DNA of 64,000 nt, from contig NZ_SGWR01000001.1 of assembly GCF_004217315.1 (NCBI RefSeq), forward strand, positions 558,001 to 622,000, read 5' to 3'. A program made the translations under genes and the position numbers. Positions 1-64,000 of the stretch are shown here, in pieces. How positions within the stretch are numbered: the stretch's first letter is position 1; each line of letters begins with the position of its first letter. The notes below the pieces were generated by a model. That model searched no databases. It had not been told where the DNA came from and saw only the letters and a list, made by a program, of their open reading frames with translations. This DNA is from Corticibacter populi. Lineage in GTDB: Bacteria > Pseudomonadota > Gammaproteobacteria > Burkholderiales > Burkholderiaceae_C.

Positions 1-435
1 ACTTTCATTTGTCTCGGCAGGTTCATAGCCTTGAGCCTGGACTCGATAAAATGAGTTGTTTCCAGTGAAACCATTATTTCCCTGGACCTCAGCATGACCC
101 GTCGTGTCATTGATGGTCTGATACTGCGCATGCGCCTGCGCTGCTGCATCGATGCGTGTGTTCTGCAGCAGTGGCTCCAGGCCAGCCGCCTTGCGAGCCA
201 CATTGATGGCATCGAAAGCCGACTTCTGACGGCTACCGGCAGCGTAGTCGTCATTCTGGTTGGTGCCGTCATCGACCGGTTCGGTGGTTCCGCCGTCATT
301 GCCACCAGTGTTGCCGCCATTGCCCGAATCGTCACTACCGCCACCACCGCCGCAGGCGGCAAGCACTGCGGCCAGGAGAATCGAGAGGGCCCAGCGTGTT
401 TGGTTCAGACGAGCGTTGGATTGCACGGTTTGCAT
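1..435 (-). CDS. CAP/SCP-domain lipoprotein, C-terminus beyond window
   Basis: The reading frame is open from the ATG at 435 to the window edge (145 residues seen). Residues 1-26 form a lipoprotein signal peptide ending in a lipobox (LAAC, Cys about 26), so the mature protein should be lipid-anchored in the envelope. A low-complexity Gly/Asn/Asp linker follows (about 27-55). Then comes the start of a CAP (SCP/PR-1) domain: the segment FDAINVARKAAGLEPL with the following DAAAQAHAQYQ is typical of bacterial CAP proteins, and the His in TGHAE fits the conserved CAP histidine. Function of bacterial CAP lipoproteins is mostly unknown. It diverges from the SprT-like gene. The domain call rests on motif memory; the missing part prevents a check of the remaining conserved residues. 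Confidence 0.75.
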   Translation of the reverse strand, partial: MQTVQSNARLNQTRWALSILLAAVLAACGGGGGSDDSGNGGNTGGNDGGTTEPVDDGTNQNDDYAAGSRQKSAFDAINVARKAAGLEPLLQNTRIDAAAQAHAQYQTINDTTGHAEVQGNNGFTGNNSFYRVQAQGYEPAETNES

Positions 436-771
436 GGTCGTGTTCTTTCTGCGCCTCGGGCGCGGTTGCAAATCATTGAAGGGATGAAAAGTGCGCTGCT
501 GCCGAGAGTGGTGAACCACCAGAAGCGCCTCCCCTGCCGTTGCACCTGGTGTATTACCAAGGCGTGGCCAAAAGGAATGATAGACAACGATCAGGTGTCA
601 ATGCGACATGAATTTTCAGGCACTTGGACCTGGAGCACTGACACCGGCAATGGCTCTAACGGAGGGGCCGTCAGATCATCGCAATGCAAATCGGCCCGTG
701 AAGTTTACCCCAATTCCTGCTTCCTGCAATAGGTTTGTATTGCACAATACAGATCAATGTTGGAGTCATCC
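436..771. other. Divergent intergenic region
   Basis: About 335 bases between the lipoprotein gene and the SprT-like gene. Small open frames on both strands here have no recognisable protein character. It should hold the promoters of both genes. The only clear signal is the palindrome at 736-751. Confidence 0.5.
736..751. promoter_or_regulatory. Palindromic operator-like site upstream of the SprT-like gene
   Basis: TGTATTG and CAATACA form perfect inverted arms around a 2-base centre. The site ends 20 bases before the SprT start, where a repressor would block transcription or initiation. No regulator is identified. Confidence 0.45.
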
Positions 772-1593
772 ATGACCATCACTTTCGAGCCTGGCTCACA
801 CAGCCGGGCTGACCGCCCTACGCATGTCACCTACGACGAGTTGCAGCGCGCCTACGATCACTTCAACGAGCGGCTGTTTGGCAATGGGCTCCCGGCATGC
901 CTGATCACCCTGCAGCGGGAAAAACGCACCTGCGGGTACTTCAGTGCGCAGCGCTGGGCCAGCATGGACGGACGCACCACCGACGAGATCGCCATGAACC
1001 CGGCCTACTTCGCCGTGACGCCGATTGTGGAGACCATGCAGACCCTGGTACATGAGATGGTTCACCTATGGCAGTACCACTTCGGCAAGCCAGGCCGCGG
1101 CCGGTACCACAACGGTGAATGGGCGAACAAGATGGAGGCCATCGGCCTGATGCCCTCTTCCACCGGCAAGCCTGGTGGCGCACGCACAGGCGACCACATG
1201 GCCGACTATGCGATCGAGGGAGGCCCCTTCCTGGCTGCATGCGAAGAACTGCTCACGCAGAGTTTCCAGATCAGCTGGTACGACCGTTTCCCCGCTGCCG
1301 ACCACATCGCCCATGGCCTGGCCAGCCAGGCCGCACAGCTCTCGAATTCAGCGGCGGCCGCACTACCCATCCAGATCAGCTCCAGCCTGGCGAGCATGGT
1401 GCGCGGCGCCAGCACAGCCATCGGCCAAGTCTCAGGCGAGGAAACCACAACAGGGCCGCAGCCGGCACCGCCAGCTGCGGCGAATAGATCGAATCGGGTC
1501 AAGTACAGCTGCAGTGGATGCGGTGTCAACGTGTGGGGCAAGCCTGGGCTGAATGTGGTGTGTGGGGACTGCAAGGTGCCGTTTGAGGTGTGA
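772..1593 (+). CDS. SprT-like zinc metalloprotease with C-terminal zinc ribbon
   Basis: Predicted SprT/Spartan-type metalloprotease of 273 residues. The active-site motif HEMVH (about residues 94-98) is followed by the Trp-rich segment usual for SprT domains. A C-terminal zinc ribbon has CSGCG and CGDC pairs about 14 residues apart. Spartan relatives act on DNA-bound proteins; the role of these short mobile-element versions is not established. I start at ATG 772 rather than ATG 757 because GGAG lies 6 bases upstream of 772 while 757 has no ribosome binding site. The linker between the domains is Ala/Ser/Gln-rich. A degraded copy of this gene's 3' end and downstream flank lies at about 10.52-10.70 kb. 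Confidence 0.8.
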   Translation: MTITFEPGSHSRADRPTHVTYDELQRAYDHFNERLFGNGLPACLITLQREKRTCGYFSAQRWASMDGRTTDEIAMNPAYFAVTPIVETMQTLVHEMVHLWQYHFGKPGRGRYHNGEWANKMEAIGLMPSSTGKPGGARTGDHMADYAIEGGPFLAACEELLTQSFQISWYDRFPAADHIAHGLASQAAQLSNSAAAALPIQISSSLASMVRGASTAIGQVSGEETTTGPQPAPPAAANRSNRVKYSCSGCGVNVWGKPGLNVVCGDCKVPFEV

Positions 1594-1968
1594 TTGCATG
1601 GCACAGGATGGATACATCCTGAAACATCGATGCTATGATCGTCTGCAGTCGGCCAGAAGCAGCCCTCAAGCGAATCTCTATAGGTGACGACTTCAGGCTG
1701 TTTAAAGACGTTCAATAGCGAATGCTTGGGGCACCTAAGCGTGGGCCATCAAGTTGTGTCGCAGCCTCAGCAGGGCGTTCACACCACTGACTATCCGCAA
1801 CACATGAGGGCGGTTGCAATATCGGCATGACCCGTTAGCCCCTTCACGGGACGACTGTCGCTGCCCACCTAAACAAAGCGTCGGCGGACGGTGTGAACTA
1901 TGTGTTACAAATAGCATATTTGCCCGTGCGATGGCTCAGAATCTCGCACCAGAGACAAGTCCACATCC
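1594..1968. other. Gene-poor gap between the SprT-like gene and the ABC-3C operon
   Basis: About 375 bases. Apart from the dispersed motif at 1640-1672 I see no convincing gene. A minus-strand open frame at 1735-1917 may be the eroded tail of an older gene but gives no family match. Confidence 0.4.
1640..1672. repeat. Dispersed intergenic motif, copy 1
   Basis: Contains GATCGTCTGC followed by a CGGCCAGAAGCAGCC-type imperfect inverted core. Related copies occur near 10676, 12262 and 18140. Such short dispersed motifs are frequent between genes in Comamonadaceae; the function is unknown. Confidence 0.4.
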
Positions 1969-3045
1969 ATGTCACCGAAACCAGACACGACCCGCAAGCC
2001 GAGGAAGACCCAGCACGTGACCGCGGGCGGTGTCATTCAGCCATCGTCTCAAGTTCTCCTGCTGAACCCTGATCAGTGGGAAGAGTTCATTTTGGCCGCC
2101 GCGCGCAAGCGAGTTCTTTCCGGCGGCGCCTGCTACGCGGCTATCAAGCGGCTGGGCGGGGCGGGCGACGGAGGCCGCGACATCGAGGCGCGATACGGCC
2201 CGCCGTTGGTACGGGACGGCTGGGACCTGTACCAGGCCAAACATTACAGGCAAGGGCTGACACAGACCGACGCATTCCCGGAGATGGCGAAGTTTTTCAA
2301 GCAATTGGCCATGAAGACCTACCCGCGTCCGAATTTCTACTACTTCTGCTCCCCGCATGCGGTCGGCAACGAGCTTCACAACACGATGGCCGCTGGAGCG
2401 AACTCTTTCAAGGCGAAGTTCGTCGATGCATGGAAGACCGGAAAATATGGCATGAAAGGCAGAGCCGCTGAGCTGACCCCTGAGGTCCAGGCTGCCATCG
2501 ACGATTTCGACTTCGATCGCTTCATCGAGTGCCCGGTACATGAACTGCTGGCTTGGCACGCGCTCGACAAGGCGGCCCACTATCACCTGTTTGGCATCGT
2601 GCCTGAACGCGGCGATGATGATCCGATGCCCGCCCAGCCCGCGTTGTGCGAGGGAAGGTATGTCGACGAACTCTTGCGCGTTTACACCGAGCACAAGGCG
2701 TCGCCAGTTACTCTGGCCGATCTGCCGGGCAGCGAGTACCAAGACCATTTCGATTCGCATCGACAGATCTTCTACTGCGCGGAAGGCCTGCAACGGTTCA
2801 GCCGTGACATCTACCCTGACGAACCGGAGTTCGATCGGCTGCTGGACATGGTCCATGCGGGCATCCGCCCCACGGTCGCGCAACTTCGCCTCAAGACGGG
2901 CATGGAACGGGTCGATGCAGCCGTAGAACGAGCGTCGTCGCTGCAGGTCCAAGAGAGCCGTCTTTCGCCCCAACTTCGCGGGGGTGACCTGCCCGGCACC
3001 TGCCATCACCTGGTCATTAGAAATGGGCTGAAGTGGGTCAAATGA
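1969..3045 (+). CDS. ABC-3C system nuclease-type component
   Basis: First gene of a three-gene conflict system of the ABC-three-component (ABC-3C) class. The N-terminal 120 residues look like a restriction-endonuclease-fold domain: a GDGGRDIEA segment followed by WDLYQAKHY gives the D...QxK catalytic pattern of PD-(D/E)xK nucleases. The remaining roughly 230 residues are helical and presumably form the system-specific C-terminal domain that contacts the partners. The stop overlaps the next start by ATGA, so the three proteins are translationally coupled. No strong Shine-Dalgarno is seen before ATG 1969. In the ABC-3C model the ATPase senses an invader and licenses the effector; that role here is inference. 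Confidence 0.75.
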   Translation: MSPKPDTTRKPRKTQHVTAGGVIQPSSQVLLLNPDQWEEFILAAARKRVLSGGACYAAIKRLGGAGDGGRDIEARYGPPLVRDGWDLYQAKHYRQGLTQTDAFPEMAKFFKQLAMKTYPRPNFYYFCSPHAVGNELHNTMAAGANSFKAKFVDAWKTGKYGMKGRAAELTPEVQAAIDDFDFDRFIECPVHELLAWHALDKAAHYHLFGIVPERGDDDPMPAQPALCEGRYVDELLRVYTEHKASPVTLADLPGSEYQDHFDSHRQIFYCAEGLQRFSRDIYPDEPEFDRLLDMVHAGIRPTVAQLRLKTGMERVDAAVERASSLQVQESRLSPQLRGGDLPGTCHHLVIRNGLKWVK

Positions 3046-3536
3046 AAAAATCCAAGCCCCTCGCCGCTTTCAACTCACCGTTCGAATTGGGCATTCGGAT
3101 GGTGTACTTGCTCAATTCCTTGCAGCCGACTGGCGCCGACCTCCAAAAGCTGGTTCTGCTTGACTACGCAATCGTGTATTCCGACGATCTTGATGGGCCA
3201 CCCAGCCTTCACACGCCGGTCCCCTATCGCGGTAGCGAATACATGAGTCGTCGCGACCTCATCGCCCAAAGCCTGCACTTGATGAGCACCCGCGGCCTCG
3301 TCGCCGTGTCCATGGATGAGACCGGCATCACTTACTTCGCCGGCAACGCCGCCAGAAGCATGGTCGGCGCGCTGACGTCACCTTACCTGCGTGAGTTGGA
3401 GAGCCGCTGCCGCTGGGCAGCCGCCACCTTCTCCACCCTCAGTTCAAGAGACATGACCGAGAGATTCGCTCAGCAAGGCCACCTGTGGGGTGCTGAATTT
3501 GAAGGTGCCATCGCGAGGGGGCAACAATGGCAATAA
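3042..3536 (+). CDS. ABC-3C middle component (MC2-like)
   Basis: Protein of 164 residues with the pattern expected of the small middle component of ABC-3C systems. It starts with FNSPFELGIRMVYLL, then ADLQKLVLLDYAIVYS, and SLHTPVPYRG, reminiscent of a winged-helix adaptor. I choose ATG 3042, which overlaps the upstream stop by four bases, over the GTG at 3033. Its end overlaps the ATPase gene by ten bases. It probably bridges the nuclease-type protein and the ATPase. The subfamily (MC2) is from memory of family sequences. Confidence 0.7.
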   Translation: MKKSKPLAAFNSPFELGIRMVYLLNSLQPTGADLQKLVLLDYAIVYSDDLDGPPSLHTPVPYRGSEYMSRRDLIAQSLHLMSTRGLVAVSMDETGITYFAGNAARSMVGALTSPYLRELESRCRWAAATFSTLSSRDMTERFAQQGHLWGAEFEGAIARGQQWQ

Positions 3537-5395
3537 CGCTAAAGCACTTGTCGGTCCACGGTCCGGGCGTATTGACCGCGAAGGTCGTGTTCGACGGTCA
3601 TCGCACTCTCATCCGCGGCCCTAGTGACACGGGAAAGTCGCACATCTGGAAGTGCATCTGGTACCTGCTAGGTGGTACCGGCACGCTCGAATGGTTCCCG
3701 GAATTGCAGGGATACGACTTGCTGGAGCTCGGCTTCCTGCATGATGAGCATGAATACCTCGTCCGCAAGGCGATGTCTGGCGGCGCAGCGCGCGTTCTGG
3801 TACGGAGGGACGATCTTTCGATCCCGGACGGTACGCCGAATCCGCTCGAAGACATCAATCAGGATCTTGGCGACCTTCTCGTCAGTCTGTCAGGAGCTGC
3901 CGGAAAACTGGTGCTTCGCAATCGAAGCGAAAAAGGCCCGCTCACCGGTGACGACTTGCGGCATTGGGCGCTACTCTCCCAGCCCCGCATGATTTCCGAG
4001 GACGCGACGAAGGGCAAGGGTCATGGCTCAGACAAGCACGTCTCTTCCTACTCGCTGTTCCTGAGCGGACTCGATGACTCCGCGGTCGAGCTCTACAAGA
4101 CCTCTTCCGAGAAAGACCAAGCCAAGGGAAGATTGGCGGCCGCCCAGGCAGAACTGGCTCGGCTGCAAGGCGTGATTCCAGCGGACACAGATCGAGCATC
4201 CGCAGTTGCTGCCCTGGCAAAAGTCGATGAGCGGCTGGATATGTTCGCCACTCAGCTCCAGGCGCGCTCTTCGGTCCTTAAGGAACTGCGGCAGCAGATC
4301 TCCGCGCAGGGAGACGCTCTCACGACCGCAACGACAAAACTTGCCAGCGCCACGTCGATGCGGGAGCGTTTCACGCTACTGGACCTGAAGTATGCGAGCG
4401 ACCTTGCCCGCCTCGGAGCCACGGACGAAGGCATCGCGTTCTTCCAGGCTTTGGTCGAGACGCCGTGCCCGCTCTGCGGCACGCCGGTTGAGCAGCACGT
4501 CGATCCCGGCAACCTGAAGCCTAGGGCACCGACCAAATACCGCGATGCGATCGCGGCTGAGGTGGAAAAGATCCGCGCACTCCGTCGCGGACTGCAGCCA
4601 TCGCTGGCTCAAGAACAGACGCGCTTGGCTACCGCTACGGCTGATGTTCAACGGCTTACATCGTCACTGAAGGCATTGGAGGAGCAGGAAAAGGCAGTGC
4701 TGCGTAGCGCGTCGCTGGAGTTCGATTCAGACCCACGCGATCTCGCTGAGTCACACACGCGGTTCTCATCGCTGATCGACGCCTTTGATGAAACCATACG
4801 GCTGACGGGCGAGATCGCGCGCCTCAAGGATGCAACGAAACAAAAGCAGACGACCCTCGTACGCAATGTTGGCCAGCATGGAGACGATGTCGGAATGATC
4901 GCACGCCAGATGCTCAACGACTGGGGATTCACGTCCATCCAGTCTGTGTACGTCGATCCGAAGGCCTGCGACCTGGTCATCGATGGCCGCCGACGCCTCA
5001 GCTATGGTGCGGGCAAACGTGGTCTATTCCTGTCCGCCATGACAATCGCCTTGATGCAGCATGCTCTAACTAATGGTCACCCTCACCTTGGTGTCGTCGT
5101 GCTGGATTCGCCGCTAAAAGCTTACGCCCAAAAAGAAGCGCCGGACACTGACCGGGAGATCCCCACAGCCACGGTGAACGCAAGCTTTTACGCTTGGCTT
5201 TCCCGCTTCCAAGGCCCCGGCCAAATCGTCGTTCTGGAAAACGAACCGGTGGATGCGGTCACGGCCCGCGCTTTGAATGCTATCGAGTTCACCGACGACT
5301 ACACCCGCGGACGGCAAGGGTTCTATCCGCCAAGACCGATGATTGCGCCCGCGCCAAGGCCTAGTGACGAGTCCGACTACGGCGATCTTGCGTAA
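3527..5395 (+). CDS. ABC-3C SMC-like ATPase (DUF3732-type)
   Basis: ABC/SMC-type ATPase of 622 residues. Walker A is GPSDTGKS near residue 32, inside a short beta-rich start. A long helical or coiled-coil middle (about 190-450) is interrupted by a CPLCGTPVEQH zinc-hook-like knuckle near residue 315. A signature-like segment LSYGAGKRGLFLS and Walker B (GVVVLDSPL) follow near 485-530. This arrangement matches Rad50/SMC-like conflict ATPases. A good Shine-Dalgarno (AGGGGG) precedes ATG 3527. It is the last gene of the operon and the probable nucleotide-dependent sensor or switch. An ordinary recombination protein is less likely given the partners. Confidence 0.8.
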   Translation: MAITLKHLSVHGPGVLTAKVVFDGHRTLIRGPSDTGKSHIWKCIWYLLGGTGTLEWFPELQGYDLLELGFLHDEHEYLVRKAMSGGAARVLVRRDDLSIPDGTPNPLEDINQDLGDLLVSLSGAAGKLVLRNRSEKGPLTGDDLRHWALLSQPRMISEDATKGKGHGSDKHVSSYSLFLSGLDDSAVELYKTSSEKDQAKGRLAAAQAELARLQGVIPADTDRASAVAALAKVDERLDMFATQLQARSSVLKELRQQISAQGDALTTATTKLASATSMRERFTLLDLKYASDLARLGATDEGIAFFQALVETPCPLCGTPVEQHVDPGNLKPRAPTKYRDAIAAEVEKIRALRRGLQPSLAQEQTRLATATADVQRLTSSLKALEEQEKAVLRSASLEFDSDPRDLAESHTRFSSLIDAFDETIRLTGEIARLKDATKQKQTTLVRNVGQHGDDVGMIARQMLNDWGFTSIQSVYVDPKACDLVIDGRRRLSYGAGKRGLFLSAMTIALMQHALTNGHPHLGVVVLDSPLKAYAQKEAPDTDREIPTATVNASFYAWLSRFQGPGQIVVLENEPVDAVTARALNAIEFTDDYTRGRQGFYPPRPMIAPAPRPSDESDYGDLA

Positions 5396-5638
5396 TGCGC
5401 CACGCGCGCTTTCAATCTAAGCCGCCAGCTGACGAGCGAGTGCCATGACTCGGCGTTGGCCTGTAGAGACCAGCGGACTCTTAGGAGGTCACCTCTGCTG
5501 CAAGAGTTCTATACGCTGGGCTGGACGGCCGCTCCTAGGAGCCCTGTTCGACGAAGCGACGGACTGCTGTCGCTGCAAACCCGACATTGGGAATGCAGTG
5601 CGAGCGGCTGCTTTGGGTCGATTCGCGCCCCTGGCACA

Positions 5639-6049
5639 TCAAACCCAATCTTCATAAACGAGGTTGGCAACTCTGCCGAACTCTCGCGTGTTGTTTGTCA
5701 CAAGTATGCAGTCTGCGGCAATGGCGTGGCCTGCGATGGCGGTGTCATTGGGGCCAATCGGTGTGCCTGTATCGGAGAGCGCATTTTTGACTTCCATAGC
5801 CGCATCCACTGCGTGCCTGTCCCATGGCAGGATGGCGTCAAGACGCAGCACAAATTCATCCACCAAGGTCTTGTGGCGGGCAGAGGCTTTTTTGCCAATC
5901 TGGCCATAACGCATTTCTGCATACGTGATGGCTGAAATGACGATGCGGTGCTTCTGGGCGCTGGTGAGCGCCAGCCGCTGCAACACGGATGCGGGCATCT
6001 CCCGCATGATGAACGAACAGATGTTCGTGTCGAGCATGTAGGTGCTCAC
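5639..6049 (-). CDS. vapC: VapC-family PIN-domain ribonuclease toxin
   Basis: PIN-domain toxin of 136 residues. The four acidic active-site positions are visible: D in YMLDTN near residue 7, E in TYAEMRYG near 44, D in GPNDTAIAGHA near 99, and the following TNNTREF segment. VapC toxins cleave specific RNAs, often tRNA-fMet or rRNA loops, and are neutralised by VapB. The start overlaps the vapB stop by four bases, the usual antitoxin-first arrangement. The length is normal for the family, so the module looks intact. Confidence 0.9.
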   Translation of the reverse strand: MSTYMLDTNICSFIMREMPASVLQRLALTSAQKHRIVISAITYAEMRYGQIGKKASARHKTLVDEFVLRLDAILPWDRHAVDAAMEVKNALSDTGTPIGPNDTAIAGHAIAADCILVTNNTREFGRVANLVYEDWV

Positions 6050-6276
6050 AGAGCGAACCTGCCTTCGTCATCAACGACCGATTGACGCTCCAGCAGGAAA
6101 TCGGCGTCTGACTTCTGCACTGAAGTCAACGATTCCCAGCCAGGGCGCACTGGCCGCAAGGTGATGACATCGCCTTCGCGGGTTATTTCCAGTTCGCGCA
6201 CATCTTCATAAGCCATGTCCACCGGCAGGCGGATGGCCTGGTTCTTGCCGTTCATGAAAAGAGATACAGTACGCAT
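6046..6276 (-). CDS. vapB: VapB-family antitoxin
   Basis: Antitoxin of 76 residues for the adjacent PIN toxin. The N-terminal part (MRTVSLFMNGKNQAIRLP) is the swapped-hairpin AbrB/VapB DNA-binding domain with the typical NGxSQAIRLP-like motif. The C-terminal third should wrap the toxin. I start at ATG 6276, with GGAG a few bases upstream, rather than at the in-frame codon at 6291. It is probably autoregulated through the CATATG repeats just upstream. Confidence 0.88.
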   Translation of the reverse strand: MRTVSLFMNGKNQAIRLPVDMAYEDVRELEITREGDVITLRPVRPGWESLTSVQKSDADFLLERQSVVDDEGRFAL

Positions 6277-6287
6277 GATGACTCCTA

Positions 6288-6335
6288 ACATATGTCAAGC
6301 ATATGTATTGTAAGGTTGGATCATTGGGAGCGCAA
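6288..6335 (-). promoter_or_regulatory. vapBC promoter and operator
   Basis: On the minus strand a -35 TTGCGC (6335-6330) and -10 TACAAT (6312-6307) are 17 bases apart. Two CATATG palindromes (6289-6294 and 6300-6305) lie between the -10 and the vapB ribosome binding site. They are spaced 11 bases, one helical turn, as expected for a dimeric VapB operator. Confidence 0.55.
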
Positions 6336-6411
6336 GGTGTCGGAAGAACACGTTCATCCAGTTTTGAATTTCCGCTCCGAGTCGTCAGCGGAAGCATCGC
6401 CTTCTCAGCGC

Positions 6412-6714
6412 TCAGACCAATTCGCTATGCGGCACAGGCTCCCCAAGCCCCTGCCATCGTTTGATGGCCTCGCCCACGCGCTTCTCCAGAGACACCAGTT
6501 CATCATCAGCGAAATCAAGGCGGATCATGAACTCCAGGAAATCACCATCCAGCCTGGCGCACAGCGGTATGACTTCCAGTCCTTGCCCCTGCACGAGGTC
6601 CAGAACCCGCCGGAAATTGGGACGCACCGTGTGCCAGTAAACAACACCATGCTGCTGCAGGTCCGCGCATAGAGCTGCAATGCTCACAGGGTCTTCGTGA
6701 AAACAAGCACGCAT
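6412..6714 (-). CDS. Unknown protein, 100 residues
   Basis: No family recognised. The frame has a plausible ribosome binding site (GGAAAGG) before ATG 6714 and a balanced soluble composition. One segment reads as alternating strands and helices (ALCADLQQHGVVYWHTVRP, then LEVIPLCARLDG). It lies alone between vapBC and the bluB-like gene, all on the same strand. It could be a small mobile-element protein. Confidence 0.5.
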   Translation of the reverse strand: MRACFHEDPVSIAALCADLQQHGVVYWHTVRPNFRRVLDLVQGQGLEVIPLCARLDGDFLEFMIRLDFADDELVSLEKRVGEAIKRWQGLGEPVPHSELV

Positions 6715-6787
6715 CCAAACGCCTTTCCTTGTCTAGGGTTGCCCTCGAGGGGCTCCGCTCTCTCCCGCATCATCTCAGAACCTGTTC

Positions 6788-7414
6788 TCAGCAACTTTCC
6801 CAGGCCACCGTTTGGTTCTCCTGCCAGCCATTGCGATGCAGCAGCGGGAGGTCATCGGTGAACTGTGGCCAGCCGATGCACAGGTAGAGGCTGAAGCGCC
6901 AAGTTTGCGGTACCTCGAAGAGTCGCTCCATGCCGGCGGCATTGAGCACGCTCACCATCCCTACGCCGAGTCCTTGGGCGCGGGCCACCAGGTTGAGGTT
7001 CTGCACGGCCATGGCGGTGCTTTGTTCGAGCGTGCCAGCCATGGAATGTCGACCCAGACCGTATCCGGCTGTTGGATCGGTGTCAGTGAAGACAGCCAGT
7101 TGCAGTGGGGCCGTTTCGATGCCCTCGAGCTTGAGCTGTTGGTATTGCTGCCGTTTCTCCGGTACTTGGTCTTGCATGGCTGCCGCATTGGCCTGGCGGA
7201 AGATGTCATGCACGGCCAGCCGCCTGGCCTGGCTCTCCACCTGAAAAATCCGCCACGGCCGCGAATTTCCCACGGACGGCGCCAAGTCCATCGCCAGGCG
7301 CAGCTGCTGAACCACCACCGGTGGCACTTCCCGCGTCTCGAAATGCCGCACATCACGCCGCCAGGTCAGCAGGCGCAGCAGGCTTTCACGTTCACTGTCG
7401 GCAAACTCCATCAT
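6788..7414 (-). CDS. bluB: BluB-like 5,6-dimethylbenzimidazole synthase (nitroreductase fold)
   Basis: Flavoprotein of 208 residues in the nitroreductase superfamily, closest to BluB. BluB breaks down reduced FMN with oxygen to make the lower ligand of vitamin B12. Supporting segments are LLTWRRDVRHF near the start, LAPSVGNSRPWR, the GLGR...MAGTLEQS region and GLGVGMVS. I start at ATG 7414 (MMEF), preceded by GGGAG; longer versions run into non-conserved sequence. No other cobalamin gene and no cobalamin riboswitch is visible nearby, so it may be a stand-alone accessory gene or another BluB-like oxidoreductase. Confidence 0.75.
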   Translation of the reverse strand: MMEFADSERESLLRLLTWRRDVRHFETREVPPVVVQQLRLAMDLAPSVGNSRPWRIFQVESQARRLAVHDIFRQANAAAMQDQVPEKRQQYQQLKLEGIETAPLQLAVFTDTDPTAGYGLGRHSMAGTLEQSTAMAVQNLNLVARAQGLGVGMVSVLNAAGMERLFEVPQTWRFSLYLCIGWPQFTDDLPLLHRNGWQENQTVAWESC

Positions 7415-7557
7415 GCCGGCTCCCGCATGCATGTGCATGTCGTCAATCCCGGGCCACGCCCGGCAACTTGAGTCGCTCGTCACACTTGACCATGGAAAAC
7501 ACTCCCTATGGTTGTGTCGGTGTCCAAATTTTGGAGGCTGTTCAATGGTGCGGCACT

Positions 7558-8367
7558 TCAGAAAAAAGTCTTCCAAAGGTCCGTCTCAAGGAACCATGGG
7601 TTGATCACGCTGGCATCCAATCGGAGAGTGTCGGCATCCGACACCTCGGCCAGCAGCTTGTGCTTAGCGCCCGAGTTGTCAAAGATATAGGCACGGTGAG
7701 CTACCTCGCACGCTTCGGTCATGAGCGCAATGGACCTATGGTATCGACTGATGATCTTGTCGTCAGAAACCGGATGGCCACCCTGCAGCACGCGCCGGTG
7801 CACCCGGTCGATGTTGATGGTTGGATCGTCAGTCGCAACAAAGTACAAATAGACGCGATAGCCGCGCTCCCGGGCCTCTCGCATGAAGTCGATCTTTGAA
7901 CGATGCGACATGACGGTCTCGAAGGTGAATGTTTTGCCTTCGTTGAGCAGTTCCTGTCGCACAGCATCGGCCAACGTGGCAGCAAGGTAGGAGTTGTATG
8001 GTCCAGGTACCCAGAGAGTCAGCGCTTCGTCCAGCCTGATTTCGGCAAGCAAGGCTGGTATGTCAATACCCTTCTTCAGCCCGAACGTTTGAAGGCTCTT
8101 CTTGATTCGCTTTAGCACCATGTCCGGCTCGCCGGTAACGCCGAGGTCTCTCAGCGTCAGGAATCCGCCTGAAGCATTCAGGACCTTCTCCATCTCGTCG
8201 GCATTCACGAAGACACCGATCCATTGGGGCTTCAGGTTGAGCTTGATAGTGCTTTTGCCTGATCCGTTTGGCCCTGCGAGGACACGAAGTCGGGGCTTGG
8301 CAGGCGGCGACAGAGTCGGCTTGCCAGCCTTGGGGGCACGCTCGGAATCAGCGGCTTTACTTGACAC
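7558..8367 (-). CDS. Zeta-toxin-like P-loop kinase
   Basis: Protein of 269 residues with a clear P-loop (LAGPNGSGKST, about residues 30-40) and the TFETVMSH segment typical of zeta-type kinases. Zeta toxins phosphorylate UDP-N-acetylglucosamine; stand-alone relatives may use other substrates. The probable start is a GTG at 8367, which overlaps the end of the small upstream gene by 11 bases, so the pair is coupled. The N-terminal 25 residues are Lys/Pro-rich and poorly structured. The C-terminal part (YIFDNSG) fits the family. Toxicity is inference. Confidence 0.75.
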   Translation of the reverse strand: MSSKAADSERAPKAGKPTLSPPAKPRLRVLAGPNGSGKSTIKLNLKPQWIGVFVNADEMEKVLNASGGFLTLRDLGVTGEPDMVLKRIKKSLQTFGLKKGIDIPALLAEIRLDEALTLWVPGPYNSYLAATLADAVRQELLNEGKTFTFETVMSHRSKIDFMREARERGYRVYLYFVATDDPTINIDRVHRRVLQGGHPVSDDKIISRYHRSIALMTEACEVAHRAYIFDNSGAKHKLLAEVSDADTLRLDASVINPWFLETDLWKTFF

Positions 8368-8611
8368 GTTTCAGGATGGTGCCGGGTTTGACGCGCTTGC
8401 CGATCGAGAGGTGCTTGATGACCTTTACGCTACCGTCGCGCTTGCGCTCAACGATCTCACCGCTAGCAGCCTTGACTGTCACCGCTCCTGTTTGCCTGAG
8501 TGTGTTCCAGTAGGCCTCATGACCTGCTTGGGCGGCAGCCACAAGGATGCGTCGCTCAGCAATACGCATTCCTCGTTCGGTCGGAATGGTTCGGTTCGTG
8601 TTGGTGGACAT
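8357..8611 (-). CDS. Small basic protein upstream of the zeta-like kinase, possible antitoxin
   Basis: Basic protein of 84 residues. The first half is helical (RGMRIAERRILVAAAQAGHEAYWNTLRQTG) and the second is a beta-rich Lys/Arg segment. It overlaps the kinase gene by 11 bases and comes first in the operon, the usual position of an antitoxin. It does not resemble the epsilon antitoxin. Similar small proteins occur next to zeta-like kinases in proteobacteria; antitoxin function is inferred from position only. No clear Shine-Dalgarno is seen. Confidence 0.6.
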   Translation of the reverse strand: MSTNTNRTIPTERGMRIAERRILVAAAQAGHEAYWNTLRQTGAVTVKAASGEIVERKRDGSVKVIKHLSIGKRVKPGTILKRVK

Positions 8612-8791
8612 GAGAGTGTGGGAAGGTGTATGGCTGTCAGTCTATCAGGGTGGATTGACATGAATATATCTTCAAAGCGCTCAGGTGTGCTAACGCGCAG
8701 AAGTTATTGGCCTTGATGAGCAATCATCTGCTTTGAGGATCCTTGCAGAAGGCATGTATTGGCCCTCCAAAGCCCTGTCCATGGAAAGCGC

Positions 8792-9082
8792 TCAATCCCG
8801 TGCGCTCTTGCGCACGACGCCCAGTTGCAGGCCCAGCACACCCAGCAGTTTGTTGAGCGTCTGCACGGTGCCGGTGCTGCGCCCTTGCTCGATGTCGAGC
8901 AGGGTTTTCTGGGCGATGCCGGCCATGCCGGCCAGTTCTGCACTGGTCAGCCGCATGGTGCGCTTGAGGTGCCGCACGGATTGCTGCAGCGTCCACTCCG
9001 GGTGGGCCAGTACGTCGTCGATAGCTTGCTTGCGCAGCATCAGTTGCTCGGGCAGACTCAGGGTGTTGTAGCGTTTGTCCAT
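8792..9082 (-). CDS. hipB: HipB-like XRE antitoxin
   Basis: Helix-turn-helix protein of 96 residues. The XRE domain spans about residues 38-90 (LTSAELAGMAGIAQKTLLDIEQGRST, with the recognition helix in the middle). It is the DNA-binding antitoxin partner of the upstream HipA-like kinase, 12 bases away. A strong ribosome binding site (GAGGAGGGA) precedes ATG 9082, unlike hipA. The order is unusual: toxin first, antitoxin second. Confidence 0.8.
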   Translation of the reverse strand: MDKRYNTLSLPEQLMLRKQAIDDVLAHPEWTLQQSVRHLKRTMRLTSAELAGMAGIAQKTLLDIEQGRSTGTVQTLNKLLGVLGLQLGVVRKSARD

Positions 9083-9094
9083 GGGTATCCCTCC

Positions 9095-10435
9095 TCAGGC
9101 CAGCGCCCGCATGCGCTCGGCCATGCTCGCCAAACCGGGCCGCAGATAGGCATGCACGTCTGGTTCCAATCCTAGCTCGGCGCCCTGCTCTGCAATCTCC
9201 GCCAATGCGGGGGCCATGGCAGCGAGTCCGGCGGCCAGTCCTGTGCAGTCCAGTCGTTCCTCTGGATCGTTGGCCGGGCTGCACACCGCATCGAGCACGC
9301 GCTTCCAGTCAGGCTGACCATGGTCGTTGCCTTCCCAGCGGATGCTCCGGGCGATACCATCCGGGTGCAGGTACATGGGGGCAAAGTCGTACAGCGGTGT
9401 CAGGCGGATGTGGCCGGCGAAGTCGCGTTGAATGGCGGTGTTGCGGGCATGGTTGTCTTTGTTGCCCAGCGCCAAATTGACCACGTCGCGGCGCAGGTAC
9501 TCCAGCACCTCAGTCTGGGGATCGCTGCAATGCGCCACCAGGGCCCGGCACACCTCGTCATGGCTGGGCACGCGGTCCAGGCCGGTGTAGCCTGTCAACG
9601 AGGCCACGCTTTCCTGGGCCAGCCGTTCCACGCGGCGAGCTCCATCGGCGGCGACCACGCTGCGGTCAAAGCGCGGAATGAACAGCACCCGACCGCCTTC
9701 GAGCTTCAGCGATGCATGCACACGCAGCCCCAGGCGGCGCGCCAGTTCCATGTAGACCGGCTCATGCCGCAGGATCTGCGCCAATGCCGCATCGCGGCCA
9801 CGGCTGAATTTGACGATGAAGTGCCGCGCCGCCTGTGCATCGGGAAGCGTGTGGTCCAGGTGGAGTAAACCGACGTCATCCTGCGTCAGCAGCAGCTTGG
9901 GCCACTCGCCCTGCACGCCCGACGAACCGGCAACGAACAGGCCATGCTGGGCCAGGTGCTCGCTGAACGCCTCAACACGGGCCGAGACCTCATGTGTGGC
10001 GAAGCCGCGCGCGATCGAGCCAGTGTGTTGCTGCAGCTCATCCGTGCGGGCCTGCAGCCACTCGGCGGCTTCCTTAACGCGCAGATGGCCGATCGGGTTG
10101 CCGGCACCAGCCTGCAGCAGGCGCCAGTCGGCCGCTTGCTCGAGCGTCACAGGCAAATCCAGACGCTGCAGCAGCTCGGCGCGGCCGAAGCCCTGGGGCA
10201 GCATGTCGAGCAGCCACACCGGCCAGTGCGGACTCTCCAGCGGCTCCAGCCCCACAGGCCAATTGACGCTGATGGGATGTGCATCGCGTTGGCCGAAATG
10301 CCTCACCGACCAGTCCACCGCATAGCCGGCGAAAGTCTTGGCGCGCCAACCGTCGGCGTCGTTCCCCCACAGCGAGACCGAGGCCACGTCGTGCCATTGG
10401 TCCTGGCAATGAAGCTGGAGGGTGCAGGACTTCAT
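9095..10435 (-). CDS. hipA: HipA-like serine/threonine kinase toxin
   Basis: HipA-family kinase of 446 residues. Canonical HipA phosphorylates glutamyl-tRNA synthetase. Family features seen: GVQGEWPK (nucleotide and phospho-Ser loop, about residue 175), HFIVKFSR, IPRFDR, the catalytic GNKDNHARN and the metal-binding LYDFAPMY. The first 100 residues are the HipA N-terminal subdomain. The gene begins at ATG 10435, directly beside a long inverted repeat, with no Shine-Dalgarno, so it may be translated from a leaderless message. It precedes hipB. Confidence 0.85.
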   Translation of the reverse strand: MKSCTLQLHCQDQWHDVASVSLWGNDADGWRAKTFAGYAVDWSVRHFGQRDAHPISVNWPVGLEPLESPHWPVWLLDMLPQGFGRAELLQRLDLPVTLEQAADWRLLQAGAGNPIGHLRVKEAAEWLQARTDELQQHTGSIARGFATHEVSARVEAFSEHLAQHGLFVAGSSGVQGEWPKLLLTQDDVGLLHLDHTLPDAQAARHFIVKFSRGRDAALAQILRHEPVYMELARRLGLRVHASLKLEGGRVLFIPRFDRSVVAADGARRVERLAQESVASLTGYTGLDRVPSHDEVCRALVAHCSDPQTEVLEYLRRDVVNLALGNKDNHARNTAIQRDFAGHIRLTPLYDFAPMYLHPDGIARSIRWEGNDHGQPDWKRVLDAVCSPANDPEERLDCTGLAAGLAAMAPALAEIAEQGAELGLEPDVHAYLRPGLASMAERMRALA

Positions 10436-10436
10436 A

Positions 10437-10498
10437 AGAGTGTTTTTCTATACAAATTGATTGCCTGATGGCTTGCATTTTGTATAAAAAAACACTCT
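10437..10498. promoter_or_regulatory. Long inverted repeat at the hipA start (operator)
   Basis: Arms AGAGTGTTTTT and AAAAAACACTCT enclose an inner pair TATACAAA (10449-10456) and TTTGTATA (10479-10486). The inner centres are about 30 bases apart. The repeat abuts the hipA start codon, so repressor binding would cover the promoter and start. The HipB-like protein is the obvious candidate binder. Confidence 0.6.
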
Positions 10499-10519
10499 AC
10501 TGAAAGAGGCTGATCCGCT

Positions 10520-10702
10520 GTGAGTAGCGCGTGCCAAGTACAGGTGCAGTGGATGCAATGTCGATGTTTCAGACGAGCCTAGGCTCAATGTAGTGTGCGG
10601 GGATTGCAAGGTGACGCTTGATGCTTGCTTGCCTGGGGCTGGATAGATACATATGGAAACACAGATAATATGATCGTCTGCTAGCGGCCAAAAGCGGCCG
10701 CT
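10520..10702 (+). pseudogene. Remnant of a second SprT-like gene 3' end plus flank
   Basis: This stretch aligns by eye with the zinc-ribbon end and downstream flank of the SprT-like gene (about 1500-1670). Shared stretches include AAGTACAG-TGCAGTGGATGC, GTGTG-GGGGA-TGCAAGGTG, GGATAGATACAT and ATGATCGTCTGC. The reading frame is broken and shortened, so it is not a gene now. It marks an old duplication or recombination scar and ends in copy 2 of the dispersed motif. Confidence 0.7.
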
Positions 10703-10706
10703 GGGT
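10674..10706. repeat. Dispersed intergenic motif, copy 2
   Basis: GATCGTCTGC followed by the near-palindrome AGCGGCCAAAAGCGGCCGCT. It is the clearest inverted version of the motif also present near 1640, 12262 and 18140. Confidence 0.45.
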
Positions 10707-10882
10707 TTAGAGCTTGGAAGAGCAGTGTTGGACTGTTCTGCGTCATTCGCGGACAAAGCCTGATTGGCAGCTCCCGCCATCATCGGCACTAAGCACCGCC
10801 GACGCCAACGTGAAACGAAGTAGCACCGTCCCTGTGCGAATCAGTTGGAAGCTACGATATGTCCTTCTCAGGGAGATTGTTC

Positions 10883-12046
10883 ATGACAAGTATTGCAGCG
10901 AAAATTAAGGCTCTCCGTTCATGGCCCATATCCAACCGCAACCGACGACATCATTTTGAGCTCGGCGCCGTTAAAAATCAAGACAGAACTCAGGCTTGTG
11001 CACGACTCCTCGTCCACGGTCATGGGAGTTTGCTCAATGAAAGCAGCACGCTTGATACCGGCCTGGTATTTCCAGGTATTACACCGCCTGGAATCAGATC
11101 CGCTGCTGCAGCATTTCGCAGTATTCAGCGACTCTTTGAGAGCGCCGCTGTCGAAAAGCGGCTGGCCCCTTGGAGGGTGCTTGGCTTCATGTCAGACAGC
11201 CTTGTGCCGAATGGACTCGCCGCCGTGCTGCACGATGAAGATGAGAAGGTTCAGTTCATCAACGTCACTGCCGGAGCGTTCTTTCACACACTCTACTCTG
11301 CGTACCACTTGGTATCGGACAAGCGCTTCGAACCGACATTGCCGCGCCCGGGCGAGCATCTCGAGGCGCATGCAAAGCCACTCTTCGGAATTGCTCTAAA
11401 CATTCCAGTCTCGCCCGAGCGACGAGCGTTGGCTGGACGGTTCGCAGTGGCTGCCTTGCGAGTCACCTTCTTTCATGAGTTAGCCCACATCCTGCGGGCA
11501 CATGCAGTCTATTTACGCTGCGAAACTGGCGCAGGAATCGGCGCGATAACTGAAGTCTCATCATGTGATTTCGCGATTTCGCAAGTTATCGACCTTAGAC
11601 GAAGGGCGTTGGAGACTGACGCCGACGACTTTTCGGGGCGGTTCATGGCAAAGGAGTTCTTCAGGGGCTTTCACGAAAATGAGCTGTCGCTAGATAATCC
11701 GCGCTTTAGGGCTAAGGCTTTTGAGGTCGTGGTCGGCGTTGTTTTGATGTATTCGTGGTTTGCAGAGTCGGAGGGCTATCACAGTGGCTCGCTAAGAGCG
11801 TATTTGGTGCTCGGCTCCATGTTTGTTGAACTAGGACTGGATGTAAAAACTAGCGTCAGATGGGTGAACGACAGAGTCTCCGGACTGCAAGCGCTCATGA
11901 TTGAGCGAGGGCTGTTGCCACGCGGGGTTGGTTTTATCAGCGATGTCAAATTGAACGATCTGAATCAGGATACCTTCGCCTACCGGGAAAGCCATATGCG
12001 AGAATGGTTGCAGCTCAGGCCGTGGGGTTCTAACGGTGATAGGTGA
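10883..12046 (+). CDS. Unknown protein with HExxH metallopeptidase motif
   Basis: Protein of 387 residues, family not recognised. The central segment FFHELAHILRAH contains a zincin HExxH motif, and ALETDADDFSGRFM about 50 residues later can supply a third ligand (ExxxD). This layout recalls the Lit-like U49 peptidases and other conflict-associated zincins. The C-terminal third has hydrophobic helices (VVVGVVLMYSWF). I start at ATG 10883, which has AGGGAG upstream, rather than at 10859. It stands alone among toxin-antitoxin modules and has lower GC than its neighbours in parts. A defence or abortive-infection role is only a guess. Confidence 0.55.
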   Translation: MTSIAAKIKALRSWPISNRNRRHHFELGAVKNQDRTQACARLLVHGHGSLLNESSTLDTGLVFPGITPPGIRSAAAAFRSIQRLFESAAVEKRLAPWRVLGFMSDSLVPNGLAAVLHDEDEKVQFINVTAGAFFHTLYSAYHLVSDKRFEPTLPRPGEHLEAHAKPLFGIALNIPVSPERRALAGRFAVAALRVTFFHELAHILRAHAVYLRCETGAGIGAITEVSSCDFAISQVIDLRRRALETDADDFSGRFMAKEFFRGFHENELSLDNPRFRAKAFEVVVGVVLMYSWFAESEGYHSGSLRAYLVLGSMFVELGLDVKTSVRWVNDRVSGLQALMIERGLLPRGVGFISDVKLNDLNQDTFAYRESHMREWLQLRPWGSNGDR

Positions 12047-12385
12047 CTGCGCTGCATGAGGTTAGCGGCAGGGCGGACGCCCGCACAGGAGTCGTTTTAC
12101 CTTATCAAGAGCCTCCCATTCACCGGTAGGTACTCAACATCGTGAGCTAAAGGATTGAAGCCGCCCGTAACACAGCTTCAAGGCCGGATGCGGTCGTTCT
12201 CTGGGAGCCGGGCGATAAGAGGATCCCGGAGCAAAGCAGCTGCAAAAAAAATTGTCGAGCGTCTGCTTGGGGTCGAAAGCAGCCAGCCTGACTTATGTAA
12301 GTTTTCAATATTTCAAGCGAACTTCTGAATAGTTATACCGTCGTAGCGGACGATGCAACCGCACCGCACACTCAGGAGGCCGCGC
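12047..12385. other. Gap before the ClbS-like gene
   Basis: About 340 bases without a convincing gene. It holds copy 3 of the dispersed motif (about 12262-12290, GTCTGCTTGGGGTCGAAAGC) and, just before the next start, a strong AGGAGG ribosome binding site at 12374-12379. Confidence 0.5.
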
Positions 12386-12904
12386 ATGGCAGTCCCACAG
12401 AGCAAGATTGAACTGCTGAACGCCATCGACACTCAGTTCGGTAAACTGCAGGAGGCGCTGCACGCCATCCCACCGGAACAGGCGCACACGCCCGGCATGG
12501 AGGGCCACGCCAAGGGCACCTTCATGAGCCCGGCCAACCTCGTCGCCTACCTGCTGGGCTGGAACACACTGGTGCTCAAGTGGCTGCAGTGTGATGCCGA
12601 CGGCCTGCCGATCGACTTTCCGGAGACCGGCTTCAAGTGGAACGAACTGGGCAAGCTGGCGCAGAAGTTCTACCGCGACTACGAGGCGCTGCCCTGGGCA
12701 CAATTGTTGGACCAACTGGTCGCCGCCAAGACCGCCATCGTCGCCCGTATCGAAACCAGCAACGATGCCGCGCTGTACGGGCGCCCCTGGTACGGCAAGT
12801 GGACCCAGGGCCGCATGATCCAGTTCAACACCGCCTCGCCCTACGCCAATGCCCGCAACCGGCTGCGTGCTTGGCGCAAGGCGCTTGAAGCGGCAAATGG
12901 ATAA
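12386..12904 (+). CDS. ClbS/DfsB-family four-helix-bundle protein
   Basis: Protein of 172 residues matching the ClbS/DfsB family. It begins with an SKIELLNAI segment and holds LVAYLLGWNTLVLKWL and FKWNELGKLAQKFY helices, with a TASPYANARNRLRAWRK end. ClbS hydrolyses the colibactin cyclopropane and protects its producer; most family members have unknown substrates. The start at ATG 12386 has AGGAGG 7 bases upstream; an ATG at 12353 lacks one. It is a single gene with a detoxification or self-protection flavour. Confidence 0.8.
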   Translation: MAVPQSKIELLNAIDTQFGKLQEALHAIPPEQAHTPGMEGHAKGTFMSPANLVAYLLGWNTLVLKWLQCDADGLPIDFPETGFKWNELGKLAQKFYRDYEALPWAQLLDQLVAAKTAIVARIETSNDAALYGRPWYGKWTQGRMIQFNTASPYANARNRLRAWRKALEAANG

Positions 12905-12978
12905 GGTTTTCCACTCAATCTTTACGCCTCAATTGGCAGCTTGATTGCTGCAGAACCTTGTCTTCTATCCGACATGCT

Positions 12979-14022
12979 TCATGCCTCTGGCAACCAGCCA
13001 TGCTGTTGGTACCAGGCAAAGGTATCGCGCAGGGTTTCCTCCACGGGCCGGAAGTGCAAGCCCAGCTCCCGCTCGCTTTTGGCGGGATTGAAGCGGGTGC
13101 GGTCGGCCTCGCGCAGCATCAGGCGCACGGTGGACAGGCTGAGCAGGATGGGCTTGCCGCTGATGCGTGCATACACCTCCTGCAGGCTGGCCAACGCCCA
13201 CAGCAGGGGCACCGGCAGCGCCCGCGTAGGGGCCTTGACCTGGGCCACATGGGCCAGCAGCGGCACCAGTTCACGCATGGTCATATGCTGGCCTGCCGCC
13301 AGATAGCGCTCCCCGTTGCGGCCCAATACGGCGGCGGCAATCTGCGCCTGGGCCACATCGCGGGCGTCCACGACCGAGAAACTGCCCGGCACCAGGCCGG
13401 GCAGCTTGCCGCGCACCAGATCCAGCAACAACTGGCCAGCGGACGTCGGGCCGATGTCTGCCGGCCCCCACATCCAGCCCGGCAGCACGAAGCTCGCGTG
13501 CATGTCGGCGTGCTGCTGCAGAAATGCGCTCACCTCCTGGTCGGCCAGGATCTTGCTGCGGTAGTAGTCGTCCGCATCGTCCAAGGCACGGCTGTGGGTC
13601 TCGTCGATCCACTGGCCGGGCTGGCCATCAAGCACGGCGATTGAGGAGGTCTGCACGAAGCGGCGGATGCCTGCCGCGTAAGCGTGCACCAGCAACGCCT
13701 GGGTGCCATCGACATTGATGCGCTTGAGCTGCGCCCAGTGCGCGCCGCCCTTGTAGTTCTCGCGAAAGTACGCGGCGGTGTGAAAGACGACGTCGCAGCC
13801 CGCCAGCGCCGGGGCGAATGCAGCGACGTCGCCCAGATCGCCCTCGACCCAATCGATGCCTGCAAGCCCCTCGAACTGCTGCTCGGCTTTGCGGTGCGAA
13901 CGCACCAAGGCTTTGACGTGCACCCCGCGTGCCAGCAAGGCCCGCACCAGGTTGTTGCCCAGCAAGCCCGTTGCGCCCGTCACGAAAGCCTGCGCAAAGT
14001 TCACATTCATGTTTTTCATCAT
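12979..14022 (-). CDS. NAD(P)-dependent epimerase/dehydratase-like reductase
   Basis: Extended short-chain dehydrogenase of 347 residues. The Rossmann motif GATGLLGNNL lies near residue 15, and the catalytic Tyr-Lys pair is in DDYYRSKILADQ near residue 160, with the serine in QTSSIAVL. It resembles dihydroflavonol-4-reductase-like and hopanoid-associated sugar epimerases; the substrate cannot be told. It diverges from a TetR regulator across two repeated operator-like sites, so that regulator probably controls it. Three close ATG codons (14022, 14019, 14010) leave the exact start uncertain. Confidence 0.8.
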   Translation of the reverse strand: MMKNMNVNFAQAFVTGATGLLGNNLVRALLARGVHVKALVRSHRKAEQQFEGLAGIDWVEGDLGDVAAFAPALAGCDVVFHTAAYFRENYKGGAHWAQLKRINVDGTQALLVHAYAAGIRRFVQTSSIAVLDGQPGQWIDETHSRALDDADDYYRSKILADQEVSAFLQQHADMHASFVLPGWMWGPADIGPTSAGQLLLDLVRGKLPGLVPGSFSVVDARDVAQAQIAAAVLGRNGERYLAAGQHMTMRELVPLLAHVAQVKAPTRALPVPLLWALASLQEVYARISGKPILLSLSTVRLMLREADRTRFNPAKSERELGLHFRPVEETLRDTFAWYQQHGWLPEA

Positions 14023-14034
14023 CTCAGATTTCAG

Positions 14035-14088
14035 TTGAAATTCGAAATGTATGCAAGACAGATTCAGATGTCAATTGATATTCGGAAT
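14035..14088. promoter_or_regulatory. Two direct operator-like repeats between epimerase and TetR genes
   Basis: TTGAAATTCGAAAT (14035-14048) and TTGATATTCGGAAT (14075-14088) repeat 40 bases apart in the divergent promoter. Each holds a partly palindromic ATTCGAAT-like core. They are natural binding sites for the adjacent TetR-family protein. Confidence 0.55.
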
Positions 14089-14094
14089 AGTAGA

Positions 14095-14742
14095 ATGTCC
14101 AGCATGCCAGAACGCCCTGCCACTTCATCTGTCACCCGCCTGAGCCGACCAGCGCGGCAGGCGCAAACCCGCGAAGCGCTGCTGGCGACCGCCCGGCGCC
14201 TGTTCATCGAGAACGGCTACGGCGGCACGTCGATCCGGGACATTGCCGAGCAGGCCGGCTATTCACAGGGCGCGTTCTACTCCAACTTCGACAGCAAGGA
14301 GGCGCTGTTGCTGGAGCTGCTGCGCGGCCACATGCAGGCCGAGGCCGAGCAGCTCGCCGTGCTGGTGGCGCCAGCGCAGCGCAGCCTCGAAGCGATCCTG
14401 GACGACCTGCAGGCCTGGGCTGGCACGCTGGACAGCGATGTGAACTGGTCGATGCTGTCCGTGGAGTTGCAATTGAATGCGCAGCGCTGCGAGACCTTCG
14501 CGGCGGCCTATCGGGCGATCTGGCAACAGCACGCCCAGACGCTTGCGCAGTTGATCGGTCAGATGTTTGCGCAACGCGGCATGCGCCCTCCCGTTGCCAA
14601 CGAAGCTATCGCGTCTGCGCTGATGGCGCTGGTACACGGCCTGGCGTTGCAGCGTGCCGCGACGGGTACTGCCGCGACCGGTCAGATGGTTGTGATTTTT
14701 CTGCGTGGCCTGCTGGCGCTGGCGGAGAATTCCACTACGTAA
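14095..14742 (+). CDS. TetR/AcrR-family transcriptional repressor
   Basis: Regulator of 215 residues. The N-terminal helix-turn-helix is clear (LLATARRLFIENGYGGTSI, then the recognition helix around GYSQGAFYSNF, about residues 27-65). The helical C-terminal part binds an unknown ligand. The start is ATG 14095 or 14104; neither has a strong Shine-Dalgarno. It diverges from the epimerase gene and precedes a LysE exporter, so it probably senses a compound handled by one or both. Confidence 0.85.
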   Translation: MSSMPERPATSSVTRLSRPARQAQTREALLATARRLFIENGYGGTSIRDIAEQAGYSQGAFYSNFDSKEALLLELLRGHMQAEAEQLAVLVAPAQRSLEAILDDLQAWAGTLDSDVNWSMLSVELQLNAQRCETFAAAYRAIWQQHAQTLAQLIGQMFAQRGMRPPVANEAIASALMALVHGLALQRAATGTAATGQMVVIFLRGLLALAENSTT

Positions 14743-14786
14743 GGGGCACGCTCCAGAACTCCGCTTCATCTTGATGAGATCAACCC

Positions 14787-15401
14787 ATGTTCTCCACCGA
14801 ATACCTGCTGACCGCGCTCATCGTCGTGCTGATTCCCGGCACCGGCGTCGTCTTCACCGTCTCGATCGGGCTGACCCAGGGGCGGCGCGCCAGCCTGTTT
14901 GCCGCGCTTGGCTGCACGCTGGGCATCGTGCCGCACCTGCTGGCCACGATTCTCGGTCTGGCCGCCGTTCTGCATACCAGCGCGCTGGCATTCCAGTTGC
15001 TCAAGGTCGCGGGCGTGGCCTACCTGTTCTATCTGGCCGTGATGACCTGGCGTGACCGCTCGGCCTTTGCCGTGGACGCCACCGCTACCCGCCAGGGAGT
15101 CGTGGCGGTGATCGTCAAGGCGTTCCTGCTCAACATCCTCAACCCAAAGCTGACGATTTTCTTTCTGGCCTTCCTGCCACAGTTCGTTGCCGCGGATGCG
15201 GCGTCGCCGCTGACGCAGTTGCTGGGCCTGAGCGGCATCTTCATGGCCATCACCTTCGCCGTATTCGTACTGTATGGCCTGCTCGCGCACGCCTTCCGCG
15301 CGGCTGTGATCGAGTCCCCACGCGTGCAGAACTGGCTGCGGCGCGGGTTTGCCGCCGCCTTTGCTGGGCTGGGCACGCAACTGGCTTTTTCGGAACGCTG
15401 A
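14787..15401 (+). CDS. LysE/RhtB-family amino-acid exporter
   Basis: Inner-membrane protein of 204 residues with the LysE signature near the start (LIPGTGVVFTVSIGLTQG). Five or six hydrophobic segments follow, and the conserved NPKLTIFFLAFLPQF lies near residue 120. Members export amino acids or related metabolites; the substrate is unknown. It shares direction with a small unknown gene (2 bases away) and the dehydratase-like enzyme, suggesting export or breakdown of a toxic amino acid. Confidence 0.85.
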   Translation: MFSTEYLLTALIVVLIPGTGVVFTVSIGLTQGRRASLFAALGCTLGIVPHLLATILGLAAVLHTSALAFQLLKVAGVAYLFYLAVMTWRDRSAFAVDATATRQGVVAVIVKAFLLNILNPKLTIFFLAFLPQFVAADAASPLTQLLGLSGIFMAITFAVFVLYGLLAHAFRAAVIESPRVQNWLRRGFAAAFAGLGTQLAFSER

Positions 15402-15403
15402 GT

Positions 15404-15679
15404 ATGCACGACTACCGCGATCTCGACCACCTGACCCGCGAGCAACTGATCGCCGAGGTGAAGCAACTGCGCGCCGGCATCCGTGCCCATCGAGACCGCT
15501 CTGGCCACGACCTGTGCTGGTACCACCCGCACCTGTGGGCCTTGCTGCCCGAGCAGGCCGGGCGCCAACCAGAAGTGCCCGACTGGCCGCAGTTCATGCG
15601 CGGCTGCGTGCGCTACCGCGCATCGCTGGATGCGCAACTGCCAGACGCGCCACGCACCCGCCGGGAATTCGGCGAATGA
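15404..15679 (+). CDS. Unknown small protein, 91 residues
   Basis: No family recognised. The protein is charged and helical at the start (YRDLDHLTREQLIAEVKQLRAGIRAHRD), then has an aromatic-rich CWYHPHLWALLPE segment. Related small proteins sit next to transporters in Burkholderiales, but I know no function. It begins two bases after the LysE stop, so the two are probably cotranscribed. Confidence 0.65.
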   Translation: MHDYRDLDHLTREQLIAEVKQLRAGIRAHRDRSGHDLCWYHPHLWALLPEQAGRQPEVPDWPQFMRGCVRYRASLDAQLPDAPRTRREFGE

Positions 15680-15713
15680 CGCACGACACCAACACCCGCC
15701 ATTAAACGCCACC

Positions 15714-16640
15714 ATGCCCCTGCACATCGCCACCCCCTGCATCGAATCCCATCCCCTCAGCCAGGCGGCTGGCCGCCGCATTTGGCTCAAGCTGGAAAAC
15801 CTGCAGCCATCAGGTTCGTTCAAGCTCCGCGGCATCGGCCTGGCTTGCGATACACATGCCCGGCGCGGCAAGCGGCGCTTCGTCTCGTCGTCCGGTGGCA
15901 ATGCCGGCATTGCCGTGGCCTACGCCGGGCGCCGCCTGGGCATTCCGGTGACGGTGGTGGTGCCCGAGACTACCACCGAGCGCGCCCGCGCCCTGATCCG
16001 CGCGGAACACGCCGAACTCATCGTGCATGGCCAGGCCTGGCACGAGGCCAACGCGCTGGCCCAGTCGCTGCTGGGCGAGGACGATGCCTTCCTGCACCCG
16101 TTCGACGACCCGCTGCTGTGGCAAGGCCATGCCAGCCTGGTCGATGAAGTGGCGCAGAGCGGACTGAAGCCGGGCGCGGTGGTGCTATCAGTCGGCGGTG
16201 GGGGCTTGTATGCGGGCGTGGTCGAAGGGCTGCGGCGCAACGGCTGGGGCGACGTGCCCGTCGTCGCAGCGGAAACGCAAGGCGCGGATGCCCTCGCGCA
16301 ATCGCTGGCCCAGGGCGAACGCATCGCGCTGGAGGCGGTCACCAGCATCGCCACCTCGCTGGCCGCCAAACAAGTCTGCGAACAGGCGTTCGCGCTGACC
16401 CGGCAGCACCCCACCCGCAGCGCCACCGTCACCGACCTTGCCGCCGTCACCGCCTGCGAGCGTTTTCTCGACGACCACCGCCTACTGGTCGAGCCCGCCT
16501 GCGGCGCCAGCCTGGCGCTGGCCTACGCCAACCACGCGGCGCTGGGCGACGCCGACGACGTGTTGGTGGTCGTTTGCGGCGGCGTCACCGCGACGGCCGA
16601 ACAGTTATGCCAATGGCGGATACAACTCGTCATGCTCTGA
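15714..16640 (+). CDS. PLP-dependent serine/threonine dehydratase-like enzyme
   Basis: Fold-type II PLP enzyme of 308 residues. The PLP lysine lies in PSGSFKLRG (about residue 37), the substrate loop in SSSGGNAGIA and the phosphate-binding Gly loop in SVGGGGLYAGV. The close VVCGGV near the end is normal for serine/threonine ammonia-lyases. The length fits the single-domain catabolic type, without an ACT regulatory domain. It should deaminate L-serine or L-threonine to a keto acid. It follows an exporter gene, consistent with amino-acid detoxification. Confidence 0.85.
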   Translation: MPLHIATPCIESHPLSQAAGRRIWLKLENLQPSGSFKLRGIGLACDTHARRGKRRFVSSSGGNAGIAVAYAGRRLGIPVTVVVPETTTERARALIRAEHAELIVHGQAWHEANALAQSLLGEDDAFLHPFDDPLLWQGHASLVDEVAQSGLKPGAVVLSVGGGGLYAGVVEGLRRNGWGDVPVVAAETQGADALAQSLAQGERIALEAVTSIATSLAAKQVCEQAFALTRQHPTRSATVTDLAAVTACERFLDDHRLLVEPACGASLALAYANHAALGDADDVLVVVCGGVTATAEQLCQWRIQLVML

Positions 16641-16643
16641 ACG

Positions 16644-16675
16644 GCGGTGACACGGCGATGCCGCAATGTCACCGC
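16644..16675 (+). terminator. Hairpin after the dehydratase-like gene
   Basis: GCGGTGACA and TGTCACCGC form a perfect 9-base stem with an inner GGC-GCC pairing, three bases after the stop codon. There is no T-run, so it may be an mRNA-stabilising hairpin or a weak terminator. Confidence 0.5.
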
Positions 16676-16943
16676 ACGCAAGATCGGACTGCGGACCTGC
16701 TCACCAACGGTCGGACCCAATCTGGGGTAACAATTTACGCAGTCCAAGGGTCAATCAGTGCAACGTCAGACGCAAAGCTGCGGGACTGATAACAGATCCA
16801 CTGACGTGCGGGGAACGCGCTTTAGCCTTCCATCCCTCGGACTCACATATCAGTTCATCTCCGCATGTGCGTTGACGAGATTCGGACTGCCAACCACTGA
16901 AGTGGTTGGCATCGCCGTTCTGGGCCGTACCCAGGAGAGTGTT
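16676..16943. other. Gap between convergent dehydratase-like and ParB-like genes
   Basis: About 270 bases with no supported gene. It contains the palindrome at 16888-16911 and otherwise unremarkable sequence. Confidence 0.45.
16888..16911. repeat. 24-base palindrome downstream of the ParB-like gene
   Basis: TGCCAACCACT and AGTGGTTGGCA are perfect arms around GA. It lies about 33 bases beyond the stop of the ParB-like gene. It could end that transcript, or be a binding site for the ParB-like protein. Confidence 0.5.
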
Positions 16944-17810
16944 TCAAGCTTCTTGCAACCGCGCGAGTTGGCGCTTCAGCGCTTCGTTCTCCTGCGTCAG
17001 CTCAGCCACGCGTTGACGCAGTGCGTCCAGCTCGGCTTGGTGATCGCCGTGCTGATTTTCTGTGCTGGCAGCGCGCGGCTTGCGCTTGGCTTCACGGACA
17101 CGCTTGGCCGCTTGCTTAAGCTCGTCCTTGCCGGCAATGGCGGCGGCTTTTTGTTCTTCTTCCGGCAGCGTCGCCACAGTGGCTGCGGCGCTGAGGGAGA
17201 TCTCACCTGCCTTGAGCGCAGCGACCACCTCGGGCGCAGCCTGCTGCTGGATGCGCTCGATCAGCACCACCTGGCTGCTGCTCAGCCGTGCGGCTTTCGC
17301 GATCGCTTCACGGCTGTTGAGGTCTCCGGCCTGCGATTTTTGCGCAGGCGAATCTGCTTGGGTAGGTGAGGCTTGTCCCTCCCCTTCCCAAGGAGACGTA
17401 CTCTCGACCGTGTTCATACCGGTCTCCGCCACATCTGCAGGAGACGCAAGACTTACTGTTGACTGGACTTGCGAGGCCTGGCCGCGGCGGTTTTGCAATA
17501 TCTCTCGCTTGCGCAGCGCGAGCACCCCACGCTGGAAATCGGAAACGCTGCGCCGTCCCAGGTGTTGATCGATCATCCAGAGATAGACGTCCTCCATCGA
17601 CTCAAACCGGGTGTTCTGGATGGTCTGGAATGGCAGGCCATGCCTCTGGCAAATGCTGTATCGGTTGTGACCATCGATCAGCACATCGCCCCACAGCACC
17701 AAGGCATCGCGGCACCCCTCGGCAAGAATGCTGCGTTCCAATGCCGCGTACTCATCGGCACTCAACGGGTCGATGTACGTCTTCAGCTCCTCCTTGACCA
17801 CGATCTCCAT
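16944..17810 (-). CDS. ParB/Spo0J-like nuclease-domain protein
   Basis: Protein of 288 residues. The N-terminal ParB-like domain is visible: SADEYAALERSILAEGCRDALVLW, then LIDGHNRYSICQRHGLPF. The GHNR motif in place of GERR is common in plasmid and ICE relatives. A helix-turn-helix region follows (REAIAKAARLSSSQV), and the last 30 residues make a heptad coiled coil. It lacks a ParA partner here, so classic partition is unlikely; proteins of this type on ICEs are often called plasmid replication/partition related. ATG 17810 has a weak AGGGCGG site. Confidence 0.75.
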   Translation of the reverse strand: MEIVVKEELKTYIDPLSADEYAALERSILAEGCRDALVLWGDVLIDGHNRYSICQRHGLPFQTIQNTRFESMEDVYLWMIDQHLGRRSVSDFQRGVLALRKREILQNRRGQASQVQSTVSLASPADVAETGMNTVESTSPWEGEGQASPTQADSPAQKSQAGDLNSREAIAKAARLSSSQVVLIERIQQQAAPEVVAALKAGEISLSAAATVATLPEEEQKAAAIAGKDELKQAAKRVREAKRKPRAASTENQHGDHQAELDALRQRVAELTQENEALKRQLARLQEA

Positions 17811-18478
17811 ACCGCCCTGACCTTCCGCGCAAAGGGCGGCATTGTAGGCAAGGACAGGTGCACCCAGACCCAGCTACCGCCGAATCACCAACAGGGGCCT
17901 TGGCGGCATTTTTTGATGGCAGGCTCCCGGGTATGGGATGTACTGTGGTACCAGCTTCCAGGCCAGAGAGCCGGCGAACTCAACCGATCCATCCTGCCGC
18001 TACGTGCGGCGATCCTGCCTAAACTTTGAGCATTGCAAGGATGGCGCAGGAGAACGCGCTCTCCCGCAACAACTTGTCCACAGGGTTCTCCACCAAGACT
18101 GTGGATGGGTTGGTATGGTGTACCATTGTGTAACAGTAGATGCAGTTGGCCACTTTCGGCCAGCCGCGGAAGTTCAGAAGGTGCTGTTCACCGTCTGCTT
18201 CGCAGCGATTGCTGTCTGTCGCTCCGGGTGCTACTACTTATGATGTCAGCGAGACTGCGGCTTATTACCGCGGCGACAATACATTTTTTCGACAATAGGC
18301 ATGAGCGGGCACAACTTGCCTGATGGACTTGTGAGACGGCATGCTCGACGAGTCAAAAATAACTGAGTTTGGTTGCGTACAAAGAATTGACAGTGTTGCA
18401 GATATATGAGCGGCTGGCTGTCATTAATATGGCTCCGTTAGGGTGTATGTTAAATTTCGAGTGGGAAAACGAAAAATA
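17811..18478. other. Long gap upstream of the ParB-like gene
   Basis: About 670 bases with no supported gene. TTGTCCACA and CTGTGGATG near 18070-18115 resemble opposed DnaA boxes. Copy 4 of the dispersed motif lies near 18140-18172 (GATGCAGTTGGCCACTTTCGGCC). From about 18240 the sequence becomes AT-richer. This might be a relic of a plasmid-like origin next to a parB-like gene. Confidence 0.35.
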
Positions 18479-18775
18479 ATGGTTTACGTAGATGATGCTG
18501 CGGTTCCGATGTACGGTTATACATGGTTTCACCTTATGGCTGATAGTGTCCAAGAGCTTCATGCATTCGCGGCCAACATAGGCATCCACAAACGTGCGTT
18601 CCATATCGGAGCTCGCCATCCCCATTACGATGTCACAGCAACTCAACGTCGGCACGCCATTCGCTATGGTGCCCGACCAATAAGTGCGCGGGAAGCTGTG
18701 TTGCTTAGCCGCCGAGTCGTGTCCGACGAGCCTCACGCTATCGCTCAATCTCCGCAGCTTTGCCTTTTCGTGTAG
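18479..18775 (+). CDS. DUF4031-family protein
   Basis: Protein of 98 residues matching DUF4031: it opens with MVYVDDAAVPMYGYTW, continues HLMADSVQELHAFAANIG and has the conserved HPHYDVTATQRRHAI segment. The function of the family is unknown; members are common in phages and mobile DNA. I start at ATG 18479 because the family begins at this methionine. An open frame on the other strand (18353-18820) is rejected. The gene sits in AT-rich surroundings unlike the GC-rich flanks, suggesting recent transfer. Confidence 0.75.
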   Translation: MVYVDDAAVPMYGYTWFHLMADSVQELHAFAANIGIHKRAFHIGARHPHYDVTATQRRHAIRYGARPISAREAVLLSRRVVSDEPHAIAQSPQLCLFV

Positions 18776-19041
18776 CCAGGCGGTTACTGGATGGATAGAT
18801 CTCATGCCAAAGGACAACACAGAATAGGTGATTCAGCACAATGTAGTCACTAAAATGGATAGTTCTTCACCTCTCTGACAAGACACAAAAAGGGCCTTCT
18901 AGCTTATAAATGCGATAGCGAACAAATTGCAGTCTTCATCTTCGAAACCCTACCAGTAGTGCTAACGCAAATGCCGCGTGCCTCCCGTCGGGCAAGGAGC
19001 CTTAGCCGTGAAAAATTCCGCAAAAAGGACTAACGAAAACT
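18776..19041. other. AT-rich gap upstream of higB
   Basis: About 270 bases, AT-rich, no gene seen. It should carry the higBA promoter; I could not fix the boxes. Confidence 0.4.
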
Positions 19042-19362
19042 GTGGAAATCACCTTCGACACAAAGGAGTTGCGCGACCTTTGCGCAGACGAGGAGACCGC
19101 TGCTCAAAAATTGGGCTCGGTCGCTGCGGAATCGCTGAAGCACCGAATATCAGACATCCGTGCTGCCGACTCCATCGACGAGGTACTTGCGGGCAAGCCA
19201 CGCACCGGAATACACGAAGGGGCTGAGTGCTACTTCATCGATCTCCCACCGCCGTTTCGGGTGGCCGTCGTACCGGCCCATGGCACACCCCGCATGAAGC
19301 CTGACGGTTCCGCCGATTGGAGCCGTATCCGACGGATCAAAGTGGTCTCACTGCAGCCATAA
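19042..19362 (+). CDS. higB: HigB/RelE-superfamily toxin
   Basis: Protein of 106 residues with features of the HigB-like killer family: the N-terminal EITFDTKELRDLCADEETA helix pair, a central ECYFIDLPPPFRVAVVPAHG strand pair and a C-terminal WSRIRRIKVVSLQP strand. Such toxins are ribosome-dependent mRNA endonucleases. The start is a GTG with AAGGA 11 bases upstream. It precedes the antitoxin gene by 10 bases, the usual HigBA order. Confidence 0.75.
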   Translation: MEITFDTKELRDLCADEETAAQKLGSVAAESLKHRISDIRAADSIDEVLAGKPRTGIHEGAECYFIDLPPPFRVAVVPAHGTPRMKPDGSADWSRIRRIKVVSLQP

Positions 19363-19372
19363 AATTAGCCTT

Positions 19373-20449
19373 ATGAACACGTTCAAGCCAAATTGGGCAA
19401 GTCCTCCTGGCGCAACAGTGCTTGACCTTTTGCACGAGCGCCAAATTCCGGTTAAGGAACTGGCAGATAGAGCGCACAGAGACGTTCAGAGCGTCTCGCG
19501 ACTGATATACGGCGTCGAGCCTCTGACCGTCGACTGGGCCGAGTGCTTGTCCGCCATTCTGGGCGCAAGCCCAGAATTTTGGCTTCGGCGTGAGGAGATT
19601 TACCGCGTCGACCTGCGAAGGCTGTGTGAATCCACGGAAGTAGCCCCAGACAAGTGGCTATCCGATGTCCCTATCAATGATTTGGTCCGCTTCGGTTGGA
19701 TTAAGCAAGGCACATCCGCCAGTGAAACAACGTTGAACGCCTGTGCATTCTTCGGTGTCACAACCTCCAGCTCATTTGAACAGAAGTACAAACGCCTATT
19801 TCAGGCGTCGGCCTACCGTGCCAGCAGTGCGTATGTCACGCGGCCGACAGCAGTTGCAGCATGGCTGCGACAGGGCGAAATCGAAGCATCTGCTGTGGTC
19901 TGTGAACCCTGGAATCGTAACAAGCTTGCCAATTCCCTCAACTCGATTCGGGCATTGACGGTGGAGGCGGACCCTTCGAAGTTTCTGCCGGAACTCGAGA
20001 ACATCCTGGCTTCCTGTGGCGTAGCCATGGTGGTGGCACGGACACCGGAGGGATGCCGAGCGAGTGGGGCGACCCGTTTCCTGCATTCGGAGCAGGCCCT
20101 GATGCAGCTGAGCTTCCGCTACCTAGCTGATGACCAATTCTGGTTTACCGTCTTCCACGAGATTGGTCACCTGCTCCTGCATGCGCATGACGAGCTCTTC
20201 CTGGAAGGGCTTGAAGATAGGAGCAACGAGGCCGAGCGAGAAGCGGATGAATTCGCCTTGGACACGCTTTTCGAAAAGGTCGGTGCCGACGCTCTCGATA
20301 AGGTAGAGCCTTCATTGCTTGGCATCAAACGACTGGCCCGCCGAGCAGGCATTTCCGACGGGATTGTGGTGGGCCAGCTCCAAAGGCGTGAGCGGGTGCC
20401 TTATAGCCATTTCAACAAGCTGAAGGCCCGCTACGCGTGGGCCGACTAG
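19373..20449 (+). CDS. higA: HigA-like XRE antitoxin fused to ImmA/IrrE metallopeptidase
   Basis: Protein of 358 residues. The N-terminal XRE helix-turn-helix (about 10-75, KELADRAHRDVQSVSRLIYG) should bind the operator and neutralise HigB. The C-terminal ImmA/IrrE (COG2856-type) peptidase domain has FHEIGHLLLHAH (HExxH near residue 263) and NEAEREADEFALDTL with the third ligand. ImmA-type proteases cleave repressors in mobile elements, so this antitoxin may respond to stress by proteolysis. Its end overlaps by four bases the convergent end of the pyrophosphorylase-like gene. Confidence 0.85.
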   Translation: MNTFKPNWASPPGATVLDLLHERQIPVKELADRAHRDVQSVSRLIYGVEPLTVDWAECLSAILGASPEFWLRREEIYRVDLRRLCESTEVAPDKWLSDVPINDLVRFGWIKQGTSASETTLNACAFFGVTTSSSFEQKYKRLFQASAYRASSAYVTRPTAVAAWLRQGEIEASAVVCEPWNRNKLANSLNSIRALTVEADPSKFLPELENILASCGVAMVVARTPEGCRASGATRFLHSEQALMQLSFRYLADDQFWFTVFHEIGHLLLHAHDELFLEGLEDRSNEAEREADEFALDTLFEKVGADALDKVEPSLLGIKRLARRAGISDGIVVGQLQRRERVPYSHFNKLKARYAWAD

Positions 20450-21384
20450 CCCCTGAAGTACTTATAGACACCGGGATTCTTGCCCCAGTTGCACATGGCG
20501 TCTTCCATCTCTTGCATACCAACGCCCAGATGGACGCCGAGGATCTGTGTCCTGCGTTCCAGTTCAACCAACGAGAGTTGCTGGGCCCCCCCCTCGAACA
20601 ACAGGCGTGCGCCCTTGTTTGGTCCGTTGGTCGAGGCATCTAGGTAGGGTCGGCCAGGTTTGATGTTCACGAAGCCAAGCTTCTGAATCATGGTTAGGTA
20701 GTCGAAGCGACCAATCCGGCCGAAGGAGGCAACCGACCGCATGGACCGGTAGAGCTTCTCGAAGGCCTGTGCAGGGTCATTGTTGGATTGCACCAGCGCC
20801 AAATCGAACAAGTTGGCATGGTTACCGGTGGCACTTACCCATTTCACATAGGTCTCGAACGCGTGCCCCGTACCGTTCTGCTTCGTGCCCGACAGACTCA
20901 GATACTTCCGATGATTGCCGAAACCGCGTCGTGAGCCGCGGCGCAGCTCTCCTTCATTTTGGTCCAGCCACGCTTTCATACCGGCGATATCTGCTTTCAC
21001 GGCAGCAAAAGTCCAAGGAGCTCGTTGGCCCAGGGCACTGTAGAAGTCCCGCACATAGCGGTAGCCGGAGGCCGGATGGCGTCCGAAGTGCACGAACAGG
21101 AATACGAGCCAGCAGGCCTCGTCAAAGTCACCCGCCTGCTGCTTGAGCCTAGCGGCCCGGATAGGATCGAAGGCTGGGCTGAGACCGTCGGCGCGGTCGG
21201 GATGTATATCGCGATGGGTAACTACTTTGACGAAGTCGACACGGCGCACACTGTCAATCATCTGGCGGATGAAGACATCCTGGTGCTGTGGATCGTTCAG
21301 TCCCGGTAGTGCAAAGTCGTTCTGGATGCAGTTAGCAATACCGTGGCTCAGCTTCTTGGCCAGTTTCTCGACCTTCTTCCTCAT
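20446..21384 (-). CDS. Alpha-glutamyl/putrescinyl thymine pyrophosphorylase-like protein (clade 3)
   Basis: Protein of 312 residues that resembles the aGPT-Pplase clade 3 family, related to the helical domain of 5-hydroxymethyl-dU kinases. These are predicted enzymes of hypermodified pyrimidine synthesis in phage and bacterial DNA. Matching segments are VFLFVHFGRHPASGYRYVRDFY, RRGFGNHRKY, FGRIGRFDYLTMI, GARLLFEGG and EDAMCNWGKNP near the end. I start at ATG 21384, which overlaps the upstream stop as ATGA and has AGGAG 8 bases before. It is the last gene of a three-gene operon with a thymidylate-synthase homologue and a UDG-fold protein. The family call is from recalled sequence pattern. Confidence 0.7.
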   Translation of the reverse strand: MRKKVEKLAKKLSHGIANCIQNDFALPGLNDPQHQDVFIRQMIDSVRRVDFVKVVTHRDIHPDRADGLSPAFDPIRAARLKQQAGDFDEACWLVFLFVHFGRHPASGYRYVRDFYSALGQRAPWTFAAVKADIAGMKAWLDQNEGELRRGSRRGFGNHRKYLSLSGTKQNGTGHAFETYVKWVSATGNHANLFDLALVQSNNDPAQAFEKLYRSMRSVASFGRIGRFDYLTMIQKLGFVNIKPGRPYLDASTNGPNKGARLLFEGGAQQLSLVELERRTQILGVHLGVGMQEMEDAMCNWGKNPGVYKYFRG

Positions 21385-22193
21385 ACAAGCACTCCTGCCG
21401 ATTGGCGGCCTATCCACGTTGAAATGTTGGCGATCGCCTGAGTGGTTACGCCAAAGCTGCTCTGGATGTTGTGATTGAAACCCAGCACCAGTAGCTTGCG
21501 ACGAAGGGGAATGCTCCCCACCTCGGAGATGCGACCGATGTATGAGATGCCTTGTACGCGCCCGTCTTGAAGCGCCCAGGATGGTTCGACTTGAGACCTG
21601 AGGCTGTCAGCAACCACCAGTCGGCTGAACTCCCTGACCACGGTCGCTCCGTTAAGTACAAGTACCCTGATATCCGAGGCGCTGAGCGTGCGCGCCAGCG
21701 AGGGAGCGCCAAGCTCAATCAACCTGGCCTGATGGCCACGAGGCAGCGCAGACCACTTGTTCGCGGTGGCGAACGGCACCAGGTCCAGATGGCAGGCGCT
21801 TTCGCCGATGCGGCTATAGTAGGACGCTCCGGTCTTGGCCAAAATCCTGTCCAGTCGCTTGAACCACTGGTCATACGGATTCCGAAAGAAGTAGTCCTCA
21901 CAGGTTTCCCAGATGCGCTGCACCCCCAGGCGAGCTACCTCGCTCCAGTTCGTCGCACGCAGACTGCCTAGAGATTCAAATCGGTTGTAGGGCTCAAGCA
22001 GTTGCTCGCCGACACGGTCTACAAACTCCAGGTTGCTCGGGTTCAAGCCCAGTGTTGCTACCTTGCTCACGGCCGGATTCCCGAACGAAACAACCGGCGA
22101 GGCCCACGGGATAGCACCAAGAGCGACGGGTGCCCCCTCATTCAAGATAGAAACCAGCGTACCGACCTCCTTGAGGAGAGCCTCGCTGCTCAT
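21381..22193 (-). CDS. Uracil-DNA-glycosylase-fold protein
   Basis: Protein of 270 residues, probably of the UDG superfamily. Near residue 45 VATLGLNPSNLEF matches the GxNPS version of UDG motif A, the water-activating and phosphate loop. LVLNGATVVREF (about 180) fits a central strand. GFNHNIQSSFGV (about 245) contains a C-terminal His-x-x-x-Ser that may stand for motif B. No 4Cys iron-sulphur pattern is seen. It may excise or recognise a modified base, or bind a nucleotide. ATGA overlaps on both sides show tight coupling with the neighbouring genes. Strong ribosome binding site AAAGGAG. Confidence 0.65.
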   Translation of the reverse strand: MSSEALLKEVGTLVSILNEGAPVALGAIPWASPVVSFGNPAVSKVATLGLNPSNLEFVDRVGEQLLEPYNRFESLGSLRATNWSEVARLGVQRIWETCEDYFFRNPYDQWFKRLDRILAKTGASYYSRIGESACHLDLVPFATANKWSALPRGHQARLIELGAPSLARTLSASDIRVLVLNGATVVREFSRLVVADSLRSQVEPSWALQDGRVQGISYIGRISEVGSIPLRRKLLVLGFNHNIQSSFGVTTQAIANISTWIGRQSAGVLV

Positions 22194-23203
22194 GGCGTGA
22201 CTCCTTTAGCTGCATCTGCAATCAGAAGATCCTGCTTCGCTTCAACGAACATCTTGTAGACGGTAGGCCTCAGCCGTTCAGTAAGGCCTTTGATGACCAA
22301 AAGGTCCTTTTCCTTGTAAGCCCGGTAGGCATCTAGCAGGTGGGCTAGCTCTTGCCAGTATGAGTCCCACACTGGCTGGGAGTTGGCCGCACCGCGTTCG
22401 CGGAGACCCTGCTCGTAGGCCTGAAGCTGCTTGACGTTATCCCAGGGGTCACCCATTGGCATCGGAGGCATTGCAATCTTGGATTGATAGCCCTCTTCAA
22501 GATATCGTGCCGCGCGTGCTGCGTGCTTCTTGTACAGGTGCAGGCTTCCTGCACAGTGCTTGTACTCGCCCACCTCCATTCCAACAGAGCGGGCCACCAG
22601 TTCCTGGAGCATGGTGAAAGAGAAGACGTCATGCGGAAGACCAAGGAAGGCATCGTTCGAACGCATGGAAACGAACATGTGGAGTCGGTCGTCTCGTGCC
22701 ATGAACTGCAAGGTGCACGTACAAGGAATCGACTTATATGGCTTCAGCAAGTCTGTGGCATCGAAAAGCTGAATCACCGCACGCCTAGACGATGGCTTTT
22801 CCTTAAGCAGCTTGATGACGTTCGCCATCTGGTCCGCACCATTGAATGAAAATAGCCGTTCGCCATAGCCGCTGCGCACGGTAACCTGGTCGTCTGACTC
22901 GTCCTGGAAAACGCCGGGAACGTAGTAGTCAATGAAATCGAGCTTGGTATCGCGCGACAGGTACCACAAGAGCTCTCCAAGGGCACTGAACACCTTACTC
23001 TTGTCTTCGCTTCGGCTCAAACGGGCTCGGGGGTTCTTCAGATGAAGAAGCACACCGAACAGTTCGGTGAAATCGCCTCTGCTGGCCTTGACGCTGGTTC
23101 TCTCCGCGAGCAGCGCCTTGAGGACGTCATACAACATGTCGTCCAACGTATCGTGCGAGCCGAACACTTTCCCTCCCTTGTCAATTTGCCGGGCTAGCCA
23201 CAT
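22190..23203 (-). CDS. Thymidylate-synthase homologue with Asn-to-Asp switch (predicted pyrimidine hydroxymethylase)
   Basis: Thymidylate-synthase fold of 337 residues. The catalytic Cys is in IPCTCTLQF (Cys 161 of this start). The phosphate-binding segment is MRSNDAFLGLPHD and the substrate His/Tyr pair lies in CAGSLHLYKKH. E. coli ThyA has N177 in FLGLPFN; here the residue is Asp (D192), as in T4 dCMP hydroxymethylase (Asp179), which selects cytosine over uracil. I therefore infer a (d)CMP-type substrate, product either methyl- or hydroxymethyl-cytidylate. The start is uncertain: ATG 23203, 23278 or further upstream. First gene of the operon, so it would feed the other two. Confidence 0.75.
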   Translation of the reverse strand: MWLARQIDKGGKVFGSHDTLDDMLYDVLKALLAERTSVKASRGDFTELFGVLLHLKNPRARLSRSEDKSKVFSALGELLWYLSRDTKLDFIDYYVPGVFQDESDDQVTVRSGYGERLFSFNGADQMANVIKLLKEKPSSRRAVIQLFDATDLLKPYKSIPCTCTLQFMARDDRLHMFVSMRSNDAFLGLPHDVFSFTMLQELVARSVGMEVGEYKHCAGSLHLYKKHAARAARYLEEGYQSKIAMPPMPMGDPWDNVKQLQAYEQGLRERGAANSQPVWDSYWQELAHLLDAYRAYKEKDLLVIKGLTERLRPTVYKMFVEAKQDLLIADAAKGVTP

Positions 23204-23770
23204 ATTGGGGCCGGATACAAATAGTAGCAGATCGTAGCTATAGGGCGGTAGTCTGCCTCCGGCGCAGGCGCCTGCCATGACTTTCTTTGTATGCCAGTGA
23301 CATTGCTTGAGCAGGCCGCATGGTCTCACCGTTTCAGAGGCCCTCAAGGTAACGGTTACGCAATGGATCTGGAGTCCGAGTTCACTGCGGTTGGAAGCGG
23401 TTGACCGTCGATATTAGCGATTAATTCGTGAATGTCCATTTACCTAACCGCTCATCAAGGACCTGTCCGAGAGGTGCAGCAGCCGCTCAGTGCTCACTGT
23501 GGTCAATGTCAGGTTTCGACAGCCACTGTCATTAGCCAGTCAACCCTGAATGACAGCACCCAGCCTAAAGTGACTCCTCTCGTTGCTTAGTTGGCTTTGC
23601 AGCGTGTGCCGCAGTTCATGTATTTAGGTCGAACTTCCGGTTTCAGCCTTTTCCAGTCACTATCGAAAAAGTTGCGAGCTTCCACTCTGGGTCGCCTGCA
23701 GAAGTCCGCACTGTGACCAATTTCATCAACATAGGCGAGATCGGTCCAGCCACCTCAGCACACGCGCACG
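23204..23770. other. Gap upstream of the modification operon
   Basis: About 570 bases with no supported gene. The first 145 bases may belong to a longer form of the thymidylate-synthase homologue. The remainder should hold the operon promoter. The ends of several short frames here have no protein character. Confidence 0.4.
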
Positions 23771-24568
23771 TCAGTCGCCAGAGTATGCCCGCACGCCGCG
23801 ACATTTCGGGAATGCCACACAGCCCCAGAAACGGCTCTCACCTGCCGGCGCGTTGCGTCGCTGTCTCAGCACCATGGCACCGTCGCAGCGTGGGCACTTG
23901 GGTTCACCTCCCTGTGATGGCGCATTTTCGGCCGCTGCTTTGGCCTTGAGATTCATCACATGCTGGCGGTGGGTGGCCCAGTTTGGTGTCAGGCGCCCTG
24001 CTTCGATCATGGCCCGCGCATGTTCGACCTGGTCCTCGGTCAGCACGGGCTCTTGGAACTGCCGGATGTAGTCTACATACCCCGCGTTCTGGGTGACATT
24101 GGCCGGCATGTCGGTCTTGAACGTGCAGTCTCCGGTGAAGACCACCAGCGAGTGGCATACGTCATCGGGCAGGTTCAACGCTGCCTGCAGGGCCATCAGG
24201 TGCTTGTAGTTCTGGCGCAGCGGGTTCTGGAATCGGAAGCTGTTCCGGTAGATCTTCTGGGTCCATTGCGCATCACGCTCGCGCCCGTAGATCCAGCCTT
24301 TCATGTGCTTGGTCTCCACCACGAAAATCCCAAAGCGGGAGACAAAGATATGGTCGATCTGCGTACTGCCATCGATCGTTGGCAGCGTGACGTTGTGGAT
24401 GCAGTGGTAGGTTTCTTTGGGCAGTCGCAGGCGGGCAATCAATCGAACCCACCCTTCCCCGACCATGCCCTTGACGATCGGCAGGCGCAGAATGCCAACC
24501 ACCACGGCCAGCGCGAACGTCCACCACAGGTACTGAAACAAGGGCTCGAGTACTGGCGTCATGTTCAT
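23771..24568 (-). CDS. NERD-domain protein with C-terminal topoisomerase zinc finger
   Basis: Protein of 265 residues. A hydrophobic N-terminal helix (about 8-28) probably anchors it in the membrane. The NERD (nuclease-related) domain follows: IDHIFVSRFGIFVVETKHMKGWIYG, with D and ExK nuclease-like residues. A C-terminal Cys4 topoisomerase-type zinc finger has CPRC and a later CVAFPKCRG. NERD proteins are widespread and suspected nucleases. ATG 24568 has AGGAGG upstream. It may belong with the neighbouring defence-like operon. Confidence 0.8.
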   Translation of the reverse strand: MNMTPVLEPLFQYLWWTFALAVVVGILRLPIVKGMVGEGWVRLIARLRLPKETYHCIHNVTLPTIDGSTQIDHIFVSRFGIFVVETKHMKGWIYGRERDAQWTQKIYRNSFRFQNPLRQNYKHLMALQAALNLPDDVCHSLVVFTGDCTFKTDMPANVTQNAGYVDYIRQFQEPVLTEDQVEHARAMIEAGRLTPNWATHRQHVMNLKAKAAAENAPSQGGEPKCPRCDGAMVLRQRRNAPAGESRFWGCVAFPKCRGVRAYSGD

Positions 24569-24640
24569 GGCTCCTCCTGCTCTCATTGACCATCGATCGT
24601 TTACATTTTCCTACAAATTGAATGATAACGAAATCAGTGG

Positions 24641-24880
24641 TCAAGGTGGCCATCCTCTTTGGCCATGTCCGGGTCGAATCGAAGGGAGCGCTGCTGCCCT
24701 CCCCTTGCTGCTCGACTCGACGAAGCGTTCGCCACGCCTGAAGTGCTCGTAGCACTCACCCCGAGGATGATGCTCATCGAGGAGCCGCTTCGCGTCAACA
24801 AAGCGGCAGGAGAGGTAAAGGGCCGTGGTTGCGAGCCATTCATGCCCGAGAAGGAGTTGAATACTCCGCAGGTCCGTCAT
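24641..24880 (-). pseudogene. Tyrosine recombinase 3' fragment
   Basis: The frame encodes the last 75 or so residues of a tyrosine recombinase (LLLGHEWLATTALY with the catalytic His and Tyr, then CRFVDAKRLLDEHHP) and lacks the rest. It is nearly identical to the end of the complete recombinase gene at 30818-31939. The left edge changes abruptly at 24651 and the coding similarity stops at 24876. It is a remnant formed by insertion, duplication or recombination. Confidence 0.85.
24651..24876. repeat. 226-bp direct repeat, left copy
   Basis: Nearly identical to 30819-31044, with about five mismatches by eye. It contains the recombinase 3' end. Homologous recombination between the copies would excise about 6.17 kb containing the methionine cluster. 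Confidence 0.85.
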
Positions 24881-25019
24881 TCTCCTGGGGCTTGGCGGAC
24901 TTCACTAACTTCAGACTGGTACGGCTGTTGGGGGGGCAGATCAAGGCCCCCATCGAATGCTTACACGAGGCGCAGTATTCGCGATACCTGTGGATCAGTT
25001 CGAGATCGTTGCTAACGAA

Positions 25020-25898
25020 TCAGCAAGCTAGCTCGCTGCGAGAACGGTATTGCTCTACCCACCCGACTGACTGTGCGATGCCTCCAAATGGAAAGAAATG
25101 CAAGCTTACCTTTCCATGCACTTCTGTTAGGTCAGCGGCTAGGCGATCAACAAAATGCTCCGGTCCCGCTGTGCCAAATAGCCTGCCGATTGAGATACCG
25201 TACTTAGACAACATCGAGGCGCAAGCGCCGACGCCACACATAGCGGCATAACGTGCAAGTACTGCAACGCCTGCGGGGCCAGGCACTCCCACGCGCACTC
25301 GGTGTTCAATGCCGCGCTCGCGCAACGCTTCCAGCCAAGTCAATACGATGCCAGCATCAAACGCAAACTGCGTGAAGATCAAAGGCGTCATGCCACGCCT
25401 TTCGATGTCTTGGCATTTGCGCTTGAGTACCTCCCACCGATCAGCGGCGCTCATGATCGGATGGCCTTCTGGATGGCCGCCCACACCAATGACCTTGATG
25501 CCCGAGCGCTCGAAAACCCCAGTCTCGATCAGCAAGGAACTGTTGGCAAATGGTCCCATCGGGGTGGCTGGATCTCCAGCAATCACTAAGCAACGCTCGA
25601 CGCCAGCTTCAGCGACTGCGTGCTCGACGAACCACTGAAGTTCAGCGAGTGATGTGACCCGGCGCGCTGAAATATGCGGCATCGGCTCAAAGCCTATCTT
25701 GCGCACAGCCCGCGCTGTGGCCAATCGAGCTTCGTTGTCCTGGTTTGGCAGGTAGGGGATGGAAATTGTTGACGCTGGCGATATGCGGTGCGCCGCTGCG
25801 GTCAGCGCAGAAATGCCCTTCGCGTTGACCTCCAGCGAATAGTCGTCGGTGATGTTTGCGGGCCTGGACGTATCGAGATGGAGCAAGGGGCTTGCCAT
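25020..25898 (-). CDS. Methylenetetrahydrofolate reductase-like (MetF) protein
   Basis: TIM-barrel protein of 292 residues related to MetF. Segments seen are EVNAKGISALTAAAHRI, HISARRVTS, CLVIAGDPATPMGPFANS, GVGGHPEGHPIMS and TQFAFDAGIVLTWLEALRERG, which follow the FAD and folate-site order of the family. MetF reduces methylene-THF to methyl-THF. This short divergent type is often found next to one-carbon or demethylation genes rather than as the housekeeping enzyme. ATG 25898 is preferred over the TTG at 25922. It is not operonic with QueH but shares its strand. Confidence 0.75.
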   Translation of the reverse strand: MASPLLHLDTSRPANITDDYSLEVNAKGISALTAAAHRISPASTISIPYLPNQDNEARLATARAVRKIGFEPMPHISARRVTSLAELQWFVEHAVAEAGVERCLVIAGDPATPMGPFANSSLLIETGVFERSGIKVIGVGGHPEGHPIMSAADRWEVLKRKCQDIERRGMTPLIFTQFAFDAGIVLTWLEALRERGIEHRVRVGVPGPAGVAVLARYAAMCGVGACASMLSKYGISIGRLFGTAGPEHFVDRLAADLTEVHGKVSLHFFPFGGIAQSVGWVEQYRSRSELAC

Positions 25899-26007
25899 AC
25901 TTGGCGAATATTGGGGCTTCAATACATCAGTTCTGACTGAGCCGACTAGAAGCCATTGAACACATTCCGAAAGCGCAGGGGCAGCCGTCGCTCACCCCGC
26001 GGACACC

Positions 26008-26676
26008 TCAGTCCTTTGCTGGCACTTCATCGCCGTAGAACTTCTCGCCGAGCCGGATGCGCTCACGGCCGCTTTCCACGCGATGGCGGTTCGTGTCGCG
26101 CAGCGAATAGACGCAGCCGCAGTACTCCTGCTGGTAGAAGTTCTCGCGCTTGCTGATCTCGATCATGCGCGCCGAGCCACCGCCCTTGCGCCAGTTGTAG
26201 TCCCAATACATCAGACCGGGGTAGTGCGCGGCAGCGCGCACGCCGCAGTCGTTGATCTGCTGCATGTTCTTCCAGCGCGAGATACCCAGCGAGCTGGTCA
26301 TCACCGGAAAGCCGTGCTCATACGCGTACAGAGCCGTTCGCTCGAAGCGCATGTCGAAGCACATGGTGCAGCGGATGCCGCGCTCGGGTTCATCCTCCAT
26401 GCCCTTGGCGCGCTCGAACCAGTTGTCGCGGTCATAGTCCGCGTCGATGAACGGAACGCCGAACTGCTCGGCAAATCGGATGTTCTCGTTCTTGCGCAGC
26501 TCGTACTCGTGGAGCGGGTGGATGTTCGGGTTGTAGAAGAAGATGGTGTAATCGATGCCCGAGGCCAGCATGGCCTCCATCACCTCGCCCGAGCAGGGCG
26601 CGCAGCATGAATGCAGCAGCACCTTGCGATGACCGCCGGGCAGCGGAATCGGTTTGCGTTCAACGGTATTGCTCAT
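26008..26676 (-). CDS. queH: Epoxyqueuosine reductase QueH
   Basis: Protein of 222 residues with the QueH signature cysteines: HSCCAPCSG near residue 22, RCTMCFDMR near 95, and the C-terminal YCGCVYS. It should carry out the last step of queuosine formation in tRNA, reducing epoxyqueuosine with an iron-sulphur cluster. ATG 26676 has a good AAGGAG and overlaps the end of the LysR gene by 17 bases. The N-terminal extension in the longer open frame is not conserved and is excluded. Its link with methionine genes is unclear. Confidence 0.88.
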
Positions 26677-27589
26677 TGGTCGGCTCCTTGCGCGACGGCG
26701 ACAGGGGGGCTGGCTGGTGTGCCAGTTCGATGAAAGCCCGCACATAGTCGATGCCAACTTCCGCCTCGCGTGCCCCCAGGAAAATCTGTTTGGCGATCCC
26801 ACGTGCGCCCAGCCGCACAGGCACCACGTCCATCTTGACCGCATATTCCTCGACCAGCCAGCGCGGCAGCGCGGCCACGCCGCGGCCGCTAGCAACCATC
26901 TGAAGCATGATGTCGGTCGTTTCGATGGTCTTGTGGTGCTTGGGCGTGACGCCCGCCGGCAGCAGGAACTGGTTGTAGATGTCCAGGCGCTCGATGTCCA
27001 CGGGGTAGCTGATGAGAACCTCCTGATTCATCTGCTGGGGCTTCACGTAGGCCGCCGAAGCCAAAGCATGCCCCTTGGCTACGACCAGAACCTGTTCATA
27101 GTCGAACACGGGCTCGAACTTCAACCCTGGCTTGAACAGGGGGTCGGGCGTGACCAGCAGGTCGATCTCGTAGCCGAACAATGCGCCGATACCGCCGAAC
27201 TGAAATTTTTGCTTCACGTCCACATCCACGTCGGGCCACGCTGCCAGATAGGGCGACACCACTTTGAGCAGCCATTGGTAGCACGGGTGGCACTCCATGC
27301 CGATGCGCAGCGCACCGCGCTCGCCCTGCGCGAACTGGCCCAGGCGCTCTTCGGCTAAGTCCAGTTGCGGCAGCACCCGGTTCGCCACAGCCAGCAGGTA
27401 CTGGCCGGCTTGCGTCAGGCGCAGGCTTCGCCCTTCACGCAGCCAGATGTCGGCGCCCAACTGCTGCTCCAGCTTCCTCATGCTGTGGCTCAGGGCCGAT
27501 TGGGTCAGGTTCAGCACGCCCGCCGCGGCCGTCAACGACCCTTGCTTCTCGACCTGCTGAACGATGCTGAGGTGGATCCGCTCAAGCAC
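26660..27589 (-). CDS. LysR-family regulator, MetR-like
   Basis: LysR-type regulator of 309 residues. The winged helix occupies residues 1-65 ([23 protein letters not shown]). The effector domain resembles MetR, the homocysteine-responsive activator of methionine genes ([17 protein letters not shown] near residue 95). The start is probably GTG 27589 with GGGAG upstream. It diverges from the FMN reductase-mesX-mesD genes, so it most likely activates them when homocysteine accumulates. The MetR assignment is fairly confident. Confidence 0.85.
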
Positions 27590-27599
27590 TCACATGACT

Positions 27600-27648
27600 C
27601 CCGTTCATGAATTGGTGAAATAAAACCATTTTACTTCATTGATCCACA
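27600..27648. promoter_or_regulatory. LysR-type binding region between metR-like and methionine genes
   Basis: The divergent gap holds TGAATTGGTGAAAT and, after AAAACC, ATTTTACTTCATTGA; GTGAAAT and ATTTTAC are a nearly perfect inverted pair. TTCA/TGAA half-sites like those of MetR boxes occur at both edges. No exact MetR consensus was found. Confidence 0.4.
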
Positions 27649-27701
27649 TCAATACCATCCGCTCCCATTGTTCGTCTGCATTTTTTTGGAGCGACCTCCG
27701 A

Positions 27702-28046
27702 GTGAGCCTTGCATGTCAAATCAGAACGGCGGCTCAGACGCGACAAACCGACCTTGTGCTGCAACTGTGCAACAGCAGTGGCGAACAGGGCGCTTTGGAC
27801 TTTGGCAAGGATTGGATAGAGGCTGCGCAGGCGGTTTTTGAGCTGGCTCAATGCATGAGACTGCCCTGCGGCAGGAACGGCGCATGGGCCAAGCATCTAC
27901 TGCTGCTTCAACTGGTCTGCACCATCGTTGAGTCCGGGAAAGCAGCAACCGGCGAGCAACACGCTGATCCAGCGATCGAAGCCATGCTGCTGCGTGCGCG
28001 CAAGCTCCTGGCTTCAGGCAATCCACCGACAGGAAAGAAAAAATGA
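27702..28046 (+). CDS. Unknown helical protein at the head of the methionine operon
   Basis: No family recognised. I take GTG 27702 as start (GGAG 10 bases upstream), giving 114 residues; an earlier start at 27639 would overlap the regulatory region. The protein is Gln/Ala/Leu-rich and helical (KDWIEAAQAVFELAQCMRL, EAMLLRARKLLAS). Its stop overlaps the next start as ATGA, which strongly suggests a real, coupled gene. It may be an uncharacterised partner of the FMN reductase or of MesX/MesD. Confidence 0.5.
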   Translation: MSLACQIRTAAQTRQTDLVLQLCNSSGEQGALDFGKDWIEAAQAVFELAQCMRLPCGRNGAWAKHLLLLQLVCTIVESGKAATGEQHADPAIEAMLLRARKLLASGNPPTGKKK

Positions 28047-28618
28047 AATCTCCACTCCGTTTGGTCGCCGTGTCCGGCGGGCTGCAACGCCCCTCCAAGG
28101 CCGCCGCCCTGGCCGAACACCTGCTGGATCTCATCACGGATGAAATCCCCTGCGAACAACGGTTGATCGAACTCGGGCAGCTTGCGCCGCAGCTTGCTGG
28201 CGCGGTCTGGCGCTCTCAACTCCCCGATGCCGTGGAGCGGGAGCTTGCAGCTGTCGAGCAAGCTGACATTCTGGTGGTGGCAACGCCGGTCTATCGCGGC
28301 TCCTACACGGGGCTGTTCAAGCACTTCTTCGACTTCATCCACCAGGATGCCTTGATCGACAAACCCATCCTGCTGGCGGCCACCGGCGGCAGCGAGCGCC
28401 ACGCCCTGGTGATCGACCACCAGTTGCGGCCGCTATTCAGCTTTTTTCAGGCTCGCACATTGCCGCTGGGCGTGTACGCGACCGACAAGGATTTCGCAGG
28501 CACACGCCTGGATAACGAGGCGCTGATCGAGCGCGCCCGGCTGGCCGTCCAACGTGCACTGCCATTGGTTGAATTGGCACGGCAGACACGATTGGCCGAT
28601 GCTTTGTCGTTTGAATAA
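28043..28618 (+). CDS. MsuE-like NADPH-dependent FMN reductase
   Basis: Flavodoxin-fold FMN reductase of 191 residues: VAVSGGLQRPSKAAALAEHLL near the start binds FMN, and ATPVYRGSYTGLFKHFFDFI is the typical second motif of the MsuE/SsuE group. It would supply reduced flavin. MesD/MesX-type methionine synthesis needs oxygen, so a reduced flavin supplier in the same operon is a sensible partner. It overlaps the upstream small gene and sits 36 bases before mesX. Confidence 0.85.
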   Translation: MKSPLRLVAVSGGLQRPSKAAALAEHLLDLITDEIPCEQRLIELGQLAPQLAGAVWRSQLPDAVERELAAVEQADILVVATPVYRGSYTGLFKHFFDFIHQDALIDKPILLAATGGSERHALVIDHQLRPLFSFFQARTLPLGVYATDKDFAGTRLDNEALIERARLAVQRALPLVELARQTRLADALSFE

Positions 28619-28654
28619 CTTAGAGAGTTGACCACCAGATAACAGGAAACTGCA

Positions 28655-29638
28655 ATGAGCAAGAATTTCACATTCGACATCAAGAGCATTGTTTTTGATG
28701 AAAACTATCATCCTTCAGAAAATACGCGCACAACAACCAATTTTGCCAATCTGGCACGAGGCGAGAGCAGGCAGCAGAATCTGCGCAATACCTTGAGGAT
28801 GATTGACAACCGTTTCAACAACCTGGCGCCTTGGGACAATCCAACGGGGGATCGCTACGCCGTCGAGCTTGAAATCATCTCCGCATACATGAACGTCTCT
28901 TCCAGAGATGACAGCAGTGCCTTTCCTTTGATCGAGATATTGAAACCGAACATCATCGACAAGAAAGCCAATACACGCATTGACGGCATCGTGGGAAATA
29001 GTTTTTCCTCTTATGTGCGTGACTACGATTTCAGCGTATTGCTGCGGGAGTACAACAACGACAAATCCGAATTTTCCGTCCCTGATGATTTTGGCGATTT
29101 GCATGGGAAGCTGTTCAAGCACTTCGTCAATTCCGACGCCTACAAGGAGCGCTTCAGCAAGGCGCCTGTCATCTGCATCAGCGTTGCAAGCGGCAAGACC
29201 TACCATCGGACGGAAAACCAACATCCCATATTGGGCGCCGAATACCGGCAAGGCGAGTTTTCCTCGACCGACCGTTATTTCGAGAAAATGGGAATGCGCG
29301 TGCGCTACTTCATGCCCCCAGGCAGTGTCGCGCCTTTGGCCTTCTATTTTTCAGGCGACCTACTTGGCGACTACACCCCTCTTGAGCTGATCGGCACCAT
29401 CAGCACGATGGAAGCCTTTCAAAAGATCTACCGTCCCGAGATCTACAACGCCAATTCCGCAGCCGGGACTGTGTACCAACCAAGCCTGACGAACCCTGAC
29501 TATTCGACAACCCAGATCGTCTATGACCGCGAAGAACGTAGCCAACTGGCGGTCAAACAAGGGAAGTTCACGGAAGAGCACTTCATTAAGCCCTGCAAAA
29601 ACGTGCTGGAGCAATGGGCTGCCAATTTCGCTATTTAA
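28655..29638 (+). CDS. mesX: MesX (DUF1852), accessory protein for folate-independent methionine synthesis
   Basis: Protein of 327 residues of the DUF1852 family. Recognised segments are FTFDIKSIVFDENYHPSEN, TNFANLARGESRQQNLRN, MIDNRFNNLAPWDNP and LFKHFVNSDAYKERF. MesX is required with MesD and oxygen for methionine formation; its biochemical role is not settled. ATG 28655 has a strong AGGAAA site. It lies immediately before the mesD gene, as in characterised examples, so the pair is likely functional. Confidence 0.88.
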   Translation: MSKNFTFDIKSIVFDENYHPSENTRTTTNFANLARGESRQQNLRNTLRMIDNRFNNLAPWDNPTGDRYAVELEIISAYMNVSSRDDSSAFPLIEILKPNIIDKKANTRIDGIVGNSFSSYVRDYDFSVLLREYNNDKSEFSVPDDFGDLHGKLFKHFVNSDAYKERFSKAPVICISVASGKTYHRTENQHPILGAEYRQGEFSSTDRYFEKMGMRVRYFMPPGSVAPLAFYFSGDLLGDYTPLELIGTISTMEAFQKIYRPEIYNANSAAGTVYQPSLTNPDYSTTQIVYDREERSQLAVKQGKFTEEHFIKPCKNVLEQWAANFAI

Positions 29639-29666
29639 TCAGCCCAAATACACGGAGCCATTCGCC

Positions 29667-30695
29667 ATGAAAAAATTATTGCCTACCTCAACTGCTGGCA
29701 GCCTGCCCAAGCCTTCCTGGTTGGCAGAGCCGGAAAAGCTCTGGTCACCCTGGAAATTGCAAGGCGAGGAATTGGCTGAGGGCAAGCAAGATGCCTTGCG
29801 TTTGTCGCTGCAAGAGCAGCAGCATGCAGGTATTGATATTGTCAGCGATGGTGAGCAAACTCGGCAGCATTTTGTCACTACGTTCATTGAACACCTCGAC
29901 GGAGTTGATTTTGATAACCGCGAAACCGTCAGAATTCGCAATCGCTATGATGCGAGCGTGCCGAGGGTCGTTGGTGCCGTAGGCCGTCAGAAACCGGTTT
30001 TTGTGGAGGATGCAAAATTCTTGCGTCAGCAAACCAGCCAACCGATTAAGTGGGCTTTGCCAGGGCCGATGACGATGATCGACACGCTCTATGACGCCCA
30101 CTACAAGAGCCGCGAAAAACTGGCCTGGGAATTCGCCAAAATCCTCAATCAGGAAGCCAGGGAACTGGAAGCTGCGGGCGTTGACATCATCCAGTTCGAT
30201 GAGCCTGCATTCAACGTGTTCTTTGACGATGTGAACGATTGGGGCGTTGCCACGCTGGAGCGAGCGATTGAAGGGCTAAAGTGCGAAACAGCCGTCCACA
30301 TCTGCTATGGCTACGGCATCAAGGCCAATACCGATTGGAAAAAGACGCTGGGTTCCGAGTGGCGGCAGTACGAGGAATCCTTCCCCAAGCTGCAAAAATC
30401 CAGCATCGGCATCGTTTCATTGGAATGCCACAACTCCCACGTTCCCATCGACCTGATCGAACTCATTCGCGGCAAGAAGGTGATGGTGGGGGCCATCGAC
30501 GTGGCAACCCACGCCATCGAGACGCCAGAGGAAGTCGCCAATACGCTGCGTAAAGCGCTCCAGTTTGTCGATGCCGACAAACTCTATCCCTGCACAAACT
30601 GCGGCATGGCACCCTTGCCGCGTGAAGTGGCAAGAGGCAAGCTGAAAGCGCTCAGTGCAGGTGCGGCAATCGTGCGGGGTGAACTCGCCGCGTAG
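29667..30695 (+). CDS. mesD: MesD, folate-independent methionine synthase (core MetE family)
   Basis: Protein of 342 residues corresponding to the catalytic half of MetE, without the N-terminal folate domain. The MetE zinc ligands can be seen in order: HIC (His and Cys) in AVHICYG, Glu in VSLECHN and Cys in CTNCGMAPLP. IIQFDEPAFNV provides the homocysteine-site Asp/Glu. MesD makes methionine from homocysteine with MesX and O2; the natural methyl donor is unknown. ATG 29667 lies 28 bases after mesX. Last gene of the operon. Confidence 0.88.
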   Translation: MKKLLPTSTAGSLPKPSWLAEPEKLWSPWKLQGEELAEGKQDALRLSLQEQQHAGIDIVSDGEQTRQHFVTTFIEHLDGVDFDNRETVRIRNRYDASVPRVVGAVGRQKPVFVEDAKFLRQQTSQPIKWALPGPMTMIDTLYDAHYKSREKLAWEFAKILNQEARELEAAGVDIIQFDEPAFNVFFDDVNDWGVATLERAIEGLKCETAVHICYGYGIKANTDWKKTLGSEWRQYEESFPKLQKSSIGIVSLECHNSHVPIDLIELIRGKKVMVGAIDVATHAIETPEEVANTLRKALQFVDADKLYPCTNCGMAPLPREVARGKLKALSAGAAIVRGELAA

Positions 30696-30817
30696 GTTGG
30701 TTCTACCGAACCTCGGACCAGCTTGGCGGACGGTCTGATCGGCAGAGACAGTGTCACGCACAACCCCGGGCTTTATTCTGGAGACCCGCAAAGCGCAGGA
30801 CTCCGGCAGGGGCACGG

Positions 30818-31939
30818 TCATCCTCTTTGGCCATATCCGGGTCGAATCGAAGGGAGCGCGGCTGCCCTCCCCTTGCTGCTTGACTCGACGAAGCGTTCGC
30901 CACGCCTGAAGTGCTCGTAGCACTCACCCCGAGGATGGTGCTCATCGAGGAGCCGCTTCGCGTCAACAAAGCGGCAGGAGAGGTAAAGGGCCGTGGTTGC
31001 GAGCCATTCATGCCCGAGAAGGAGTTGAATACTCCGCAGGTCCGCCTGGCCCATGTAGAGGTGTGTCGCGAAACTGTGCCGCAAGGTGTGCGGCGTGGCA
31101 TCCAGGCCTGCGGCCTTCGCATGCTGCCGCACCATACGTCTCAATTGCCAGTAGCGCATCTCCGGGGCCTGGCCAGGCTTGCAGTTGCTGACAAACAGCT
31201 GCCGTGTCACCCAAGGCTTGTACCCGCGCTGGCGCAGCAACTCCGACCTCGCGGCAAGGTAGCGCTGCAACCAGTTGGCCGCCTCGTCGCCGTAGATCAC
31301 CATGCGCTCCTTGTCCCCTTTGCCCCAGATGCGGATACAGCGGCTGCCGGGGCTGACCTGGTGCGGTTCCAATCCGAGCAGCTCGCAAGCACGAAGTCCG
31401 GTGGCATACAGCAGCTCAAGAGCGCAGCGGTCCCGAATGCCGATAGGAGTTGCGGTGTCCGGCATGGCCAGCAGGTGGTCGACTTGTTCGATCGAGAGAA
31501 CGTGTGGCTCGGGACGTGACCGCCGGCATGGGCGTGGCTGCTCGAGCGGCCGCAGCAGCGTCGCGCTGCAGATGCCGGCACCTTCCGCCCAGCGATAAAG
31601 CAAACGCAAAAACCATAAGCGGACTTGCAATGCCGCATGACTTAGCCGCTGCTGGCCATCGAGCACATAGTCCTCAAGAACCGTTGGGGTGATGCGGTAC
31701 CAGGGAACAAACCCGTGTACATTGAGCCAGCGAGCGAAGCTCGCCGCAAGGGTTTCAAGCTGCCTCAATGTGCTTTGTGCGTAGCGACCCGATTCGGCGA
31801 CTTCCAGCAGGAAATCGCACAGGCGGGAGTCTGCATGCTTGCCGATCCCCGGTGATGAAAGAACTCGATATTGATGTGAACTGTTCCGGCGTAATGATGT
31901 CTGTGTCTGGGGGCCCTGCAAGCCTGCCTCGTATTCCAA
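30818..31939 (-). CDS. Tyrosine recombinase/integrase (XerC-like)
   Basis: Site-specific recombinase of up to 373 residues. The catalytic set is present: Arg in YATGLRACELLG, His-x-x-Arg in HTLRHSFATHL, His in LLLGHEWL and Tyr in ATTALY. A SAM-like core-binding domain occupies about residues 40-125. After the Tyr there are about 55 further residues, longer than XerC. The start is uncertain: the open frame begins with a TTG and has no good ribosome binding site. It probably mobilised the neighbouring genes; a truncated copy of its end is at 24.65 kb. Confidence 0.85.
   Translation of the reverse strand: MEYEAGLQGPQTQTSLRRNSSHQYRVLSSPGIGKHADSRLCDFLLEVAESGRYAQSTLRQLETLAASFARWLNVHGFVPWYRITPTVLEDYVLDGQQRLSHAALQVRLWFLRLLYRWAEGAGICSATLLRPLEQPRPCRRSRPEPHVLSIEQVDHLLAMPDTATPIGIRDRCALELLYATGLRACELLGLEPHQVSPGSRCIRIWGKGDKERMVIYGDEAANWLQRYLAARSELLRQRGYKPWVTRQLFVSNCKPGQAPEMRYWQLRRMVRQHAKAAGLDATPHTLRHSFATHLYMGQADLRSIQLLLGHEWLATTALYLSCRFVDAKRLLDEHHPRGECYEHFRRGERFVESSSKGRAAALPSIRPGYGQRG
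30819..31044. repeat. 226-bp direct repeat, right copy
   Basis: The 3' end of the complete recombinase gene, nearly identical to 24651-24876 and in the same orientation. Confidence 0.85.
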
Positions 31940-32040
31940 CGCACCTCACTCTTGCGTCTTCGAGTGACACACACCACACCTGGGGCGCGATTGTGCCACC
32001 ACGAGGAGGGTGCAGGCGGCTGACAGGAGGTTTTCATCCT

Positions 32041-32103
32041 CCTCTTCAAGGAAATGCACTTTTGTGCATAATGCTCAATCATGGTGATCCATACCATCAC
32101 CAT
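32041..32103 (+). promoter_or_regulatory. Promoter and operator of the H-NS-like gene
   Basis: A CATAAT -10 (32067-32072) lies inside a TGCAC-GTGCA pair. Beyond it, ATGGTGAT (32081-32088) and ATCACCAT (32096-32103) form perfect arms around 7 bases. No good -35 is evident. It may be an autoregulatory site. Confidence 0.4.
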
Positions 32104-32133
32104 TCTTTCAATTCCCTTATTGACAAGGATCCC

Positions 32134-32427
32134 ATGCCCCAAGACTTTGAATCGTTGCTCGCACAGCGCGCTGAACTGGATCGCCAAATCGAAGCCCTGC
32201 GTGCCGCCGAGAAGGCGAATGCCATCCAGAAGATTCGTGAACTGGTTTCTCAGCATGAGCTGACTGAATCTGATATTTTTGGCAAGAGCAAGTCGGCCAA
32301 ATCGACGAAGATCCATGTAGCGCCCAAGTACCTCAACCCGGAAACCGGTGAGACCTGGACAGGCCGCGGTCGCCAGCCGGTGTGGATCCGGGACAAAGAC
32401 CCTGAGCAATTTCGCATTGCCCAGTAA
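32134..32427 (+). CDS. H-NS-family nucleoid protein
   Basis: Protein of 97 residues. The N-terminal coiled coil (QRAELDRQIEALRAAEKANAIQKI) serves for oligomerisation. The C-terminal DNA-binding domain holds the H-NS hook motif GRGRQP preceded by YLNPETGETW. Such proteins silence AT-rich foreign DNA. It is encoded beside a recombinase, as mobile-element H-NS paralogues often are, and may limit the cost of the island. ATG 32134 has AAGGA upstream. A strong terminator follows. Confidence 0.88.
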   Translation: MPQDFESLLAQRAELDRQIEALRAAEKANAIQKIRELVSQHELTESDIFGKSKSAKSTKIHVAPKYLNPETGETWTGRGRQPVWIRDKDPEQFRIAQ

Positions 32428-32431
32428 TGAG

Positions 32432-32459
32432 AAAACCGCCATTTGATGGCGGTTTTTTC
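32432..32459 (+). terminator. Rho-independent terminator of the H-NS-like gene
   Basis: AAAACCGCCAT, loop TTG, ATGGCGGTTTT followed by Ts: an 11-bp stem and T-run starting 5 bases after the stop. It can also serve the convergent hipA gene, as the left arm begins with A's. Confidence 0.9.
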
Positions 32460-32486
32460 TGAGCGGCACACTCGCCGTCTGGTCGT

Positions 32487-33719
32487 CTACCGTGCGTACT
32501 GCATCCCTGCAGTCCAGACTTCTCTGAGCTGCGCAAGCAGCCCTGGAGGAATCCGTTCGTCCATGCGAGCATCTTCGAGAGTGCTATGCAAGCCCTCAGC
32601 AATCCTCTTCATCACTTCGAGAGGGGCGCTGACACCACATACGTCACGACCAAACTTCACCAGTTCCTCTGGCAGAGGATATCCTTTGGAACGATTACTT
32701 TTGCCTGACCACATTCGCAATGCCATGGTGTTGTCCTCCATCTCCGGACCGCCTGGCGAGCGCTGGTAGCGGTAAATCCTGGTCGTTACAACATCAAACA
32801 TGGGGGCCAGGCGAATATCATCCGCCCGCCCCTGATACAGGACCCCGAAATTTTTCAGATGGGCGTCCCCATTGCCAACCATGATGCTGAATGCAAGTTG
32901 CTCAAAAAATCGCCGCAACTCATTCTTTTGCTGGGTGACCAAGCCAAGAAGTTCTGCCACCTTTTCGTAGCTTCCATGGTATTTGCGCTCCGAGAGCGTA
33001 TCGCGCACCCGTAGTCCCATCAAGGATGCGACATCCTCAAATCCCAATCTCGTCCCGTCGTCCAACAAATCGAAACGTTCGACCAGCAGGATCATCCCGT
33101 CATGGCTCAATTCAACTTGGGCAGATTCAATCCCTGCACGTGCCGCCGCGGTCATGCACAGGTATTCGTCGGCAGCCAGTCCCGGATAATTCGGACTGGC
33201 TGTTTTCACAATGAGATTGGGGATGGGGATCGTTGCCCGATCAGGCACCATGATCTTCGGCTGCATGCCCGCGACGCCGATTCCGGTGGAGAGGTAGGCT
33301 TCCACGAGATCATCGAAAACCTTCTCGGAAAACCGCAGCTCCAGTAGCGCTTCGCGCGAGATCACCGTTGCTGGAGCGGGCCTTGTAAAGCCTGGCAGGC
33401 CATAGCCCAGGCGACCAATGCCATTGCGCCCAATCATGGCGAGCAGGCGCATGGCTGTCATGGGTTGCTTCGGAAACAGCTGCCGAAGCCGGTTGAACAA
33501 GTCGCCCTCTGGGAGATTCTGATCCATGACAGGAAAGAGATCCCCATCTTTCCAGGTCAATCTGCTTGGAGGCATGAGCAGGCCGACCACAGGCTGCTCC
33601 TGCGCGTCACTCCGATAGCGGTATTCAAAGCCGGACTGCTGAACCAGTTGACCGGAAGGTGCTCCGCCCACCTCCACGTCCAACATCCGTATCTGCTCCG
33701 GGATGTTTGCTTGTACCAT
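32487..33719 (-). CDS. hipA: HipA-family kinase toxin (second locus)
   Basis: HipA-like kinase of 410 residues. The motifs are GVAGMQPKI (phospho-Ser/nucleotide loop), IVKTAS, LLVERFD, the catalytic VGNGDAHLKNFG and APMFDVVTT. The N-terminal part contains the usual EYRYRSDAQEQPV-type strand region. It is preceded by its antitoxin gene in the normal antitoxin-first order, unlike the pair near 9 kb. I start at ATG 33719 rather than the TTG at 33731, leaving an 8-base gap after hipB. The two HipA proteins of the window differ strongly and are not recent duplicates. Confidence 0.85.
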   Translation of the reverse strand: MVQANIPEQIRMLDVEVGGAPSGQLVQQSGFEYRYRSDAQEQPVVGLLMPPSRLTWKDGDLFPVMDQNLPEGDLFNRLRQLFPKQPMTAMRLLAMIGRNGIGRLGYGLPGFTRPAPATVISREALLELRFSEKVFDDLVEAYLSTGIGVAGMQPKIMVPDRATIPIPNLIVKTASPNYPGLAADEYLCMTAAARAGIESAQVELSHDGMILLVERFDLLDDGTRLGFEDVASLMGLRVRDTLSERKYHGSYEKVAELLGLVTQQKNELRRFFEQLAFSIMVGNGDAHLKNFGVLYQGRADDIRLAPMFDVVTTRIYRYQRSPGGPEMEDNTMALRMWSGKSNRSKGYPLPEELVKFGRDVCGVSAPLEVMKRIAEGLHSTLEDARMDERIPPGLLAQLREVWTAGMQYAR

Positions 33720-33727
33720 GACCACTC

Positions 33728-34003
33728 TCAATCGTCCTCATCGGCAAACCGTTGCCGCATCTCGTCAAGCGTGGGGAGCCCCGCTTTTTCGATGCGGATC
33801 GCATAGCCCATGGAGCTCAGAACATCAAGCAAAGCGCCGGTCGTGACGTCTCGGCCAGACTCCAGACGATGCAGCAAATCCCGGCTGCGTCCAGACTTGC
33901 TGGACAGATCCGTCGCCCGTATGCCATCGCCTAGCCGAAGCTGCCGAATCATCCGACCCAGGTCTTCTTTTGTCCGTATGGGGAGTGCTGGGCTGGGAGT
34001 CAT
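33728..34003 (-). CDS. hipB: HipB-like XRE antitoxin (second locus)
   Basis: Helix-turn-helix protein of 91 residues: DLGRMIRQLRLGDGIRATDLSS and the recognition part around SGRSRDLLHRLESGRDV form the XRE domain. It is the antitoxin and autorepressor for the downstream kinase. AAGGA precedes ATG 34003. The acidic tail (RFADEDD) may reach the kinase. Confidence 0.85.
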   Translation of the reverse strand: MTPSPALPIRTKEDLGRMIRQLRLGDGIRATDLSSKSGRSRDLLHRLESGRDVTTGALLDVLSSMGYAIRIEKAGLPTLDEMRQRFADEDD

Positions 34004-34015
34004 GGAATGTCCTTC

Positions 34016-34044
34016 ATGTAAGACTTATTTCCATTATTCATCAA
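34016..34044 (-). promoter_or_regulatory. Promoter of the second hipBA pair
   Basis: Minus-strand -35 TTGATG (34044-34039) and -10 TTACAT (34021-34016) are 17 bases apart, just upstream of the hipB ribosome binding site. AT-rich spacer. Confidence 0.45.
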
Positions 34045-34449
34045 TTTTGTCTTTGGAGTAGGACGTTTTCATCATCTCCCAGCCGTTCAATGCTAGGAAG
34101 CCCTGAGGCGACGGTTACTTGATCTCTGCGAGATGGAAGGATTCCCAACTCTGCCTGGAGCCTGATCGAACCGGTGGATTGAACGCCATCTGGCTTGCCC
34201 AGCAAGACCTTGTCATGCTATCTTTTCATCGGGCTTTTCTGGCGAAACGCCCATTTCTCCCTCTTCAGCGGCCAGCACACACTGGCCGCTTTTTCTTTTA
34301 AAGGTCCCGTCCACCCAGAACCGGGGCAATTCGACCAGCGATCGATCCCCTGTGAAGCTGACTTGGTAGCCAGGATAAGGCGTGTCTGGACCAAAACCTA
34401 GTGTTTCTTCTCGTAGCTCACTTCATACTCGTTACAATCCAGCTTGGGT
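34045..34449. other. Gap between hipB and the mrp leader
   Basis: About 400 bases, no supported protein gene. It ends transcription with the strong hairpin at 34267-34299. Sequence before this hairpin (34100-34266) could be a small RNA or the tail of a lost gene; I see no clear promoter. Confidence 0.4.
34267..34299 (+). terminator. Rho-independent terminator upstream of the mrp leader
   Basis: AGCGGCCAG and CTGGCCGCT make a perfect 9-bp stem with a 6-base loop, followed by TTTTTCTTTT. No protein gene on this strand ends nearby, so it may terminate a small RNA or insulate the mrp operon. Confidence 0.8.
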
Positions 34450-34640
34450 TTCGGCCGCATTCTGCGGTCGGGAGGTTCAGTGCATTGGTCGGGCCGCCAA
34501 TGCGGGCTTTGCACGTCCAATGAACCTTAGCACCACTAGGCCTGCACGTCTGGGCTTCGCGCCTGCATTTTTTTACTTGGTTAATTTGCAAGGCTTTGGC
34601 TCTTGCAAGTCTGGCTTCTTGCGCTGTCCAACGGAAGGAG
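34450..34640 (+). promoter_or_regulatory. Structured 5' leader of the mrp operon, candidate riboswitch
   Basis: Three perfect inverted repeats occur in 160 bases. CCGCA-TGCGG lies near 34455-34468. GGTTCA (34474-34479) pairs with TGAACC (34521-34526), enclosing GCATTGG (34482-34488) with CCAATGC (34497-34503). TTGCAAG pairs with CTTGCAA (about 34587-34609) close to the ribosome binding site. The G-rich loop GTCGGGCCG and the GGGCTTTGCACG strand are unpaired in this model. Leaders of Na+/Li+ transporter genes include the nhaA and DUF1646 riboswitch classes, so an ion-sensing role is possible but untested. Confidence 0.5.
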
Positions 34641-34647
34641 GACAGGC

Positions 34648-36972
34648 ATGGAACTGATACCCCTGTCACTTAGCCCGTGGTTTGGAGCCATAGTTGTTTG
34701 GCGCCTTGCACTGGTTGAGCACCGATTGCTGCGCTACCTGCCAGTGCTGCTACCGCTTGCACTGCTGGCCGTGTTCTTGCAGTGGCTACCCGCGGTTTCG
34801 GGTGGCCAGAGCATCCTGCAGAGTTGGGCCTGGGCGCCCTCGCTTGGGGTCGAACTGGCGCTGCGTCTGGATGGCTTTGCCATGTTGTTCGTGCTGTTGA
34901 TCACGGGCATTGGCACTCTGGTCACGCTGTACGCAATTGCCTACTTTGCCGCCTACCCGCGGCGTGAACGGGCGCGTTTCGTCCTGTTGATCCAGTTGTT
35001 CATGGCGGCCATGCTGGGCACGGTGCTGGCCGATGACGTCATCGCGTTGTTCGTGTTCTGGGAATTGACCAGTCTGCTGTCGTTTCTGTTGATCGGGTTT
35101 GACGCCAGCTCTGCCAATGCCCGCAAGGCAGCACTGCAATCCCTGTTGATCACCGCCGCTGGCGGACTGGCGCTGTTTGCCGGGCTGTTGTTGCTCGGCA
35201 TGGCGCTGCAGACCTTCCGCCTGTCGGAGATGGCTGCACGCGCCGAGCAATTGCTCGGCAGTGTGTGGCTGCTGCCTGCGATCGTGTTGATCCTGCTGGG
35301 GGCGTTCACGAAGTCGGCGCAGTTCCCTTTCCATTTCTGGCTGCCGCAGGCCATGGCTGCACCGACCCCGGCCTCGGCCTACCTGCATTCGGCCACCATG
35401 GTCAAGCTGGGGGTGTACCTGCTGGCCAGGTTCGATACTGTGCTGGCGGACGTGTCGTGGTTTGCACCCACCTTGCTGGTTTTTGGTAGCGTGACCATGC
35501 TGGTGGCCGCTCTGGGCGCCTTGCGTGCCAGTCAGTACAAGGCGATGCTGGCGCAGTCCACCGTGGCGTCCCTGGGCATTCTGGTGATGTTGATCGGGTT
35601 GGATGGCGATCTGGCCACGGTGGCGCTGTGTGTGTTCATCGTCGCGCATGCGTTGTACAAGGCGGCCCTGTTCTTTGTGGCCGGTACCGTTCTCCATACG
35701 ACGCACACCAGCAGTTTGCTGCATCTGGGTGGACTGCGGCACAGCCTGCCATGGACGGCTGCTGCGGCTGCGCTGGCCGGCCTGTCGATGGCGGGGCTGC
35801 CGCCGTGGTTCGGCTTCATTGCCAAGGAGGCCTTGTTCGAGGCGCAACTGAGCGGCAGCCAGGGATGGTGGGTCATCGCCGTGGCGGTCATGGTCAATGC
35901 CGTGATGGTGGCGGTGGCAGGCATGGTGGCGTGGCGTCCGTTCTGGAGCACGCCGGCGCAGCCCGTGCCCCTGCACCATGGCGCGTCGCCGGGCATGGTC
36001 ATTGCGCCGTTGCTGCTGGCAGTTTGCGGTCTGCTGGCGGGCTTGCTACCTGGTCTGTTGGGCCAGTCTGTGGTAACTCCGGCTGCGGCTGCCCTGCAAG
36101 GGCACACCATTGCGTTTGAGCTGGCTCTTTGGCACGGCTTGACGCCGATGCTCGGTTTATCGGCTTTGGTGGTGGTTTTGGGGCTGGTGCTGTTGTTTAA
36201 TTGGCCGCGCTGCCACCACGCGTTGTTGCGCGCTGCATGGCTGCAGCGGCTTGACGCCAATGCGTACTACCAGCAGGTTGTCGATGCAATTCTGTTGCTG
36301 GCGCGCCGCAGCACGCGTTGGCTGCAGAACGGCGATATGCGGCACTACACAGTCATCACCAGTATCGCTTTGGTGGCGGTGATGTTGTGGTTGCTCGCGA
36401 ACGCGCACATCGGGCTGTCCCTGGTTGCCGGTGGGCAGTGGCTGCCGGTTCCTGCCGCTTTGCTGACATTCGGCATCGTCGGTGCTTGCGTGGCAGTGCG
36501 CACGCGCAGCATGGTGGCCGGGTTGGTGGGGGTTGGCGTCGTCGGCTACGGGTCTGCGCTGTTTTTTCTGCTGCATGGCGCACCGGATCTGGCGCTGACG
36601 CAATTTGCAGTGGAGACGTTGGTGCTGATCGTGCTGATGGCAGTCCTGGTGCGCCTGCCGCGCGCCGCACCGCCAACGCGCAGCCGGCGTGAAGTAGCCG
36701 TCGACGCCACTATCGCGGTTGTGTTTGGCCTGGTCCTTTTTGTCGCGCTGGCCAGCATGCTGGCGCAGCCTTTCGATACGCGTCTGTCGGATTTTTTCCG
36801 TGCCAGCAGCTACGTGGATGCGCACGGCCGGAACGTGGTCAACGTGATCATCGTCGACTACCGCGCGCTGGACACCATGGGCGAGATCGCCGTCGTGGCG
36901 CTGGCGACACTGGGTGCATGGAGCCTGTTGCGTCGCCGCAGGGGTGGCTCACGAAGAGGCGGCAAACCATGA
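34648..36972 (+). CDS. mrpA: Mrp Na+/H+ antiporter subunit A
   Basis: Large membrane subunit of 774 residues (MnhA/MrpA type). It contains an ND5/NuoL-like antiporter core of about 14 membrane helices, with FWELTSLLSFLLIGF, KSAQFPFHFWLP and HSATMVKLGVYLLARF (proton-channel Glu and Lys residues). The MrpB-like C-terminal extension (LLHGAPDLALTQFAVETLVLIVLMAVLV) is typical of fused MrpA. ATG 34648 has AGGAGG upstream. First gene of a seven-gene overlapping operon that assembles one hetero-oligomeric Na+(Li+,K+)/H+ exchanger. Confidence 0.93.
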   Translation: MELIPLSLSPWFGAIVVWRLALVEHRLLRYLPVLLPLALLAVFLQWLPAVSGGQSILQSWAWAPSLGVELALRLDGFAMLFVLLITGIGTLVTLYAIAYFAAYPRRERARFVLLIQLFMAAMLGTVLADDVIALFVFWELTSLLSFLLIGFDASSANARKAALQSLLITAAGGLALFAGLLLLGMALQTFRLSEMAARAEQLLGSVWLLPAIVLILLGAFTKSAQFPFHFWLPQAMAAPTPASAYLHSATMVKLGVYLLARFDTVLADVSWFAPTLLVFGSVTMLVAALGALRASQYKAMLAQSTVASLGILVMLIGLDGDLATVALCVFIVAHALYKAALFFVAGTVLHTTHTSSLLHLGGLRHSLPWTAAAAALAGLSMAGLPPWFGFIAKEALFEAQLSGSQGWWVIAVAVMVNAVMVAVAGMVAWRPFWSTPAQPVPLHHGASPGMVIAPLLLAVCGLLAGLLPGLLGQSVVTPAAAALQGHTIAFELALWHGLTPMLGLSALVVVLGLVLLFNWPRCHHALLRAAWLQRLDANAYYQQVVDAILLLARRSTRWLQNGDMRHYTVITSIALVAVMLWLLANAHIGLSLVAGGQWLPVPAALLTFGIVGACVAVRTRSMVAGLVGVGVVGYGSALFFLLHGAPDLALTQFAVETLVLIVLMAVLVRLPRAAPPTRSRREVAVDATIAVVFGLVLFVALASMLAQPFDTRLSDFFRASSYVDAHGRNVVNVIIVDYRALDTMGEIAVVALATLGAWSLLRRRRGGSRRGGKP

Positions 36973-37424
36973 ATTCACTGATTTTCAAGAGCACTGCAAG
37001 ACTGCTGTTCTGGGCCATGCTTGTCGCCTCGCTGGTGATTCTCTGGCGAGGCCACAACCAGCCCGGTGGCGGTTTCGTGGGTGGTCTGGTCGCCGCCATG
37101 GCATTTGGCGTGGTGGCCTTGTCACAAGACGTGCAGGTGGCACGCCGCCGGCTGCGCGTGCATCCGGTCGCATTGACCGGGCTGGGCGTATTGCTGGCGG
37201 TGCTCAGCGGCCTGCCGGGCATGTGGCGGGGCGCAGGTTTTCTCACGCACCAGTGGCTGGTCTTCGACAACGGCTTCAAACTCAGCACGACGCTGGTGTT
37301 TGATGTCGGCGTCTACTGTTCGGTGATGGGCGGCATGCTGTGCTTGGTGCTGCGGCTGTATGAGGACGACGCCGCGGATTCTCAGGCTAGACGGAATCCG
37401 CAAGAACAGGAGGCACAACCATGA
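36969..37424 (+). CDS. mrpB: Mrp antiporter subunit B
   Basis: Membrane protein of 151 residues of the MnhB family. RGHNQPGGGFVGGLVAAMAFG is the conserved domain signature, and GVYCSVMGGMLCLVLRLYE closes the last helix. Four membrane helices are expected. The start overlaps the mrpA stop as ATGA, so translation is coupled. Confidence 0.92.
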   Translation: MNSLIFKSTARLLFWAMLVASLVILWRGHNQPGGGFVGGLVAAMAFGVVALSQDVQVARRRLRVHPVALTGLGVLLAVLSGLPGMWRGAGFLTHQWLVFDNGFKLSTTLVFDVGVYCSVMGGMLCLVLRLYEDDAADSQARRNPQEQEAQP

Positions 37425-37849
37425 ATGTGGTCTACGCGGGCGGGATCGCCGCCATCATGGCGATCGGCCTGTATCTGCTGTTGTCGCGGCACATCGTGCG
37501 CTTGCTGTACGGCGTGATGCTGATCTCGGCGGGCGTCAACCTGACGATTTTTCTGGCCGGTCGCATCGGTGCCAATGCACCGCCCGTGATGGCGACCGGC
37601 GAGACTGCGCTGGCGGCCGGTGCCGCCAATCCGCTGCCCCAGGCGCTAGTGCTGACCGCCATCGTCATCGGCTTCTCGCTGGTGGCGTTCGTGGCTTCAC
37701 TGGCGCTCAAGACCTGGCGCAGCACCGGCACGTTGGACAGCAGGGAATTGGGCGATGCGGAGGCGCTGGGTAGCCCTTACCCTCAAGCGTCCGCATCGGC
37801 TGCTGACAGGCATTGCACCAGTGTCAGCACGCAGGAGTCGAGCGCATGA
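37421..37849 (+). CDS. mrpC: Mrp antiporter subunit C
   Basis: NuoK-like subunit of 142 residues. Three hydrophobic helices are visible, with IVRLLYGVMLISAGVNLTIFLAG and NPLPQALVLTAIVIGFSLVAFV matching MnhC and NuoK. The C-terminal 30 residues are hydrophilic and variable. ATGA overlaps on both sides show coupling with mrpB and mrpD. Confidence 0.92.
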   Translation: MNVVYAGGIAAIMAIGLYLLLSRHIVRLLYGVMLISAGVNLTIFLAGRIGANAPPVMATGETALAAGAANPLPQALVLTAIVIGFSLVAFVASLALKTWRSTGTLDSRELGDAEALGSPYPQASASAADRHCTSVSTQESSA

Positions 37850-39363
37850 GTGGGTTGGTCGAATACGCCGTTCTCTGGCCGGTCCTTGTGCCGATCACCG
37901 CTGCGGCATTGTGTACCTTGTGTTGGCATGCACCGAGGACACAGGCTGCGGTGCAACTCGCGGCACTGGTGTTGATGCTGCTGGCCGCGCTCGGGTTGCT
38001 GACGCAGGTGCGCAGCCAAGGTGTGGTGGCCATGACTTTCGGTGGCTGGGCACCGCCGTTCGGCATCAGTTTCGTGGCCGACCACTTTGGCGCGGCCATG
38101 GTGCTGGTGACGGCGGTGCTGGCGTTGGCTGCCGGCGTGTTCGGGCTGGGCAGCACCCACCTGCGACATGTTCGCAATGGGGTGTACCCCTTGCTGCTGG
38201 CGATGCTCGCAGCCGTCAACGGGGCGTTTTTGACCGGCGACATCTTCAACCTGTACGTCTGGTTCGAGATCATGCTGATCAGTGCGCTGGGCCTGCTGGT
38301 GCTGGACCAAAGCCGCGCCCAACTGGATGCGGCACTGAAGTACGCCGTCTTGAACCTGCTGAGCACGCTCTTGTTTCTGCTGGCGATTGCGCTGCTGTAC
38401 GGCGTGACTGGCACGCTCAACATGGCCGATCTGGCGCAGGTATTGCCGCAGACCGAGGCCAGTGCGGCGCTGACGGTATCGGGCGCGCTGTTGCTGGTGG
38501 GCTTTGCAATCAAGGCCGGCTGCTTTCCGATGTTCTTCTGGCTGCCGGCGTCCTACCACACCATTCCGATTGCCGTACTGGCCTTGTTTGCGGGCCTGCT
38601 GACCAAGGTCGGCATATTCGCCTGCTACCGGGTCTTCACGCTGCTGTTCGAGCAGACGGCGGTGCGCGACGTCATGGCGTGGATGGCTGCCGGCACCATG
38701 CTGTTCGGGGTATTTGGTGCGGCCGTTCAATGGGATGTGCGGCGCATCCTGTCGTTTCACATCATCAGCCAGATCGGCTACATCCTGCTGGGCTTGGCGC
38801 TGGGCAGCGCCGCAGGTCTGGCAGGCGGCATCTTCTACATCCTGCACCACATCATCGTCAAGGCGAACCTGTTCTTGATTGCGGGCGCCATGTACCGCGT
38901 CAGCGGCAGCTACGACGTGCGGCGCATGGGCGGCCTGGCCCGCACGCAACCCTTGCTGGCCTTGCTGTTTGCCGTGCCGGCCCTGTCGCTGGCGGGCATT
39001 CCGCCGCTGTCGGGCTTCTGGGCCAAGTTCATGGTGATCGACGCATCGCTGCGCGTTGGTGCGGGCTGGCTGGCCGCCGTCGCGCTGTTCGTCGGGCTGT
39101 TGACGATCTTCTCGATGAGCAAGATCTGGATCGAGGCGTTCTGGAAACCGGCGCCCGTGATGCGCAGCCACCGGCGCACGCTGCCCGCCACCATGCTGTG
39201 GCCCATTGCGGTGCTGGCGTCGATCACGCTATGGATCGGGCTGCAGCCGCAACCACTGTTGCAGTTCTCGAACGAAGCCGCGCAGGGCTTGCTTGACCCC
39301 CAGCCATACATCCAAGCCACCTTTGGCAAGGGGGCGTCAGTCGCCGGGGAGGCCGCGCCATGA
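37846..39363 (+). CDS. mrpD: Mrp antiporter subunit D
   Basis: ND2/ND4-like antiporter subunit of 505 residues with about 14 helices. NLYVWFEIMLISALGLLV carries the membrane Glu of the proton path and KAGCFPMFFWLPASYHTIP the conserved Lys helix. HHIIVKANLFLIAG provides the second Lys. It starts at ATG 37846 (ATGA overlap, GGAG upstream). Together with MrpA it forms the two antiporter-like modules of the complex. Confidence 0.93.
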   Translation: MSGLVEYAVLWPVLVPITAAALCTLCWHAPRTQAAVQLAALVLMLLAALGLLTQVRSQGVVAMTFGGWAPPFGISFVADHFGAAMVLVTAVLALAAGVFGLGSTHLRHVRNGVYPLLLAMLAAVNGAFLTGDIFNLYVWFEIMLISALGLLVLDQSRAQLDAALKYAVLNLLSTLLFLLAIALLYGVTGTLNMADLAQVLPQTEASAALTVSGALLLVGFAIKAGCFPMFFWLPASYHTIPIAVLALFAGLLTKVGIFACYRVFTLLFEQTAVRDVMAWMAAGTMLFGVFGAAVQWDVRRILSFHIISQIGYILLGLALGSAAGLAGGIFYILHHIIVKANLFLIAGAMYRVSGSYDVRRMGGLARTQPLLALLFAVPALSLAGIPPLSGFWAKFMVIDASLRVGAGWLAAVALFVGLLTIFSMSKIWIEAFWKPAPVMRSHRRTLPATMLWPIAVLASITLWIGLQPQPLLQFSNEAAQGLLDPQPYIQATFGKGASVAGEAAP

Positions 39364-39713
39364 ATCAGAAATCGAAACACCCATGGCATATCCGGCTGCG
39401 GGCCTGCGGCAGGCTGGCGGTGATCTTTTTGCGGGAACTGGCACTGTCGTCTTGGGCGGTGGCATCGGCGGCGTTTGCACGCAAGCCGCGCGTGGCGCCG
39501 GCCATCATCGCCGTGCCGCTGCGGTTGCGCAGCGAGATGGGCATTGCCACTCTGGCCAACCTGGTCTCACTCACCCCCGGCACGACGTCGCTGCACGTCA
39601 GCGACGACCGGCAAACCCTCTACGTGCATTGCCTGGATGGCAGCGATCCGGCTGGCCTGATCGCAGGTATCCAGCGCAGTTTCGAAGACGTGATTCTGGA
39701 GATAGAGCCATGA
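39360..39713 (+). CDS. mrpE: Mrp antiporter subunit E
   Basis: Subunit of 117 residues of the MnhE family. VIFLRELALSSWAVASAAF is the membrane part, followed by the conserved RLRSEMGIATLANLVSLTPGTTSL and HVSDDRQTLYVHCLD. It is slightly shorter than usual because the N-terminal membrane segment is reduced. ATGA overlap with mrpD. Confidence 0.9.
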   Translation: MNQKSKHPWHIRLRACGRLAVIFLRELALSSWAVASAAFARKPRVAPAIIAVPLRLRSEMGIATLANLVSLTPGTTSLHVSDDRQTLYVHCLDGSDPAGLIAGIQRSFEDVILEIEP

Positions 39714-40015
39714 TGGAATGGATTGCTCAGGCGCACCAATGGCTGGATCTGGCCACCCGCGGCCTGCTGGTGCTGATGATGGCACCTCTGGGGATGACCT
39801 TGGTGCGCCTGCTTTACGGCCCCAGCGTGGCCGATCGTTTCGTCGCGCTGGATATGCTGACCGGTGTGGCTGCTGCGACCGCGGCGCTGGTGATGTCGAC
39901 TACCGGGCGGCGAGAGTTTTTGGATGTCGGTCTTGGCCTGGCCGTGTTTGGTTTCGTCGGCACCTGCGCATTGGCGGCGTTTCTGGAACGTCAGGCACGC
40001 GGGAGCCACCCATGA
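39710..40015 (+). CDS. mrpF: Mrp antiporter subunit F
   Basis: Membrane protein of 101 residues of the MnhF family. LVRLLYGPSVADRFVALDMLTG is the diagnostic segment, with three helices in total and the LDVGLGLAVFGFVGTCALA end. The start is ATG 39710, or the adjacent ATG at 39713. Overlaps mrpE, and its stop overlaps mrpG. Confidence 0.92.
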   Translation: MMEWIAQAHQWLDLATRGLLVLMMAPLGMTLVRLLYGPSVADRFVALDMLTGVAAATAALVMSTTGRREFLDVGLGLAVFGFVGTCALAAFLERQARGSHP

Positions 40016-40410
40016 TCACAACCAGTGTGGCGCTACTGGCCCTGCTGCTGAAGCTGGCGGGTTTCGTCTTTCTCTTTGCTGCCGCGTTGGGTGTGCTGCG
40101 TTTTGCCGACCCGCTGCAGCGCATGCACGCCAGCACCAAGGCTGGAACGATTGGTGCCGGACTGATGATCGCGGGTGCCGCACTGGCCAGTCGCAGTGCG
40201 GGTGCGCTGGTCATCGGTGCTCTGGCCATTCTGTTTCTGATCTTCACTGTACCTGTGGCAGGCCATCTACTGGGACGTGCAATTTATCTTTGTCGTGCAC
40301 CGCTGCAGGGGTTGGAAGGCCAGGATGCGCTGGCAGGTGTGCTGCCTCGCACTGAATCCGAGACCTCGGTCAATCCAATCAACAAAACCATCAAAAAGGA
40401 AGACAAATGA
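40012..40410 (+). CDS. mrpG: Mrp antiporter subunit G
   Basis: Membrane protein of 132 residues of the MnhG family. GVLRFADPLQRMHASTKAGTIG is the signature, and three helices are visible. The hydrophilic tail of about 30 residues is longer than usual. The stop overlaps the start of the permease gene, extending the coupled operon. Confidence 0.92.
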   Translation: MITTSVALLALLLKLAGFVFLFAAALGVLRFADPLQRMHASTKAGTIGAGLMIAGAALASRSAGALVIGALAILFLIFTVPVAGHLLGRAIYLCRAPLQGLEGQDALAGVLPRTESETSVNPINKTIKKEDK

Positions 40411-41798
40411 GCGATGAGAATGCGCTGGAACGCATGGATGGGCGCATGCCCAAAGGAATCATCAAAGGCAAGCTCATCTTGCTGGTTGCGGCCATTCTGT
40501 CGTATGTGCTGTATCTGGCTTTGCCGTACGAAGATGGCGTGAACAAGGGCTTGGCGTTGCTGCTGTTCGTTGCCATCATGTGGTTTACCGAAGCCATTCA
40601 TATCACGGTGACGGCGCTGCTGATCCCGGTCATTGCCGTGGCGATCGGCATGCCCAACATGACGACACAAACCGCCTTGAGCGCGTTTGCCGATCCGATC
40701 ATCTTTCTATTCTTCGGCGGGTTCGCGCTGGCGACCGCGTTGCACAGCCAGAAGTTGGACAAGAAGATTGCCATGTGGTTGATTGCGATGTCGGGCTCCA
40801 ACCTGGCCATCGCCACACTGGCAATTTTTGCGGTTACCGCCTTCCTGTCGATGTGGATCAGCAACACCGCAACTGCGGCGATGATGCTGCCACTGGCTCT
40901 GGGCATGCTGGCGCATTTGGACAAGGAGAAGGACCGCAGCACCTTCGTGTTCATCCTGCTGGGGATTGCCTACTCGGCCAGCATCGGCGGCCTCGGCTCG
41001 CTGGTGGGGTCTCCCCCCAACGCCATCGCCGCACGCGCGCTGGACATGGATTTCGCAGGCTGGATGCGCATCGGCCTGCCAATGATGCTGGTGCTTATGC
41101 CCCTGATGCTGCTGTCGATGTTCTTGGTGCTGCGGCCCAAGCTCAACAGAAAAGTGCATGTCGAGATCGAGGATATCCCTTGGACACCGCTGCGTGTGAT
41201 CGCCATGCTGATCTTCGCGGCGACGGCGCTGGCATGGATTTTCAGCGGGCGTATCGCCGTGTTGCTCGGCATCACTTCGCCAGATAGCTGGATTGCCTTG
41301 GTGGCCGCAATCGCCGTGGTGGTCTCCGGTACCGCGACGTGGAAGCAGGTCTCCGAGAACACCGAGTGGGGCGTGCTGTTTCTCTTCGGCGGTGGCTTGA
41401 CGCTCAGCGCCTTGCTGCAAAGCTCCGGGACTTCCCTGGTGCTCGGGCAACAAGTGGCGCAGACATTTGGCGATGCCCACCCCTTCGTGGTCATTCTGGT
41501 GGTGGCCATTTTCATCAACGTGCTGACCGAGTTCACCAGCAATACCGCATCGGCCGCGCTGCTGGTGCCAGTGTTTGCCGCCATCGCGGTAGAGATGGGC
41601 ATGCCGCGCGAAGTGATGGTGCTGGTGATCGGCATCGGCGCATCTTGCGCATTCATGCTGCCGGTGGCGACGCCGCCCAATGCCATTGTGTTCGGCTCCG
41701 GGTTGATCAAGCAGAGGGAAATGATTTCGGTCGGGGCAGTCCTGAACGTGCTCTGCATCATCTTGATCACTTTGTGGGCCTACTTTTTCCTGATGTGA
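40407..41798 (+). CDS. DASS/SLC13-family anion transporter in the mrp operon
   Basis: Permease of 463 residues of the divalent anion:Na+ symporter family. Both Ser-Asn-Thr sodium/substrate motifs are visible: MWISNTATAAMML near residue 155 and FTSNTASAALLVPV near 385, with the GGLGSLVGSPPN and PVATPPNAIVFG re-entrant loops. Substrates of the family are dicarboxylates, sulphate or phosphate, usually carried with Na+. It overlaps mrpG by four bases; coupling of a probable Na+ symporter to the Na+-expelling Mrp complex is unusual and suggestive. About 11 membrane helices. Confidence 0.9.
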   Translation: MSDENALERMDGRMPKGIIKGKLILLVAAILSYVLYLALPYEDGVNKGLALLLFVAIMWFTEAIHITVTALLIPVIAVAIGMPNMTTQTALSAFADPIIFLFFGGFALATALHSQKLDKKIAMWLIAMSGSNLAIATLAIFAVTAFLSMWISNTATAAMMLPLALGMLAHLDKEKDRSTFVFILLGIAYSASIGGLGSLVGSPPNAIAARALDMDFAGWMRIGLPMMLVLMPLMLLSMFLVLRPKLNRKVHVEIEDIPWTPLRVIAMLIFAATALAWIFSGRIAVLLGITSPDSWIALVAAIAVVVSGTATWKQVSENTEWGVLFLFGGGLTLSALLQSSGTSLVLGQQVAQTFGDAHPFVVILVVAIFINVLTEFTSNTASAALLVPVFAAIAVEMGMPREVMVLVIGIGASCAFMLPVATPPNAIVFGSGLIKQREMISVGAVLNVLCIILITLWAYFFLM

Positions 41799-41868
41799 TC
41801 CGATGCGGCGCAGGCCACGCAAGTCAGGCTGCGTCACATCCAACCATCCACCATTCACCACTGCATCC

Positions 41869-43254
41869 ATGAAAGTCGTCATTTGCGGCGCCGGACAGGT
41901 CGGGACCACCATCGCCAAGCACCTTGCCACGGAAGGGATCAATGTCACTGTCATCGACATAGACCAGCGTCAAGTCAGCCGGATCGATGAAAGCTATGAC
42001 GTGCGGGGCGTCGCAGGCCATGCATCGCATCCGGATACGCTGCGCAAGGCCGGCGTCAAGCACGCCGACATGCTGATCGCCGTCACGCGATCAGACGAGG
42101 TCAACATGGTGGCCTGTCAGGTCGCTTACTCGCTCTTCGGCGTGAAGCGGCGCATCGCCAGAATCCGCCATGGCGGGTATCTGGCCAAGGACACCAGCGG
42201 ACTCTTTGCCGCCGAGCATCTGCCGATCGACGTCATCATTTCGCCCGAAATGGAGATCGCAGAACGGATTGCCCGTCGCCTGCGCACGCCGGGGTCGTTT
42301 GACGCGATGCCACTGGCCGGCGGGCGCATGGAACTGCTAGGCATCCACGTCGATGCCGCGCATTGTCCGGTGGCCGGCGAGCGGATCGCCGATATTGCTG
42401 AAGTTGAACAGTTTCAGGGAATGGCGATCATGGCGATCATGCGCAAAGGGCGCAGCTTCGTGCCAGCCGACAGTGACCGGATCGAGGTCGGCGACGATGT
42501 GTACCTCGTCTCCAAGACGGAGAGAATCAAGGATGTGCTGGTCGCGTTCGGGCACCAGGAGCGCATGGGCAAAAGACTCATCATCGTCGGGGCTGGCAAC
42601 GTGGGTCTGCACCTGGCCATGGAGATCCAACAGGTTTCGCCGCATGTCGACATCAAGATCATTGAACAGAGCCGGACTCGTGCGGAGCAGGTTGCCAATG
42701 CACTCGGAAGCGCCGTCGTTGTTCTGCATGGAGACGCGCTGGAGCAGACCATTCTTGAAGAAGCACAGGCGGGCCAGGCAGAAACCACCGTGGCGGTCAC
42801 CAATGATGATGAAACCAATATCTTTGTCTCGGTGTTGGCCAAGCAGCTTGGTTGCAAACGTGCCATCACGCTGGTCAACAAGAGAAACTACGAGGTGCTG
42901 ATGCCGCGCCTGGGCATCGACTCGGTGGTCAGCCCAAGCGCCGTCACCATCTCCACTGTGTTGCGGCACGTCCGGCGCGGCGCGATCGCCGCGGTCCATA
43001 CGCTGCGAGAAGATTTCGGCGAGGTTGTCGAAGCCGAAATCACTGAAGAATCTCGCCTCGTGCATCGTCCACTCGATCAACTCGGACTGCCTGCCGGCAT
43101 GAAGGTCGCAGCCATCGTCAGGGACGGCCAGACCGTCATGGCCCGGCCGGAGGCGCAACTGCGCGTCGGCGACCGCATCGTGGCAGTGATTACCTACAGC
43201 GATCTTCGGCAAGCGGAAGCATTGCTTGGTGCCGCCAGGAGGCCTGCTGCGTGA
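41869..43254 (+). CDS. trkA: Trk potassium uptake regulator TrkA
   Basis: Cytoplasmic protein of 461 residues with two RCK units. The Rossmann motifs are CGAGQVGTTIAKHLA (residue 5) and VGAGNVGLHLAMEI (near 240), each followed by a TrkA-C lobe. It binds NAD(H) and nucleotides and gates TrkH. ATG 41869 is chosen on the family N-terminus. Its stop overlaps the GTG start of trkH. There is a 70-base gap after the permease gene, so it could be in the same transcript. Confidence 0.93.
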   Translation: MKVVICGAGQVGTTIAKHLATEGINVTVIDIDQRQVSRIDESYDVRGVAGHASHPDTLRKAGVKHADMLIAVTRSDEVNMVACQVAYSLFGVKRRIARIRHGGYLAKDTSGLFAAEHLPIDVIISPEMEIAERIARRLRTPGSFDAMPLAGGRMELLGIHVDAAHCPVAGERIADIAEVEQFQGMAIMAIMRKGRSFVPADSDRIEVGDDVYLVSKTERIKDVLVAFGHQERMGKRLIIVGAGNVGLHLAMEIQQVSPHVDIKIIEQSRTRAEQVANALGSAVVVLHGDALEQTILEEAQAGQAETTVAVTNDDETNIFVSVLAKQLGCKRAITLVNKRNYEVLMPRLGIDSVVSPSAVTISTVLRHVRRGAIAAVHTLREDFGEVVEAEITEESRLVHRPLDQLGLPAGMKVAAIVRDGQTVMARPEAQLRVGDRIVAVITYSDLRQAEALLGAARRPAA

Positions 43255-44750
43255 CCCTGGCCCCCAACCGCAGTGCCGCGCTGCAAGTGCGGCCGGCGGC
43301 CAGTGCCAGGCCGGTTCTGTTCCTCGTTGGGATGGTGCTGCTGGCTACGTCCGGCATGATGCTGTTACCCATGCTCGTAGACCTGTACTACGGCAACCGG
43401 GACTGGTGCGCCTACGCTTTCTCGGCGACGCTGTCAGCAGCGATCGGCTCCACGCTTGTCCGCAACCGCCGCAAGTCGCTCAGGGCGGGCCTGACGCTTC
43501 GCCAGGCATTCATGCTGACACCGCTGAGCTGGTTCAGCGTCGCAGCCGTCAGTGCCACGCCTTTTTTCCTTGCCGACTACGGCAGCGTCAGCGGCAATCT
43601 TGCCAACGCCTTTTTTGAGTCGGTATCGGGTATCACCACGACTGGGGCCACTGTCATCTCCGGGCTGGAGGGGGCCCCACCCGGCATGCTGTTGTGGCGC
43701 GCGCTGCTGCAATGGATGGGCGGCATCGGCATCATCGCCACTGCAATTGCCATCCTGCCGGCGCTGGGTATTGGCGGCATGCAGCTCTTTCGCACCGAGT
43801 CCTCGGATCGCTCGGAAAAAGCGATGCCCAGAGTGCGGCAGATCACGCTGGTCATCTGCTCCGTCTATCTGGGCTTGACGGTATTTGCGGCCCTGGTCTA
43901 CTGGCTGGCCGGCATGAAGCCGTTCGATGCGGTGGCGCACGCACTGACATCCGTTGCCACTGGCGGTTATTCCACTTCCGATGGTTCTTTTGGCACATGG
44001 GAGGCGAACGGCATCCAGTGGTTTGCTACGGCATTCATGCTGGCTGGCAGCATTCCCTTTGTGCTGTACGTCCGGTTCGTCGCGGGCGACAGGCGGGCAT
44101 TCTGGGATCGTCAGGTCAGAAGCCTGCTGATGTTTCTCGCCCTCGTGATCCTGCTGCTTGGGAGCTGGCTGGCGCTCTCCGGCCAGTACGCGCTGGAGCC
44201 GGCATTCCGACACGCGGCTTTCAACGTTGTATCGGTGGTGTCGACCACCGGCTACGCGACGGTCGACTACACGCTGTGGGGCAATGCGGCAGTGGCCGTG
44301 TTCTTCGGCCTGACCTTCATCGGCGGCTGCACAGGCTCCACCTCCGGGGGCATCAAGATTTTTCGCTTTGAGGTCATGGCGGTGATGCTGAAAGCGCACT
44401 TCCTGCGGTTGATCTACCCCAATGGGGTGTTTCCGCGCACCTACGGCAATCGCCGGCTGGACGACGATGTTGTCGGCTCGGTCGTGGCATTTCTCACAGT
44501 GTTCTTTTTGTGCTATTTCGTGCTCACCGTGCTGCTGATGGCCCTGGGGCTGGACTTTCTCACAAGCGCCTCTGGAGCGGCCACCGCACTGGCCAACGTC
44601 GGCCCTGGTCTGGGCGAGATCATCGGGCCGGCAGGCAATTTCTCTTCGCTGCCTGATGGCGCAAAATGGCTGCTGTCCATCGGCATGATGCTGGGTCGGC
44701 TGGAACTGTTCACCGTGCTTATTCTGTTCGTGCCACGGTTCTGGCGCTGA
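43251..44750 (+). CDS. trkH: Trk potassium uptake channel TrkH
   Basis: Channel subunit of 499 residues. Selectivity-filter segments are visible: VSGITTTGATVIS, TSVATGGYSTSDG, VSTTGYATVDY and a final NVGPGLGEIIGP, one per MPM repeat, plus GGCTGSTSGGIK. It imports K+ together with TrkA. The start is a GTG at 43251 overlapping the trkA stop. It converges on kdpE, 17 bases away. Confidence 0.93.
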   Translation: MTLAPNRSAALQVRPAASARPVLFLVGMVLLATSGMMLLPMLVDLYYGNRDWCAYAFSATLSAAIGSTLVRNRRKSLRAGLTLRQAFMLTPLSWFSVAAVSATPFFLADYGSVSGNLANAFFESVSGITTTGATVISGLEGAPPGMLLWRALLQWMGGIGIIATAIAILPALGIGGMQLFRTESSDRSEKAMPRVRQITLVICSVYLGLTVFAALVYWLAGMKPFDAVAHALTSVATGGYSTSDGSFGTWEANGIQWFATAFMLAGSIPFVLYVRFVAGDRRAFWDRQVRSLLMFLALVILLLGSWLALSGQYALEPAFRHAAFNVVSVVSTTGYATVDYTLWGNAAVAVFFGLTFIGGCTGSTSGGIKIFRFEVMAVMLKAHFLRLIYPNGVFPRTYGNRRLDDDVVGSVVAFLTVFFLCYFVLTVLLMALGLDFLTSASGAATALANVGPGLGEIIGPAGNFSSLPDGAKWLLSIGMMLGRLELFTVLILFVPRFWR

Positions 44751-44766
44751 TAGCACCACTCATTGT

Positions 44767-45489
44767 TTAACGGTCCTTAGTAAGGAATCTCAGCCCTACG
44801 CCCGGTTCGGTCATGATGTAACGAGGCGCTGACGCATCATCCCCTAGCTTGCTTCGCAGCTTGCCCACCAGGACGCGCAAGTAATGCGCATCCTGCGCAT
44901 GTGTTGGCCCCCACATCTCCTTGAGCAACTGCGTCTGCGTGACTAACCTTCCTGGTTGCTGGACCAGCAGCGACAGTAATGAAAACTCCTTGCGCGTCAG
45001 CGCAACGGGTTGTCCCTGCATGCTGACTTCGCGCAGCGCCAGATCGATTCTGAGCACGCCGTCGTCGTAGGCCGGGTGATCCTCGGCGGTCGTTGGCACA
45101 GTGCGCAGAAACGCGCGGATGCGTGCCATCAGCTCCTCGATGCTGAAGGGTTTGGTCACGTAATCGTTGGCACCGGCGTCGAGCAAGGCCACCTTTTCGT
45201 TTTCAGCTGCACGGACCGTCAACACAATCACAGGCGCCCGCGACCACTGACGCAATTCCTTGAGCACGTCCTGGCCATCCTGATCTGGCAAACCAAGATC
45301 AAGCACGACCAGATCTGCCCCCTTGCTGGCCAGCAGCGTCAGCCCCTCTAGACCGGTTTCTGCCAGCATGGTGGCATAACCTTGAGAGCGCAGGCTGATG
45401 TCAATGAATTTGCGGATCTGCGGTTCGTCATCAACGATGAGAATACGGGCCGAACGCGCTGCGGTATGCGTTTCACTGGGAGGTCCCAT
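44767..45489 (-). CDS. kdpE: KdpE response regulator
   Basis: OmpR/PhoB-type regulator of 240 residues. The receiver domain has DD near residue 21, the phosphorylated Asp in LVVLDLGLPDQDG and Lys in DYVTKPFS. The C-terminal winged helix holds LTRKEFSLLSLLVQQPGRLVTQ. It activates kdp genes under potassium limitation on receipt of phosphate from KdpD. The start overlaps kdpD by 17 bases. No inactivating change is seen. Confidence 0.94.
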   Translation of the reverse strand: MGPPSETHTAARSARILIVDDEPQIRKFIDISLRSQGYATMLAETGLEGLTLLASKGADLVVLDLGLPDQDGQDVLKELRQWSRAPVIVLTVRAAENEKVALLDAGANDYVTKPFSIEELMARIRAFLRTVPTTAEDHPAYDDGVLRIDLALREVSMQGQPVALTRKEFSLLSLLVQQPGRLVTQTQLLKEMWGPTHAQDAHYLRVLVGKLRSKLGDDASAPRYIMTEPGVGLRFLTKDR

Positions 45490-48259
45490 GTTCTTTCGTC
45501 TCCGGAGTGATGTAGCTGCCCCAAGGCAAGGTCAGGCGAATGGTGGTGCCGCGCTCTTGCGGGCCCGGTAGCGCCTCGACGTTACCCATGTGTGCACCAA
45601 CGATACCTTGGACGATCGTCAGTCCGAGGCCTGTTCCCTGCCTGCCCCGATCACCGCGCTCAACACTGTAGAACATGTCGAAAATGCGTCGACGCTCCTG
45701 TTCAGGGATGCCTGGCCCACGATCCGAAACATCGATCTGCAACAGGCCGTCTTCAGTACGACGTACCCGAACCTGCACAGCCTCTCCCGAAGGCGAGAAC
45801 TTGGCGGCATTCTCCATGACGTTGAAAAGCGCTTGCTCCAGCAGTGCGGCATGTACGTGGATGGGGGGCAGGTCAGCAGGGATGTCATGCTCGATCCGCA
45901 CACCTGGCTCGTAGCGCTGCAGGCGTCGGGCGGCTGAGCCCACCAGCTCGTCGATACCTATCCAATCACGCGCCAGCGTCAAGCCTTGCTGTCCCAACCA
46001 AGTCATGTCCAGCAGGTTCTGGATGTAGCGGTCGAGCCTTTCACCTTCCATACGAATGGTCTCCAGCAGGCTTAGCTGATCCTGGGGACCCATGTCTTTG
46101 CCGTAACGCGCCAGACTGTCGGCAGCGCCAATCATGGACGACAGCGGCGAACGCAGATCGTGCGAAACCGAAGACAGAAGCGCTGATCGCAGTCGCTCTG
46201 TTTCGCCCATCACGCGGGCCACTTCCAATTCCGACACCAAGCGTGTGCGCAAAGCGGCCTGACCAATGTCTTCCACCATGCTTTCGGCCAGGCGCCGCTG
46301 CTCGAACGGCAAACGAGCCATACCAGCGGGAAACCGCAGGCCAACCACGCCCAGCGTGTCCTCATCCGAGCGTACTGGCAAAAACCACCAGGCTGAACTG
46401 GTCAGGGTATCGGTGTAGCGGCCACTGGCTTGACCGTTCTGTTGCGTCCAGTCTGCCGCCAGCATATCCTTGTCGCTCAGTTGGATGGCTCCTGCCCCTG
46501 GGCCCAATTGATCTTTGATGCGTATCCATGCTTCAGCATGGAGTGCGGATTTCATTCCGGCAGTGCCGGCAGCGACGACTTGTCCGAGATCGGCTGCCTT
46601 GGCCAGCCGCCGTCCCAAGCTCTGCATAGCCGCCGCATGGGTGTTGGCCGCTCGCAGTGCCAGAACTTGCATGCGCAACTGTGAAGCCAGACGGCCAGTA
46701 ATCAATGCTGCCGCCAAGAATAGCACCACGGTCGCCACACCGCGATGGGCACTGATGAGAAACGTGTAGTGTGGCTCAATGAAGAAGAAGTTGTAGGCGA
46801 AAAAGCACAAAGTCGCGGTGATCACGGCAGATGCCATGCGTGTTCGCGCGGCCACCAGCATGACAGCAACCAGAAAGACCAGCGACGGATCCCGCAGTCC
46901 CAGCGAGTATTCGGCCAGGGTTGCCGTGCACACAGCGCCCACGCTGGTCAGTAGTGCCAACAATACTTCTTTGCGCGTAAGTCCCTCAACGTTGAAACCC
47001 GGCCGCTGCCATGCACGTTTTCGCATCTGCGGTGTACTGATGATCGTCAGGTCATAGCGTGCGCCGCGCTTGAGCAGTTGCTGCGTTAAGGTCCGATTGA
47101 AGAAGCTGGCAATAGGTCGCTCGCGCGTGCGCCCAATAACAATCGACCGCGTGCCATACACGGCGGCGGTATCGAGCAGAGCCTGGGTGACATCGCTGTT
47201 ATGCACCACTTGCGTCTCGCCTCCCAGGTTGCGTGCCAGCGCGAACGCTTTGTCAATCTCCAATAGGCGCTGCTGTTCGTTGCGCGTCGCGCTACCAGTT
47301 GCCGTTACGGCACGTTCCGCATCAGGTGTCGGCTGGGTGGCACCGGCGGAGCGTCCGGTTTCTACCGTCACCACCGACCAGGGCGCGCCACGACGCTCAG
47401 CGATTCGCGCGCCGGCACGCACGAGGTACTCGGAGTAGCCACGGCCGTCGATAGCGATCAGCACATGGCGCTGGATGGCAACGCCATCAAGGCCGCGGGC
47501 GGTACGTTTTTCGCGCAGATCGGTATCCACGTGCTCGGCCACAGTCTGCATCGCCAGCTCGCGCAAAGCGGTGAGGTTCGATGGCGAAAAGAACGCCTGC
47601 AAGGCCTGAGCAGCCTGCCCAGGCGGGTACACTTTGCCTTGGTTGAGCCGCTCGATCAGCTCGCGAGCAGGCAGGTCCACCAGGCGGATGTCGCGCAACC
47701 GCTGGAAAACGGCGTCGGGCACCGTCTCGCTGACCCGCACACCGGTGATCTGATGCACCACGTCGTTGACGCTTTCCAAGTGTTGAATATTGACAGTGGT
47801 GTAGACATCGATGCCAGCATCAAGCAATTCTTCCACGTCCTGCCAACGCCGCTCATGGCGGCTGCCAGGCGCATTGCGGTGAGCGAGTTCATCGACCAGC
47901 GCAATCGCAGGCTTACGCGCCAACAAGGCATCTAGGTCCATTTCCTCCAGTAACCGCCCCTGGTACGCCACCTCCTTGCGCGGCAATAGTGGCACGCCGC
48001 GCGTCATTGCCTGCGTCTCGCGACGGCCATGCGTTTCGACGATGCCAATCAGCACGTCCACGCCCTGTCGCCGCAGTTCACGCGCACGCGTGAGCATGGC
48101 GTAGGTCTTGCCCACGCCTGGCGCGGCACCAAGAAAAACTGTCAGGCGGCCACTGGCCTGGCGCTTGACCTCATTCAACAATGCATCGGCTTGTTCAGTC
48201 TGTTCGATTCCCACCGCGTTTCTCTCCCCGCTCTGCACGGATTCATCTGTGCAGAGCAT
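45473..48259 (-). CDS. kdpD: KdpD sensor histidine kinase
   Basis: Sensor of 928 residues. The N-terminal KdpD domain has a P-loop (GAAPGVGKTYAML) and a universal-stress-like domain. Four central membrane helices lie around residue 410-520, followed by a GAF-like region. The H box is SSVSHDLRSPLSS near residue 695, then N and G boxes (VMENAAKFSPSG, ISDRGPGIPEQE, GTGLGLTIVQG). It senses K+ and ionic strength and phosphorylates KdpE. Overlaps kdpC by 17 bases. Confidence 0.94.
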   Translation of the reverse strand: MLCTDESVQSGERNAVGIEQTEQADALLNEVKRQASGRLTVFLGAAPGVGKTYAMLTRARELRRQGVDVLIGIVETHGRRETQAMTRGVPLLPRKEVAYQGRLLEEMDLDALLARKPAIALVDELAHRNAPGSRHERRWQDVEELLDAGIDVYTTVNIQHLESVNDVVHQITGVRVSETVPDAVFQRLRDIRLVDLPARELIERLNQGKVYPPGQAAQALQAFFSPSNLTALRELAMQTVAEHVDTDLREKRTARGLDGVAIQRHVLIAIDGRGYSEYLVRAGARIAERRGAPWSVVTVETGRSAGATQPTPDAERAVTATGSATRNEQQRLLEIDKAFALARNLGGETQVVHNSDVTQALLDTAAVYGTRSIVIGRTRERPIASFFNRTLTQQLLKRGARYDLTIISTPQMRKRAWQRPGFNVEGLTRKEVLLALLTSVGAVCTATLAEYSLGLRDPSLVFLVAVMLVAARTRMASAVITATLCFFAYNFFFIEPHYTFLISAHRGVATVVLFLAAALITGRLASQLRMQVLALRAANTHAAAMQSLGRRLAKAADLGQVVAAGTAGMKSALHAEAWIRIKDQLGPGAGAIQLSDKDMLAADWTQQNGQASGRYTDTLTSSAWWFLPVRSDEDTLGVVGLRFPAGMARLPFEQRRLAESMVEDIGQAALRTRLVSELEVARVMGETERLRSALLSSVSHDLRSPLSSMIGAADSLARYGKDMGPQDQLSLLETIRMEGERLDRYIQNLLDMTWLGQQGLTLARDWIGIDELVGSAARRLQRYEPGVRIEHDIPADLPPIHVHAALLEQALFNVMENAAKFSPSGEAVQVRVRRTEDGLLQIDVSDRGPGIPEQERRRIFDMFYSVERGDRGRQGTGLGLTIVQGIVGAHMGNVEALPGPQERGTTIRLTLPWGSYITPETKEHGTSQ

Positions 48260-48866
48260 CCAGCGCCAAGTTCAATTCAAGCACGTTCACGCGTGGCTGC
48301 CCCAGCAAGCCTAGTTGCCTGTGCTGCGTATGCTGGGCAGTCAACGCTTCGACCGCCTCAGGAGCAAGTCCACGCGCACGCGCCACGCGGTCGGTCTGAA
48401 TGGCTGCCGCCTGGGGGCTGATGTGCGGGTCAATGCCGCCGCCCGATTGCGTGACGAGATCGCCAGGTACTTCGGCAGGCTCAACGCCTTCCCGCTGCGC
48501 CACGACCGCACGCGCTGTTTCCACGCGCTGGCGCATTTCGGGGTTGGTGCGCGCCTCATTGCTGCCGGATACCGCCATTGCATCGTAATCGACGGCGGAG
48601 GGGCGCGGCTGAAAGTAACGCGCATCCGCGAACGGCTGGGCGACCAATGACGAGCCAATTGCAGTGCCATCACGCTCGATCAGGCTGCCATTCGCTGTAG
48701 CCGGGAACAGTGCCTGACCCAGGACGACGCCGGCCAGCGGGTACAGCAGACCAAGGCCGAGCAAGGCGAAGACCGCCAGAGCGATAGCGCCTCGCAGCAC
48801 CCCCCTGTCGAGCACAGGCTCAGGCGCGCTGGCAGGCGAGATGGTGTTGGTGTTTTGAATCGGCAT
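48243..48866 (-). CDS. kdpC: KdpC potassium-transporting ATPase subunit
   Basis: Subunit of 207 residues with one N-terminal membrane helix (AIALAVFALLGLGLLYPL). The conserved AQPFADARYFQPRPSA and GSNEARTNPEMRQRV regions and a SGGGIDPHISPQAA motif follow. It assists assembly and ATP binding of the KdpFABC complex. It lies 10 bases after kdpB and carries a short Pro/Thr-rich N-terminal extension. Confidence 0.94.
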   Translation of the reverse strand: MPIQNTNTISPASAPEPVLDRGVLRGAIALAVFALLGLGLLYPLAGVVLGQALFPATANGSLIERDGTAIGSSLVAQPFADARYFQPRPSAVDYDAMAVSGSNEARTNPEMRQRVETARAVVAQREGVEPAEVPGDLVTQSGGGIDPHISPQAAAIQTDRVARARGLAPEAVEALTAQHTQHRQLGLLGQPRVNVLELNLALDALHR

Positions 48867-48876
48867 GATCGAAACC

Positions 48877-50916
48877 TCAGAAAGAGAACAGAGCGGAAAT
48901 CACGACGTCGATGGCCTTGATCGCAAGGAATGGCAATACGACACCACCGACGCCATAGATCAGCATGTTGTTGCGCAACAGCTGCGTTGCACTAGATGGC
49001 TTGAAACGCACGCCGCGTAGTGCCAACGGAATCAACAGCGGGATGATGATGGCGTTGAAGATCAGCGCCGACAGCACCGCGCTGGCCGGGCTACTCAGGT
49101 TCATGATGTTAAGCGCCGCCATTTGCGGAATCGCCGCAGCAAACAGTGCCGGCAGGATGGCGAAATACTTGGAGACGTCATTGGCCAGCGAGAAGGTGGT
49201 CAGTGCGCCTCGCGTGATAAGCTGCTGCTTGCCAATTTCCACCACGGCCAGCAGCTTGGCCGGATCGCTGTCCAGGTCGACCATGTTGCCGGCCTCCTTG
49301 GCGGCCTGGGTGCCCGAGTTCATCGCCAGGCCCACATCGGCCTGGGCCAGTGCCGGCGCATCGTTGGTACCGTCGCCGACCATTGCCACTAGGCGGCCGC
49401 CGGCTTGCTCGGCGCGGATGCGCTCGAGTTTGTCCTCGGGACGCGCTTCGGCGACGTAGTCGTCGACACCGGCCTTGGCGGCGATGTTCGCTGCGGTGAG
49501 GGGGTTGTCGCCGGTAATCATCACGGTTTTGACACCCATGGCGCGCAGGCGGGCAAAGCGCTCCTTGATGCCGTGCTTGATGACATCAGACAGTTCGATC
49601 ACGCCCAGCACCTGCCGGCCATCACTGACTACCAGCGGCGTGGCGCCCTTTCGCGCCACCTCGGCCACGCGCGTCTCAAGCTCGCGCGGGACATGGCCGC
49701 CCAGGCCTTGCACGTGCCGCGCAATCGCATCAATAGCGCCCTTGCGGATGACGCGCTCGTTCGGCAGATCCACTCCCGACATGCGCGACTGCGCGGAGAA
49801 TGGCACGAATTGCGCACCTGTGGGCTCGTCAATCTGCTCGTTCTTGCCGCGCGCGAGTTGGACGATGGACTTGCCTTCTGGTGTCGGGTCCGCCAGCGAT
49901 GCCAGCAACGCGGCCCGGCGCAGCTGAGTGCCATCCACGCCGGCGAGCGCGTGGAACGCCGTGGCCTGCCGGTCGCCGTAGGTGATGGTGCCGGTCTTGT
50001 CCAGCAGCAGCACGTCAACGTCGCCGGCCACTTCTACCGCCTTGCCGGACTTTGCCAGCACATTGGCCTGCAACGCGCGGTTCATGCCTGCGATGCCGAT
50101 GGCCGGCAGCAGCCCGCCGATGGTGGTCGGGATCAGGCACACCAGCAGCGCGATCAACAGCACCACGTTGACCTCTACGCCAACGAATCCACCGATAAAT
50201 GGCAGGGTCACAACGACGATCAGGAAGGTCAGCGTCATTGTGCCGAGCAGCAGCCCCAAGGCTATCTCGTTGGGTGTCTTCTGCCTGTTGGAGCCTTCCA
50301 CCAGCGCGATCATGCGATCGAGGAAGCTGTTGCCCGGCTCGACCGTGACGCGCACGACGATGCGGTCGGACAGCACTTTGGTGCCGCCGATCACGCCGGA
50401 GCGGTCGGTGCCGGCCTCGCGCAGCACTGGCGCCGATTCACCGGTCACGGCGGCCTCGTTGATGGTGGCCAGGCCCTCGATGATCTCGCCATCGGCAGGC
50501 ACCAGTTGGCCTTCTTCGATCACGACCCGATCGCCAGGCCGCAGTTCGGCGGCAGGCACGGTCTTTTCCCCGCCCGCCTGGTCGAGCCGTCGTGCCAGCA
50601 GGTCCTGACGGGCGCGGCGCAGCGAGGCCGCCTGCCCACGCCCACGCGACTCGGCTACTGCTTCGGCGAAATTGCCAAATAGTACTGTGACCAGCAAGAT
50701 CAAGGTCACGGCCCAGCCAAAGCCGGGCTGGGCCCAGCCTGCCAGGGTGGCCGCCGCAGTCACAAAGGTACCCAGCCAGACCACGGCCATGACCGGGTTC
50801 TTGATGATGTGCTGCGGCGCCAGTTTGATGAAGGCGTTGATCAGTGCTGGTACGAAACCGCGCTCTTCCAGGCGCGAAGCACGCCTTGGTTTGTCTTGAG
50901 AAGTCATATGGCTCAT
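48877..50916 (-). CDS. kdpB: KdpB potassium-transporting P-type ATPase
   Basis: P-type ATPase of 679 residues. The phosphorylation motif is [12 protein letters not shown] (Asp near 314), the actuator TGES lies near 165 and the hinge [16 protein letters not shown] near 525. It drives ATP-dependent uptake of K+ through KdpA. The N-terminal 30 residues are basic. Located 10 bases after kdpA. Confidence 0.95.
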
Positions 50917-50926
50917 ATTGGTCTCC

Positions 50927-52636
50927 TCAGCGCGTAATCAGCGTCAGGTGATCGGCTACTGGGCCAAGCACCAATGCTGGCATGAATTGGAGCAGCGTTA
51001 GCGTGACGATGACGGCAATGAGCGTCAGCGCGAAGGTGGGGGTTTCAATTTGCAGGCTGCCCGTGCTCTCCGGGGCCTGGCGCTTGCGTGCAAGCGTGGC
51101 GGCGATTACCAAGGGAATGATGAGCGCTGGATAGCGGCCTGCGGCCAGCACGAAGCTGCACGTCACGTTCCACCACAGGGTGGCATCTCCCAGTCCCTCG
51201 AAGCCAGAACCGTTGTTGGCAAAAGCCGAGGTGTACTCATAAAACACCTGACTGATGGCGTGAAATCCAGGGTTCGAGTTCCCTGTCAGGCTCGGTACCG
51301 CCAATGTGATAGCCGTCAGACCCAGCACGACCATCGGCTGCAGCAGCACCAGAACTGCAAGCAGCTTCACCTCCGGCGCTTCGATCTTGCGGCCGAACAG
51401 TTCGGGCGTCCGTCCGGTCATCAGCCCCGCCAGGAACACGCCCAGCAGCAGATACGTCAGAAACTGTTGCAGTCCACTGCCGATGCCGCCCCAGATGGCA
51501 TTGATCAGCATGTCACTGATTGCGACCAGGCCGGTGAGCGGCGCCAACGAGTCATGCATGGCGTTGACCGAGCCGTTGGAAGTTTGTGTCGTCAATGCCG
51601 CCCACAGCGCCGAAGGCTCGGCGCCCAGGCGCACCTCCTTGCCCTCCATCAACGCGAGGTCCTGCGAGGTTGACGAATGTGCTTCCGACCATATGGCAAA
51701 ACCGGCGGAAGCTGCTGACATCGCCAGCATCGTGCCAAACACCAGCCCGGCAAACTTGCGTCGACCGGTCAGACCACCGATCATGAAGACCACGGCGACT
51801 GGCATCAGAATAAGCGCCAGAGTCTGCAATAGGTTGGACAGCGGCGTGGGGTTCTCCAGCGGCACCGAGCTGTTGGGGCCATACCAGCCGCCCCCGTTGG
51901 TGCCGAGCTGCTTGATCGCCACCATCGGCGCGACCGGGCCGAGCGGAATTTTCTGCTCTGTCATACCGGTCGTAGCATCAACAGGCGCAACCACAGGGCC
52001 GCCATTCAGCGTGGCTGGCACGCCCTGGCTGGTCAACAAGACAGACCACATCAGACACAGCGGCAGCATGAAGCGCAACGTCGGGCGGATCACGTCGGCC
52101 CAATAGTTGCCGACATCCACCGGCGCCTGCTCCTGGCCATCGGCCTTGCGAGCCTGCGCATTGCGTCCGCCGAACATACCCCGCAGTGTTGCGACCACCA
52201 AAGCCAGTCCCATCATCGGCGTGATGACTTGCAGCGTCACGATGCCCATCATGTGGGCGAGGTAGGAGAGCTGCGCCTGCCCGGAATAGTGCTGCTGGTT
52301 GGTGTTGGTCAGGAACGAGACCATGGTGTGCAGCGCCAAGTCCCAACTCATGTTGGGCGCTCCGTTCGGGTTGAGCGGCAGCCAGGCCTGGGTCATCAGG
52401 ATCAGCCAGACGACGACAGCCAGCACCAGGTTGCTCAGCACAAAGGCGCTGGCATAGCCGCGCCAGCTCATGCCCTGCCGGGGGTTCGTGCCGATCAGCG
52501 CATACAGCGGCCGCTCCAGCCAAAGAAACACGCCATCGCTGCGCATCGGTTCGCCGCGCATCACTGCGGCCAGGTAGCGGCCCAGTGGCCATCCCAGCCC
52601 GATCGCCAGGGAAAATACGAGAAGAAACTCAGTCAT
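50927..52636 (-). CDS. kdpA: KdpA potassium-binding subunit
   Basis: Channel-like subunit of 569 residues. Filter-type segments are seen, including [31 protein letters not shown] and [14 protein letters not shown]. It is the K+ entry subunit of the Kdp pump. AAGGAG precedes ATG 52636. A kdpF reading frame (normally about 30 residues, one helix) is not found upstream, as is the case in several proteobacteria. Confidence 0.94.
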
Positions 52637-52991
52637 GGCCTGACTCCTTCAAGCCCCACAGAGAGGACTGAGTCTGTCCATGCCGCCTATCAAAAAAAAT
52701 ACTCTGCCGGTCAAAACTCAAACCGGGCTTGGAAGGACTGGTGTTGAGGATCTGAACGTGGCGTTCGAGTCCAAAGCCGAGGTATATAGAGCTGGCTCGT
52801 GCAAAAGGTTTTCCTTCGCCTGCGTCCCCGGTTTTACTAGGTGGTTGCGAGCTACTAGGCGATACATGTTCTGAATCCAATGCCAAGCTGGTTGAGTCAC
52901 GTGCCTCGATGCCGGTTGCAATCCCTTGCCGCAAATCTATTACCGGAGTTGCAACGGCCTGACGAGTCAGTTGAGTACTCTTGGTGGGCAT
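52629..52991 (-). CDS. Doubtful 120-residue frame leading into kdpA
   Basis: An ATG at 52991 with AAAGAGAAG upstream opens a 120-residue frame whose stop lies just inside kdpA (overlap of 8 bases). The product is Ser/Thr/Gln-rich and has no membrane helix, so it is not KdpF. It may be a leader translated to couple kdpA expression, or chance. Nothing recognised in it. Confidence 0.25.
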   Translation of the reverse strand: MPTKSTQLTRQAVATPVIDLRQGIATGIEARDSTSLALDSEHVSPSSSQPPSKTGDAGEGKPFARASSIYLGFGLERHVQILNTSPSKPGLSFDRQSIFFDRRHGQTQSSLWGLKESGHD

Positions 52992-53224
52992 GACTTCTCT
53001 TTAAAATGAATGGCAAAATAGCCATGCCAAAGTATTCAGTAGTACGCCATAAAATATCTATCCCACCAACCGCAGAAACCATAAATTCTGCGTAAATTTT
53101 CATTGAGTTCAGCATCGCTGCGATTCCATGAATTTGCTGCCACGAGAGCCTTCGCCAAACCTATATTCCATAACCAGCCAAGCGAACGGATTTCACATCC
53201 GTGCAACATGACTATCCATAGCAA
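52992..53224. other. Gap upstream of kdp, AT-richer
   Basis: About 230 AT-richer bases between the kdp genes and the ICE helicase terminator. It should contain the kdp promoter and possibly the limit between ion-transport cargo and the ICE backbone. No att-like sequence was recognised. Confidence 0.4.
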
Positions 53225-53264
53225 TGAAAAACCCTGCCCAGGCTCGCACCAGGACAGGGTTTTC
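53225..53264 (-). terminator. Terminator of the ICE gene block
   Basis: AACCCTG and CAGGGTT arms with inner CC-GG pairing, flanked by A and T runs. On the minus strand it ends the transcript 15 bases beyond the helicase stop codon. Confidence 0.75.
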
Positions 53265-53278
53265 GTTTCAAGGCCTCC

Positions 53279-55660
53279 TCAGGCTGCCAGCAGCTCCTTG
53301 GCCAGGGCCACTTCGATGCTGTCGCCCTCGCTCTCGTTGAGGACATCGAGGCCGGACTCTGGCATATCGCCGCTTGTCGACTGCGACACCGCGATCTTCT
53401 TGCCCATGAGTTTGAGGCAGTCCATCTGCGTGGTGCCGGCGTAGCCCAGGAAGATCACGCGCACGTCGTGCATCTGCCCAATGCGCCAGGAGCGCCGCGC
53501 CGCTTGCTGCACGGTATAGACGTTGAAGCCGCTCTGCATGAAGACGATGGTCGGAAAGTCGAGCAGATCCAGACCGGTCTTGACGAGCTCAGGGTTCGTG
53601 ATGAGCACGTCGATTCCACGGTCGACCTGGTCGGCCACCCAATCTTCACGCTTGGCGGCATCCACGCTGGCGCGCAACACACCAACCTTGAACCCACGCG
53701 CTTCCAGCAAGGCCTTGAGCCTGGCTGTCGTGTCACGGGTGCCTGAGTAGATCGAGTAGGCAAGCACCTTGCGGCCGCGGGCCTTCTCTTCCATGCAGAT
53801 GTCGATGAGCTGCTGCTCCTTGGGGGAGCATTCAGCGTCGTCGAACACCTTGGCCTGAAAATGCAGCGTCGCCTTCGTGCGCGGGTGCCGCACCGTCTCC
53901 GTCCGAAAGCAGCAATCCGGCCATGCCAGCAGCACGTTCATCACAACACCCAGCAGCGTGCTGTCCTTCATTGCCAGCGCCTGCTTGAGGATCATCACGA
54001 GCTTGGCAGCCATGGCCTGGTAGGCCTGCCCCTGGTCTTCTCGCATCGGTACCGCGATGAATTCCTCATCGTAGGCCGGCAGCACGTCCTGACCGATGTC
54101 GCGCAGTTTCAGGAACACGGTGATGGGCAGGACGTAGCGCAGGATGCCGACCGGGCCGAAGCCTGGCGCCTTGCTGGTGCGAACCGTCAGGCTCTTGCCC
54201 TTGGCCGTGCGGTGCGAGCTGCTACCCGTTTCCTTGTACACGTCCTTGAGCACCCCATGCTCTCGCATGAAAGCCATCGTTGCGGCCGCCATTGAGCCGG
54301 TCTTGCTGGGTTTGTAGCCATCGGCCACCATGACGCTCGGGTCGATGCGCCAGAGCAGGTGATAGAGATCGTCGGCATAGCCGCCCATCAGGGTACCGGT
54401 CAGCAGCAGCACCTTCTCGCATTGGCTGGCAAGCACACCCATGGCCTGGCCCTGGGCGGATCCTTCGTTCTTGTACTCATGGCCCTCGTCCACCACCAGC
54501 AGGCCGAAGTAGTTCTTCGGAAGCTGCCTCTTGATGAACTCGGTGGGTTGATAGCCGCCCTGCCCGATCGAGAACTCGAAGGAAGCCAGGCTGCGCTCCA
54601 TGCGCTTGGCCTGGCGGTCGCTGAAGATCAGATCCCCGTTCCCGTCCATCAGGTTCACGAAGTCGTAGACGTTGTCCTCGAGCATGCCGGCGAGAAACTC
54701 CTCGCCGAAGGTCTTGAGCAACTTCTTCGCTGTGGTCGGGCCGATGGTAGGCAGCTGCTGCAGCGCGCCAAGCACCAGGTCGAACATGGAGTCCTTGGCA
54801 CGACCTGGCCGCATCAGCGTCCAGAGGGGCGATTTGCAATGCTCGCACTTGCGCCGCTTGTCACCGAGCCAGGCCTTGGCCATCTCGGCGGATACAGGCA
54901 GCTTGTCGCCGTCATCCGTCGTCGACTCCAGTGGCCGCATGCAGCTCGGGCAGCATGCGGCGTCGAAGCGCTGACCGTCCCACAGGATGGTCCGGGTCAG
55001 GAAGGACGGTCGCCAGTGAAAGCCCATTCGCATGCGCACACGGCCGAGCACGAAGAATTCGGGCTGGTCGGTCTTGTACCCCACGGCCGCACGCAGCTGC
55101 AGGAGCTTTCGCAGCGTGTCCGGACCGTTGAGAATCCAGACCTTGGCGCAATGGACCGTCTCCAGGATTTCGCGCCGCCACTTGTAGACCAGGTGCGGCG
55201 GTGAGATCACAAGCGTGCGCGGATGCGTTTGCTGCATCACCGCTGCCGCGCAGATGGCCATCATGGTCTTACCGGTGCCCATCTCGGCGTTGAGCACGGC
55301 CGCTGGAGAGTCCAGATCGACCAGCAGCTTCACCACTGCTTGCACCGCCTCGGCCTGGGGGTCAAACGGCTTGCGCTTGAGCGATTGCATGATGGCCTGG
55401 CGGTACTGCCAGGCCTGCGTGGCGTGATCGATCTCGGGAACGTAGACCGGTGGATTCTGCGTTCGCACCTGGTGCAAGAGCCCTTGTCCGAATTCCCGGA
55501 TGAATTCACCCAGCGAGATGGTCTCGCCGGCAATGCTGTCGAGAATGTCGCCGCCGCTGTCCGCCTCCTTCACATCCTGCGGCTGCCGGGCATTGATGTC
55601 CTCGATGTCAGGATGCTGATCTGCCGATACCGGCAGATCGGTCACGGTTGCTGTTTCCAT
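53279..55660 (-). CDS. SNF2/DEAD-box-family ICE helicase
   Basis: Superfamily 2 helicase of 793 residues. The motifs are Walker A (NAEMGTGKTMMA near 130), VVDEGHEYKNE (DEGH in place of DEAH), LLLTGTLMGG (motif III), ITNPELVKTGLDLL and QAARRSWRIGQ (motif VI, SNF2-like). Between the lobes there is a Cys-rich insert (CPSC, CEHCKSP) that can bind zinc. I start at ATG 55660 with GGAG upstream, because the 34 residues before it in the open frame are merely the translated leader hairpins. Probably acts in ICE DNA processing or replication. Confidence 0.88.
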   Translation of the reverse strand: METATVTDLPVSADQHPDIEDINARQPQDVKEADSGGDILDSIAGETISLGEFIREFGQGLLHQVRTQNPPVYVPEIDHATQAWQYRQAIMQSLKRKPFDPQAEAVQAVVKLLVDLDSPAAVLNAEMGTGKTMMAICAAAVMQQTHPRTLVISPPHLVYKWRREILETVHCAKVWILNGPDTLRKLLQLRAAVGYKTDQPEFFVLGRVRMRMGFHWRPSFLTRTILWDGQRFDAACCPSCMRPLESTTDDGDKLPVSAEMAKAWLGDKRRKCEHCKSPLWTLMRPGRAKDSMFDLVLGALQQLPTIGPTTAKKLLKTFGEEFLAGMLEDNVYDFVNLMDGNGDLIFSDRQAKRMERSLASFEFSIGQGGYQPTEFIKRQLPKNYFGLLVVDEGHEYKNEGSAQGQAMGVLASQCEKVLLLTGTLMGGYADDLYHLLWRIDPSVMVADGYKPSKTGSMAAATMAFMREHGVLKDVYKETGSSSHRTAKGKSLTVRTSKAPGFGPVGILRYVLPITVFLKLRDIGQDVLPAYDEEFIAVPMREDQGQAYQAMAAKLVMILKQALAMKDSTLLGVVMNVLLAWPDCCFRTETVRHPRTKATLHFQAKVFDDAECSPKEQQLIDICMEEKARGRKVLAYSIYSGTRDTTARLKALLEARGFKVGVLRASVDAAKREDWVADQVDRGIDVLITNPELVKTGLDLLDFPTIVFMQSGFNVYTVQQAARRSWRIGQMHDVRVIFLGYAGTTQMDCLKLMGKKIAVSQSTSGDMPESGLDVLNESEGDSIEVALAKELLAA

Positions 55661-55730
55661 ATGTCGTCGCTCCAGGAAAAAACGCGAAGCGACGTCCCCA
55701 TCGGGGCCGTGCGCCCGCATGGGTTGATAA
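55661..55730 (-). promoter_or_regulatory. Two-hairpin leader, copy 1 (helicase)
   Basis: RNA-sense arm GTCGCTTC pairs with GGAGCGAC, which contains the Shine-Dalgarno (8 pairs, one G-U). The upstream hairpin is CCC-GCGGG/CCCGAT-GGG type after ATCAACCC. Confidence 0.75.
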
Positions 55731-55812
55731 AAGAGAAATACCCTGGCAGAGTTGCCTGCCATGCCGCGCTTTCAGTGTTGAGCGCGGCTGAAACCGATTC
55801 GATTGGTTCAAG

Positions 55813-55870
55813 CGGTTTCCCTCAGTCCACCGGCGCAGCGATGGACTGAGGGAAACCGGCTGAGGCCGGC
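55813..55870 (-). terminator. Intergenic hairpin pair, copy 1
   Basis: A perfect 17-bp stem, CGGTTTCCCTCAGTCCA with TGGACTGAGGGAAACCG. The right arm also belongs to an alternative short hairpin with GCCGG, so the two structures exclude each other. Confidence 0.7.
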
Positions 55871-55877
55871 TCCTGAT

Positions 55878-56486
55878 TCAAAGCGTCAAGGTGCGCTCAC
55901 GCACAGACTGGCTCACGAAACGAACGAAGTGGTCAGTGATGCTCACGCGTACAGCCTGGACAGGACCGATGCGCCGATAGCGTCCAGTCCCGATTGCCAT
56001 GACCGCCTCGCGTTCGCGGCACCACTGCATCAGCAGTCCTCGCCAGTGATCTGGCAAGGCCACAGGGGACAAGGTCTTGATTAGCGTCCAGACCTTGGCG
56101 TCGATGTCTGTTGGTTCGCCTTCGCGGCTCACCACCCAGCCAATGCGGTTGGCCTTGTCGAGCTCCTGCAAGGCCCTGTCGTAGATCCACATCTGGGTCA
56201 GTGGTCCGAAGATGTTTTGCCGCGGCAGACGCCCGGAATGCTTGGCCAGACGTTCGATCGCGCCGACCTCGACCAGCTGGCGGCCGCCGGCGGCATCGGC
56301 AAGGTTGAATCGCCGAACGCCCCCCTCCTTGCTGCCCAGCTCCAATGCGGAGATGAACTGCATGACGGAGCTGTCGCGGCCGTAGAAGGAAAGAAAGACG
56401 AGCTGGCCATCGTCGCTGCGAAGGCATGCGTCGACCCACAGGTCGACGAAACCCTCGATGCGATGGAGGCGGGAGAGTTGCGTCAT
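55878..56486 (-). CDS. Unknown ICE protein, 202 residues
   Basis: Conserved-looking protein without a recognised family. A beta-rich first half (GFVDLWVDACLRSDDGQLVFLSFYGRD) and helical centre (DRALQELDKANRIGW) are seen, with a Trp-rich HWRGLLMQWCRER later. The start is ATG 56486, 6 bases after GGAG and directly behind leader copy 2. The six extra residues of the longer frame belong to the leader. It precedes the helicase gene and may be cotranscribed or separated by the intergenic hairpin. Confidence 0.7.
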   Translation of the reverse strand: MTQLSRLHRIEGFVDLWVDACLRSDDGQLVFLSFYGRDSSVMQFISALELGSKEGGVRRFNLADAAGGRQLVEVGAIERLAKHSGRLPRQNIFGPLTQMWIYDRALQELDKANRIGWVVSREGEPTDIDAKVWTLIKTLSPVALPDHWRGLLMQWCREREAVMAIGTGRYRRIGPVQAVRVSITDHFVRFVSQSVRERTLTL

Positions 56487-56545
56487 GGTGTACTCCAGAT
56501 GCAAGCGAGCACACCCAGCGGGTGTTGCGCCCGCTAGGGTTGATG
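56487..56545 (-). promoter_or_regulatory. Two-hairpin leader, copy 2
   Basis: GTGTGCTC pairs with GAGTACAC, which holds the Shine-Dalgarno (one G-U). The upstream hairpin uses GCGGG/CCCGC after ATCAACCC. Confidence 0.7.
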
Positions 56546-56570
56546 AAAAAGACCAGGTAGGTCGTGAAGA

Positions 56571-56834
56571 TCAGTCGTCTGACTCGATGGGAACCCAGTG
56601 CCAGACCGCAACGAAGATGCCCGCATTCCCGATACGGACCTCGGGGTGACCGTCCACTTCGCGGTCACTGTCGCCTCGATACTGTTCCCGTAGCTCAGCG
56701 ATCTCCTTGGCATGTTTGCGCCGCACTGCCTCCTCCTCATTGAGATGGCCTTGCAGGCTGCGCACCGCCAACGCCAGGTTGCCATTGCTCCAGCAATCAA
56801 CAACGTTGCGGGCAAGCATTTCGAGTTCAGGCAT
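56571..56834 (-). CDS. Unknown small ICE protein, 87 residues
   Basis: No family recognised. The protein is helical and charged (LNEEEAVRRKHAKEIAELREQYRGD reads as a coiled coil, about 30-60), with a VGHPEVRIGN-like basic-hydrophobic end and FVAVWHWVP. I choose ATG 56834 (GAGGAGAAGG upstream), whose start overlaps the stop of a 23-residue leader ORF as ATGCCTGA. Translation is therefore likely coupled to that small ORF. Confidence 0.65.
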   Translation of the reverse strand: MPELEMLARNVVDCWSNGNLALAVRSLQGHLNEEEAVRRKHAKEIAELREQYRGDSDREVDGHPEVRIGNAGIFVAVWHWVPIESDD

Positions 56835-56898
56835 GTGCCTTCTCCTCATGTGCCTGGGCAGCATGGCCGTCGTGGCTTTTGCTGTAGAAGGTGTGCAT
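56827..56898 (-). CDS. Small ORF of 23 residues behind a two-hairpin leader
   Basis: Starts at ATG 56898 with GGAG in the leader's sequestered arm and ends TGA inside the start region of the next gene. The product is His/Ala/Lys-rich (MHTFYSKSHDGHAAQAHEEK). Position, ribosome binding site and overlap make it more than chance. It is either a real small protein or a coupling leader peptide. Confidence 0.5.
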   Translation of the reverse strand: MHTFYSKSHDGHAAQAHEEKAHA

Positions 56899-56965
56899 GG
56901 TGTTGCTCCTGAAAAAAAAGCGGAGCAACGCCCCAGCGGGGGTCATAAGCCCCGCATGGGTTGAA
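56899..56965 (-). promoter_or_regulatory. Two-hairpin leader, copy 3
   Basis: GTTGCTCC pairs perfectly with GGAGCAAC (Shine-Dalgarno arm). The upstream hairpin is CCCATGCGGGG with CCCCGCTGGGG. A GTCGCGC-GCGCGAC hairpin lies further upstream near 56995-57020. Confidence 0.8.
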
Positions 56966-57043
56966 AAATATGCCCTGGCAGTTGCCTGCCATGTCGCGCT
57001 TACAGGGTTGAGCGCGACTAGAAATCGATTCGAATGGTTCAAG

Positions 57044-57103
57044 CGGTTTCCCTCAAACCACTAAAGCAGTGGACTGAGGGAAACCGGCTGACGCCGGTTT
57101 TGT
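57044..57103 (-). terminator. Intergenic hairpin pair, copy 2
   Basis: CGGTTTCCCTCA and TGAGGGAAACCG form the long stem. AACCGGC and GCCGGTT form the alternative short hairpin using the shared AACCG. Confidence 0.7.
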
Positions 57104-57130
57104 GTTGAGAGGTTGGTCCGATCAGATGAG

Positions 57131-57460
57131 TCAAGACCTCGCATTTTTGGCCGCGTAAAAAGCCTGCACTTTACGCACCAGATCGTCCAGTCTGGCTAGC
57201 ACTCTCTCGTGCTGGGCACGGACATTCTTCTCCGTACAGCGATCGAGCGTTCGTACCAGATTCTTGCTGAAGTCTCCGTAGACCTCAAAAGTCACGAATG
57301 CACCATCAACCGTGACGACACGGGCGGTAGTGACCAGCTCCGGGCCGTGCTTTGCGGTGCGGATGTGTAACTCACGGTTTTTCTCATCCAGCACATAAAC
57401 GGACAAGGCCGTCAGTGTGCGCCGTTTGAGGTCACGTTCGATCCGGGTTTCGATAGGCAT
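57131..57460 (-). CDS. Unknown small ICE protein, 109 residues
   Basis: No family recognised. A beta-rich first half (LTALSVYVLDEKNRELHIRTAKHG, VVTVDGAFVTFEVYGDFSKNLVRTLDRC) and a helical end (HERVLARLDDLVRKVQAFYAAK). It starts at ATG 57460 behind leader copy 4. Both flanks carry intergenic hairpins, so it is probably an independent unit in the ICE block. Confidence 0.65.
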   Translation of the reverse strand: MPIETRIERDLKRRTLTALSVYVLDEKNRELHIRTAKHGPELVTTARVVTVDGAFVTFEVYGDFSKNLVRTLDRCTEKNVRAQHERVLARLDDLVRKVQAFYAAKNARS

Positions 57461-57520
57461 GGTCTGCTCCTAAAAATAGGCGGAGCAACCCCCCAGCGGG
57501 AGTGCCCCGCATGGGTTGAT
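57461..57520 (-). promoter_or_regulatory. Two-hairpin leader, copy 4
   Basis: GGTTGCTCC pairs with GGAGCAGACC, with one bulge, over the Shine-Dalgarno. Upstream CCCATGCGGGG pairs with CCCGCTGGG. Confidence 0.75.
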
Positions 57521-57599
57521 AAAAAATGCCCTGGCAGGTGCCTGCCATGTCGTGCTTACAGGGTTGAGCGCGACTAAAAACCGATTCGAATGGTTCAAG

Positions 57600-57657
57600 C
57601 GGTTTCCCTCAAGCCACCCCGAAGGAGGCTTGAGGGAAACCGGCTGATGCCGGTTTG
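57600..57657 (-). terminator. Intergenic hairpin pair, copy 3
   Basis: A perfect 16-bp stem, CGGTTTCCCTCAAGCC with GGCTTGAGGGAAACCG. The alternative AACCGGC-GCCGGTT hairpin shares the right arm. Confidence 0.72.
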
Positions 57658-57716
57658 GTTATCGTCATACCTTGCTGATTAAACACATAACGATGTCGCA
57701 ATTGTGAGGTCTAACC

Positions 57717-57974
57717 TCACCTCACGGCCTGCGTGGACTGCTCAGATTTGAGGGGGCCGTAATGGGCCTTAAGCTTGGCATTGATATCTTTGGCCACGCC
57801 TATCCAAGCTTCACCAGAGAGCATCGCTGACTCGAACTTCTCTGGCGTAGCCTGTGCCACTGCCTTGGCATGCTTCGCAATCGCGTCGATGATGAACATC
57901 TGCGCCAATGCCCCGTAGGGGCTGAACTCCATCAGTTCGGTCACGAATTCGACGTTGGTCATGCGGTGTGTCAT
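57717..57974 (-). CDS. Unknown small ICE protein, 85 residues
   Basis: Helical protein without recognised family (NVEFVTELMEFSPYGALAQMFIIDAIAKHAKAVAQ). It starts 11 bases after the stop of the upstream gene, with GGAGGCC close to ATG 57974, so it is cotranscribed and lacks its own hairpin leader. Conserved-looking, probably specific to this ICE family. Confidence 0.6.
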   Translation of the reverse strand: MTHRMTNVEFVTELMEFSPYGALAQMFIIDAIAKHAKAVAQATPEKFESAMLSGEAWIGVAKDINAKLKAHYGPLKSEQSTQAVR

Positions 57975-57985
57975 GGCTGGCCTCC

Positions 57986-58312
57986 TCAGTATTCCGAAGG
58001 CAGCAGCAGCGTCGTGACGCTACGGTCGCATTCCGTGATGACCCAGACTGTTGTCGTGGCATCTACTTCGTAGACCGACATCAGCCTGGCGCCCACGCGC
58101 AGCGCGCGGTCGTTGGTTGCCCGATCCTCATCGCACACGTTGCCCCATTCGCCCATGGCATGGCGCGCAATGAAGACGAAAGGATTCAGGCGACCCTGAC
58201 TGCTCAGCGCTTGAACACCCTGTGTCATGAGAACGCGCCCCAATGGGAAACGCCAGCGGGCTTTGGTCGCCCACCAGGCGCGCTCCAGCACGGCTTCAGA
58301 TTGAACTTGCAT
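57986..58312 (-). CDS. Plasmid/ICE-related conserved small protein
   Basis: Protein of 108 residues resembling a widespread small protein of plasmids and ICEs that databases sometimes mislabel as a restriction subunit. The segment ARHAMGEWGNVCDEDRATND, then LRVGARLMSVYEV and TTVWVITECDRSVTTLLLP, is characteristic. Function unknown. I start at ATG 58312, directly behind leader copy 5; the first 27 residues of the longer frame are translated leader. Confidence 0.75.
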   Translation of the reverse strand: MQVQSEAVLERAWWATKARWRFPLGRVLMTQGVQALSSQGRLNPFVFIARHAMGEWGNVCDEDRATNDRALRVGARLMSVYEVDATTTVWVITECDRSVTTLLLPSEY

Positions 58313-58382
58313 AGTGATCTCCAATGAAAAAAGAAGGGAGATCACCAGCCCAGAGGGGCCGATGTGTCCCCCATGGGTTGAA
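58313..58382 (-). promoter_or_regulatory. Two-hairpin leader, copy 5
   Basis: GTGATCTCC pairs perfectly with GGAGATCAC over 9 bases, the clearest sequestration of the Shine-Dalgarno. The upstream hairpin is CCCATGGGGG with CCCCTCTGGG after CAACCC. Confidence 0.82.
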
Positions 58383-58393
58383 AAAAATAGCAA

Positions 58394-58585
58394 TCAGCCG
58401 CGGTGCTTGATCTGCTTCAGCAAAAGGTGCGCGCGACGAACTAGGTCAGAACGTGTCGCCCTGTCAGACGCCGGCATCGCATAGCCCTGATGAAGAAGCA
58501 CAGTGTCCAGAGCTGCCGCCAGATCGTCGACCAGCTCCACCATCTCGCCAAGGCGCTGGCACGCCAGTTCGTAGGTTTCAGGCAT
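58394..58585 (-). CDS. Unknown small ICE protein, 63 residues
   Basis: Helical acidic protein (LACQRLGEMVELVDDLAAALDTVLL) with a basic end. No family recognised. ATG 58585 has GAGAGGA upstream and lies ten bases after the methyltransferase stop codon, so it belongs to that transcript and has no hairpin leader. Confidence 0.6.
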   Translation of the reverse strand: MPETYELACQRLGEMVELVDDLAAALDTVLLHQGYAMPASDRATRSDLVRRAHLLLKQIKHRG

Positions 58586-58595
58586 AGCGATCCTC

Positions 58596-59738
58596 TCAGG
58601 CGATCTTGACGATCTGGCCTAGCCGGTGGTCCGGCGTGAACTCGATCGCGTTGATCACCGGCACGAAGCGATCGAGCAAGGTGATGGTCTGTGACACATC
58701 GCCCTTCTCGTTGATGTCGGTCTCCACCCTGCGCTCCTTGCGCTTGTAGGTGTCGCCCTTGATCAGGAAGGTGCGGCCGTTGTCGGCCCGGATCGCGCCA
58801 GTGACCTGGCCAGCGGCCAAAGCCAGCGCCTGGTGCCACGGCGTGAGATCACGCAGCGGCGGCCTGCACTGCCCCTTGACCTGGTTGAAATGACTTGTGA
58901 GCGCCCCCCACAGGAGGCTGTTCTTGTACTTCTCCAGCTCGTCGCGCAGCTGCTCTTCGTCCATGCGCACGGCATGAAAGTTGATCTCCTGCTCATGCGC
59001 GGCCGGCACCATGTAGGGATCGTCCTCCCAGGTGTCTGGCAGCTCTGCAGCGCCCTCGGCCGAGGCCTGTGCTTCCACCAGCGGCTGCAGGTCGGTCTTG
59101 TTGGCATAGCCGGCATTGCAGCGGATACCGATGACCACGCATTGCTTGAACTGCTTCTCGGGAGCCATGAAGACGCGCAGGTTTCGGAAGTTCCTCACCA
59201 GGTAGCCACGGATGTCGTCATCGAGGGCGTAGTGTGGAATGATGTAGACGAGCACCCCGCCATAGGCCAGGTATGGCACCGTCTTGCGAAGAAATGTGCG
59301 CTCGAGCCGCTCGGCCTTTTCATGCCCTTCCTCGGCCAGATTGCGCCCAGCCTTGTCGGAAACCCCGAAGCCATACGGCGGATTAAGGAACAGCAAGCCC
59401 ATGCTGCGCGGCTTGACGACCACGTCGTGCATGTCCGAATGGATGACGCGGTTGAGCACGGTCTTGGCATGCCAGGCACGTTCCTTGTCGAACTCGATGC
59501 CCAGGGCCTCGATGTGACGTTGCACAGCGCCGGCAGCCTGCTCTCTGGCTATCAGCATCTGGCGAAGGTCAGCGAGAGCCGTCCCCTCGCCACAGCAGGG
59601 GTCCAGCAGCCTGTACGAGCCCTGTGGCGCCGGTGGCAGAGCAAGCATATTGCCCAGGCGTTCCAGCGTTCCAGCGTCGGTCGGGAAGTAACCAGCCTTG
59701 ATGAAGTTGCGCGCCAGGCGCGCGAAGATCAGTGCCAT
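58596..59738 (-). CDS. DUF6094-type SAM-dependent DNA methyltransferase
   Basis: Class I methyltransferase of 380 residues typical of this ICE family. SAM binding is in LLDPCCGEGTALADL near residue 52, and the catalytic NPPY motif of amino-methyltransferases in LLFLNPPYGFG near 120. The C-terminal half is a poorly defined domain that may recognise DNA. It could protect ICE DNA from restriction. I start at ATG 59738 after leader copy 6; the first 27 residues of the longer frame come from the leader. Confidence 0.85.
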   Translation of the reverse strand: MALIFARLARNFIKAGYFPTDAGTLERLGNMLALPPAPQGSYRLLDPCCGEGTALADLRQMLIAREQAAGAVQRHIEALGIEFDKERAWHAKTVLNRVIHSDMHDVVVKPRSMGLLFLNPPYGFGVSDKAGRNLAEEGHEKAERLERTFLRKTVPYLAYGGVLVYIIPHYALDDDIRGYLVRNFRNLRVFMAPEKQFKQCVVIGIRCNAGYANKTDLQPLVEAQASAEGAAELPDTWEDDPYMVPAAHEQEINFHAVRMDEEQLRDELEKYKNSLLWGALTSHFNQVKGQCRPPLRDLTPWHQALALAAGQVTGAIRADNGRTFLIKGDTYKRKERRVETDINEKGDVSQTITLLDRFVPVINAIEFTPDHRLGQIVKIA

Positions 59739-59795
59739 GAGGCCTCCATGAAAAGAGGCCTGCTTCCCGATCGGGAACAGGCCCCGATGGGATAA
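59739..59795 (-). promoter_or_regulatory. Two-hairpin leader, copy 6 (methyltransferase)
   Basis: GGCCTC pairs with GAGGCC at the Shine-Dalgarno. The upstream hairpin (CCCATCGGGG and CCCGATCGGG) is a degenerate version; the ATCAACCC box is reduced to TATCCC. Confidence 0.6.
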
Positions 59796-59855
59796 CGAAA
59801 AGCCAGCCGTGATGATCACGAACTGGCTGGTGAGAGTGATGCGGCGAAGCGCCGA

Positions 59856-60065
59856 TCAGGGTGTTTGCTTCTGCGTCCACTGGCCCTTGTTCAGGGCTGC
59901 TTCAGCTGCAGCACGGGTAGGGAAATACTCCTCGGATTCCTTGCTGCATGGACCTTCTTCATCGGCAGTGCCGATGTAGAAGCCAGCTGCACTCTGCAGG
60001 ACTTTGAGGGGTAAAACCAGGCCACACCATTGCTGCGCAAGGTGGCCAAATGACGAAAAGCTCAT
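59856..60065 (-). CDS. Unknown small ICE protein, 69 residues
   Basis: Hydrophobic N-terminal half (HLAQQWCGLVLPLKVLQSAAGFYIG) followed by a polar end rich in Lys/Gln (EEYFPTRAAAEAALNKGQW). That end resembles short proteins that handle sequence-like YF-T-AAA repeats in mobile elements. No firm family. It starts at ATG 60065 behind leader copy 7. Confidence 0.6.
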   Translation of the reverse strand: MSFSSFGHLAQQWCGLVLPLKVLQSAAGFYIGTADEEGPCSKESEEYFPTRAAAEAALNKGQWTQKQTP

Positions 60066-60130
60066 CGCGGTTCTCCTGTTGGTTGTCCGGGAGAAACCAC
60101 CCAACGGGCAGTTTCGCCCGTATGGGTTGA
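60066..60130 (-). promoter_or_regulatory. Two-hairpin leader, copy 7
   Basis: GGTTTCTCC pairs with GGAGAACC, with one bulged base, over the Shine-Dalgarno. Upstream CCCATACGGG pairs with CCCGTTGGG after ATCAACCC. Confidence 0.72.
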
Positions 60131-60139
60131 TGGTGGATT

Positions 60140-60337
60140 TCAGAACTGCTTGCGCAGCCCTGCCTGCTTGAGCACGCCATTGGCGGTGTGCCTCGACAGG
60201 ATGGTTGAATCGACTGTGAAGTGCGCGTTGGTTAAGGGCGAGTACCAGATCTGGTGATCCCCCTTGCCATTGCGCACGAAAAAGCAGCCGGCACTCCTCA
60301 GTACCGCGAGGACTCGCGGCGTGAAACTCGCTCCCAT
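60140..60337 (-). CDS. HicA-like toxin (mRNA interferase)
   Basis: Protein of 65 residues fitting the HicA/YcfA dsRBD-like family: FTPRVLAVLRSAGCFFVRNGKGDHQIWY has the GSH-like GDH with the catalytic His, and HTANGVLKQAGL closes the family pattern. It would cleave mRNA and is paired with the HicB-like protein 12 bases upstream. The antitoxin-first order is the reverse of many hicAB loci. A weak AGGGG site precedes ATG 60337. Confidence 0.75.
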   Translation of the reverse strand: MGASFTPRVLAVLRSAGCFFVRNGKGDHQIWYSPLTNAHFTVDSTILSRHTANGVLKQAGLRKQF

Positions 60338-60348
60338 GACAGCCCCTT

Positions 60349-60624
60349 TCAGGAAATGCCAGGTTGCAAAGCGGTGATGCGCCGGGCAAGAAGCTCAACG
60401 ACATCGCCCTTCTCAGGACGCAAATCGTTGGCCTCCAACAGCTCAGGAACCATCACATCCAGCTTGCGCTGCAGATCATCCAGCGAATGCGCTTCGGTCG
60501 CCAGACCGGGCACATCGTTGGACGAGGCCACCCAGACTTGCGCCTCGGGGTCCCAATCTGCATTGACAAGATGGATCTTCATGTTCTGAAGGATGCTGGA
60601 CTGCACAGTGAAATGTTGACTCAT
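60349..60624 (-). CDS. HicB-like antitoxin (DUF1902)
   Basis: Protein of 91 residues of the DUF1902/HicB type: MKIHLVNADWDPEAQVWVASSNDVPGLATEA is the partial RNase-H-like fold, followed by a helical part. No C-terminal helix-turn-helix is visible. It neutralises the adjacent HicA-like toxin. ATG 60624 lies behind leader copy 8, so expression of this antitoxin would be under the same control as the ICE genes. An internal ATG (MKIHL) is a possible alternative start. Confidence 0.78.
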   Translation of the reverse strand: MSQHFTVQSSILQNMKIHLVNADWDPEAQVWVASSNDVPGLATEAHSLDDLQRKLDVMVPELLEANDLRPEKGDVVELLARRITALQPGIS

Positions 60625-60685
60625 AGACTGCTCCAGGAAAACGAAGCAGCGGCCCTTGCGGGTGTGCTGCCCGCAGGGGTTGATG
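60625..60685 (-). promoter_or_regulatory. Two-hairpin leader, copy 8 (hicBA)
   Basis: CTGCTTC pairs with GGAGCAG (one G-U) over the Shine-Dalgarno. Upstream CCCCTGCGGG pairs with CCCGCAAGGG. A GGCATGC-GCATGCC hairpin further out at 60710-60740 replaces GTCGCGC-GCGCGAC of the other long copies. Confidence 0.75.
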
Positions 60686-60764
60686 AAAAATTGGCGCCCA
60701 AGGCGTGAAGCCCCGGCATGCTTACAGGGTTGAGCATGCCTTGAACCGTTATCGATTGGTCAAA

Positions 60765-60823
60765 CGGTTTCCCAAATTCTACTCTGAGACCAGGATTTGG
60801 GAAACCGGCTGATGCCGGTTTTG
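60765..60823 (-). terminator. Intergenic hairpin pair, copy 4
   Basis: The stem is CGGTTTCCCAAAT with ATTTGGGAAACCG. The sequence of the outer stem differs from copies 1-3 but stays complementary. The short AACCGGC-GCCGGTT hairpin follows. Confidence 0.7.
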
Positions 60824-60835
60824 GTTTAAAAGCCA

Positions 60836-61282
60836 TCAGTCCTGCTTGGCAAGACCGCTGGCATAGAGCATGTTGATGAATTTCTCCGGCCCTATGTAGT
60901 GATGAACCTCTTGCCGAGTCAGACGGGCATCCATCCTGAGCACTCGCATGCAATGCTCAAAAATGTCGTCGTCAATTCCTCGAAAGATATTCAACGCAAA
61001 AGGATAGTCGCCACCATTGAAGAGGCCGGCCAGGAAACGGGCCACTTTATGGCATTGACCACTGTTGCCGAGACTGATCTCGAATAGAGCATGCAGGGAT
61101 TCGACACCATCACGCTCGATCGCCTCCAAACTTTTGGCGTGATCGGTTGCGGCCTGATCGAAGCGACTGGCGCCACACCAGAACTCATTGATCAGCTCCT
61201 GAAATGCGGCTGCCCGCGACTCCGGAACTTGTGTGGTGAAAGTCTCGTACCGCGCAGGTGCGGGCAAAGAATTGGCATTCAT
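60836..61282 (-). CDS. Unknown ICE/plasmid protein, 148 residues (DUF7673-like?)
   Basis: The C-terminal half (ARFLAGLFNGGDYPFALNIFRGIDDDIFEHCMRVLRMDARLT, followed by REVHHYI) recalls a small plasmid protein family I know as DUF7673; this is not certain. The first half is helical and acidic. I start at ATG 61282 with TTGGAGATT upstream; unlike most neighbours it has no two-hairpin leader. Confidence 0.65.
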   Translation of the reverse strand: MNANSLPAPARYETFTTQVPESRAAAFQELINEFWCGASRFDQAATDHAKSLEAIERDGVESLHALFEISLGNSGQCHKVARFLAGLFNGGDYPFALNIFRGIDDDIFEHCMRVLRMDARLTRQEVHHYIGPEKFINMLYASGLAKQD

Positions 61283-61319
61283 TGAAATCTCCAAGTACAG
61301 ATATGCGACACTCCCTGCC

Positions 61320-61553
61320 ATGACGGACAAGACGCATCGCCCATTTCGCGTGATTGAAGGAACGCCTCCGGTGGAGGTGGATTGGACCCACCTCCTCGAA
61401 GACATGGACATCAGTGAATCGGGGCCGATCCTGTTGCGGATGATCCGCATGCGGAAGGCCGCAGCCAATTCCGTGCTTGCAGTAGTTGAACCAGCGAGGC
61501 AGGCACATCAGCCAGCAGTTCCTGGCGCGCAAAGCACGCCTGGATCAGACTGA
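61320..61553 (+). CDS. Possible plus-strand gene inside the ICE block
   Basis: A plus-strand frame of 77 residues with coherent, protein-like sequence in its first 50 residues (FRVIEGTPPVEVDWTHLLED, GPILLRMIRMRKAA). The 3' part overlaps the end of a minus-strand gene and loses codon bias. No clear Shine-Dalgarno. It may be a small gene or an inserted remnant; it is the only rightward frame with any merit in the block. Confidence 0.3.
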   Translation: MTDKTHRPFRVIEGTPPVEVDWTHLLEDMDISESGPILLRMIRMRKAAANSVLAVVEPARQAHQPAVPGAQSTPGSD

Positions 61554-61722
61554 CAACTGAACAGATCTGACCTGGTGCGACTTGCTCGCGCAAATCGACC
61601 GTGAGCTTGCGATAGTCGTCCTCCGTGCAGATTTGCATCCACTCGTTGAACGCCATGTGAAACAGGCGGCGCTGCTCCTCGCTGAGTTCTGGTAAATCTG
61701 AAACGATGGGGTTTTTAGGCAT
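61411..61722 (-). CDS. Unknown small ICE protein, 103 residues
   Basis: Helical acidic protein without recognised family (SEEQRRLFHMAFNEWMQICTEDDYRKL, then VSLIQACFARQELLADVPASLVQLL). The last 20 residues, rich in Ser/Gly/Pro, look unlike the rest and may be read-through into altered DNA. It starts at ATG 61722 behind leader copy 9. The paralogous-looking phrase CTEDDYRKLTVDLRE recurs weakly in the next upstream protein (CAKNDYYKLRDALWK). Confidence 0.65.
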   Translation of the reverse strand: MPKNPIVSDLPELSEEQRRLFHMAFNEWMQICTEDDYRKLTVDLREQVAPGQICSVVSLIQACFARQELLADVPASLVQLLQARNWLRPSACGSSATGSAPIH

Positions 61723-61788
61723 GGCTATCCTCCAAAAGGAATGGAGACAGCAGCCCCCATGGGGACTGTTGTCCCCATGGGGTTGATG
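61723..61788 (-). promoter_or_regulatory. Two-hairpin leader, copy 9
   Basis: GGCT...TCTCC pairs with GGAGGATAGCC at the Shine-Dalgarno, with an internal loop. The upstream hairpin is a perfect CCCCATGGGG repeat. Confidence 0.7.
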
Positions 61789-61796
61789 AAATGCGA

Positions 61797-62237
61797 TCAG
61801 GCGTGCTGATCTGTGAATGAACCGCTGAACTCGGTCATCTCGTCGATGGCAAGCAGAAGCGCCGTGGGAAGATCCGTCATGAACGGTGCCTTCTCCAGTA
61901 GCTTCCACAATGCATCACGCAGTTTGTAGTAGTCGTTCTTCGCGCAGATTTCCGAGGAAAAATGCACGTTGACGCTGAACGCATCAACAACTTCCAGCTT
62001 GACCAGATATGTGCCAGGCTTTGCGCCGCGCAACAGCGTTATCACGCCGCCGAACTGGTGCTCATCCCGGAGCAATACCCCAATGCTGAGGCAGCGCTCA
62101 TAGAAGCACAGCGCCCAGCACCGAAGACCAGCCATTGCCGACCTGGTGTAATGCAGAAAGAGTTGAAGAACGATCGCCGCCAGCGCAGGGTGGTAGCCCT
62201 TGGTGGCGAGTTTGAAATTGCCCGACATGGTTTTCAT
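61797..62237 (-). CDS. Unknown ICE protein, 146 residues
   Basis: No family recognised. The C-terminal part (EICAKNDYYKLRDALWKLLEKAPFMTDLPTALLLAIDEM) resembles the centre of the 103-residue protein next to it, so the two may share an ancestor. The first half is more hydrophobic and holds Cys residues. ATG 62237 follows GGAG by 5 bases; the four preceding residues of the longer frame are leader. Confidence 0.62.
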   Translation of the reverse strand: MKTMSGNFKLATKGYHPALAAIVLQLFLHYTRSAMAGLRCWALCFYERCLSIGVLLRDEHQFGGVITLLRGAKPGTYLVKLEVVDAFSVNVHFSSEICAKNDYYKLRDALWKLLEKAPFMTDLPTALLLAIDEMTEFSGSFTDQHA

Positions 62238-62298
62238 GGGTAGCTCCAATGAAAAACGGGCAATCCTCCCTTGCGGGAAGCGTGCCCGCAGGGTGGAA
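62238..62298 (-). promoter_or_regulatory. Two-hairpin leader, copy 10
   Basis: The upstream hairpin CCCTGCGGGC with GCCCGCAAGGG-type arms is present. The Shine-Dalgarno arm pairs only weakly here, the least convincing copy. Confidence 0.5.
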
Positions 62299-62719
62299 AA
62301 AATGAAGATTGCTTCGGCCAGAGACCGGACACGTCTTCCAAGCTGAACGTGTCTGAAACCATTTTGAATGGTGGATGGTTTCCCTCAGCGCCCTGCCCCA
62401 GCATGACGCTCAGGGAACCCATCGGTTCCGTGTTTGAAATGGTACTTGAAAATTACCCCAGGCCGCAACGAACAATGCGCTGCTGGCCGGCTGCCGGCAC
62501 GGGGTCGAGACAGCCAATGAAAGGCGCGTGAGTCAGGGCTGCGCATCGCGTTACACCTCCCAGCTACATCGCAAAGCCACGGCACATCAGGCTGCCGCCA
62601 CCCTGAGTTGAGCTCGCCATGCCGCAATGTTGACGGCATGCAGCGAGCTGGCCAACATGCTCTGCGAAAGCATGTTGGTCAGCCCACTGCCGTGGGCTGT
62701 TTGTGAGATGGCAGCGCAC
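62299..62719. other. Intergenic gap with hairpins downstream of the DUF3275 gene
   Basis: About 420 bases without a supported gene. It contains a degenerate copy of the intergenic hairpin (62368-62426) and two strong hairpins just beyond the DUF3275 stop: GCTGGCCAACATGCT with AAGCATGTTGGTCAGC (62647-62683) and AGCCCA-TGGGCT (62681-62698), which overlap and could act as alternatives or terminator. Confidence 0.55.
62647..62698 (-). terminator. Double hairpin after the DUF3275 gene
   Basis: Two adjacent stems (15 and 6 bp) share three bases around 62681-62683. They lie about 20 bases past the stop. No T-run is seen, so Rho-independent termination is not assured. Confidence 0.55.
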
Positions 62720-63337
62720 TCAGTGCGATGGCATCCAGGTCTGAGACCGTGGGTCGAGCTCGTAGTCCAGCTCCTTCAGCTTGGCGATCTGCGCCCGGAA
62801 ACGCAGGCGGTCCACAGTCGAATCGAGCTTGACTGGATCGCGTGCGAGAACGGCTGGCCAATGCTCGCCAAAGAGGCTCTCGAGCGTATCGGGATCTGGC
62901 GTTGCCGCTGGTGGTTGCTTGCGACCAATTCCGGCCAGCTTCTTCCTCAAAGCGTCCAGGCCGCGTGGCGCCACCTCTGCCTCTGACGGTACTGGTGCCT
63001 CAGTAGGTGTAGTCGGTAGGGGTAGGGTCTGGGCCTCGTCCGCTGGGTCTGGCTCGATGGGTTCTTCCTGCTCCTGCAAAGCATCGACGCCGTCAATGCG
63101 AAGGTCATGGAGCCTGGCACGAATCTCCGTGACACCTTTGCCGTAGGAAACGTACTGCGCAAGGTAGATCTCGCTGATCCATACCGTGCCGGTGTACTCC
63201 CCATCGCTGAATTGATCGAGCAGGGGGTCTTTCACTTTGAAGAGGCCTTCCTCGGCCAGCAGGTCGGCAACGCAGAAATAGCCATTGCTGCCACGGATCT
63301 GCTTGACTCGCAGCGTGACATTTTCCAACTTGATCAT
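62720..63337 (-). CDS. DUF3275-family ICE protein
   Basis: Protein of 205 residues of the DUF3275 family, a marker of clc/PFGI-1-type ICEs: MIKLENVTLRVKQIRGSNGYFCVADL and GEYTGTVWISEIYLAQYVSYGKGVTEIRARL are diagnostic. The middle is Pro/Glu-rich linker, and the last 60 residues end in LDSTVDRLRFRAQIAKLKEL. The function is unknown. I start at ATG 63337 because the longer frame (48 more residues) runs into leader copy 11. Confidence 0.88.
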   Translation of the reverse strand: MIKLENVTLRVKQIRGSNGYFCVADLLAEEGLFKVKDPLLDQFSDGEYTGTVWISEIYLAQYVSYGKGVTEIRARLHDLRIDGVDALQEQEEPIEPDPADEAQTLPLPTTPTEAPVPSEAEVAPRGLDALRKKLAGIGRKQPPAATPDPDTLESLFGEHWPAVLARDPVKLDSTVDRLRFRAQIAKLKELDYELDPRSQTWMPSH

Positions 63338-63396
63338 GATTGCTCCAGGTGTGATGCCGGAGCTGCCCTGCCGGGAGCTTGCCCGGCGTGGGTTGA
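63338..63396 (-). promoter_or_regulatory. Two-hairpin leader, copy 11 (DUF3275)
   Basis: GCTCC pairs with GGAGC at the Shine-Dalgarno, with a longer loop. The upstream hairpin is CCCACGCCGGG with CCCGGCAGGG. A further 13-bp stem ATGGGCAACATCC with GGATGTTGCCCAT lies at 63404-63437. Confidence 0.65.
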
Positions 63397-63684
63397 AATG
63401 GAAATGGGCAACATCCTCTGCAGCGGATGTTGCCCATGGCTTGGAGTGTGCTGCCAGAGTTCCAGGCCGGCAGCTGGTCAAACCTGCGCTCAGAGGTGTG
63501 TGTCAACGGAGCATCGGTCTTTCGAGCACTACCCCGGACACACAAGGTGCCGTGTACGTTTCAGGGGTTGACGCACCGCAGCCAGTTGCCTGGCATACCG
63601 GTTTTGGGTGATACCGGCAAACACATGGAATGGCGGCAGTGTATCCCGAAATCGTCAATTCCTGCCCCATGAAGGTCATGGGGT
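63338..63684. other. Leader region between STY4534-like and DUF3275 genes
   Basis: About 350 bases with leader copy 11, the hairpin at 63404-63437 and a possible promoter. The minus-strand frame at 63503-63712 shows no protein character and is not accepted as a gene. Confidence 0.5.
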
Positions 63685-63731
63685 GACCAAAAAAACAAAC
63701 CCCCGATCGCACGAAGCGATACGGGGGTTGG
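63685..63731 (-). terminator. Strong Rho-independent terminator
   Basis: On the minus strand AACCCCCGTATCGC, loop TTCG, TGCGATCGGGGGTT then GTTTTTTTGG: a stem of about 13 bp with T-run, 11 bases after the stop of the gene at the right edge. Confidence 0.88.
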
Positions 63732-63741
63732 AGGGGATACG

Positions 63742-64000
63742 TCAGGCGTGTGCCGGGGCACTACGTTGCTGACGATACCCGCTCGGTGCCTGGCGTTCGG
63801 GACGCTGGGCCGGTTGGGAAACACGCTGTGGACGACGCTGCGGAGCAACTTCCAGCTGCGGTGCAGGCTCGGCCGCTTGAGGCACTTCAGAAGCGGGCGC
63901 TTGGCCCTCATCATCATGCTGTGCAGCTTCGCCTTCTTCCGTTTCCGTTGCAGGACGCCTGTAGACGACTTCACCGTTGACCTTCACCGAATTGACGAGG
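63742..64000 (-). CDS. C-terminal part of an ICE protein, probably STY4534/DUF3577-like
   Basis: The last 85 residues of a gene that continues beyond the window. The entry segment VNSVKVNGEVVYRRP resembles the end of the STY4534/DUF3577 ICE replication-associated proteins that usually accompany DUF3275. The remaining tail is Glu/Ala/Gln/Pro-rich and disordered. A terminator follows directly. The call is tentative because the conserved domain lies outside. Confidence 0.55.
   Translation of the reverse strand, partial: LVNSVKVNGEVVYRRPATETEEGEAAQHDDEGQAPASEVPQAAEPAPQLEVAPQRRPQRVSQPAQRPERQAPSGYRQQRSAPAHA

What the first reader, a model, noticed from the sequence alone, without database searches (positions are those of the whole stretch)
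20446..23347. Three-gene operon likely to make or handle a modified cytosine nucleotide
A thymidylate-synthase homologue, a UDG-fold protein and an aGPT-Pplase clade-3-like protein overlap as ATGA steps in one operon. The synthase carries Asp (residue 192, motif FLGLPHD) where ThyA has Asn177, the change that gives T4 dCMP hydroxymethylase its cytosine specificity (established). The Cys nucleophile and His/Tyr substrate pair are kept. The aGPT-Pplase relatives are predicted to work in pyrimidine hypermodification. My inference: the first enzyme makes a 5-substituted (deoxy)cytidylate, the third transfers or elaborates a group and the UDG-fold protein edits or recognises the product. The operon lies beside HigBA and NERD genes, as a defence locus would. 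I know of no characterised bacterial system with exactly this trio.
Basis: partly seen in the sequence, partly recalled or inferred. Interest (0 to 1): 0.92.

Follow-up and report, generated by a model that had tools for sequence, protein, structure and literature searches.

The report
Cytosine-nucleotide enzymes wired to toxin-antitoxin pair
A mobile-looking bacterial gene module pairs enzymes predicted to make an unusual cytosine building block with a toxin-antitoxin-like protease pair, and probably protects its carrier against viruses.

Summary
The Asp change is real: Asp in 101 of 101 aligned relatives, with Ser in 101 and Arg in 97 at the sites that separate deoxy- from ribo-substrates in MilA, so the synthase is predicted to hydroxymethylate dCMP. 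The third protein is Pfam aGPT-Pplase3 (309 bits). The UDG call on the second is only suggestive. Among 114 loci found through the third gene, the synthase is present in 113 and a convergent XRE-M78 protease gene in 112 (the other two sequences end there); a HigB-like gene in 107; the UDG-like gene is optional (42). Sampled XRE-M78 proteins of the module form one clade (100/99); the window's best PADLOC match is PD-Lambda-2_B, part of a proven toxin-antitoxin-like phage defence. Best reading: an abortive-infection module whose protease switch is coupled to a deoxycytidylate-modifying operon. Substrate, product, toxicity and defence are untested; structure jobs did not return. A 2026 paper predicts an aGPT-Pplase defence system, unvalidated.

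The parts
22190..23203 (-). Thymidylate-synthase-family protein, predicted dCMP hydroxymethylase (Arg140, Cys161, Ser182, Asp192 counted from the ATG at 23203; start uncertain)
   Evidence: PF00303 108 bits; best solved match MilA 5b6d, E 3.4e-47; signature residues in 101 relatives with 12 other sequences as controls
21381..22193 (-). Possible UDG-superfamily protein; optional part of the module
   Evidence: PF03167 E 0.19, below cut-off; conserved GLNPSN and G(F/Y)NHN.QSS.G motifs in 37 aligned members; profile match to UDGs over motif I only; present in 42 of 114 loci
20446..21384 (-). aGPT-Pplase clade 3 protein (also matches ADDT, amino acid:DNA transferase)
   Evidence: PF18746 308.8 bits, PF18724 208 bits; alignment of 57 with invariant ED..CNW.K.P
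19373..20449 (+). XRE (HigA-like) domain fused to M78/ImmA metallopeptidase; tail to tail with the operon, ends overlap by 4 bases
   Evidence: PF06114 27.2 bits, cut-off 22; PADLOC PD-Lambda-2_B 87.6 bits; HExxH residues in 105 of 105
19042..19362 (+). HigB-like small protein just upstream of the XRE-M78 gene
   Evidence: no Pfam hit for the window protein; one of four relatives hits HigB-like_toxin weakly, E 0.035; same family in 107 of 114 loci
18443..18775 (+). DUF4031 protein, optional part of the module
   Evidence: PF13223 90.2 bits; found inside the module or within 1.3 kb of it in 21 of 108 loci

Best explanation
This is a phage-defence or addiction module in which a toxin-antitoxin-like switch (HigB-like protein plus XRE-M78 protease, like PD-Lambda-2 A and B) is coupled to a small operon that makes a modified deoxycytidine nucleotide. 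The synthase is predicted to turn dCMP and methylene-tetrahydrofolate into 5-hydroxymethyl-dCMP; the aGPT-Pplase3 protein is predicted to replace or extend the 5-hydroxymethyl group. I think the product acts as a small molecule that holds the XRE-M78 protease in check (directly or through the HigB-like protein): when a phage seizes or drains the dCMP/dCTP or folate pool the molecule is lost, the protease is released and the infected cell stops growing. The optional UDG-like protein would remove the odd base from nucleotide or DNA. Shown: gene content, order, conserved residues, co-inheritance of operon and protease. Inferred: every catalytic step, the regulatory link and the defence role.
For: Near-obligate linkage: TS in 113 of 114 aGPT-Pplase3 loci and XRE-M78 in 112 of 112 evaluable, on opposite strands in 111 of 112 and all but touching; these loci were found through the aGPT-Pplase3 gene and some are near-copies. 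A sample of 35 module XRE-M78 proteins is one clade (100/99) against 21 relatives without the operon; in a viral-contig search from the protease side, 24 loci with aGPT-Pplase3 score 404-521 bits and 35 without score 66-392. HExxH residues kept in 105 of 105. PD-Lambda-2_B is the best PADLOC match; in PD-Lambda-2 the XRE-peptidase alone is toxic, the HigB-like partner rescues, a third gene is needed for defence (PMC9519451, passages). Asp/Ser/Arg signature of a dCMP enzyme with controls. One relative carries synthase and aGPT-Pplase3 in a single 640-residue frame (L054). Sporadic: 3 of 369 genomes of the class, 1 of 60 relatives, own genome counted in both; on plasmids and in viral contigs. 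No neighbour family beyond DUF4031 is shared by more than 12 of the loci clustered, so no nucleotide kinase is a fixed part, which speaks mildly against a DNA precursor.
Against: No experiment. The link from nucleotide to protease is pure inference. The UDG-like gene, and the known role of aGPT-type enzymes on phage DNA (recalled), fit a DNA-level role as well or better. PD-Lambda-2 matches only the protease part (87.6 bits); the HigB-like protein has no PADLOC match. Defence-type neighbours were seen but no background was run, so no enrichment is shown. The neighbour clusters were mostly not assigned functions, and kinases elsewhere in the genomes were not searched, so the argument from missing kinases is weak.
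Confidence: 0.32

Rival explanations
1. Poisoned-nucleotide defence: XRE-M78 is a repressor that is relieved on infection; the operon then makes a modified dCTP that is built into replicating phage DNA, and the UDG-like protein (or host repair) cuts the odd base out, leaving abasic sites.
For: A glycosylase-like gene is linked in 42 of 114 loci and once sits between the aGPT gene and XRE-M78 (L020); Brig1 and Brig3 show that UDG-superfamily enzymes defend by excising hydroxymethylcytosine derivatives (PMC11078745, PMC13160076, abstract and passages); ADDT match.
Against: No kinase is a fixed part of the module (functions of most clusters not assigned); UDG fold not established; the UDG-like gene needs 11 changes on the best aGPT tree, though well-supported branches force only 3 (61 of 105 rows used).
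Confidence: 0.29
2. Self-marking: the module hypermodifies cytosine in the host's or element's own DNA, and XRE-M78/HigB-like is an addiction part that keeps the module in the population.
For: TS plus aGPT/ADDT is the logic of phage DNA hypermodification (recalled); module rides on plasmids and in viral contigs; Mrr-like endonuclease genes within 0.8 kb of 5 of 108 loci.
Against: No restriction enzyme is a fixed part; sporadic copies on large chromosomes would need genome-wide replacement or sequence-specific targeting, for which no reader was recognised.
Confidence: 0.13
3. Nucleoside secondary metabolism like mildiomycin or bacimethrin (MilA then a glycosidase), with the XRE-M78 pair as regulator.
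For: MilA is the sister of the group that holds the module synthases; TS followed by a glycosidase-like gene mirrors MilA and MilB (PMC4081090, listing only).
Against: Deoxy signature (Ser, Arg) instead of MilA's Ala, Lys; no further gene family is fixed beside the module; near-constant toxin-antitoxin-like partner.
Confidence: 0.08
4. Two independent units that travel together: a nucleotide-salvage or detoxifying operon and an ordinary plasmid-stabilising toxin-antitoxin pair.
For: Related XRE-M78 proteins, many with a HigB-like gene, occur without aGPT-Pplase3 (35 of 59 viral loci; a few of these, such as L136, L152, L161, L167 and L175, end within about 350 bases of the protease gene and cannot be judged).
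Against: The sampled module XRE-M78 proteins are one clade, with tail-to-tail placement kept across phyla; free exchange of the pair would break that.
Confidence: 0.12

Closest known systems
PD-Lambda-2 (PD-lambda-2) phage-defence system of E. coli
   Same: HigB-like gene with an XRE-peptidase fusion, plus further gene(s); best PADLOC match of the XRE-M78 protein (PMC9519451 passages)
   Different: third component there is related to a P4 phage antitoxin; here a convergent operon of TS, aGPT-Pplase3 and optional UDG-like genes; the profile match is to component B only
MilA, CMP 5-hydroxymethylase of mildiomycin biosynthesis
   Same: closest solved relative, aligned through the C-terminal part; Asp at the base-recognition site; sister in the tree
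   Different: MilA has Lys133 and Ala176 for ribose; the module has Arg (97 of 101) and Ser (101 of 101), the deoxy state
Phage dCMP hydroxymethylases (T4 gp42 type)
   Same: Asp, Ser, Arg, Cys, His, Tyr as in two annotated phage enzymes
   Different: bacterial, in a near-constant module; phage matches of the window protein are 28-36% identical in the 20 best rows shown
Phage thymine hypermodification genes (aGPT-Pplase, ADDT)
   Same: third protein belongs to these Pfam families
   Different: clade 3; no match in 50,697 phage records by tblastn at 1e-5; no hydroxymethyl kinase recognised as a fixed neighbour
Brig1, Brig3 glycosylase defences
   Same: UDG-superfamily proteins that excise hydroxymethylcytosine derivatives (PMC11078745, PMC13160076, abstract and passages)
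   Different: the module's second protein is only tentatively of that superfamily and is optional
DefensePredictor aGPT-Pplase prediction (PMC13092281)
   Same: the paper lists an aGPT-Pplase domain among predicted, unvalidated defence domains; the Fig. 6F legend also defines UDG and HTH (passages)
   Different: figure not visible to me, so I cannot say whether it is this gene set; a thymidylate synthase and a 5-hydroxymethyluracil kinase are among its validated domains, in one system or two I could not see; no mechanism given in the passages

Membership tests
dCMP hydroxymethylase (TS superfamily) | TS family match and Cys nucleophile | tested here: met
   PF00303 108 bits; Cys 101 of 101
dCMP hydroxymethylase (TS superfamily) | Asp in place of Asn177 for cytosine | tested here: met
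   101 of 101; of 12 other sequences, Asp in 5 (2 annotated dCMP hydroxymethylases, 1 annotated pyrimidine hydroxymethylase, phage G gp319, MilA), Asn in 7 (own ThyA, T4-like td, 5 phage synthases)
dCMP hydroxymethylase (TS superfamily) | Arg/Ser at the two sugar-selecting sites (deoxyribose) | tested here: met
   Ser 101 of 101, Arg 97 of 101, Lys 4; meaning of the sites from PMC5175136
dCMP hydroxymethylase (TS superfamily) | hydroxymethylation of dCMP in vitro | not testable with these tools
   -
aGPT-Pplase clade 3 | match to PF18746 over cut-off | tested here: met
   308.8 bits, cut-off 25
aGPT-Pplase clade 3 | transfer onto an activated 5-hydroxymethylpyrimidine | not testable with these tools
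   -
UDG superfamily | match to PF03167 over cut-off | tested here: not met
   12.2 bits against 24.3; 2 of 37 members at E up to 1; not found in the own-genome search
UDG superfamily | profile similarity to UDGs at motif I | tested here: inconclusive
   48 columns to a cluster of 23, Prob 6%, P 0.006, 0 of 60 column shuffles as high; a second cluster of 7 gave nothing
UDG superfamily | UDG fold | not tested
PD-Lambda-2 | XRE-peptidase fusion like component B | tested here: met
   PDLC03982 2.5e-25
PD-Lambda-2 | HigB-like component A upstream | tested here: inconclusive
   HigB-like family in 107 of 114 loci; no PADLOC match for the window protein
PD-Lambda-2 | component C related to a P4 phage antitoxin | not tested
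   I did not compare C itself; no such gene was recognised beside the pair in the window
Phage thymine hypermodification pathway | 5-hydroxymethyluracil DNA kinase beside aGPT/ADDT | tested here: inconclusive
   no neighbour family beyond DUF4031 is shared by more than 12 of the loci clustered, so none is fixed; most clusters were not assigned functions and no kinase profile was run
Type II HigBA toxin-antitoxin | HigA antitoxin family match over cut-off | tested here: not met
   TIGR02607 24.9 bits, cut-off 47.7

The most novel reading that the evidence does not exclude
A widespread, uncharacterised bacterial immune module that makes its own hypermodified deoxycytidine nucleotide as a private signal or guarded metabolite, which keeps a toxic XRE-M78 protease silent until a phage disturbs the cytosine nucleotide pool: nucleotide-modification chemistry, so far known from phage DNA, used as a host immune sensor.
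Probability: 0.28. Interest if true: 0.93.

Novelty: new variant of a known kind. Interest (0 to 1): 0.74.

Why it matters
Modified cytosines made from dCMP are a hallmark of phages; a host module that makes a hydroxymethyl-dCMP derivative and is welded to a PD-Lambda-2-like protease pair would reverse the usual picture. It gives the toxic XRE-M78 proteins a concrete candidate trigger, gives the aGPT-Pplase3 family a biological setting, and offers a new pyrimidine enzyme set. All of it can be tested with a five-gene clone in E. coli K-12.

Tried and rejected
Rejected: that the unit is a trio; that the NERD gene belongs to it (no such recurrent family); that the synthase is a second ThyA for dTMP (Asp signature; a separate ThyA is present at G000:C2:439443); that the gene upstream of TS in two Rhizobiaceae plasmids is the UDG-like gene (13-15% identity; weak DUF5677 for one of them).

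Led nowhere: flank comparison within the genus to find an empty site (only short patchy matches); PADLOC for the three proteins (none); NCBIfam and PHROGs for the second and third proteins (nothing of use); a gene family beside 8 of 108 loci that I first took for MazG-like gave no Pfam match, so the name is dropped; aGPT chemistry in the paper library (no paper of use among the 8 listed; the 2013 and 2015 papers that I recall as naming these domains are not held, so whether they already drew this neighbourhood is unknown to me). Defence-gene neighbours: of 595 candidate neighbour ORFs the 90 nearest were listed and I picked 64 of these for the scan; 25 of 186 PADLOC families and 25 of 61 Pfam families were shown; no background was run. 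Structures of proteins 2 and 3 were queued and had not finished, so no fold search was made.

Not-in-print searches. I saw titles and starts of abstracts of the papers listed (5 of 5, 20 of 317, 5 of 5, 15 of 25, 15 of 359); none of those describes TS, aGPT-Pplase3 and XRE-M78 together. The library lacks most subscription papers.

Full report
What is there. On the - strand three genes overlap by ATGA: 22190-23203 (thymidylate-synthase family), 21381-22193 (second protein) and 20446-21384 (third protein). The third gene ends tail to tail, with a 4-base overlap, against 19373-20449 on the + strand, an XRE domain fused to an M78/ImmA metallopeptidase, itself preceded at 19042-19362 by a small HigB-like protein; further upstream lies a DUF4031 gene, 18443-18775.

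Families. Pfam gives Thymidylat_synt at 108 bits for the first protein and aGPT-Pplase3 at 309 bits, with ADDT at 208 bits, for the third; the second reaches UDG at E 0.19 only, and of 37 family members 2 match UDG at E up to 1. The best solved relatives of the synthase are the MilA CMP 5-hydroxymethylase entries, E about 3e-47, ahead of thymidylate synthases at 7e-24 and weaker. The genome has its own ThyA elsewhere.

Substrate signature. The MilA paper (PMC5175136; passages, the abstract among them) reports that Asp186 goes with cytosine substrates and Asn with uracil substrates, and that Lys133 and Ala176 favour CMP while Arg and Ser stand in the enzymes for deoxynucleotides; the double change of MilA to Ser and Arg removed activity on CMP. 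In 101 module synthases (108 aligned, 7 near-copies dropped; rows under 85% profile coverage and own-genome duplicates left out before) the base site is Asp in 101, the sugar sites Ser in 101 and Arg in 97 with Lys in 4; Cys, His and Tyr are kept in 101. Controls, 12 other sequences: Asp in two phage proteins annotated as dCMP hydroxymethylase, one annotated pyrimidine hydroxymethylase, phage G gp319 and MilA; Asn in the own ThyA, a T4-like td protein and five other phage synthases; only MilA has Lys and Ala. In the tree (28 module rows drawn, 40 rows in all) MilA is sister to the group that holds the module synthases (95/86); the two annotated dCMP hydroxymethylases sit on very long branches and one falls inside the module group, so their place is unsafe, and the module rows are one side of a branch in only 16% of bootstrap trees. 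The prediction is dCMP to 5-hydroxymethyl-dCMP. It is a prediction from residues.

The unit is larger than the trio. tblastn found 8 plasmids with the third protein, all under 60% identity, and none of 50,697 phage records. A pattern and tblastn scan of a collection of 84,980 species genomes found 205 stretches that encode a relative, of which the best 80 were kept; viral contigs gave 25. Over 115 loci (window included, three own-genome loci dropped) the five profiles give: all but UDG 68, all five 38, TS-aGPT-XRE only 4, TS-UDG-aGPT only 2, all but TS 1, all but HigB-like 1, and one contig end with the protease pair only. So among the 114 loci with the aGPT-Pplase3 gene, TS is in 113, XRE-M78 in 112, HigB-like in 107, UDG-like in 42. 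The two without XRE-M78 (L080, L093) end within about 15 bases of the aGPT gene. aGPT and XRE-M78 lie on opposite strands in 111 of 112 (the exception is L041) and all but touch: the script's median is 5 on a scale on which the window's 4-base overlap reads 0. The loci are not all independent (for instance L003 and L069 appear to be one record, and seven viral copies repeat others). L054 carries TS and aGPT-Pplase3 in one open frame of 640 residues, and L088 lacks a TS match. On a tree of 61 of 105 aGPT rows the UDG-like gene needs 11 changes (bootstrap 10-13), of which well-supported branches force 3, so it is an accessory gained or lost repeatedly. DUF4031 is inside or within 1.3 kb of the module in 21 of 108 loci.

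Carriers named in the record titles belong, by names partly read from recall, to Pseudomonadota, Acidobacteriota, Chloroflexota, Actinomycetota, Bacteroidota, Planctomycetota, Gemmatimonadota, Myxococcota and, on a plasmid, Leptospira. Occurrence is patchy: 3 of 369 genomes of the class and 1 of 60 relatives, the own genome counted in each. Nearby genes in a scan of 64 chosen neighbour ORFs include type I and III restriction-modification, SIR2, Shedu, integrases and a relaxase; with no background this is description.

The protease pair. The HExxH residues are kept in 105 of 105. PADLOC's best match is PD-Lambda-2_B, 87.6 bits. In the paper on that system (PMC9519451, passages) the HigB-like and XRE-peptidase genes come with a third gene; the XRE-peptidase alone is toxic, the HigB-like partner rescues, and the third gene is needed for defence against lambda. 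A viral-contig search from the protease side gave 59 loci, many on the contigs: 24 with aGPT-Pplase3, XRE-M78 scores 404-521 bits, and 35 without, 66-392 bits; a few of the 35 (such as L136, L152, L161, L167, L175) end within about 350 bases of the protease gene and cannot be judged. The scores come from a profile of nine module proteins and so favour them; the tree does not have that bias: 35 module proteins (34 drawn at random plus the window's) form one clade, 100/99, in all 200 bootstrap trees, against the 21 relatives that score over 200 bits. The pair therefore exists without the operon, but this clade appears dedicated to it.

How it may work. Step 1, dCMP hydroxymethylation: strong residue evidence. 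Step 2, elaboration of the hydroxymethyl group by aGPT-Pplase3: family-level inference; the chemistry of the phage relatives is recalled, not seen in a held paper. Step 3, role of the product: unknown. Phages that put hydroxymethyl-dCMP into DNA bring a dNMP kinase, and phage thymine hypermodification brings a hydroxymethyl kinase (both recalled). Beyond DUF4031 no neighbour family is shared by more than 12 of the loci clustered, so neither kinase is a fixed part here, though most clusters were not assigned functions. That mildly favours a free nucleotide as product and, with the PD-Lambda-2 precedent, a model in which the nucleotide operon informs the protease switch. A DNA-poisoning model with the UDG-like protein as excision enzyme is nearly as good.

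The second protein. Conserved GLNPSN and G(F/Y)NHN.QSS.G motifs resemble UDG motifs I and II in my reading. A profile comparison with a cluster of 23 UDG-superfamily proteins aligned 48 columns over motif I (P 0.006, Prob 6%), higher than any of 60 column shuffles (best 24.9 against 27.1) and than four unrelated alignments (best 22.9). A second cluster of 7 UDGs gave nothing, and the own-genome search with the Pfam UDG model did not ring for this gene. The fold is open.

Known or new. DefensePredictor (PMC13092281; outline with abstract, one section, passages and part of the reference list seen) names an aGPT-Pplase as a predicted, unvalidated defence domain and cites a 2015 bioinformatic study for several such domains; the figure is not visible to me and the older papers are not held. 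I therefore claim the anatomy (near-obligate XRE-M78 partner, dCMP signature, optional UDG-like and DUF4031 genes) as shown here and do not claim first sight of the gene set.

Noticed in passing
L054:5945-7864 (+): TS and aGPT-Pplase3 in one open reading frame of 640 residues in a Microbacteriaceae genome: a natural fusion.
   Followed up: partly
window 23771-24586 (-): NERD domain with a weak topoisomerase-type zinc ribbon match; weak match to PglW. Not seen as a recurrent neighbour of the module.
   Followed up: partly
L009:3408-4286 (-); L061, L071, L083, L092: Restriction-endonuclease family (Mrr_cat in the L009 member) upstream of the synthase in 5 of 108 loci.
   Followed up: no
L109:4801-5502 (-); L010, L110-L115: A conserved small family (frames of 133-262 residues) follows the HigB-like gene in 8 of 108 loci; the L109 frame gave no Pfam match.
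   Followed up: partly
L131, L148: XRE-M78 relatives without the operon: one next to what in my reading (not scanned) looks like a type I restriction specificity gene, one beside a different large protein; the pair looks like a portable effector.
   Followed up: no
L007:5926-6859 (+): The aGPT-Pplase3 gene on a Leptospira plasmid is annotated as two pieces.
   Followed up: no
G000 contigs C2, C3, C5: The window's genome has four other UDG-superfamily proteins over the Pfam cut-off.
   Followed up: no
L106 and L107 (one viral contig, 118644 bases): Two copies of the module near both ends of one viral contig, perhaps a terminal repeat or an assembly artefact.
   Followed up: no
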